Shown: piece after piece, positions 1-27,776 of the stretch
Layout of the letters: each line of letters starts with the position of its first letter
Position numbering within the stretch: the stretch's first letter is position 1
Notes under the pieces: generated by a model
Database searches by the model: none
What the model was told of the DNA's origin: nothing
What the model saw: only the letters and a program-made list of their open reading frames with translations
Translations under genes and position numbers: made by a program
IMG/VR virus record: IMGVR_UViG_3300030117_006268
Span: 1-27,776 of that record
DNA from: a virus
Reading direction: 5' to 3' (one strand)
Length of the DNA stretch: 27,776 nt

Positions 1-2
1 GC

Positions 3-62
3 AGCTCTCGGGAGCAGTCCGCCGTCGACGAAGTGCACGCAGCAGAAGAGGCAACGAAATGA
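3..62 (+). CDS. C-terminal end of an upstream gene (partial)
   Basis: The frame beginning at base 3 is open from the left edge and ends at TGA 60-62, overlapping the next gene's ATG by the ATGA arrangement that recurs throughout this window. Only about 19 residues are visible, ending in EEATK; the tail is Glu/Ala rich. No function can be given. The call rests on the stop overlap and the consistent coupling style, so it could be a chance open frame. Confidence 0.45.
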   Translation, partial: SSREQSAVDEVHAAEEATK

Positions 63-265
63 GCACAGGAATCGGGGACAAGGTCAAGTTTCACCAATGG
101 TGTGACCGGCTTGGATGGACCATCGCAAATGGTGTCGTCGTGGAAACTCGCAAGCACCCAAGACCAAAGCGCAGCATGAGAACGGCGCCGCCGACACAGT
201 ACCGAGTTCGTTCATTACGCGACAATCGAAAGCGATGGGTCGACCATGTTTATGTAACAAAGTAG
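59..265 (+). CDS. Small basic hypothetical protein
   Basis: A 68-residue, Arg/Lys-rich protein (KHPRPKRSMR at about residues 32-41) that I do not recognise. The start at 59 follows AGAAGAGGC, an acceptable ribosome binding site, and overlaps the stop of the preceding frame. The sequence begins with GIGDKVKFHQW and has several later beta-type stretches (YRVRSL, WVDHVYV), which would suit a small SH3-like or KOW-like barrel, but this is only a shape impression. Its stop codon lies inside the first promoter-like element of the window. Confidence 0.6.
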   Translation: MSTGIGDKVKFHQWCDRLGWTIANGVVVETRKHPRPKRSMRTAPPTQYRVRSLRDNRKRWVDHVYVTK

Positions 266-312
266 ATAATAACGGTATACCAAAAACAAATAATGTGATA
301 TAACTATAAGGC
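255..312 (+). promoter_or_regulatory. Promoter-like element, copy 0 (most diverged)
   Basis: TAACAAAGT at 255-263 is followed 15 bases from its start by TAACGG (270-275) and TATAC (276-280), and then by TATAAC (299-304). The hexamer-to-minus-10 spacer is 23 bases, exactly as in the three better copies downstream. This copy has a TGN extension before its -10 (TGATATAAC). It sits directly upstream of the gene starting at 330 and would give a leader of about 20 bases. Confidence 0.6.
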
Positions 313-329
313 AATCAAGGAGCGACAAA

Positions 330-518
330 ATGATTTCACTCAAAGCAACATTAGATGGAATAACCTGGACCGCTGATATTCGTATCGATGGCTATGTCGA
401 GATTTTTAGGGGCAGGGAGCTGTTCGACCGCGGACAGGACGATGGTGAAATCATCCACGGTGCTTACAAGACGCCGAAATCTGTACTCGATGCCTTGCTC
501 GCATCAGAGCCTGTCTAA
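330..518 (+). CDS. Small hypothetical protein, first gene after promoter copy 0
   Basis: A 62-residue protein, slightly acidic, not recognised. The start is fixed by a strong AAGGAGCGAC ribosome binding site at about 316-325. The first half reads as alternating beta strands (MISLKATLDG, TWTADIRIDGYVEIF), followed by a short helical tail (KSVLDALLASEPV). It ends 16 bases before the next ATG, so the two genes are probably co-transcribed. Small early phage proteins of this kind are often host-takeover factors, but nothing here shows that specifically. Confidence 0.7.
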   Translation: MISLKATLDGITWTADIRIDGYVEIFRGRELFDRGQDDGEIIHGAYKTPKSVLDALLASEPV

Positions 519-534
519 AACAAAGGAAGCGACC

Positions 535-1011
535 ATGAACATTTTCATACTTGACACAGACCCCCGTATTGCAGCCCGGATGCAGTGTGACAAGCACATA
601 CCAAAGATGGTAGTCGAGACTGCGCAAATGCTGTCTACTGCTGTCAACATGTTGGGCGGACAAGCACAGTACAAATCCGCATATGTCAATCACCCGTGCA
701 CCGTATGGGCTCGCACTTCGCTTGACAATTTCGCGTGGCTCAGCAAGCATGGGTTCGAACTTGGGCTCGAATATAATTTGCGGTACGGCAAGATTCACAA
801 GAGCAGCGCTGTCATTATGGATTGCGTGTGGCAGGTGTCGAAACTCAAGTTTGACAAGAAAGGTCTTACGCCTCACCCGCAGTGTATGCCCGACATGTAT
901 AAGTCGGACAATCCAGTGACAGCATACCGTGCATATTATCGTGGTGAGAAGTCGTACTTCGCAAAATGGGACCGTGACCGCGATGCTCCTCTATGGTGGA
1001 ATGCTGCATAA
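535..1011 (+). CDS. Conserved phage protein of the MNIFxLDxDP...CDKH family
   Basis: A 158-residue protein starting after GGAAGCGACC. It carries the pattern of a family common in tailed phages: N-terminal MNIFILDTDP, then CDKHIPKMVVETAQML (about residues 19-34), NHPCTVWAR (about 52-60), EYNLRYGKIHKS (about 77-88), and a C-terminal YRAYYRGEKSYFAKW followed by a Trp pair. Conserved Cys, His, Lys and Glu residues suggest an enzyme. The helical layout and aromatic C-terminus faintly recall pyrimidine-dimer glycosylases such as T4 DenV, but the catalytic assignment is not established and I do not claim it. A longer frame starting upstream at 388 lacks a ribosome binding site and overlaps the previous gene. 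Confidence 0.75.
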   Translation: MNIFILDTDPRIAARMQCDKHIPKMVVETAQMLSTAVNMLGGQAQYKSAYVNHPCTVWARTSLDNFAWLSKHGFELGLEYNLRYGKIHKSSAVIMDCVWQVSKLKFDKKGLTPHPQCMPDMYKSDNPVTAYRAYYRGEKSYFAKWDRDRDAPLWWNAA

Positions 1012-1027
1012 TTTGTTGATTAAATCG

Positions 1028-1096
1028 TAACAAAATAACACATTAACGTATACCTGGAGCTGATTACGTATTATAATATATATATCAGCAAGGGAG
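1028..1096 (+). promoter_or_regulatory. Promoter-like element, copy 1
   Basis: TAACAAAAT begins at 1028, TTAACG is at 1043-1048, TATACC follows, and TATAAT is at 1072-1077 with a 23-base spacer. CGTAT occurs twice, exactly 20 bases apart (1047 and 1067). The -10 is followed by an ATATATATCAGCAAGGGAG leader that is nearly identical in copies 1, 2 and 3 and includes the ribosome binding site of the gene at 1102. Confidence 0.75.
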
Positions 1097-1101
1097 CGAT
1101 C

Positions 1102-1269
1102 ATGACAAGCGAAATCAAAATCCAAAACCTAAAAAACACCGTTTCACAGTGCGACCGAAAGATGGCCGCATCGGAAGAAAACAAAGATTTCTCAAACTGG
1201 ATTCTACTTGCAGACATCAGACTTGATGCTCTCAAGAAGATTGCAAAACTTGAAAAATTGAACAAATGA
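1102..1269 (+). CDS. Small hypothetical helical protein (55 aa)
   Basis: This frame of 55 codons plus stop starts at ATG 1102 after AAGGGAGCGATC and ends at TGA 1267-1269. The product is Lys rich and almost wholly helical in appearance (EIKIQNLKNTVSQCDRKM early, DIRLDALKKIAKLEKLNK at the end), with heptad-like leucine spacing in the last 20 residues. A short coiled-coil adaptor is possible. No family is recognised. The gene is supported by its own promoter-like element and its strong ribosome binding site. Confidence 0.7.
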   Translation: MTSEIKIQNLKNTVSQCDRKMAASEENKDFSNWILLADIRLDALKKIAKLEKLNK

Positions 1270-1278
1270 GCGGCCGAC

Positions 1279-1539
1279 ATGGAAAATCGAGAAACAAAAG
1301 AAATCGGACCATTCATTAACTTGTACAATTGGGATTCCCACCGAAAGTACCGATACCACGTAGTCGAGGGCAGATACCTCGAAAGCGGTCACATGTACCA
1401 CCTACGTTTCGCCTGCAGATTGCAAGCAGAATGGGCATTTAACAAACTCAAGCGAAATCCGTCATGGGTGACCGTCCAAGATATCGAGTCGCAGCTTAAC
1501 TGGTATGACGGCAGATACCATTCAGTTCACCCGGCGTAG
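1279..1539 (+). CDS. Small hypothetical protein (86 aa), basic and aromatic
   Basis: An 86-residue protein rich in Tyr, Trp, Arg and His, with a central segment FACRLQAEWAFNKLKRNPSW (about residues 44-63). The start is 9 bases after the preceding stop, behind a weak GAGCGGCCGAC ribosome binding site that looks like a decayed form of the window's usual GGAGCGA site. It is probably co-transcribed with the 55-residue gene from promoter copy 1, and a hairpin followed at a distance by a T run lies just after its stop. Function unknown. Confidence 0.65.
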   Translation: MENRETKEIGPFINLYNWDSHRKYRYHVVEGRYLESGHMYHLRFACRLQAEWAFNKLKRNPSWVTVQDIESQLNWYDGRYHSVHPA

Positions 1540-1540
1540 G

Positions 1541-1576
1541 CCCGTCACAAGTGCGGGATTTAATTGCTTTTTTTTT
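1541..1576 (+). terminator. Possible weak rho-independent terminator
   Basis: CCCGTCAC (1541-1548) and GTGCGGG (1551-1557) pair around an AA turn with one bulged T; a run of nine T follows at 1568-1576. The roughly 10-base gap between stem and T run is longer than usual, so termination may be inefficient. It lies directly upstream of promoter copy 2, as the better terminator does before copy 3. Confidence 0.4.
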
Positions 1577-1644
1577 AACAAAATAACACATTAACGTATA
1601 CCTTTACTGATTAGCGTATTATAATATATATATCAGCAAGGGAG
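1576..1644 (+). promoter_or_regulatory. Promoter-like element, copy 2
   Basis: Starts with TAACAAAAT at 1576, TTAACG at 1591-1596, TATACC next, TATAAT at 1620-1625; the spacer is 23 bases. CGTAT is repeated 20 bases apart as in copies 1 and 3. The leader after the -10 (ATATATATCAGCAAGGGAG) matches the other copies and leads into the gene at 1651. Confidence 0.75.
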
Positions 1645-1650
1645 AAAACA

Positions 1651-1887
1651 ATGCTTCATCCAAGAATCCAAATCGCACTCGACTTCATGAACGAAATCCT
1701 CGCCGAAGATGGAATCACAGAGCGGGCTGCAGAGCGGCACCACGCACATGGTGATTGGACTGGCGATCGCAATGCCATCGGAATCGCCCACCCTGTCACC
1801 TTTAAGCAGTATGTCGTTCTACTGAATGACCAAGACGAGGCATGGAGCATGATGCCAAAATCCACTTACATCGACATGTACCGATAA
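1651..1887 (+). CDS. Small hypothetical protein (78 aa)
   Basis: A 78-residue protein starting 6 bases after AAGGGAGAAAACA. The N-terminal third looks helical (RIQIALDFMNEILAED), the centre is His/Asp rich (AERHHAHGDW), and the end reads FKQYVVLLNDQDEAWSMMP, typical of a compact alpha/beta fold. No family is recognised. It is the first gene behind promoter copy 2 and is followed after 32 bases by the gene at 1920, probably in the same transcript. Confidence 0.7.
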   Translation: MLHPRIQIALDFMNEILAEDGITERAAERHHAHGDWTGDRNAIGIAHPVTFKQYVVLLNDQDEAWSMMPKSTYIDMYR

Positions 1888-1919
1888 ACAAATCAAACAA
1901 TCAACTAAGGAGCGATCAA

Positions 1920-2153
1920 ATGTCATACAAAGGACACAAAAACTGGACCCACTGGAACGTTCACCTGTGGCTATGGAATACAGAGTGCCGCCATGGAATC
2001 GTCAAGCGGGCCCTTCGATATGAGAAAAACAAGGACGACGCTGCTCGTCGCATCCTTCGATATATCAGCGAAGACACAACGCCCGACGGGGCAGTCTATT
2101 CCTTCTCAAACGTTCGCGCAGCCCTGGTCGGCAGCGACATCAAAGTAGGGTGA
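1920..2153 (+). CDS. Small phage protein with NWxxWNVxLWxxN motif
   Basis: A 77-residue protein whose start at 1920 is fixed by AAGGAGCGATCAA; an in-frame extension back to 1842 has no ribosome binding site and overlaps the previous gene. Residues about 7-19 read KNWTHWNVHLWLW, a Trp-rich motif shared by a family of small uncharacterised phage proteins (YKGxxNWxxWNVxLW). The remainder is helical and basic (IVKRALRYEKNKDDAARRIL). Function unknown; the family link is from memory of the motif only. Confidence 0.7.
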   Translation: MSYKGHKNWTHWNVHLWLWNTECRHGIVKRALRYEKNKDDAARRILRYISEDTTPDGAVYSFSNVRAALVGSDIKVG

Positions 2154-2156
2154 CCC

Positions 2157-2414
2157 GTGAGCATGACTATAGTAGGCACAGAACGCGGCAGAATGATTTG
2201 GTACGGCAATGACGTAAACGATCGAGGCGCAATCCTGTACGATGATGGGCAAGTGGTTTTTGGCTTCTGGTCAAGATTCAACCCAGAACATTCGCACAAC
2301 AGGAACGGATTCGAAATCAATACAGAGGTACTGGTCACCACGGGTGCTCGACGCTCAACTCCACCTCGATGCTCCGACCCGGTGAATCAAATCAAGCGAT
2401 GGATGCAGGCTTAA
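2157..2414 (+). CDS. Small hypothetical protein, probable GTG start
   Basis: An 85-residue protein starting 3 bases after the preceding stop. GTG 2157 is preferred because AGGG lies 6 bases upstream; ATG 2163 is the alternative, giving 83 residues. The sequence is beta rich and aromatic (TIVGTERGRMIWYGN, GAILYDDGQVVFGFW) with a Pro/Arg-rich tail. Its stop codon falls in the loop of the terminator hairpin that follows. No family is recognised. Confidence 0.65.
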   Translation: MSMTIVGTERGRMIWYGNDVNDRGAILYDDGQVVFGFWSRFNPEHSHNRNGFEINTEVLVTTGARRSTPPRCSDPVNQIKRWMQA

Positions 2415-2431
2415 CGGTCTGCATTTTTTTT
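2403..2431 (+). terminator. Rho-independent terminator
   Basis: ATGCAG (2403-2408) pairs with CTGCAT (2419-2424); two further pairs (one G-T) can extend the stem inward, and eight T follow (2424-2431). The stop codon of the gene ending at 2414 sits in the loop. It separates that gene's transcript from promoter copy 3, which begins at the last T. Confidence 0.75.
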
Positions 2432-2500
2432 AACAAAGTGACATGTTGACGTATACTTTTATGGTTCAACGTATTATAATATATATATCAGCAAGGGAGA
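2431..2500 (+). promoter_or_regulatory. Promoter-like element, copy 3
   Basis: TAACAAAGT at 2431, TTGACG at 2446-2451, TATACT next, and TATAAT at 2475-2480, again with a 23-base spacer. CGTAT occurs at 2450 and 2470. The hexamer here is the closest of the four copies to a consensus -35 (TTGACA), but the spacing is 6 bases too long for ordinary sigma70 use. The leader is as in copies 1 and 2. Confidence 0.75.
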
Positions 2501-2505
2501 AAACA

Positions 2506-2739
2506 ATGCTCGACAATCAAAACAAAGACTTCGACTTGATGCTTGGAACAATCAATGGCGTACTCAGAAAAGCCAAGGGTAGTTGGGTCGATTCGGTTGA
2601 TTTAATCGAAGCTTGCGGACTTCAAGAAGCCCACAATGACGAATATACATGCCAACTTTTCAATGCTGCGATCGAATTTGGCGAGCAAGCAGGCTGGTTC
2701 GCATACAGCTGTGGTGAATACAGGCACCTCAGGGCTTAA
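2506..2739 (+). CDS. Small acidic hypothetical protein (77 aa)
   Basis: A 77-residue protein whose start at 2506 follows AAGGGAGAAAACA; a longer frame from 2443 would begin inside the promoter element and is rejected. The pattern (FDLMLGTINGVLRKAKGSWVD, then VDLIEACGL, then LFNAAIEFGEQAGWFAYSCGEYRHL) suggests a small helical domain with winged-helix-like character, in which a helix pair is followed by a short beta hairpin. This is an impression only. It leads the transcript from promoter copy 3. Confidence 0.7.
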   Translation: MLDNQNKDFDLMLGTINGVLRKAKGSWVDSVDLIEACGLQEAHNDEYTCQLFNAAIEFGEQAGWFAYSCGEYRHLRA

Positions 2740-2771
2740 TCATTAAAAGAAATATCAAACAAGGAGCGATC

Positions 2772-2942
2772 ATGACAAAGCAAACAATCCACAGACTAGC
2801 CCAAGACATCACAATCATTTCCCGTCAAACAGGCGTCACAAATGAGCAGGCAGCCAAGCAGATTGATGGTCGGATGGACGGCACGCAGCCTGCAGATTGG
2901 ATGCAAATCGTCCTTGAGTATATCAACCAAAACAACATGTAG
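2772..2942 (+). CDS. Small hypothetical protein (56 aa)
   Basis: A frame of 56 codons plus stop from ATG 2772, after AAGGAGCGATC, to TAG 2940-2942. It has a helix-turn-helix-like rhythm (TIHRLAQDITIISRQTGVTNEQAAKQ), in which GVTNEQAA could be the turn and start of a second helix. A small DNA-binding protein is possible but unproven. The next gene's ribosome binding site, AGGAGCGAC, begins at its stop codon, so the two are tightly linked. Confidence 0.7.
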   Translation: MTKQTIHRLAQDITIISRQTGVTNEQAAKQIDGRMDGTQPADWMQIVLEYINQNNM

Positions 2943-2955
2943 TAGGAGCGACACA

Positions 2956-3294
2956 ATGACACAGCCAATCACAAGATTGAACATGGAGCGACAAATCATC
3001 GACCAGGCATACATATTCAAACTGGTGGAAGAACAGAACCCTGATGCCCCGCAATTCAGCGGCGAATTTACTAAGCCTTATATGATGTCGGTATTCAGCA
3101 TATTGATAGGCGAGAAATCACGCGAGAAACGTATTTTCAATAGTGCATTCGCGAAGCTGGTCGAAAACGGTAGCCTGGTGCAAGACTGGAACCAATCACA
3201 AATGCGGTTCACCTTCAAGATTAACCAAAAGCTGTTCGAAGAAATCCGCACAGAAGAGGAGCGGGGACTCTATCGAGTGGGGGATGACGTATGA
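2956..3294 (+). CDS. Hypothetical protein with winged-helix-like layout
   Basis: A 112-residue protein. ATG 2956 is chosen because TAGGAGCGACACA precedes it; the open frame extends back to 2842 but without a ribosome binding site and across the previous gene. The order of helices and a final strand pair (IDQAYIFKLVEEQ, FNSAFAKLVENGSLVQDW, then MRFTFKINQ) resembles a winged-helix domain. No family assignment. It overlaps the next gene by ATGA, so translation is probably coupled. Confidence 0.65.
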   Translation: MTQPITRLNMERQIIDQAYIFKLVEEQNPDAPQFSGEFTKPYMMSVFSILIGEKSREKRIFNSAFAKLVENGSLVQDWNQSQMRFTFKINQKLFEEIRTEEERGLYRVGDDV

Positions 3295-3626
3295 GCAACG
3301 ACCGAATCCTTCACTTCGACGAAATCCCAATCTACTCACATTATGTTGTGTGCCACGATACGTTCATGTCAGGTTGGGGCATGGCTCATGGACGCAAGAA
3401 CATTCTGATTTTCGCCTGTGATTGGATAGACGAAGCAGTCAATGTTGCGCAGTATGCCGAATCTCGTGACGACATGGCGTCCGTCAATGTTTACCAGTCT
3501 CTTTTACCGACCATGTTCAATCGTGAATATGGTCACTTCAGCACGCTGTACGTGCAAATCAAAACCAAGGAAACCATGCCGAACTGGTATGGATACGCAA
3601 AAGGAGCGAACGATGAAACAGAATGA
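3291..3626 (+). CDS. Hypothetical protein (111 aa)
   Basis: Starts in the ATGA overlap with the previous gene and ends 14 bases inside the next one. The protein is alpha/beta in appearance, with a hydrophobic core strand (NILIFACDW, about residues 39-47) followed by DEAVNVAQYAESRDDM and a C-terminal strand (FSTLYVQIKTK). Small phage proteins of this shape often act on host proteins, but I recognise no family. The last residues (GANDETE) are encoded by the ribosome binding site and start of the next gene, an efficient use of sequence. Confidence 0.65.
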   Translation: MSNDRILHFDEIPIYSHYVVCHDTFMSGWGMAHGRKNILIFACDWIDEAVNVAQYAESRDDMASVNVYQSLLPTMFNREYGHFSTLYVQIKTKETMPNWYGYAKGANDETE

Positions 3627-4107
3627 ACTATTGGACTATGTGCGTCAGCACCAAGACGCTGCCCGCATGTTGGTCAAGTTGCTTGACCGAATGGTTGCAG
3701 AGATTGATTCGGAAGATGGCGGACAGTCCGACCAGGAAACCGAAGCAGAAAGTGACCTCATGGCAACTTACGATGAGATTGCACCATTCGGTTTGATGCG
3801 TAGAACCAAGGCGTATCAGATTGCGCTTGACATGGGCAAAAGTAGAGTCGTGCCCACCTACCTTGATGAAGATGAGCAAATCCTCTTCAAGTACGTCAGC
3901 AATGGGTATATCAGCATTGCTCGAAACCTGAATGTCGGATTACAAGCAGATGATTGTGTACTGTTGACGCTCGACGAAAGAAACAAAGTGCAGCAGGCTG
4001 ACAAAGAATTCAAGCAGTGGTCAAGAGCGCAAGGTACCGTCTCGCGTCTGGAAATGTTCATGCGTGAAAACCCTGCAATCGCCATCGACGATGGGTGGGA
4101 TAAATGA
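3613..4107 (+). CDS. Hypothetical acidic protein (164 aa)
   Basis: ATG 3613 follows AAAGGAGCGAACG and overlaps the previous gene; the longer open frame from 3442 is rejected for lack of a ribosome binding site. The N-terminal 35 residues are helical (NELLDYVRQHQDAARMLVKLLDRM), followed by an acidic linker with SDQETEAESD, then a domain with YDEIAPFGLMRRTKAYQIALD and a strand/helix tail. It is coupled by ATGA to the next gene. Not recognised. Confidence 0.65.
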   Translation: MKQNELLDYVRQHQDAARMLVKLLDRMVAEIDSEDGGQSDQETEAESDLMATYDEIAPFGLMRRTKAYQIALDMGKSRVVPTYLDEDEQILFKYVSNGYISIARNLNVGLQADDCVLLTLDERNKVQQADKEFKQWSRAQGTVSRLEMFMRENPAIAIDDGWDK

Positions 4108-4337
4108 GTAGTCGACTATGCAAAAACTGCGGTTCAACCTTGGGATTGGACTGTGGTCAAGCTGAGCCAGATTTCGATTATTTCTACTGTTCCCGCGGTT
4201 GTTTTGCAGAGCATAAACAAATACTATGTAATGTGGACAAAACCACAGAATGGCTTGCCGCAAGCATTCTGATTTTCTCGACGATCTTTATCGTCACACT
4301 CGGCCCCAGCATTGTGCTGTGGCTTTCCAATCAATGA
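4104..4337 (+). CDS. Small membrane-anchored zinc-ribbon protein
   Basis: A 77-residue protein with two parts. The N-terminal half has CKNCG (residues 6-10) and a second Cys pair in YCSRGC (about 28-33), a four-Cys zinc-ribbon pattern with an extra Cys at 17. The C-terminal third is one hydrophobic stretch (about 52-74, AASILIFSTIFIVTLGPSIVLWL) that would span the membrane, ending in SNQ. A cytoplasmic zinc finger tethered to the inner membrane is inferred. The ATGA overlap with the gene before gives the start. Possible roles include superinfection exclusion or binding a host membrane complex; neither is shown. Confidence 0.7.
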   Translation: MSSRLCKNCGSTLGLDCGQAEPDFDYFYCSRGCFAEHKQILCNVDKTTEWLAASILIFSTIFIVTLGPSIVLWLSNQ

Positions 4338-4351
4338 AGGAGCGACCAGAA

Positions 4352-5008
4352 ATGGCACCAAGGAAAAAGCAAAGTGAACCGAAACCGGGTCACGTAATCA
4401 AGCTGCAAGGCAAGGAGTATATTACCCATATTGGGTTACTCGATTTGGCCCACAAGGCAGGGATGCAGTTTATGGGTGGTGATTACCTGTACGAACTCTG
4501 TGACCCAGACAAAGATAGGTACGTCTACCGGGCAACGGTGCGAAGTTCCGACGGTTTGGAATTCTCCGCAGTTGGTCATGCAAGCCCAAAAAACCTGAAT
4601 CGAAAAATGGTACCGTTCGCAGCGGTGATGGCAGAGACTCGAGCATGGAATCGAGCAATGCGATCAATGGTCAATCACGGGGAAACGACTGCAGATGAAA
4701 TGCAGGACGTCGGGCTCAACTCTCAGCCAATATACGCCACCGAAAAGTCGGAACGGGTATTGCGCACCAATCCGGACAAGTGGTGGCAGTGCATTCAAAC
4801 CAAAATGCTGGAGTGCCCCGGATTACCGACCCCCGATGAGGTAAACGAAATTTGCCAATTCTGGAGCAAGGGCAGATTGTCAGCAGAAGACTGCAGCACT
4901 GTACGGTTAGAGAATTTGATTGACAAAATCGCATCACCAGAAGGCCAAGCATTGCTTGATGACATCAGAACACAAAAGCCAATTCAACAAGAAGGAGCGA
5001 GCAAATGA
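4352..5008 (+). CDS. Putative single-strand annealing/recombination protein
   Basis: A 218-residue protein; ATG 4352 follows AAGGAGCGACCAGA. The N-terminal half contains VIKLQGKEYITHIGLLDLAH, then YRATVRSSDGLEFSAVGHA, SPKNLN and MAETRAWNRAMRS (about residues 92-104). This order of a strand pair, a G-x-A-SP turn and a final helix with AETRAxxRA is shared with phage and archaeal proteins that I associate with Rad52/ERF-type annealing proteins. The assignment is by pattern. The C-terminal 80 residues are less conserved and helical. The gene is coupled by ATGA to a DUF3127 ssDNA-binding-like gene, which supports a recombination or replication role. Confidence 0.5.
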   Translation: MAPRKKQSEPKPGHVIKLQGKEYITHIGLLDLAHKAGMQFMGGDYLYELCDPDKDRYVYRATVRSSDGLEFSAVGHASPKNLNRKMVPFAAVMAETRAWNRAMRSMVNHGETTADEMQDVGLNSQPIYATEKSERVLRTNPDKWWQCIQTKMLECPGLPTPDEVNEICQFWSKGRLSAEDCSTVRLENLIDKIASPEGQALLDDIRTQKPIQQEGASK

Positions 5009-5358
5009 AGTTCGAAACAGAAGGGCATATCTGCAAAATCAATGACGAGCAGGTGGTCGGTAATGGATTTCACAAGCGTACATTTTGGGTAGAAACCCAG
5101 GACAAGTACCCGCAGGTTTTGGAATTCCAATTCACCGGTGACAAGTGCAATATTCTTGACGCGTACATGGTCAACCAACGAGTGCTTGTCAAGTTCAATG
5201 TACGTGGACGAGTTTGGGAACCGACAGATGGTCGGGAACCCAGGGTTTTTCACACATTCAACGTGTGGAGGCTCGAAAGCCTCGAACACCCGGATGACAT
5301 CAAGCAGATGCAACGTGAGCGTGGAATCGAATCGATTGACGAAGACATCCCTTTCTAA
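5005..5358 (+). CDS. DUF3127 family, ssDNA-binding-like protein
   Basis: A 117-residue protein matching the DUF3127 pattern: an N-terminal strand (FETEGHICKINDEQVVG), then KRTFWVET with FQFTGDKCNILD (about residues 47-58), VNQRVLVKFNVRGRVWE (about 62-78) and a final HTFNVWRLES strand. The five-strand order is that of an OB fold. The C-terminus ends in DEDIPF, which is like the acidic tip by which SSB proteins recruit partners. It probably coats ssDNA or works with the annealing protein encoded just upstream, with which it overlaps by ATGA after an AAGGAGCGAGC site inside that gene. Confidence 0.75.
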   Translation: MKFETEGHICKINDEQVVGNGFHKRTFWVETQDKYPQVLEFQFTGDKCNILDAYMVNQRVLVKFNVRGRVWEPTDGREPRVFHTFNVWRLESLEHPDDIKQMQRERGIESIDEDIPF

Positions 5359-5391
5359 GCTGAATATGTTCAAATAACAAGGAGCGATATC

Positions 5392-5889
5392 ATGAGTGAA
5401 ATACTCGACAAAATGAATGAAGCCAGGTCCGTCTTGGCTGAGATTATGGAATCAGGCGGAGAGCTGACCGAAGAGCATGAGGCATTGCTTGACAGGTATG
5501 CTGAGGATTCGAAGCAGCAAGCAGAATGGTTGGGGCATCTATATCGGCGTGCAAATGCTGAAAAGGACGTCATTGCCGGACAGATGAAGCTGTTGCTGAC
5601 CCAGAAACGCAAGGCCAACCAGACGTGTGAGTGGGCCAGGCGTACGATGTCTGACATACTGATGACAAGGGAGCAGGCGGGACAGAAGACGAATATCGAA
5701 GGCGTGGCCCATTTGATGAAACGTCGCACCCTGTCTATTCCCGATGACCCGGAATTGTGGCCGGTTGAGTTCATTAGGGAGGGCAGAGTCACTTTGGACA
5801 AAGCAGCATTGAAAGCAAAATACAAGGACGGAAGCGAAATGCCAGAAGGATTCGAATGGCAGGATGCTTTTGCGGTGGTGATGAAATGA
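5392..5889 (+). CDS. Gp157-like DNA metabolism protein
   Basis: A 165-residue protein resembling the siphovirus Gp157 family (PF05565). It has a long N-terminal helical region (about 1-95) with charged coiled-coil character, containing the characteristic ANAEKDVIAGQMKLLLTQKR stretch, then MSDILMTREQAGQKTNIEG and a short beta C-terminal domain (MKRRTLSIPDDPELWP...). Gp157 proteins usually sit next to recombinase, SSB or helicase genes, as here, but their exact role is unsettled. Start 5392 follows AAGGAGCGATATC. Confidence 0.7.
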   Translation: MSEILDKMNEARSVLAEIMESGGELTEEHEALLDRYAEDSKQQAEWLGHLYRRANAEKDVIAGQMKLLLTQKRKANQTCEWARRTMSDILMTREQAGQKTNIEGVAHLMKRRTLSIPDDPELWPVEFIREGRVTLDKAALKAKYKDGSEMPEGFEWQDAFAVVMK

Positions 5890-6242
5890 GTAGAAAACCT
5901 ATGAATAATGAAGCCAGACTCAGCAAGCATGTGTCTATCCGAGTGAGTGAAGCAGAGTACCAAATGCTCAAGCAGTACTCATTGAAGCGTGGGAAGACTT
6001 TTGCACAGGCTGTTCGCGAAATGTTGATTGGCGTTTTGGGCGATCAAGACCTCATTGACCATGTCATCAAAAGTGCCGAGCAGTGGGAGTCGGACAGATT
6101 GAATGGCGAGCATGCATCAGGTATCGATTCAAGCATCGCGTATGACCGGATGCAGCTTATACAGCTGTCGAGAAAATACGATGACTTTCAGCGCGAATTG
6201 GATATTGCGTTGCGGTCAATACCAACGGTGAATGCAGAATGA
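5886..6242 (+). CDS. Ribbon-helix-helix (CopG/Arc-like) protein
   Basis: A 118-residue protein with an N-terminal ribbon-helix-helix pattern at about 13-47: strand HVSIRVSEAEYQML, helix QYSLKRGKT, helix FAQAVREMLIGVL. Such domains dimerise and insert the strand pair into the major groove. The rest (about 50-118) is helical (IDHVIKSAEQWESDR, LIQLSRKYDDFQREL). It overlaps its neighbours by ATGA on both sides, so it is translated together with the Gp157-like and initiator genes. It is the best candidate in the window for a sequence-specific regulator, and its dimeric fold would suit the dyad iterons next door or the early promoter elements; this is inference. Confidence 0.65.
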   Translation: MSRKPMNNEARLSKHVSIRVSEAEYQMLKQYSLKRGKTFAQAVREMLIGVLGDQDLIDHVIKSAEQWESDRLNGEHASGIDSSIAYDRMQLIQLSRKYDDFQRELDIALRSIPTVNAE

Positions 6243-7069
6243 ACTTCCACAAGGGTCGGGCCACTGATGCAGTATTCGAGTCTGATTTACCGAGCATACA
6301 GAAACTGATTCTGCTCTGTTATATCAAGCACGCAAATGCTGACGGAGTGGCCTGGCCTGGTGGAAACAGAGTGGCAAGCTTGACTGGAGCCTCATTGGCA
6401 TCAATCAAGCGCCACCGTTCCGCATTGATGCAAGCAGGCATATTGGTCAAGATTGGTGGTGGTGATGGCAACGTTTATCGATTCCAAATCAACGTAAGCA
6501 ATCTCACCACTGGTGTCAGCGTGACACCGGTATCAGATAGTGACCGGTATCATAGCGATACCAGTACCGGTGTCACAGTGATACCTCTACCGGTGTCACA
6601 GAGAGACCCTAATATACACAAAGAAAATCACACACAGAAAAAACACAGTACGCCTTCGGCGGTTGTTAGTGAGCAGAAGAAGGTCAATCGAGATTTACAG
6701 AAGGTAAAACAGGTCTGGCAGTCGTTGATGTCCATATCAGAGCAATCTGATAAGTCATCACACAGGCTCAAGTTGACTCCTTGGCGGCAGTCAATGGTTA
6801 GTCAGCGGATGAAAACATATACGGCAGATGAAATCATCCATGCATGGACCTGGTGGAATGAGTCGATGCACCAGCAAGCCATTTATCTACGTTCGAACCG
6901 AGGACCAGCAGGAATCGATACCTTTTTGAGAAGGAGTAACCACGACAAATATCAGGCTTTCGCTGCCGACTGGAAGCCTGTTATAATTGAACCTGGGCCA
7001 AACGCTTCAATCGAAGAAATGAAGCAATGGCTCGATTACAAAAACCGCATGTCCATTGTGGGAAAATAG
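6239..7069 (+). CDS. Winged-helix replication initiator (lambda O-like organisation)
   Basis: A 276-residue protein. Residues about 15-85 form an HTH_36-type winged helix: LPSIQKLILLCYIKHANADG, then the AWPGGNRVASLTGASLASIKR recognition region and LMQAGIL. Residues about 92-124 are a Thr/Val/Asp-rich low-complexity linker encoded by an array of dyad iterons. Residues about 165-240 are a C-terminal domain (LKLTPWRQSMVSQRMKTYT, then GIDTFLRRSNHDKYQAF) of the kind found at the end of phage initiators. It probably binds the iterons inside its own gene, opens the A-rich tract that follows, and passes helicase on from the loader encoded at 7360. Its start overlaps the stop of the ribbon-helix-helix gene by ATGA. 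Confidence 0.75.
   Translation: MNFHKGRATDAVFESDLPSIQKLILLCYIKHANADGVAWPGGNRVASLTGASLASIKRHRSALMQAGILVKIGGGDGNVYRFQINVSNLTTGVSVTPVSDSDRYHSDTSTGVTVIPLPVSQRDPNIHKENHTQKKHSTPSAVVSEQKKVNRDLQKVKQVWQSLMSISEQSDKSSHRLKLTPWRQSMVSQRMKTYTADEIIHAWTWWNESMHQQAIYLRSNRGPAGIDTFLRRSNHDKYQAFAADWKPVIIEPGPNASIEEMKQWLDYKNRMSIVGK
6512..6608. repeat. Five dyad iterons: probable replication origin
   Basis: Five 17-base units start at 6512, 6529, 6546, 6569 and 6592. Each is GGTRTCA, three bases, then a right arm that is the reverse complement or a decayed form of it. Right arms: TGACACC (perfect), AGTGACC, CGATACC, TGATACC, AGAGACC. The first three units abut; the last two are each preceded by a 6-base gap ending in TACC. 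This is the layout of initiator-binding iterons inside an initiator gene. Confidence 0.75.
6609..6652. other. A-rich tract next to iterons: candidate DNA unwinding element
   Basis: About 44 bases directly after the iterons are strongly biased to A on the + strand (CTAATATACACAAAGAAAATC, then CACACAGAAAAAACACAG), inside the coding region of the initiator gene. In lambda the AT-rich, strand-asymmetric tract lies in the same place relative to the iterons, and is where DNA opens. Assignment is by position and composition. Confidence 0.5.
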
Positions 7070-7079
7070 GAGCGACAAA

Positions 7080-7367
7080 ATGACAATAAAAGGTAGTACC
7101 TTTACAGCAAAAGAGCTTTTCGCAGAGGTCGTCAAGATAGGCGAGCGATCGTTAAAGCAAGACAAAAACGAAACCGATTTAGACCCCGAATTGCTAAAGC
7201 CGATTCGGTACAATGTGAAAATGTTGCTTAGGATTCATGGGGATTTGACCCGAAGCAAATCCATGAGCGATCGGTCCTTTCTCGCGATGCAGATGATTTA
7301 CCAGGTCGCAGAATTGCAAGGGCATCTATTCAATGTAATCAAGCAGGAGGGCATCAAGCATGGCTAG
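7080..7367 (+). CDS. Small helical hypothetical protein between initiator and loader
   Basis: A 95-residue protein; ATG 7080 follows ATAGGAGCGACAAA, and the longer open frame from 7056 has no ribosome binding site. Almost entirely helical and charged: FTAKELFAEVVKIGERSL, LLKPIRYNVKMLLRIHGD, FLAMQMIYQVAELQGHLF. It overlaps the next gene by 8 bases. Its position between replication genes suggests a replication accessory role, but no family is recognised. Confidence 0.65.
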   Translation: MTIKGSTFTAKELFAEVVKIGERSLKQDKNETDLDPELLKPIRYNVKMLLRIHGDLTRSKSMSDRSFLAMQMIYQVAELQGHLFNVIKQEGIKHG

Positions 7368-7929
7368 TTCAGCAGAAGTATATGCTGCCCTCCGAATCAT
7401 CGGAGCATCATGCAAAGGCATGGGCTCTGGTGAGAATTGGGCAATGGAAGTAGCGAGCACTTGGGCAGGTGAGTTGAAGCATGCTCAGGCAAAGCATGTT
7501 GCAGACGCAGCACGAATGTGGATTCGAACGGAGGAGCGCCGTCCATCATTGTACAATTTTCTCAGCGTCGTCAAGCAGGCTAGAGGGCAGGCAAATGTCA
7601 AGCAGGACATCGCTGGTTGCGAAGATTGTGGATACAGCGGTTGGCGAGAATTGGTCGTCCATTGGTTGGATGCACGCACCAATACAAGAAGGGCGCAAAG
7701 TTACACCGCGCCATGTGAGTGTGAACGCGGGATGCATTTCGCTCAGAGTGTTGATGGATTTACCGTATCTAAAGCAAGACGCCAGTTCGAAAACATGGCT
7801 GGATTTATAGAAATACACGTTACCGACCGTGAAAGGTCAGCCATACCTTTGGCATTGAAAGTCTCACCGGAGCAATATCAGGAATTGTATAGCAAGCCTA
7901 AACGACGTAGCCTTGGATGGGAAAGCTGA
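7360..7929 (+). CDS. Probable helicase loader with Cys cluster
   Basis: A 189-residue protein. The N-terminal 75 residues look like the helical domain of G39P-type helicase loaders: a helix pair around WAMEVASTWAGELKHAQ, then VADAARMWIRTEERRPSLYNFL. A zinc-binding pattern follows: CEDCG (about residues 87-91) and, after about 25 residues, CECERG (about 113-118). A Cys-cluster of this type is common in phage loader proteins encoded after the initiator. The C-terminal 70 residues are unrecognised. It would recruit the host replicative helicase to the origin in the neighbouring initiator gene. An alternative is a primosomal or DNA-binding protein without loader activity. Confidence 0.5.
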   Translation: MASSAEVYAALRIIGASCKGMGSGENWAMEVASTWAGELKHAQAKHVADAARMWIRTEERRPSLYNFLSVVKQARGQANVKQDIAGCEDCGYSGWRELVVHWLDARTNTRRAQSYTAPCECERGMHFAQSVDGFTVSKARRQFENMAGFIEIHVTDRERSAIPLALKVSPEQYQELYSKPKRRSLGWES

Positions 7930-8159
7930 TGCCGAAAACAAAAGATAAACAATACAAAAATTGGATTTCGCAATGTTGGCCACTTCAGTCGGAATACGAC
8001 CTGCAAAGGTTCAAACGTTTCATTGATTCGTTACGGTTCCATTTTAACTTTAATTACCATGACACATTTCTATTCGTACAAGAAGCCGTTGGTCGTCAGA
8101 TTACAATGGGTGACTTTGATACCGTCATGGCAGAGCTTGATGCGTTGGAATCGAGGTAA
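7929..8159 (+). CDS. Small hypothetical protein (76 aa)
   Basis: ATG 7929 is placed in a TGATG overlap with the loader gene's stop, with GGGA 6 bases upstream; ATG 7917, in frame, is possible and would add four residues. The protein is helical and aromatic (WISQCWPLQSEYDLQRFKRFI, then FHFNFNYHDTFLFVQEAVGRQ) with an acidic end. Function unknown. It is part of a continuous string of small genes up to 8613. Confidence 0.6.
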   Translation: MPKTKDKQYKNWISQCWPLQSEYDLQRFKRFIDSLRFHFNFNYHDTFLFVQEAVGRQITMGDFDTVMAELDALESR

Positions 8160-8161
8160 GC

Positions 8162-8380
8162 ATGACGAATTGGAACCTAATCACACCGAGTTGGATACCA
8201 GAAAAATACACCGATGATGAAGACCGAGAATGCGATGCTTGTGGCGAACAGTTGATTTTGGTGGCTTGTGCTCGTCCAAATGTCGAAGACAATGAACCTT
8301 GGCACCGTCGCACAATGGACATTTGCCAAGAGTGCGAAGCGGAGTATGATTGGACTGGCAAATTGGTTATCAACGAATAG
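8162..8380 (+). CDS. Small zinc-ribbon protein
   Basis: A 72-residue protein with two CxxC pairs, CDAC (about residues 24-27) and CQEC (about 55-58), separated by 27 residues, a treble-clef or zinc-ribbon pattern. An acidic stretch (YTDDEDRE) precedes the first pair. The start follows GAGGTAAGC, two bases after the preceding stop. Such proteins commonly bind nucleic acid or RNA polymerase, but the target here is unknown. Confidence 0.65.
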   Translation: MTNWNLITPSWIPEKYTDDEDRECDACGEQLILVACARPNVEDNEPWHRRTMDICQECEAEYDWTGKLVINE

Positions 8381-8388
8381 GGGATGTC

Positions 8389-8613
8389 ATGCCAGCCAAA
8401 AGCAAATCGAAAAAAGCCAAAGTCAAGTCAGAAGCCAAGACTCAAGAAGCAGCGAAATCATATATCGTTGCAAAATGCCAATGGTGTGGGATGGAGTGGA
8501 AGCACTTTGGCCCCCAAACGCCTGCACATGTATGTGGCAAACTGTGTGAAGAGCATCTGCGTACTTCACTTGAGCTAAAGCAAGAAGCAGCAGAAATCAA
8601 GGCAAGAGCGTAG
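8389..8613 (+). CDS. Small zinc-binding protein with lysine-rich N-terminus
   Basis: A 74-residue protein; ATG 8389 follows TAGGGGATGTC. The open frame reaches back to 8350 but that start lies inside the preceding gene and has no good site. The first 22 residues are Lys/Ala rich (PAKSKSKKAKVKSEAK), a nucleic-acid-binding type tail, followed by CQWC (about 31-34) and then CGKLC (about 49-53), a second Cys4 site distinct from the gene before. Two successive small zinc proteins followed by a ParB-like protein suggest DNA-associated work. No specific family is recognised. Confidence 0.6.
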   Translation: MPAKSKSKKAKVKSEAKTQEAAKSYIVAKCQWCGMEWKHFGPQTPAHVCGKLCEEHLRTSLELKQEAAEIKARA

Positions 8614-8669
8614 GTTGTTTGCACCAACCATTACGAGGTGGTACGGTAGAAATCAAACAAGGAGCGACC

Positions 8670-9305
8670 ATGGGCAAGAAAAGCGCAGCCGCAGTATATG
8701 TCGACCCGAAGACCTTGGTGCCTTGGAGTCGGAACCCGCGAGATAACAAGATGGCTATCGATAAGGTGGCCACATCAATAGAGCGGTATGGATTCGCTTC
8801 GCCTATCGTGGCCAGGCAAGAGGATGCCAGAATCATAGCGGGGCATACGAGGCACGCAGCAGCTATGCGGTTGGGCTTAGATGAAGTGCCTGTGCGTTTC
8901 CTCGATATCGATGAACAGAAGGCATCAGCGCTCGCTCTGGCCGATAATAAACTGGGCGAAATTGCCACATGGGATGATGACGAGCTAAACAGAATTTTGA
9001 ACGAACTTAATGCAGACGGGGTGGATGTCGGCGAACTTGGTTTCGACATGGATGAGTTCGCAGATTTGCTTGATGAAATCGAAGCTGACTCTATCGAGCC
9101 AGATATCGTGTTCAGTGAATACCTTGACGAAGCAAATAACTATGTCGTGCTTCTGTTCAAAAACGAGATTGATTGGCTATCCGCTCAGACCCACTTCGAG
9201 CTTGAGTCGAAATACTCAAGACGATCGAATGGCAAACCATGGTCAAAAGGCGTTGGGCGCGTCATTGATGGAGCCGAATATCTGGACAAAATCAAAACGC
9301 CATGA
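8670..9305 (+). CDS. ParB-like (ParB/Srx fold) protein
   Basis: A 211-residue protein. Residues about 10-95 are a ParB N-terminal-type domain: YVDPKTLVPWSRNPRDN, ERYGFASPIVAR, then IIAGHTRHAAAMRLG (55-69) with the GHxR signature, and LALADNKLGE. In ParB proteins this fold binds CTP or acts as a nuclease. The rest is acidic (FDMDEFADLLDEIEAD) with a C-terminal domain (VVLLFKNEIDWLSAQTHF) that I have seen after this domain in other phages. No helix-turn-helix or methyltransferase domain is attached. The start follows AAGGAGCGACC; an upstream TTG at 8619 has no site. The ATGA overlap with the first glycosyltransferase gene suggests a shared role with DNA modification. Confidence 0.75.
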   Translation: MGKKSAAAVYVDPKTLVPWSRNPRDNKMAIDKVATSIERYGFASPIVARQEDARIIAGHTRHAAAMRLGLDEVPVRFLDIDEQKASALALADNKLGEIATWDDDELNRILNELNADGVDVGELGFDMDEFADLLDEIEADSIEPDIVFSEYLDEANNYVVLLFKNEIDWLSAQTHFELESKYSRRSNGKPWSKGVGRVIDGAEYLDKIKTP

Positions 9306-10012
9306 TTCGCATTTTGGTGCCGAGTTATGGCCGTGCCGGACAAGCCTCGACTATGTCGATTTTGCCGTCGGCAGATATCGTCGTACCCGAATCGCAATGG
9401 GACCTGTACGAAAAGACCTACCCAGGACGGGTGTTGACAATACCCGACAGCAAGGATGGAAACATAGCCCGGAAACGAAATGCCGTACTCGACATGCTTG
9501 AGCCTGACGAACCTTGTTTCATGGTTGATGACGATTTGCTTAACGTGGACAAAATCAAGCATGGAAAGCTCGCCGATGTGCAGCAAATGTTGGAAAGCTT
9601 TAGCAATGCAGCGCAAGATGCTGGTGCCTATTATGGTGGATTTTCGAATTACAACGACCCTGGCAAAATGGCGGAATATGCACCATTCTCATTGACCAAA
9701 CCAAGCTATGGTTGCGTGTTCATTAGGAATGACCCGAGCATTCGATATGACGAATCACTCGGCAGGCATGAGGATGTCGATATTTACCTGCAGTACATGC
9801 TGAAGCATAGATTCGTATTTAGAGATAACCGTTACTATTTCAACTTTGAGTGCAACAAGGATGTAGCTAAAAGGGTCCAACCTGGTGGAATACAGGGCGG
9901 TGATGTCGAGCACCGAGATGCTTTGATTGCACTACGAAAGAAGTGGGGCGGACTAATCAAGCTTAAAGATGGCAGAATGAATGGTGTGCACCAACCGATC
10001 AAGGGGACGTGA
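9302..10012 (+). CDS. GT-A glycosyltransferase, TET-associated (TAGT) type, first copy
   Basis: A 236-residue protein with the layout of TET-associated glycosyltransferases: N-terminal ILVPSYGRAG (4-13), then NIARKRNAVLDM (about 54-65), the metal- and nucleotide-sugar-binding VDDD (75-78), YAPFSLTK, and RYDESLGRHEDVDIYLQ with a downstream acidic residue that could be the base. Family members transfer sugar to hydroxymethylated pyrimidines in phage DNA. The target here is inferred, not shown. The gene is coupled to the ParB-like gene by ATGA and is a clear paralogue of the next gene. An alternative is glycosylation of a virion protein. Confidence 0.7.
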   Translation: MIRILVPSYGRAGQASTMSILPSADIVVPESQWDLYEKTYPGRVLTIPDSKDGNIARKRNAVLDMLEPDEPCFMVDDDLLNVDKIKHGKLADVQQMLESFSNAAQDAGAYYGGFSNYNDPGKMAEYAPFSLTKPSYGCVFIRNDPSIRYDESLGRHEDVDIYLQYMLKHRFVFRDNRYYFNFECNKDVAKRVQPGGIQGGDVEHRDALIALRKKWGGLIKLKDGRMNGVHQPIKGT

Positions 10013-10758
10013 TGCAGATACTTAGTCCGTCATGGAAGCGTGCAGATTCGTGTTTCACTCACAAATATTTACCAGACATAAAGTACGTTGTCTGCACATC
10101 GCAAGCAGATGCATATCGAGAAAATGGTTTGCCTGTGTTGGAATGTCCAGACTCAGCTCAGGGCAGCGTTTGTCGAGTTAGAAATTGGATTCTGGACAAT
10201 GCCGACGATGACCATGTGCTAATAGTAGATGATGACATTCACTATCTCGGCAGGTGGAATGGTAACAAGCACCAGAAAATGAACACGAAGCAAGCGATGG
10301 AATTCATAGCTCAAGGCTTCGAGCTTGCGGAGCAGTTTGGTGTTCGATTCTGGGGAATCAATCTGTTGCAGGACAAAGGTGCATATCGCGAATACACTCC
10401 ATTCAGTCTCAACAATGTCGTGCTTGGGCCATTTGGTGGATTCCTCAATGCCGATTGCAGATATGATGAATCGTTGCCTTTGAAGGAAGATTACGACATG
10501 AGCTTGCAGATGTTGAACAAACATCGGAAGGTCCTACGCATTAACTATGCTCATTATGTATGCAAGCAGCACACGAATCGTGGTGGCTGTGCATCCTACA
10601 GAACCGTTAGCAGGGAGATGGAGCAGTTTGACATGTTGCAGGCGAAGTGGGGCAAGAGCATAATCAGAAAAGACAGTGGGTCGTCAAAGGTAAATAGGAA
10701 ACGGCAACAGACCTATGACATCAACCCAATAGTACGAGTGCCGATAGGTGGTGTGTGA
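10012..10758 (+). CDS. GT-A glycosyltransferase, TAGT type, second copy
   Basis: A 248-residue paralogue of the preceding gene. Shared features in order: ILSPSWKRAD, VCRVRN (53-58), IVDDD (71-75) followed by an IHYLG segment, YTPFSLNN, GGFLNADCRYDESL, then KEDYDMSLQMLNKHR and a final QAKWGKSIIRK. It keeps the same acidic residues as the first copy, so both are expected to be active. ATG 10012 forms a TGATG overlap with the previous stop; GTG 10009 is the alternative. The last 25 residues (SSKVNRKRQQTYDINP) have no counterpart in the first copy. Two enzymes could act in sequence to build a disaccharide, or on different bases. Confidence 0.7.
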   Translation: MQILSPSWKRADSCFTHKYLPDIKYVVCTSQADAYRENGLPVLECPDSAQGSVCRVRNWILDNADDDHVLIVDDDIHYLGRWNGNKHQKMNTKQAMEFIAQGFELAEQFGVRFWGINLLQDKGAYREYTPFSLNNVVLGPFGGFLNADCRYDESLPLKEDYDMSLQMLNKHRKVLRINYAHYVCKQHTNRGGCASYRTVSREMEQFDMLQAKWGKSIIRKDSGSSKVNRKRQQTYDINPIVRVPIGGV

Positions 10759-11174
10759 TGGGTAGGCCAACAAAACTCAATCCGCAAACGCAACTGAAGT
10801 TCATACAGGGGCTAAAGCTTGGTTTGACTTATGAGCTTGCTGCGTCCTATGCGGGAGTCGATAGGACCACGATATTCAACTGGATGAGACGTGGGAAGGA
10901 AGAGACAGAGGGCATTTATTTCGACTTTGTCAACGCAGTAAAACAAGCAGAAGGAGTCTGTGCAGCGAATTGCATGACTCGTATTATCCGGGCAGCAGAG
11001 AATGGTCAGTGGCAGGCAGCGGGTTGGATAATGGAGCGCCGATATGGATATTCAGCTCGTCAAGAAATCAACGTGGGGGCATCGGAGCAAGGGCTGGACG
11101 CAGCAGAGGAACTAATCAATAAGGTGGCCCAAGTCGCTCAAGCGTTACAGGAGCCTGAACTTGGGGAAGATTGA
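10758..11174 (+). CDS. terS: Terminase small subunit
   Basis: A 138-residue protein with an N-terminal helix-turn-helix (ELAASYAGVDRTTIFNWMRRG, about residues 26-46) and a central helical segment (FVNAVKQAEGV, then IIRAAENGQWQAAGWIMERRYG), the pattern of phage small terminases that recognise the packaging site and assemble as a ring. The start at 10758 is in a TGATG overlap with the second glycosyltransferase gene; GTG 10755 is possible. The large subunit starts inside this gene, which supports the call. The cos or pac site could not be located. Confidence 0.8.
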   Translation: MGRPTKLNPQTQLKFIQGLKLGLTYELAASYAGVDRTTIFNWMRRGKEETEGIYFDFVNAVKQAEGVCAANCMTRIIRAAENGQWQAAGWIMERRYGYSARQEINVGASEQGLDAAEELINKVAQVAQALQEPELGED

Positions 11175-12549
11175 CCGGGCCAATCTCATATCAGAAGGGT
11201 ACGAAGCAGCGGTCAGGCTGAATGGCTTGATGGCGCAGTACCCGTTGGCCTTTCGTCGTTTATGGCATAGGCCTGGGCCTCGGACCTCGCAGAAGCGGGC
11301 TGTCCAGTTGCTTACAGACAGGAGCATCAAGTGCGGATTGCTTGTTGGTGGCAATCGGTCTGGCAAATCAGAAGCTGGAGCAATGGTGGCAGCGGCTGTT
11401 GCGATCGGCAGTGCTGACCCAGGTGTCAGTCGTTGGATACGTGAGAATGAACTCGACCCCGATTCGTTCAACAAGGAACCTGGCCGCATATGTTGCGTCT
11501 CGTTGACCTCAAATGAATCAATCCGAGTACAGAGGCCGAAGATAAACCAATTCTTGCCTGCTGGTACATATTGGAAAAACCAATTCGGTGGCGGTGAAGC
11601 AGTCGCCCAGTTGCCGAATGGCGGAGTCGTCCTATTCAAGACCATCGACCAAGGAGCAAGAAGTTTCCAGGCAGATGCGTGGGACCTGTGCTGGTTTGAC
11701 GAAGACCCAGAAGACCAAGCATGTTTCAACGAGGCAAGGATGCGTTTGGTCGATAAGCGTGGTTTTTGTTATGTCACGATGACACCACTGCGTGGACTGA
11801 CTTGGATTTGGGAGCGATTCGTAAGGGATTCGGAACCCAATACGATGTGCCAGTGGATTCATGGCGAAGACAATCCATACATACCGCGTGATGAGCTTGA
11901 GACCCTGTTGCGTAGCTATGGTCCCCATGAAAGGGCGGCCAGAGCAAGGGGTGAGTTTACCGTGCTCGAGGGCAGGGTTTACCCAGACTGGGGACGGCAC
12001 AAGCATGTTGTCGAAGATGTCGAGATTCAGTCACACTGGCTGCGTTATGCCTCGATAGACTTTGGTACCAGAAACCCCTTCTGTTGCCTTATGGCGGCAG
12101 TGGACCCCAAAGACGATACGCTCTACATATTGGATGAGCATTACCAGTCAGAGTGGACGCTGAGTCGACATGCAGAGGCGATGCGGGCAATGTTCCGTCA
12201 GTATGGAATGCCGGACCAAATCGTCGCAGACCCAGAAGACCGTGGTTCGCGTTTGTCGTTGGCTTCTGAACATGACATGCCCACGATTAAGGCACGGAAG
12301 GAAATACGTGCAGGCATCAATGCCGTAGCTGAACGGTTAGCTGGTGATGTCAATGGGGAGCCGCATATATTCGTACACAGCAGATGCAAGAACCTCATTC
12401 GAGAAATCGAAAGCTACATTTGGGACCAGAGGAGAGGAAAAGCAAACACGAACCAACGTGATTTGCCAGCCAAAGCAAACGACCATGCGATGGATGCCCT
12501 TCGCTATCTGTGTATGCATCTCAAGCGTGCCGATTTTGCCGCAGGTTGA
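11161..12549 (+). CDS. terL: Terminase large subunit
   Basis: A 462-residue packaging ATPase-nuclease. The ATPase domain has Walker A GGNRSGKS (63-70), Walker B WDLCWFDED (174-182, with D180-E181 catalytic) and the coupling motif YVTMTPL. The nuclease domain has candidate metal-binding acids D300 (in SIDFGTRNP), D357 (in VADPEDRGS) and D441/D445 (in KANDHAMDALRY). All key motifs are present, so it should be functional. Start is TTG 11161, supported by AGGAG 8 bases upstream inside terS; no ATG lies nearby in frame. It moves DNA into proheads through the portal encoded next. Confidence 0.9.
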   Translation: MGKIDRANLISEGYEAAVRLNGLMAQYPLAFRRLWHRPGPRTSQKRAVQLLTDRSIKCGLLVGGNRSGKSEAGAMVAAAVAIGSADPGVSRWIRENELDPDSFNKEPGRICCVSLTSNESIRVQRPKINQFLPAGTYWKNQFGGGEAVAQLPNGGVVLFKTIDQGARSFQADAWDLCWFDEDPEDQACFNEARMRLVDKRGFCYVTMTPLRGLTWIWERFVRDSEPNTMCQWIHGEDNPYIPRDELETLLRSYGPHERAARARGEFTVLEGRVYPDWGRHKHVVEDVEIQSHWLRYASIDFGTRNPFCCLMAAVDPKDDTLYILDEHYQSEWTLSRHAEAMRAMFRQYGMPDQIVADPEDRGSRLSLASEHDMPTIKARKEIRAGINAVAERLAGDVNGEPHIFVHSRCKNLIREIESYIWDQRRGKANTNQRDLPAKANDHAMDALRYLCMHLKRADFAAG

Positions 12550-12591
12550 ATCAGCCGTGACATAAGGCCACGACTCTGTTATCGTCCGACC

Positions 12592-14844
12592 ATGGCAGAC
12601 GATACCCTGATAGTGCGGCCCACATTTTTTGCTCGGGTCCTAAAGTCGATTGGCCTTCTACCGACTGGTGAAGTCGAATTTACTGCTGGCGCCGATTACT
12701 CAGCCCATCAATCGGCAGAGCCGCAGTATGCAAAAGGGAATTCTATGTCTGCATTTGCAGCATTCCCTTTTGTTTATGCATGTGTAGATGCCATAAGCAC
12801 CGACCTGGCCGGATTGCCAGTCAAGGTCATTCGTGGAAGCGGAGAAAATGCCGAAACGGATGAAAACCACCCTTTTCTTGAGCTTATACAGAATCCGTCC
12901 AGCAGGGTATCGTCTGGCCTATTTCGTCGTCAGTTGGTTACTGACTATGTGCTCAGTGGTGATGCCTATGCGTTGATTGCCGGAGAAGGTCAGCCCCAGG
13001 CATTGTTGCGTTTGGCGCCTCAGCGTGTGCGGGTAATGCCGTGGAGTGATGGTCAACCGGGTGCGTATGAATATGACCAAGCCGGAGCAAAGAAGGCATA
13101 TCAATACGATGAAGTAATGCACCTGCGGTCACCATCATGGGAAGATGACCCGTCAAACCTTTACGGTACCGGTGCCATTCGGCCCTTGGATAGCGATCTA
13201 CGCACTGAGAAGGCAGCAGTCGACAGCGCAGCAGACACCGCGCAAGTCGGTCGACCATCTGGAATCATTAGCCCAAGCGAAGACGGAGACAGGTGGTCGT
13301 CAGAGCAGGTCAAGCGTATGCGGTCCGCATATGAAAAGCAGCTGACAGGCAAGTCGGGCGTTTTGTTTCTCGGCGGAGCAGCGAACTTTCAGCAGCTGGC
13401 ATGGTCGCCAAGAGATTTGGAATTCGTTGAACAGCGGAAAATGACTCGCGAAAGCGTGATGGCTGTTTTCGGAGTACCGCCTACACGAGTCGGGTTACCG
13501 TCTGCAAACTACGCCACCGCTCGTGAACAGAACCGGATGTATTGGACAGGGTTGCAAGGTCGGGCATCGATGATTGATGCAGAATTCACCCGCATTGCTC
13601 GAATGTTCCCAAATTCGGAAGACGTTCGCGTTGTGCACGATTTTGCCGCAGTCGAAGCATTGCAGGAATCCAGGACGGAGCGATTAAGCCGGGTTGAAAA
13701 GTGGTACAAGTTGGGCCTCGACCTGCAGAGCGCATCAATGTTGGAAGGATTCGAAGAAGTACCAGAGCCAGAGCAGTTTTTCGAAGTGGAAGACGAACAG
13801 CCTGAGCAGCAGGAAGATGAGCAAGAGCTTAGGGCATTGGGGGATCTCTTCCACCTGGGAAAGTCGGTAACAGATAGTCGCCCGGTAGAACGGGCAGCTA
13901 TTTTCGAGCGTTATTTTGACCTGACCCTCGACGTCGAACAATATCCGATTCCAGAAACAACAGAAGAACGTGAAATCGTTTGGCGGTCATATATTGACCG
14001 GCTTCATGGTCCAGCAGAGCGTTTGTTTCAATCGAAAATGAGAAAGTACCTCGAAGACCAGAAGCGACGGTACATTAGAAGGTTCAACGCAGCAGTAAAG
14101 CATAAGGCTGTCATTTCGGCAGGTGGTGGCCTGGTTAGTCGTGGTTTGACCGAAAAAGATATTGATGCAATCATGGATGATTTGGCCGAAGTCGAAAGAC
14201 TCAAGAAGGTTGCGAAACCAATGACTCGCATGGTGGCCAGTGCAGCCTTCGCCACGACGGCAAAACAGATGGGCGTAAAGGGTATCGCCTGGGACCCTGC
14301 GAAGAAGCAAGAATTCGTCAATCGTTCGATTACTCGTTTGGCGCAACAGTTGACCAACACCACGTCGGGCAATTTGAGGCAGATAATCGAAAAGGGAATC
14401 TACGATGGCTTATCGTTAGATGCGGTCGCTGAGTTGATTGTCGATGATTCACGTGGCCTATTCACAAGTGCTCGTGCATTGAGGATTGCCAGAACAGAGG
14501 CGACGAGATTGACAAATGCCACCTCGTTGGCCAGCATGGATGAGGCAAGGGACATTGGCATTATGGTTTGGAAGATGTGGGCAACAGCGGGTGATGACAA
14601 GGTGCGCGAAGCACACGCAGCTTTAGATGGTAGCCTGGTCGATTCCTATGAAGATTTTGAAGCGACCTACATTGATGATGATGGGAATACCCAAGTGATG
14701 CCTTTACAGCAGCCAGGTGGTAGTGACCGAGCATCGTTCGATATCAATTGCCGTTGCACTTTGGTCCCCTTCATTGATAGAAGCGAAGCAGACAAGTCTT
14801 CACAAAGACGCCGAAAACGTGCAGAAGAAAATCAAGAAACGTAA
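12592..14844 (+). CDS. Portal protein fused to MuF-like head morphogenesis domain
   Basis: A 750-residue protein, far longer than a usual HK97-type portal (about 400-500). Residues about 50-410 match a portal: SAFAAFPFVYACVDAISTDLAGLPV, GDAYALI, VMHLRSPSW and the ATAREQNRMYW helix. After an acidic linker (FEVEDEQPEQQEDEQE, about 397-412) comes a region ending in a MuF/SPP1 gp7-type domain: SARALRIARTEATRL (about 625-640), AHAALDG, and the zinc-like INCRC (about 718-722). Most phages encode these as two proteins; here the stops are absent and the frame is continuous. No Shine-Dalgarno sequence is visible before ATG 12592, unlike its neighbours. Confidence 0.85.
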   Translation: MADDTLIVRPTFFARVLKSIGLLPTGEVEFTAGADYSAHQSAEPQYAKGNSMSAFAAFPFVYACVDAISTDLAGLPVKVIRGSGENAETDENHPFLELIQNPSSRVSSGLFRRQLVTDYVLSGDAYALIAGEGQPQALLRLAPQRVRVMPWSDGQPGAYEYDQAGAKKAYQYDEVMHLRSPSWEDDPSNLYGTGAIRPLDSDLRTEKAAVDSAADTAQVGRPSGIISPSEDGDRWSSEQVKRMRSAYEKQLTGKSGVLFLGGAANFQQLAWSPRDLEFVEQRKMTRESVMAVFGVPPTRVGLPSANYATAREQNRMYWTGLQGRASMIDAEFTRIARMFPNSEDVRVVHDFAAVEALQESRTERLSRVEKWYKLGLDLQSASMLEGFEEVPEPEQFFEVEDEQPEQQEDEQELRALGDLFHLGKSVTDSRPVERAAIFERYFDLTLDVEQYPIPETTEEREIVWRSYIDRLHGPAERLFQSKMRKYLEDQKRRYIRRFNAAVKHKAVISAGGGLVSRGLTEKDIDAIMDDLAEVERLKKVAKPMTRMVASAAFATTAKQMGVKGIAWDPAKKQEFVNRSITRLAQQLTNTTSGNLRQIIEKGIYDGLSLDAVAELIVDDSRGLFTSARALRIARTEATRLTNATSLASMDEARDIGIMVWKMWATAGDDKVREAHAALDGSLVDSYEDFEATYIDDDGNTQVMPLQQPGGSDRASFDINCRCTLVPFIDRSEADKSSQRRRKRAEENQET

Positions 14845-16002
14845 ATGGAAACCAAAGCGCCATACGATGACATAGACTTCAGCCCGCCAAAAGCGTGCAT
14901 CAATGAGGCGAAGCGTGGTTTGAAATGGCACGCGCAAGGGCACAGTGGTGATGGTCTACGACCAGCAACAGTAAGGTGGGCACGACGGTTGGCTAACGGT
15001 GGGAACATTACGCCTGACAAAGCAAGAAAGATGCGGGCATGGTTGGCTCGTCATGAGTCGGACAAAGATGCAGAAGGATTTCGACCTGGCGAAGATGGTT
15101 ATCCAACGCCTGGACGAGTCGCGTGGGCGTTATGGTGCGGTGACCCCGGAGTTGCATGGAGCAATAAACTTGTGAGACAAATGGAAGCCGCAGATGCTAA
15201 GAAGCAAATCAAATCAAGTGAGGATATCGCAGTGAGTCAACAAGAGCATAATGTCGTCCGCAAAATCAACATCGACAATGACATCAAGCACAAAGCTGAA
15301 CGATATCACGATGACGACCATGAAGAAGATGACAAGATGGCATTGACCGATTGGGATTCGAAGCAGATGGAAGATGAGGACGAAGACCACATGAAAGATG
15401 GCCTGACAGTCGTTGTCGCATCTGCTCCCACACCGGACCGATACAACGATATTGTCGAACCAAGCTGGAATCTGCAAAGATTCATGGCAAACCCTGTCGT
15501 GCCTTTTGCTCATGATTACACCAAACCGCCAGTTGGGCGCGTACGAAACCTCGAAGTCGTTAACGGTTTACTTGTGGCAAGCATTCAATGGGATGACAGC
15601 CCTGAGAATCCGCTTGGCAGGACTGTGGCAAGCCAATTTCGTCGTGGATTTATGAATGCAGTAAGTGTTGGATTTGCGCCTGGCGAGATTGTCCCACGCG
15701 CCACTCTACCGGATGATAGCCCATACAAGGCTGATACCGGCAATCTATATCGAAACCCTGAGTTGCTTGAAATCAGTGCGGTGCCAATACCGGCGCACCA
15801 AGATGCATTGGCGATCCGCTCTCACGATGGTGCAGAACTCAAGCACATTATCGCAATGGAAGAAACAGACTCCACATATGTCGTCACATATGCTAAAGCG
15901 GTAGAGGAACAAAATGCATCTGATGAAGCCGTAAGGGATGAACAGAAGGCAATGCTCGACGTATTCGGAACACACCCACTCAATTCAGTTTTCGGGCAAT
16001 AG
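14845..16002 (+). CDS. HK97-family prohead protease with extra N-terminal domain
   Basis: A 385-residue protein. The protease domain covers about 190-320: GLTVVVASAPTPDRYNDIV, then H223 in PFAHDY, S274 in NAVSVGF and the ELLEISAVPIPA strand (E309); these are candidate catalytic residues of the U35 type. The first 115 residues are a separate domain with SPPKACINEAKRGLKWHAQG, IARM-like KARKMRAWLARHE and a Trp-rich WALWCGDPGVAW end, which I have seen before some phage proteases. An Asp/Glu/His-rich linker (about 145-185) joins them. It trims the capsid delta domain during maturation. ATG immediately follows the portal stop. Confidence 0.8.
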   Translation: METKAPYDDIDFSPPKACINEAKRGLKWHAQGHSGDGLRPATVRWARRLANGGNITPDKARKMRAWLARHESDKDAEGFRPGEDGYPTPGRVAWALWCGDPGVAWSNKLVRQMEAADAKKQIKSSEDIAVSQQEHNVVRKINIDNDIKHKAERYHDDDHEEDDKMALTDWDSKQMEDEDEDHMKDGLTVVVASAPTPDRYNDIVEPSWNLQRFMANPVVPFAHDYTKPPVGRVRNLEVVNGLLVASIQWDDSPENPLGRTVASQFRRGFMNAVSVGFAPGEIVPRATLPDDSPYKADTGNLYRNPELLEISAVPIPAHQDALAIRSHDGAELKHIIAMEETDSTYVVTYAKAVEEQNASDEAVRDEQKAMLDVFGTHPLNSVFGQ

Positions 16003-16039
16003 CCCATCTAACCACATCCATAGCAAGGAGTTACTAACT

Positions 16040-17488
16040 ATGGACAGCATCAAGGACACACCCGACCTGTCTACGCCGGAACAGGCAAAACGGGTACTTA
16101 CTGAGGTCCATCGGGCAGCTCGCGAGCTACGCGATGAAAATGGTCGCCTTCGCGCAGATGTCGAAGCAATGGCTAATGACCTTAAAGCAGCACAAAAATC
16201 ATTGGTTGAGGCACGGTCTGCTGCAATCAAGCCAAGCAAGGACGATTCTGAGCTTGGACGGTATGTCACCGAACGCGGCATCCGTTGGACCGGAGCAGAA
16301 AACAAGGATGGAGTTTACCTTCCTGGTTTGCTGGACGATGACACTCGAAATGAGTGGCAAGGAGAATTCCAAAAAGCCTGCGAAGATTTCAACCTAATCC
16401 AAACAGCAATGGGCGGTCAGGTTCCACAAAAAGCAGCTGCCCGTCTACGACACTTGATTCGTCAAGCTCCCGCAGACATCCAACGTGCTTTCGACTCGCA
16501 GTCGGGTAGTGGTGGCGAGTTCATTCCCGCACCAGTGCTCCCCACCCTTGAACGTGAAGTCGTTGTACGCGCAGACGTCATGAGCTTGTTTCAGGAAATT
16601 GCCGTAAGCAGCAACTCCCAGACATTGCCGATCGTCTCCGCTGGCCTTCGTCCATACCTCAAGGGCACTGTCACCAGTGACAATCCGGCCCAATTTGAGC
16701 CGTCTACCCTGACTACGGCAGAACGAACAATCGCACCGAAAGGCTTGGCTGTTCGTGTCGTTATCGATGATGACGCAAGCGAAGATGCCATCTTCGACAT
16801 GTTGCCGATGTTGCGTGACGAAGCAGTACAAGCGTTGTCCTACGGTATCGATGATTGCATCATCAATGGTGATACCGCAGCAAGCCCAGCTGATAGCTAT
16901 GCAGTCTGGAATGCTCGTGGCCTTTGGGGCTCAAGCTCTGGCGGCAGCATCGACCACCGAAAAGCTTGGATTGGATTGCGTGCACGTGCCAATGATGTAA
17001 GCAACACAACCGACCGTGCCACGTTCAGCTATTCGACGTTCTTGACCGATATCGGGTCCCTTGCAGCGCCGCGTGGTTTGGGTGGAACTGTTGGTGAGCT
17101 TGTCGCCGTGATGAGCCCAGAGGCGTATTTCGCTAATGTGGCTGGACTCAGCCAAGTGGCCACTCTTGAGACCTATGGGCCTGGAGCGTCAGTGATGCAG
17201 GGCGAAATAGGTCGTCTCGGTGGAGCTCGCGTAGTGTTGAGTGACTTCATTACCGCAGACCTAAATGCAAGTGGTAATTTCGACAATACGACGACAACCA
17301 AAACCGGTATGCTTTTACTGAACGCAAGTCGGTTCAAGATGTACACCCGACGAGGTCGGCGCGTTGAGCTTCAACGTGACGCTACTCGTGGCATCACTCA
17401 TGTCGTTTGCACCTGGCGCGGTCAGTTCAAGCCTTTGGGCGGAGCAACCACCAAGGACGTTCATTACGCATTCAACATGGCCAAGTAG
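16040..17488 (+). CDS. Major capsid protein (HK97 fold)
   Basis: A 482-residue protein; ATG 16040 is chosen because AAGGAG lies 10 bases upstream, while the longer frame from 15938 would overlap the protease gene. Residues about 14-60 are a helical, coiled-coil delta domain (AKRVLTEVHRAARELRDENG) expected to act as a built-in scaffold and be cut by the protease. The HK97 core begins after the Gly/Ser stretch (SQSGSGGEFIPAPVL, about 154-168) with REVVVRADVMSLFQEIAV and ends with the typical RRGRRVELQRD strand and a final TTKDVHYAFN. It forms the capsid shell. Confidence 0.85.
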   Translation: MDSIKDTPDLSTPEQAKRVLTEVHRAARELRDENGRLRADVEAMANDLKAAQKSLVEARSAAIKPSKDDSELGRYVTERGIRWTGAENKDGVYLPGLLDDDTRNEWQGEFQKACEDFNLIQTAMGGQVPQKAAARLRHLIRQAPADIQRAFDSQSGSGGEFIPAPVLPTLEREVVVRADVMSLFQEIAVSSNSQTLPIVSAGLRPYLKGTVTSDNPAQFEPSTLTTAERTIAPKGLAVRVVIDDDASEDAIFDMLPMLRDEAVQALSYGIDDCIINGDTAASPADSYAVWNARGLWGSSSGGSIDHRKAWIGLRARANDVSNTTDRATFSYSTFLTDIGSLAAPRGLGGTVGELVAVMSPEAYFANVAGLSQVATLETYGPGASVMQGEIGRLGGARVVLSDFITADLNASGNFDNTTTTKTGMLLLNASRFKMYTRRGRRVELQRDATRGITHVVCTWRGQFKPLGGATTKDVHYAFNMAK

Positions 17489-17505
17489 GCTAACGGAGAA
17501 CTAAA

Positions 17506-17910
17506 ATGAGCATTCAAAATAATTGCATCCTACAAGTCGAGCTTTCTCAAGCGACCGCAAACACTGGTGAGGACCATTACGTGGTAATGCCTCATGCTGG
17601 GGAGTGGAAGTTGCGAGCAGCATATTTCACGCCTCACGCAACCGTGTCCGGACACGCATCCAACACAGCAACGCTGAATGTCAAGCAGGGAGCAAATGCA
17701 GCATGCACCGCTATCCTGATTGATGATGGTAGCTCTGGAACCAATGGTCTGACCGCTGGCACCAAGTTGACCTTCACCGTACCAGCATCTGCTGGGGCGG
17801 CAGCCGAATTCGGTCAAGGGGACATCTTGCACGTCGACATCGATAAAGCATCCAGCGGCATCAAGGTCGTCGGCGATATGGTTTTCAGCTTTGACCAAAT
17901 CGTCAGCTAA
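17506..17910 (+). CDS. Probable capsid decoration or head-associated protein
   Basis: A 134-residue protein rich in Ala, Thr, Ser, Gly and Asn, with alternating short strands (TATLNVKQG, TKLTFTVPAS, LHVDIDKASSGIKVVGDMVFSFDQIV). It is encoded directly after the capsid gene, with a GGAG site at about 17494, where decoration or head-fibre proteins usually lie. Size and beta character suit a trimeric or monomeric capsid cement. No specific family is recognised. It is followed by a double-hairpin region, so it ends a likely abundant transcript unit with the capsid. Confidence 0.6.
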   Translation: MSIQNNCILQVELSQATANTGEDHYVVMPHAGEWKLRAAYFTPHATVSGHASNTATLNVKQGANAACTAILIDDGSSGTNGLTAGTKLTFTVPASAGAAAEFGQGDILHVDIDKASSGIKVVGDMVFSFDQIVS

Positions 17911-17918
17911 TGACTAAG

Positions 17919-17957
17919 AGCATCCACCATACCGGGGCGGCGACGGTGGGTGCTTTT
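17919..17957 (+). terminator. Rho-independent terminator after capsid/decoration genes
   Basis: AGCATCCACC (17919-17928) pairs with GGTGGGTGCT (17945-17954); only one pair is a G-T wobble. The loop is 16 bases and GC rich, and a short T run (17954-17957) follows. The T run is weak, so it may act as an attenuator that lowers read-through into the connector genes. Confidence 0.6.
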
Positions 17958-17960
17958 CGT

Positions 17961-17999
17961 CCGATGTGCAGCAGTCCATCACGGGCCGCTGTACATCGG
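17961..17999. other. Second intergenic hairpin (12-bp stem)
   Basis: CCGATGTGCAGC (17961-17972) pairs with GCTGTACATCGG (17988-17999), 12 pairs with one wobble, around a 15-base loop. No T run follows on either strand. The hairpin starts 3 bases after the first terminator's T run. The remaining bases to 18042 hold only the ribosome binding region (GAGGTAGACGAGC). Confidence 0.65.
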
Positions 18000-18042
18000 G
18001 CAATCATTCAGTCGCAAAACATTTCAATCGAGGTAGACGAGC

Positions 18043-18648
18043 ATGGCAATCGCAACGGCAGCCACGGTCCGTCAGTACATCAGGGCGTTGACCGGAACGG
18101 GGGAAGATACCCTGCTCGATGCTCTGATTCTACGTTTCGATAGGATCGGGTCAAGCTATTGCGGATTCCCGACCGCATCCAACCTGTCTACGTTTGAGAA
18201 TAATACCTACACGCATTATTTTGATGGGGATGGTAGCGACCGTTTGCAGCTTAGAGTCGTTCCAGCAAACACCATCACAAGCGTACATGTAGACGTGGAC
18301 AGAAAGTACGAAAGCGATTCGTTGGTCGCCGCATCGGACTATGAGCTATTCACCGACGAAGGCATGTTGATTCTGAAAACCGAGTCTGACCAAGGCTCGT
18401 TTTCGACTGGTTATCGTTCGGTCAAGGTAGTTTACACGGCAGGATTTACAAGCATTCCCGATGCCATAGTCCACGCTTGTGGCATACAGGTCAATCACTG
18501 GTACATGAATCGGGACACCATCGGCAAAACAAATATCAGTCAAGGGGGAGCTACTATCGAGGTTTTGCCGTTGACCTTGTTGGCAGAGGTCCGTCATGCC
18601 TTGGCCCCTTATCGTCTGGGCGGCCAGATAGGGGGTTGGCTTGGCTGA
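18043..18648 (+). CDS. Head-tail connector (HK97 gp6-like adaptor)
   Basis: A 201-residue protein in the connector position after the capsid genes. The N-terminus (VRQYIRALTGTGEDTLLDALILR, about 9-31) is the helical start typical of the gp6/YqbG adaptor family, followed by a beta domain (YTHYFDGDGSDRLQL, ITSVHVDVDRKYE, SVKVVYTAGF) and a helical end (IVHACGIQVNHWYMNRD, LLAEVRHALAPYR) that lies close to the end in the family. It would form the ring that sits on the portal. The next gene starts inside its last codons. Confidence 0.75.
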   Translation: MAIATAATVRQYIRALTGTGEDTLLDALILRFDRIGSSYCGFPTASNLSTFENNTYTHYFDGDGSDRLQLRVVPANTITSVHVDVDRKYESDSLVAASDYELFTDEGMLILKTESDQGSFSTGYRSVKVVYTAGFTSIPDAIVHACGIQVNHWYMNRDTIGKTNISQGGATIEVLPLTLLAEVRHALAPYRLGGQIGGWLG

Positions 18649-19042
18649 ACAGAGTTTGCAGCAGTTTGCCGAGAATATCACCAAAGGTGGCAATGGTGGA
18701 TTGCGCCGCAAAATCAAGCAGTTACTCAAAGCAATGGAAACCTCCGGCGAAGGTTATGCAAAAGACCACTATGGCGATAATGGTCTGGGAATCATTACCG
18801 GCCACCTTCGGAACAGTATAAGTTTCAAAGCATTGACGAGTGGGCAAATCTTGGGGGTTATGGGCACGTCAGGCATTAAGATAGAATTGGACTACGCCGC
18901 TGTGCATGAATTCGGGGACGCATCTCTTGGTATCCGCGCCCGTCCGTACATTTCGCCAGCGATGGAATATTTACGAGCACAGGTTGGGCCTGATTTTAAC
19001 AAGATATTTCGCAGCTCAGTATTGAACCAAGGCTTTAGATAA
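18641..19042 (+). CDS. HK97 gp10-like / tail completion protein
   Basis: A 133-residue protein. TTG 18641 is taken as the start: AGGGGG lies about 6 bases upstream within the connector gene. Features: a helical start (QLLKAMETSGEGYAKDHY), GHLRNSISFKAL, then LDYAAVHEFGD (about 87-97) and the RARPYISPAME loop (about 103-113) found in gp10-type neck/tail-completion proteins and Mu G-like proteins. It joins the head connector to the tail end. Confidence 0.75.
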   Translation: MAEQSLQQFAENITKGGNGGLRRKIKQLLKAMETSGEGYAKDHYGDNGLGIITGHLRNSISFKALTSGQILGVMGTSGIKIELDYAAVHEFGDASLGIRARPYISPAMEYLRAQVGPDFNKIFRSSVLNQGFR

Positions 19043-19524
19043 TGGGCAGAGAGCGTGAAATCGTTGACCAGATTGTAAGCAACCTGCAAGGCATAAATGG
19101 TTCTACAGGTGGTTACACTTTTGACATTTCAGGCAGTGACCAGGTCATAATCGGTGACCAGTTCAACCCTGTACGATTACCTTGTGCTTATGTTTTCGTC
19201 GGTGGAGTAGAAACCAACCAAGAGGCCGGCATTACTATTTTGACTCAATATGACCGTTCAATGTCAGTCAACATTATAGGATTTGTGAATGCAGCAAATG
19301 ATAACCCAGGCGAACTAATGTTGCGTTCGCTGGACTTTCAATCTGACGTTATGAAATGCTTAGAATCAGACCGAAGCCTTGGCAATGGGGGAACGGTGTT
19401 GGCTGACGATTTAGAAATTAGCGGCAGAACGTTTCGTGGCGCCGATTTGGACTTGCCAATGACGGGAATTGCTGCTCTGATTGTAACGGTAAAATATCGC
19501 CAAGACGCAGGCACGGGCACATGA
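19042..19524 (+). CDS. Tail terminator-like protein
   Basis: A 160-residue protein that overlaps the previous stop by TAATG and the next gene by ATGA. The helix at the start (EREIVDQIVSNLQGIN), the mid strand CAYVFVGGVETNQE, DRSMSVNIIGF, and the final strand AALIVTVKYR fit the alpha/beta fold of tail terminator proteins (gpU type), which cap the tail tube before it joins the head. The call rests mainly on gene order (gp10-like, then this, then tail tube further on) and length; sequence recognition is weak. Confidence 0.6.
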   Translation: MGREREIVDQIVSNLQGINGSTGGYTFDISGSDQVIIGDQFNPVRLPCAYVFVGGVETNQEAGITILTQYDRSMSVNIIGFVNAANDNPGELMLRSLDFQSDVMKCLESDRSLGNGGTVLADDLEISGRTFRGADLDLPMTGIAALIVTVKYRQDAGTGT

Positions 19525-20276
19525 GTTGGTACTCGAATACATGGGGCTATAGACTGCCGGTATCGATAAACAATACCAGTGGCGCGACCAGCTTCGATGC
19601 AACGATAACGGTCCCTTTCGACGCTCAAATATTTTGGAGCAATGTCGAGAATGACGGACACGATGTTCGGTTTACTTCATCAGATGGAATGACTGTACTG
19701 GCATACAATCGCGCAACATGGAACTATTCAGACCGGGTTGCAATATTCAATGTTGATTCAGTACCTTGTGCATCAAATGATGCTACGGCCATTATGTTTA
19801 TGTATTTCGGCAACAGTTCAGCAAGCGATGGCTCAACCTCGCCTTCGATTTCAAGCGCAAAAACAGGCTCGATAGAATTGGCAAGCCATGTCGGTGGTCA
19901 AACGGTTGTGCTAAGACCATTTCGCGCCGGTGAAACAATCGCCCAGCAGAAGATTTCGAAAACCTCGAACGAAGAAATTGATGTATGGATTGATTGCCGC
20001 AGAGCGCTACAGAAACGAAGCGTAGCATTCAACAAGTCTCGGCGATTGGAAGAGGTTGATTACATTCAAGTGCAGGTGCTTGCAAATGGCTCTGACCAGA
20101 GCGGGCAATATGATGAATCGAAGACCACGCTTTCAGACCCTGGTTGGGTCAAGTGCAGACTAAAAGCAGGTTCGTCTGGCACAGATTACACGCTCGCTGT
20201 TACAATCGGCACATCGCAAACCCGCGTCTTACAAGCAAGAGCTATAGTGGACGTACAAGATATTGACGAATCATAG
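19521..20276 (+). CDS. DUF2341-like virion protein
   Basis: A 251-residue protein whose first 100 residues resemble the DUF2341 domain: YRLPVSINNTSGA, FDATITVPFDAQIFW, GHDVRFTSSDGMTVLAY and IMFMYFGNSSASDGS. These beta-sandwich domains occur in secreted and surface proteins and are thought to bind ligands or glycans. The rest (about 110-251) is beta rich (IQVQVLANGSDQSG, DYTLAVTIGTSQTRV) and unrecognised. It lies between the tail terminator and the tail tube genes, where usually nothing of this kind is found, so it is probably a tail decoration. The start is in an ATGA overlap. Confidence 0.55.
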   Translation: MSWYSNTWGYRLPVSINNTSGATSFDATITVPFDAQIFWSNVENDGHDVRFTSSDGMTVLAYNRATWNYSDRVAIFNVDSVPCASNDATAIMFMYFGNSSASDGSTSPSISSAKTGSIELASHVGGQTVVLRPFRAGETIAQQKISKTSNEEIDVWIDCRRALQKRSVAFNKSRRLEEVDYIQVQVLANGSDQSGQYDESKTTLSDPGWVKCRLKAGSSGTDYTLAVTIGTSQTRVLQARAIVDVQDIDES

Positions 20277-20285
20277 GAGGCCAAA

Positions 20286-21239
20286 GTGGCTGTTTACCTC
20301 GGCAGAAATTCCAAAATCGCAGTCGGCGAAGAATCGACCTGGGGCACAGCCGCAAGTCTAACCAATGCACGACCTCTGAACAGTGGCTCACTTGCACGCA
20401 CAGTGACGCAGGTGCCAAGACCGGACCTTATGAGCGATTCAGGTTCAGCAATGCGCCGCGGCCATTATCAAAGCGTAGAGGAAATGTCTGGCAGTTTTGA
20501 AATTGCAGCGACCTATGAGAATTGCGGAATTTTCCTCAAGCACGCACTCGGTTCGCTCGCAACGACCGGTGGAAGCGATCCATACTCTCACACCTACACA
20601 TTGGCAGCCGATGTCCCAACTGGCATGACCATGGAGTTCATTCGTGGCACAAGCGGGAACAGTGAAAAGTTCGAAGGATGCAAACTCAACCAGATGACGA
20701 TGAGCATTACGGCTGGTGAATGCATGATGCTTTCGTTCGATATCATCGGTGAAACAGGTGCAGCAAGAGCAAGTGCATCTAGCCCAAGTTTTGGAGCGGC
20801 TGAAAATCTAATCCATCACAATCATGCTGGGCAATTCAATTTCAACTCAGTCAATTATGACCTTCGCTCAATGAGCATCACAGTCAATAACAGCCTGGGA
20901 AGACGTCAATTGCTTGGGTCGGTATTGACCAAGGAGCCAGTTAGAACTGACTTTATGTCTGTCGAGGTATCTTTCGAGCTTGAAGCGGTCGATACTCTTT
21001 ATGCGGCCATGCTTGCAGGAACGCAAAGTGACGCAACCATAACGTTTACTCACCCAACCGTTTCGAATCGAACAATGGCAATCACGCTTGAAAATGTGTA
21101 CCTCACGGCAGCGTCAGATTCCATCTCGGATGCCGGCATTGTGTCGGTATCGTGCACCGGCATGTGTGAGAGCGATGGCACCAACGAAGGTTTGAAAATC
21201 GTTGTACAAAATGCTGATTCTACTGGAATCGGAAACTAA
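20286..21239 (+). CDS. Major tail tube protein
   Basis: A 317-residue protein starting at GTG 20286 after TAGGAGGCCAAA, a perfect Shine-Dalgarno sequence fitting an abundant product. The N-terminus (YLGRNSKIAVGEESTWGTA, then SDSGSAMRRGHYQSVEEMSGSF) and repeated beta strands (LNQMTMSITAGECMMLSFDIIG, MSITVNNSLGRRQLLG, VSFELEA) are the pattern of phage tail tube proteins that stack as hexameric rings. The chaperone and tape measure genes follow in the expected order. The C-terminal 40 residues are Ser/Thr/Gly rich. Confidence 0.8.
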   Translation: MAVYLGRNSKIAVGEESTWGTAASLTNARPLNSGSLARTVTQVPRPDLMSDSGSAMRRGHYQSVEEMSGSFEIAATYENCGIFLKHALGSLATTGGSDPYSHTYTLAADVPTGMTMEFIRGTSGNSEKFEGCKLNQMTMSITAGECMMLSFDIIGETGAARASASSPSFGAAENLIHHNHAGQFNFNSVNYDLRSMSITVNNSLGRRQLLGSVLTKEPVRTDFMSVEVSFELEAVDTLYAAMLAGTQSDATITFTHPTVSNRTMAITLENVYLTAASDSISDAGIVSVSCTGMCESDGTNEGLKIVVQNADSTGIGN

Positions 21240-21261
21240 ATAAAACAAAAGGAGCGGCAAA

Positions 21262-21765
21262 ATGTCAATCGTTCAACTTATACAAAATCAATCAACCAAG
21301 GTAATACAACGCGGTGGCATGCACTGGCGAATCAAGCGAGTACGATCGAAAGATTGCCTACGCGCAGGTTTGGCAACGATGATTCACTTGGCACCGGAGG
21401 ACCTTGGCGAATTGGACCCGGAAAACGAAGAGCACGTGCAAAAGGTAGCTGGCAGTTGGTCGTCTAAGATGGCAGCAATGACAGACGTGCAAGCCGCCAA
21501 GCTTTCCGATTCATTGGATGCCTTGGTTTGCGCAGGAATCGTTGCAGTCAGCCAGGATGGTGTTGATTTTGAAGACATCAAATTCACCCTGAATGAGCGC
21601 GAGGTAAACATAGACAAGTCGATACTGTCGGTTGATTCACTGCCTTGGACATTACGGCAAGAGTTGGCAAGTGATGTGCAGATACATTCACGAGAAGGCA
21701 TGGAGGACGCAGAACAAGCGGTTGCCACGTTTCGCAAAAGAGCCGAACCTGGTGTTGCTGGTTGA
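21262..21765 (+). CDS. Tail assembly chaperone (gpG-like, upstream frame)
   Basis: A 167-residue protein encoded between the tail tube and tape measure genes, in the place of lambda gpG. The start follows AAAGGAGCGGCAAA. It is alpha/beta: SIVQLIQNQSTKVIQRG, LRAGLATMIHLAPEDLGEL, then KLSDSLDALVCAGIVAVSQD and a helical end. Chaperones of this kind coat the tape measure before tube assembly. The last part overlaps a second open frame that continues to 21958, and a +1 shift near TTTC at 21730-21733 would join the two. Confidence 0.7.
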   Translation: MSIVQLIQNQSTKVIQRGGMHWRIKRVRSKDCLRAGLATMIHLAPEDLGELDPENEEHVQKVAGSWSSKMAAMTDVQAAKLSDSLDALVCAGIVAVSQDGVDFEDIKFTLNEREVNIDKSILSVDSLPWTLRQELASDVQIHSREGMEDAEQAVATFRKRAEPGVAG

Positions 21766-21958
21766 CCGAATTGCCCGCAGATATAATCGGACACCAGCCG
21801 AAGTGCTTGAAATGGACCCGTACGAGTTATCATTGTGCGTAGTCTGCGTGCAACATGCCGATGTTTATTCGTCGTCATATGTCAAACGCTTGCAGCGTGG
21901 AGCTAAAAATTCCATCATACCCGTGCCGGTACCAGTCATAAACATTACGGAGATTTGA
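21734..21958 (+). CDS. Tail assembly chaperone, downstream frame (gpT-like, by frameshift)
   Basis: This is the second part of the chaperone pair, shown from the codon that would be read after a +1 shift. It contains FAKEPNLVLLVDRIARRYNR, then TPAEVLEMDPYELSL (the PxEVLxMDPYE stretch is common in the second chaperone frame), and ends just before the tape measure gene. Upstream ATG 21632 in this frame has no ribosome binding site and lies deep inside the first frame. Direct initiation at GTG 21752 is an alternative. The stop is TGA 21956-21958, one base before the tape measure ATG. Confidence 0.6.
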   Translation, partial: AKEPNLVLLVDRIARRYNRTPAEVLEMDPYELSLCVVCVQHADVYSSSYVKRLQRGAKNSIIPVPVPVINITEI

Positions 21959-21959
21959 G

Positions 21960-24827
21960 ATGGCCAGCAATATCGTCAAGATGATTTTACGGCTTGACGA
22001 TCAAGCGTCGGCTGGACTGTCACGAGTAGGGAGCACTGCCACCAGTACCAGTTCCAAGTTCGAAAATATGGCCAAAAAAGGTGGATTGGCTGCAGCCGCC
22101 TTAACCGGTATCGCAATCGCAGCTAAAGGCGCCTACAATGGCTTTCTGAGCTTAGGGCAGTCAGTAGCAGATATTGGTAACCAATTCGGGGACGCAGCAG
22201 TCGTAACGGGACTGTCGGCCCGTACGCTTGAAAATTTCGATTTCATGGCAAGAGCAACCGGCTCGAGTCTTGAAAGATTGGAGCGTGGCTTCAACAAATT
22301 CCACGTAGGCATATCGGAAGCAAAATCTGGCACAGGCACTTTGGTAGATACGTTTGAGCAACTTAACGAACGTGTCGGATTTAATGTTGAGGCATTTGGC
22401 GATACAGAATCTGCGTTGTTTGGATTTTTAGATGCGCTGAGATTGACCAACGATGAAACATTTGTTGCCGAAGCCATGTCGAATGCTTTCGGCCGAGCCG
22501 CATTGGATTTAAACAAAGCGCTTTCAACTGGTGACATTGAAAATTACAGCGCCGTACTCGACGAAGTTGGTCGTGTTACCGGTCCTCAGGCAATCGAAAC
22601 CACGCAAACAATGCAGGCAAATATCGCCTTGCAGGATGTCATATTTCGCAGATTGAAAATGACAATTTTCGATACCTTTCTCGGCGAAAATGGTTTCACT
22701 AAAGCGATAGCATTGTCCATCGGAACGGTGAAAGCGTTTGGAACCGCTATTGACCAAATATGGAATATGATAAAAGGCTTGGGCCAAGCCATCATTGCGT
22801 TGATGCAGGCAATCCAGCGGATACCAGAAGCAATCGCGTCCGGCAATTTCAGCAACGTAGAACGTGCCATGGATGCCTTCAATGAGGCGAGCCAGCTTGG
22901 AATCGATGAAGGGTTTAACGCTTTTCTGCGTGGCGATTGGATAAACGAAGGATTCAAGGCTGCGCAATCGTACCGGGACCAACTAAACCTGATTGTCGGA
23001 GGTGCAGAACAAGAAGTTGCAGACGCTCAAGCATTGGCTGATGCACTCGCCGCGGCGGCAGACGCAAAAGCTAAAGCAGAAGCAGAAGCAGTCGGTGATG
23101 ATTCCGATGGTGGGGACAAGAGAGTAAAGGCAGTTACCAACAGCATTCGTGAACAGGAAATTGCTCTTGAGAAATTGCGAAGGCAGTGGCTCGCCTATAT
23201 GGATTTCATGAATGAAAGGGAGCTTGCCACTTACGAATATGCATTTTCGCTGGCGGCACTAAATGAGCAAGCAGAGAATTTGTCTGTCGGCACAATCATT
23301 GATGGAACCACTGGCAGAACATACGATGATTTTTTCGCAAACCTGATACAGAACCTCGAAAGGTTGGACGATCGAGATTTTGGCCAAATATTGTTTGGTG
23401 ACGATGCTGTTCTGCAAATCACACAGAACCTCGATAAAGTCACTGACAAGTGGGAATCTTCGATTGACGGTTGGCGGGCAGCCAGTGCAGATTGGTACGA
23501 AAACCAGCGATCGATGTACAGCAGCTCCAATGTCGCAGGACCAGTCGCTGCTGGCATGGAAGATATTACCGCTCAACTGTCGAAAGCGTTCGTCGGGATG
23601 GGATATGACGAGGGGAGCTTCGGCCTTGGCCAGAAGATAGACGATACATTTTATGATTTGTTTTATGCGTGGGAAAACGCAATGCGCGTTACTGAAGGAG
23701 GTTTAGAAACATCTGCCCAAGCATATGCTGACGCGACCGCAGTGTTAAACCAGGGCCAACCTGACCTTTCGCGATCTGCCATGGCTGATATATTCAATGA
23801 CGCTGCCGCACTTGAGAATCAACTTGGCGTATACCAGGCAGAATCCAAGCGACTCGCCACTCAAATGCAAAACCAAGCCACTGCGCTTGTCCAGTTAGAA
23901 ACACAAATAGCAAACACTCTTTCGGCTGTCAGTGATGGATTGCTTGACCCTCAAGCAGCGAAAACACTTTTGGATAATTTAGGTGCCACATATGAAAGAG
24001 TAAAAGCAGACCTGACAGCAACAGGCGAGCAGCTCAACAAGATGGAGGTCAACGTTGACATCGCAGAAGGGCAGGTCGAGAATTTGAGAGTCGGTGCCAT
24101 AGATGCTGACAAACTCAACAGTGTGGTGTCCAATATTGGAGGAATAGCGTCGGACGTGGCCTCTGGCAATATTGCGGGCGCAGCAGGCACGATAGCAAAC
24201 ATCGCTGGTGCTTCACCGTTGGTTGGTGGAGTAATCACCGCCATTGGCGCGGTCGCTGAAATTGGGGAGATGACGGTCAAGGAAATAAAGAACAATACAA
24301 AATCGTTCGTAAAGAACTTAGAAAAAGGCATCCAAGTTATCGCGGAAGCTTTCCCGCAAGTAATTCAGCACCTGTTAGCAAATCTGCCTGTCGCCATTAC
24401 TGAGGCAGCGTTTACGTGGATACCGTTACTGGTTTTGGAGTTGCCATTGGCGATAATGAAGGGCGTAGTCGAAGGCTTTCGCTCGATAATTTCATTTATT
24501 GTTGATTCGATACGCAATGCATTCAGCATATTCGGTGGTGGCGATGATGATAGACGCACCGGCATACGTGTCGAGCCAGAAGAATATTATACGGGAGTTG
24601 CGAAAGTCAATAAGACCGGGCTTGCTGTGCTCCACCGCGGCGAAACCGTCATCCAGGCAAACGGAAGAGCGAGCCAGAGTCAGCAATCGAGAATGGGTGG
24701 TGGCTCCGTCAATGTTAACATCAGCACAGCAATACTCGACAGAGATGTCATACCAAGATTGATTCGTGAAATCGACAGGGTTACCGGGTCTTACGGAAGA
24801 ACAACAGCGAATTTTGCGAGTTCATAA
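21960..24827 (+). CDS. Tape measure protein
   Basis: A 955-residue protein, the longest in the window, placed after the chaperones. The N-terminus (NIVKMILRLDDQASAGLSRVG, then a hydrophobic AAAALTGIAIAAKGAYNGF) and a domain around FDFMARATGSSLERL match phage tape measures. A charged helical segment with DAKAKAEAEA occurs near 355-370, and hydrophobic stretches lie at about 722-770 and 815-862 (PLLVLELPLAIMKGVVEGF), which may be membrane active. The end has the GLAVLHRGETVIQANG motif typical of tail tape proteins. Using the usual 0.15 nm per residue, the tail would be about 140 nm. Start: ATG after GGAG. Confidence 0.85.
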   Translation: MASNIVKMILRLDDQASAGLSRVGSTATSTSSKFENMAKKGGLAAAALTGIAIAAKGAYNGFLSLGQSVADIGNQFGDAAVVTGLSARTLENFDFMARATGSSLERLERGFNKFHVGISEAKSGTGTLVDTFEQLNERVGFNVEAFGDTESALFGFLDALRLTNDETFVAEAMSNAFGRAALDLNKALSTGDIENYSAVLDEVGRVTGPQAIETTQTMQANIALQDVIFRRLKMTIFDTFLGENGFTKAIALSIGTVKAFGTAIDQIWNMIKGLGQAIIALMQAIQRIPEAIASGNFSNVERAMDAFNEASQLGIDEGFNAFLRGDWINEGFKAAQSYRDQLNLIVGGAEQEVADAQALADALAAAADAKAKAEAEAVGDDSDGGDKRVKAVTNSIREQEIALEKLRRQWLAYMDFMNERELATYEYAFSLAALNEQAENLSVGTIIDGTTGRTYDDFFANLIQNLERLDDRDFGQILFGDDAVLQITQNLDKVTDKWESSIDGWRAASADWYENQRSMYSSSNVAGPVAAGMEDITAQLSKAFVGMGYDEGSFGLGQKIDDTFYDLFYAWENAMRVTEGGLETSAQAYADATAVLNQGQPDLSRSAMADIFNDAAALENQLGVYQAESKRLATQMQNQATALVQLETQIANTLSAVSDGLLDPQAAKTLLDNLGATYERVKADLTATGEQLNKMEVNVDIAEGQVENLRVGAIDADKLNSVVSNIGGIASDVASGNIAGAAGTIANIAGASPLVGGVITAIGAVAEIGEMTVKEIKNNTKSFVKNLEKGIQVIAEAFPQVIQHLLANLPVAITEAAFTWIPLLVLELPLAIMKGVVEGFRSIISFIVDSIRNAFSIFGGGDDDRRTGIRVEPEEYYTGVAKVNKTGLAVLHRGETVIQANGRASQSQQSRMGGGSVNVNISTAILDRDVIPRLIREIDRVTGSYGRTTANFASS

Positions 24828-25642
24828 TGGGAAACCCAAGAATCTACTTTTACCCGGATGAACTCGGAAGCCTTGAAACCATAGATTTCGGCGAAGGTCT
24901 CAGCGATTTGCAGATAACGCAACGCCGAGAAGTGTTTGACGGATACACAAGGGCTGGCTCTTTTACCCGGTCAGTTGGGCGCAGCTATTTAGAAGTTCGA
25001 ATCATATTGGAAAACTTTACAAATCAAACATTGGTGCGCCAGTTCGAAAGCCTTTCGTCTCACCTCGAACGCGGCAATCCAATCGGATTTGCCCTTGACC
25101 ACGATAAAGCATGGGCGGGATTCGTTAGGACGACCACCAGATTTGGATATTACAGCCCAGACAGGGGTGAAACCGAAGCGGTCACGTCTGGCAACATGTT
25201 TCGCTCATGGTCGTCGTCTGCAACGATAAGTACCGGTGACGAGGTGGTGATAGCAAGCGCATCACCGAGTGGGCTGCGGGAAACAAGGCAAACAAGTGGT
25301 GGCACTACCCCAAGCGGGCAAATCGTTTTGATAAATTCAGACCCATTGATTTACACACACCGAAATGCACCAATCGTCGTCCGTCACCGTGATTTTTTTC
25401 CTGCATTGATTATGCCCGAGGAATCAATTGGCGATCCGATTATCACAACGAACCATAGAATCAGCCATACTCTTGACCTCATTCTGGTCGAAGATTGGGG
25501 AACCCTTGCGGCCGTGAATTCAATTGTCGATGGATTACGAGGCACCGACAATTTGCCGTCCGATGGGCTGTCGCTTCAAGAAGCAATTACGGAATACCGG
25601 TCAGGTCTGAATTCCGCATATATTGCCACGGACGAAGTATGA
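24827..25642 (+). CDS. Tail protein, distal tail-like position
   Basis: A 271-residue protein overlapping the tape measure stop by TAATG. It begins with RIYFYPDELGSLETIDFGEGL and YTRAGSFTRSVGRSYLEVRI, then a helix (FESLSSHLERGNPIGFALDHDKAWAGF, about 66-92) and a beta-rich remainder with Ser/Thr/Gly-rich turns. This order of a short beta domain and a helix before a larger beta domain, together with its place after the tape measure, suits a distal tail or tail-tip hub component. No family is recognised with confidence. Confidence 0.55.
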   Translation: MGNPRIYFYPDELGSLETIDFGEGLSDLQITQRREVFDGYTRAGSFTRSVGRSYLEVRIILENFTNQTLVRQFESLSSHLERGNPIGFALDHDKAWAGFVRTTTRFGYYSPDRGETEAVTSGNMFRSWSSSATISTGDEVVIASASPSGLRETRQTSGGTTPSGQIVLINSDPLIYTHRNAPIVVRHRDFFPALIMPEESIGDPIITTNHRISHTLDLILVEDWGTLAAVNSIVDGLRGTDNLPSDGLSLQEAITEYRSGLNSAYIATDEV

Positions 25643-27189
25643 CATGGACTGGCGATTTTCAGGATAAGCTCAACGCCACCGGGCCATTTGAGCCGATCAT
25701 CATTCTACATGTGATGAAATGGGCCGGGACACCTGGCAGGGAGTTCAAAGCTGCATCGCACCCAGGTTACAATTACCCTGAGATTATCGGACCGTCCGTC
25801 GCTCTGACTGGTTCATCTATATCGCCAACAAGTTGGACGTTTACGCATGGTACATGTTCGCTTGATATTATTACTGACGATATATCTCAACTTACTGAGT
25901 ACGCTAAACGTGGAGCTATTTGCCAAATATTGATGGGGTTTACCGAGTGGGATGAAGCAGACTTTCAGCCGATATTCGTCGGCAAAGTGCAAAACATTCG
26001 TGGTAGAAATCCAAATTACAGTTTGGACCTTTGGAGCGGAACTTCGTTGCTTTCGACCCGTCTGAATGTTGGCAGCTTTTCGGTATTCAGTGCGAATAGG
26101 CAAAACATTTTCTACAATGTCAAGTCGTCGCAGCGAACTACGCTTACGTCAGCATACAGCACAAGTGATAATACCCTCGACGTTGCTGATGCATCAAAGC
26201 TCGAAATGCCATCCGCATCGTCAACATATCCTGGCGTAGTGTATGTCGATAATGGAAGCGACGACCCTTTCTATTTGACGTATACCGGCAAAAGCTCAAA
26301 TCAGCTTACCGGTGTTACAACCTCCGATATCCTGGGGACTACGCGTGCAGCATCGGGAACCAGTAGCACAAAGGTTTACAATGCCGCCTATCTGGCTGGT
26401 AACCCATTCGAGATATTGCTTAGAATTCTAACATCCGGCAGTGGTCCATCTTCGCCATATGATGTTTACCCTGATTCATTCGGGTATGGATTGCCATACA
26501 GCCTGACAGACCCGGCTGATATGTTTAACGTATTCGCAGCAATGGCTTCAGCGGCTGGTGGCATCACATATCAACTTGCATATGCGCAGAGCGTTGAGGT
26601 TGGCGATTCATGGGCATGGGTTCGCGAATTCTTCCGAGACATCGGGCTGGTGGTCGTGCAGAGACATGGTCGGTTGACGTATCGCCCAATACAGGACCCC
26701 AACAATCCGCTTTTGGAATCTGGTATTTCAATAACAGATCACGACATCATGGAAGTCTTGGACTTCGGTGCATATCATCCAGATACACCAGCCGAATACC
26801 AACGCGTACGAGTAGCTGTTTCAGGCATATCGGTATCGACCACGATGAGGCCGCCAGAAACCGCACCGATGGCAGACCAAATCCTTTTCGATAATACGGA
26901 CAAGGTTTTTGCATCAGGCACCGCAATCGCAAACGAAATCAAGTCACGAGTACAGTGTTGGGGCCCGAATGTGCCGGAGTATGTGACGCTACGATGTGCC
27001 GGCGTCCGGCTCGCAGTCTTGGCGCCACTCGACATCGTCAAAGTCAGCTCCTCATTGATTGGTAAAGGCAGAATTGACCAAACCAAAGTGCAGGGCTATC
27101 AAGACCAAGCGTGTATGGTTTTACGGGTATCGCCCGACTTTTACCTTGGCCAAGTCGAATTGACTGTCGCCGCGATTGACCCGTTTTGA
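25639..27189 (+). CDS. Large tail-tip protein
   Basis: A 516-residue protein; ATG 25639 is in the ATGA overlap with the previous gene, and the longer frame back to 25495 is rejected. It is beta rich throughout, with SWTFTHGTCSLDIITDD, FQPIFVGKVQNIRGRN, STSDNTLDVADASKLEMP and LVVVQRHGRLTYRPIQDPN. The FVGKVQ and HGRLTYRP elements recall tail-tip/baseplate hub proteins with a gp27-like domain. The C-terminal section (ITDHDIMEVLDFGAY, then VYV-like strands) fits the same. Probably the hub or a wedge around the tail tip. Confidence 0.55.
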   Translation: MTWTGDFQDKLNATGPFEPIIILHVMKWAGTPGREFKAASHPGYNYPEIIGPSVALTGSSISPTSWTFTHGTCSLDIITDDISQLTEYAKRGAICQILMGFTEWDEADFQPIFVGKVQNIRGRNPNYSLDLWSGTSLLSTRLNVGSFSVFSANRQNIFYNVKSSQRTTLTSAYSTSDNTLDVADASKLEMPSASSTYPGVVYVDNGSDDPFYLTYTGKSSNQLTGVTTSDILGTTRAASGTSSTKVYNAAYLAGNPFEILLRILTSGSGPSSPYDVYPDSFGYGLPYSLTDPADMFNVFAAMASAAGGITYQLAYAQSVEVGDSWAWVREFFRDIGLVVVQRHGRLTYRPIQDPNNPLLESGISITDHDIMEVLDFGAYHPDTPAEYQRVRVAVSGISVSTTMRPPETAPMADQILFDNTDKVFASGTAIANEIKSRVQCWGPNVPEYVTLRCAGVRLAVLAPLDIVKVSSSLIGKGRIDQTKVQGYQDQACMVLRVSPDFYLGQVELTVAAIDPF

Positions 27190-27217
27190 TATTATCCGAG
27201 ATAACAGGAGCACAGAA

Positions 27218-27568
27218 ATGGCAGCTATCGACTTAACAGGGGCCACGAATGTCCCCTATATCTACGCAAAAACCTCAGTCGGCACGACTTATCAAGAGTT
27301 CAAATTGCCGCCTTGGTGCTGTCGCGTTCTGGTTTTTGCAAGCAAATCTGCGTGGGTATCAGTCAAGGGAGAAGATAGCCCAGCAGATGGTGGTTCTGTT
27401 GGCACTCACAAAATCCAAATCCCAGCGAATCAAGCGGCTGAATTCGTGATTCAAGGACCGGAGCAGCGACCTATTCGAACCGGGTTGACTTATGCACGGT
27501 CCATTTTCGTTGCCAGTCAGGCCAGCACATGCACAGTGACTGTAGTGCTTGAAGCTGGGGTGTCATAA
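27218..27568 (+). CDS. Small beta-rich tail-associated protein
   Basis: A 116-residue protein; ATG 27218 follows CAGGAGCACAGAA. An in-frame start back at 27176 is inside the previous gene and is rejected. Nearly all beta strand (YIYAKTSVGTTYQEFKL, RVLVFASKSAWVSVKG, KIQIPANQAAEFVIQG, CTVTVVLEAG). It looks like a compact jelly-roll or immunoglobulin-like domain, suited to a tail-tip accessory protein or fibre adaptor. It overlaps the fibre-like gene by TAATG. No family is recognised. Confidence 0.55.
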   Translation: MAAIDLTGATNVPYIYAKTSVGTTYQEFKLPPWCCRVLVFASKSAWVSVKGEDSPADGGSVGTHKIQIPANQAAEFVIQGPEQRPIRTGLTYARSIFVASQASTCTVTVVLEAGVS

Positions 27569-27776
27569 TGGGCGGATCACGATGGGGAGAATCGACAACG
27601 CTAAGTGACATCGAGGTAGATGGCACCACGCTGGTATGTGACGAGACCAATAACCGAATCGGAATCGGCACCGCATCGCCTTCGACCGCGCTTGACGTAG
27701 CTGGCGATGTAACCCTGAGCGGTGACATCATCATCGACGATGGTGGTTCGCTAAAAGAGGCCGGCGGAACTGCTGC
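27568..27776 (+). CDS. N-terminal part of a tail fibre/spike-like protein (truncated by window)
   Basis: ATG 27568 overlaps the previous stop; the frame stays open to the right edge (69 codons visible). It has the fibre-type repeat NRIGIGTASPSTALDVAGDV, then TLSGDIIIDDGGSLKEAGG, which is widespread in phage tail fibres and trimeric adhesins, often with a C-terminal S74 chaperone domain. That domain, if present, is beyond the window. It is the expected start of the host-recognition module after the tail-tip genes. Confidence 0.7.
   Translation, partial: MGGSRWGESTTLSDIEVDGTTLVCDETNNRIGIGTASPSTALDVAGDVTLSGDIIIDDGGSLKEAGGTA

Follow-up and report, generated by a model that had tools for sequence, protein, structure and literature searches.

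A putative replication origin inside an initiator gene

We concluded with high confidence, on the basis of sequence analysis, that ORF 6239-7069 in the 27,776-base stretch of DNA examined here (the window) carries a phage theta-replication origin built like ori-lambda, with an encoded initiator that would bind dyads within its own gene. It is very probably an origin of the lambda/P22/phage L type with iterons of its own. The window is a whole record, a linear virus fragment in which small and large terminase, portal and head genes were found. The source virus is a tailed phage, and its genome is probably incomplete in the record. Profile matches point to a gene for a single-strand DNA-binding-like protein and one for a Gam-like protein 5' of the array; the major genes are all on the + strand and read through it. 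No GC-skew switch was detected at the array within this 27,776-base fragment; because the record is only a fragment, GC skew is uninformative here. Another origin may lie outside the linear fragment.

The dyad array and the A-rich tract

Five 17-base units of the form GGTRTCA-NNN-TGAYACC lie on the + strand inside ORF 6239-7069, all within 97 bases. Iteron 1 (GGTGTCAGCGTGACACC, 6512-6528, frame 0) is a perfect dyad, and iteron 4 (GGTGTCACAGTGATACC, 6569-6585, frame 0) is perfect to the consensus GGTRTCANNNTGAYACC. Iteron 3 (GGTATCATAGCGATACC, 6546-6562, frame 1) has one mismatch. The right arm is decayed in iteron 2 (GGTATCAGATAGTGACC, 6529-6545, frame 2; three mismatches) and in iteron 5 (GGTGTCACAGAGAGACC, 6592-6608, frame 2; two mismatches); one poor arm in two of the five dyads counts against the origin reading. 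Direct reading confirmed what the earlier note had reported of this arrangement: five units starting at 6512, 6529, 6546, 6569 and 6592, a perfect inverted repeat in unit 1, abutting units 1-3, and 6-base gaps before units 4 and 5. The decay of the right arms of units 2 and 5 also stood, and the mismatch in unit 3, which had gone unmentioned, is to be added.

The array exceeded what shuffling or recoding produced. Dyad matches with up to three mismatches numbered 8 in the window vs. 2.9 expected, and none of the shuffles got to 8. Seven exact half-sites were counted in the array, compared with a maximum of five in 20,000 synonymous draws (window codon usage, protein fixed) and a maximum of six in 20,000 codon permutations within the initiator gene. 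Since protein-preserving recodings never gave seven half-sites, the DNA of the array has been under selection. The unit starts fall in frames 0, 2, 1, 0 and 2 of the ORF, and thus all three reading frames are used; the residues encoded by the array (92-123 of the initiator) are not themselves periodic.

An A-rich, easily melted tract (6609-6648, + strand), presumed to be the unwinding element, adjoins the 3' end of the array. Of all 40-mers in the gene it has the lowest stability, and within the window it ranks at the 99.1th percentile for low stability. The A content directly 3' of the array is 60% vs. 30% in the remaining initiator gene, in agreement with the A-rich stretch described earlier. 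A enrichment after the array was observed in 24 of 31 genes with the same dyad, not all of which are independent.

The initiator protein

The product of ORF 6239-7069 (+ strand, 276 aa) was assigned as an O-like replication initiator from its matches to PHROG replication initiation and O-like profiles (phrog_1032, 3.2e-10; phrog_391, 1.8e-9; phrog_678, 3e-9). Its match to HTH_36 (E 7.6e-5, 22.9 bits) was under the 25-bit cut-off. The Pfam family Phage_rep_O (PF04492) did not match the protein, and RepA_N was absent from its Pfam matches at E ≤ 1. An AlphaFold2 model indicated a winged-helix DNA-binding domain at residues 1-85 (6239-6493, + strand), with helices at 5-14, 19-30, 42-49 and 53-65 and wing strands at 69-73 and 79-82 (pLDDT about 85-98). 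This domain is followed by a linker at about residues 90-138 that is disordered in the model (pLDDT about 50) and by a helical C-terminal part. The Foldseek neighbors of the model were winged-helix DNA binders, none of them below E 0.001. The model is consistent with the earlier proposal that the array codes for the linker of a winged-helix protein.

The C-terminal domain (residues 156-276; 6704-7066, + strand) presumably interacts with a partner or helicase loader, by analogy with lambda O. It is 62% identical in contigs L042 and L044, despite a different N-terminal domain and array there. Searches with the C-terminal domain and with the downstream gene returned only these two contigs, and a search of viral and genome contigs with the whole initiator found no close relatives.

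The same dyad in distant initiators

We scanned 2.9 million viral contigs for an exact two-dyad array, with a backwards-read pattern of the same composition and shape as control. The scan gave 36 dyad-array loci vs. one for the control pattern. The array lay within an ORF at all 36 loci, and except for one 5'-truncated case this was a winged-helix ORF with the array just past the domain. Bacterial genome contigs gave 28 array matches, about half of them in prophage-like initiators. These came from Bifidobacterium magnum, Mycobacterium fragae, Roseibium, Pleomorphomonas and Cohaesibacter, and from uncultured Synergistetes, KSB1, Polyangia and Vicinamibacterales.

For alignment, 32 initiators were used (the window protein, 21 viral and 10 genomic). 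HTH_36 matched 29 of the 32, and Phage_rep_O matched two (L128 and L129, E about 1e-25). The aligned initiators are about 16-28% identical to the window protein and form 25 clusters at 50% identity; for the viral-scan initiators the identity is about 20-30%. Two or more dyads were present in 31 genes, in 28 of which they do not all fall in the same reading frame. The most frequent dyad steps in these genes were 22 bases (30 times), 23 bases (11) and 17 bases (7). The 17-, 17-, 23- and 23-base steps in the window had been called unusual; since relatives with this dyad most often use steps of 22, 23 and 17 bases, they are ordinary for the family.

The best named-phage match to the window protein is the DNA replication protein O of Escherichia phage mEp554 (PP180005.1; 27% identity over 82% of the length), which was found by protein search alone without use of the motif. 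The DNA coding for its linker contains AGTGTCACAGTGACACC plus three close variants, placed in two frames at steps of 22-23 bases. Like the window, mEp554 thus has linker dyads, four in number, of the form AGTGTCANNN(T/A)GACACC. It differs from the window in that the left arm starts AGTGTCA, the units never abut, and the linker peptide is another one. The earlier note had raised the case of relatives that keep the linker peptide and lose the dyads. The opposite was seen, with the mEp554 protein keeping dyads in a different peptide and dyads occupying several frames in the 28 genes counted above.

In other named phages with O-like initiators, different clustered repeats occupy the corresponding position: GGGGTCA in Pam5, GTCCCAA in Bcep176, and GGTGACANNNTGTCACC-like dyads in Psychrobacter phage Y8A. 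De novo 7-mer counts on the initiators of 15 named phages placed all copies of the top 7-mer at about residues 86-144 in most of them, and in none of the control genes. The same count for the window gene gave p = 0.037, a statistic that is weak for single genes. PHROG 391 matches in 190 genomes of one class were mixed; many were not clear phage initiators and few had clustered repeats. No recognisable initiator was found in L055, a distant terminase relative.

Several further occurrences of the dyad or of other repeats were recorded. Nine dyads, each with at most two mismatches, are spread over about 400 bases of linker in the prophage-like O initiator of L128 (3947-5722), a number far above that of its relatives. 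Related small genes with an Arc/HicB-like end, found in Mycobacterium, Mycobacteroides and an alphaproteobacterium, have a double GGTGTCA-NNN-TGACACC dyad across their starts (L127, 1002-1493; L131, 4357-4872; L135, near 7936-7964); this double dyad is likely an autoregulatory operator. Near-identical GGTGTCATTTTGATACCCCCGGTATCA-type repeats, mostly outside long ORFs, occur in six contigs of Ignavibacteria STA_27 (L122, L136, L137, L140, L141 and L143) and are a dispersed repeat or regulon site. The TGACACC repeats of Streptomyces plasmid pWTY27, considered as possible kin, are unrelated, being TraA transfer sites (PMC3583192).

Joint exchange of the DNA-binding domain and its sites

Of the relatives in which the region can still be seen, L042 and L044 are the closest (terminase 73%). 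Identity to the window is 62-70% for the C-terminal half of the initiator, the gene after it, the ParB-like gene (protein 70% over 138 residues) and the small terminase (62%), and 47% for the Gam-like gene 5' of the initiator. The initiators of L042 and L044 have another N-terminal domain, and where the window has dyads their genes carry eight GGGCCA sites phased at 11 bases. These sites occupy all three frames and number eight vs. a maximum of six obtained by codon permutation. A second set of contigs, L168-L178, combines closely similar C-terminal domains with N-terminal domains bearing GGTGTCA, TGTGCTCA, TGTGTTCA or GGACAAATTGTCC sites, i.e., four cassettes. These comparisons show that DNA-binding domain and array are exchanged as a single cassette. 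Such joint exchange speaks against the array being a target of ParB, terminase or a host protein.

Alternative explanations

The repeats could be the by-product of a low-complexity linker selected for its peptide and not as DNA sites. The linker is indeed disordered in the model, and linkers drift easily. However, the units lie in three frames of a non-periodic protein, recoding never reaches the observed half-site count, and distant initiators have kept the dyads but not the peptide, which makes this explanation extremely improbable. It is equally hard to credit that the array serves as a partition or packaging site for another phage protein. A ParB-like gene (8619-9305, profile matches) lies 1.5 kb downstream, and ParB proteins bind dyads; yet L042 and L044 keep the ParB-like protein (70%) and the small terminase (62%) while both the array and the DNA-binding domain have been replaced.

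A role mainly as operator, with the initiator or another regulator controlling transcription of the replication genes, is unlikely. The dyad has a typical operator shape, and the same double dyad stands at the starts of unrelated small genes (L127, L131 and L135, from Mycobacterium and an alphaproteobacterium), but four to five sites in mid-gene beside an easily melted tract suit an origin better, and the position after the winged helix has been kept in dozens of distant initiators. The dyads may have a regulatory effect besides origin function. We also considered that the binding unit is a 14-base palindrome, TGAYACC-GGTRTCA, at the unit junctions. One such palindrome is TGACACCGGTATCA (6522-6535), and every unit start coincides with ACCGGTRTCA or a version of it with one mismatch. 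Most dyads of the relatives, though, stand at 22-23-base steps, so that the junction palindrome is gone and the 17-base dyad is kept; we consider the 14-base unit very unlikely.

Proposed mechanism and comparison with known systems

In the preferred reading, an origin of the ori-lambda kind, the N-terminal winged helix would bind the five GGTRTCA-NNN-TGAYACC dyads, probably with one initiator dimer per dyad, and the complex would melt the A-rich tract just downstream (6609-6648). The C-terminal domain would then recruit the replicative helicase, probably via a phage- or host-coded loader, although this route is a guess. Domain and sites would form one cassette swapped by recombination, with the C-terminal partner-binding half staying in place; the sites would travel with the domain because they sit in the DNA coding for the flexible linker of the initiator.

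Lambda O binds inverted repeats inside its own gene and melts an adjoining A+T-rich stretch (PMC5043065, PMC7466680), and a flexible linker joins its N-terminal DNA-binding and C-terminal P-binding domains (PMC6022878). The window shares with lambda O and ori-lambda the order of N-terminal DNA-binding domain, linker and C-terminal domain, as well as the in-gene dyad iterons and adjacent AT-rich tract. The O-like PHROG matches, the winged helix and linker of the model, the dyads in the linker and the A-rich tract next to them uphold the lambda-O-like organisation proposed in the earlier note. The window differs from lambda in iteron sequence, in iteron length (17 vs. about 19 bases) and in number of units (five vs. 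four); the Phage_rep_O match is absent and a P-type loader was not identified. Only two of the sequence-testable features set the window apart from the lambda type: the Phage_rep_O profile does not match, and no loader gene could be identified. Inside the initiator genes of P22 and phage L lie repeats of other kinds, 11 bases long in phage L (PMC8022706). Like the window, P22 gp18 and phage L gene 18 represent O-like initiators with their own repeats in the coding region, but the repeat sequences differ and the window has 17-base dyads. The 11-base repeats of phage L recall the 11-base-phased GGGCCA sites of L044.

Iteron plasmids resemble the window in that repeats bound by the initiator accompany an AT-rich tract, and in some RepA_N plasmids the origin lies inside the rep gene. 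One Foldseek neighbor of the model, 4pql, bears the title 'N-terminal domain of DNA binding protein' and is a staphylococcal RepA. Unlike RepA_N-type initiators, the window protein has no RepA_N match.

Breadth and significance

For the window itself, the result is a probable origin in a phage that has not otherwise been studied. We are evenly divided on a broader proposal: that the GGTGTCA-NNN-TGACACC iteron, at 17- or 22/23-base steps, is common to winged-helix initiators that form a very large, old group and occur in phages of several bacterial phyla, and that kin with other recognition helices bear other dyads or 11-base sites. Because each gene holds its own sites, the databases would constitute a naturally occurring collection of DNA-binding domains paired with their sites. 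If the proposal is true, this collection could be applied to origin mapping in uncultured phages and to the recognition rules of the winged-helix fold. The present findings extend the lambda principle of an initiator and its own sites in one gene to phages of several bacterial phyla, with the cassettes repeatedly exchanged. For uncultured phages and prophages they offer a sequence-only route to replication origins, and winged-helix DNA-recognition rules would become accessible from recognition-helix/site pairs that can be read in the databases and tested. We found no description of GGTGTCA phage iterons in the open-access literature, and no report there of the breadth of one iteron over distant phages or of the number of cassette exchanges; both of the latter may be new.

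Neighboring genes

The gene downstream of the initiator (7360-7929, + strand, 189 aa) encodes a protein with a Cys motif C-x2-C ... C-x-C and is 62% identical at the same position in L044. It has no family match among Pfam and PHROG profiles and its structure model is poor; an assignment as a G39P- or P-like loader received no support from either. For these reasons a role as helicase loader or partner is only a guess.

Directly upstream of the initiator, a ribbon-helix-helix-like gene (5892-6242) has no blast match in L044, where a different small ORF is found; the gene may be part of the exchanged cassette. Two adjacent ORFs occupy positions 9302-10758 of the window. The second of them matches phrog_842, a phage glucosyl-HMC glucosyltransferase family, which points to possible DNA modification.
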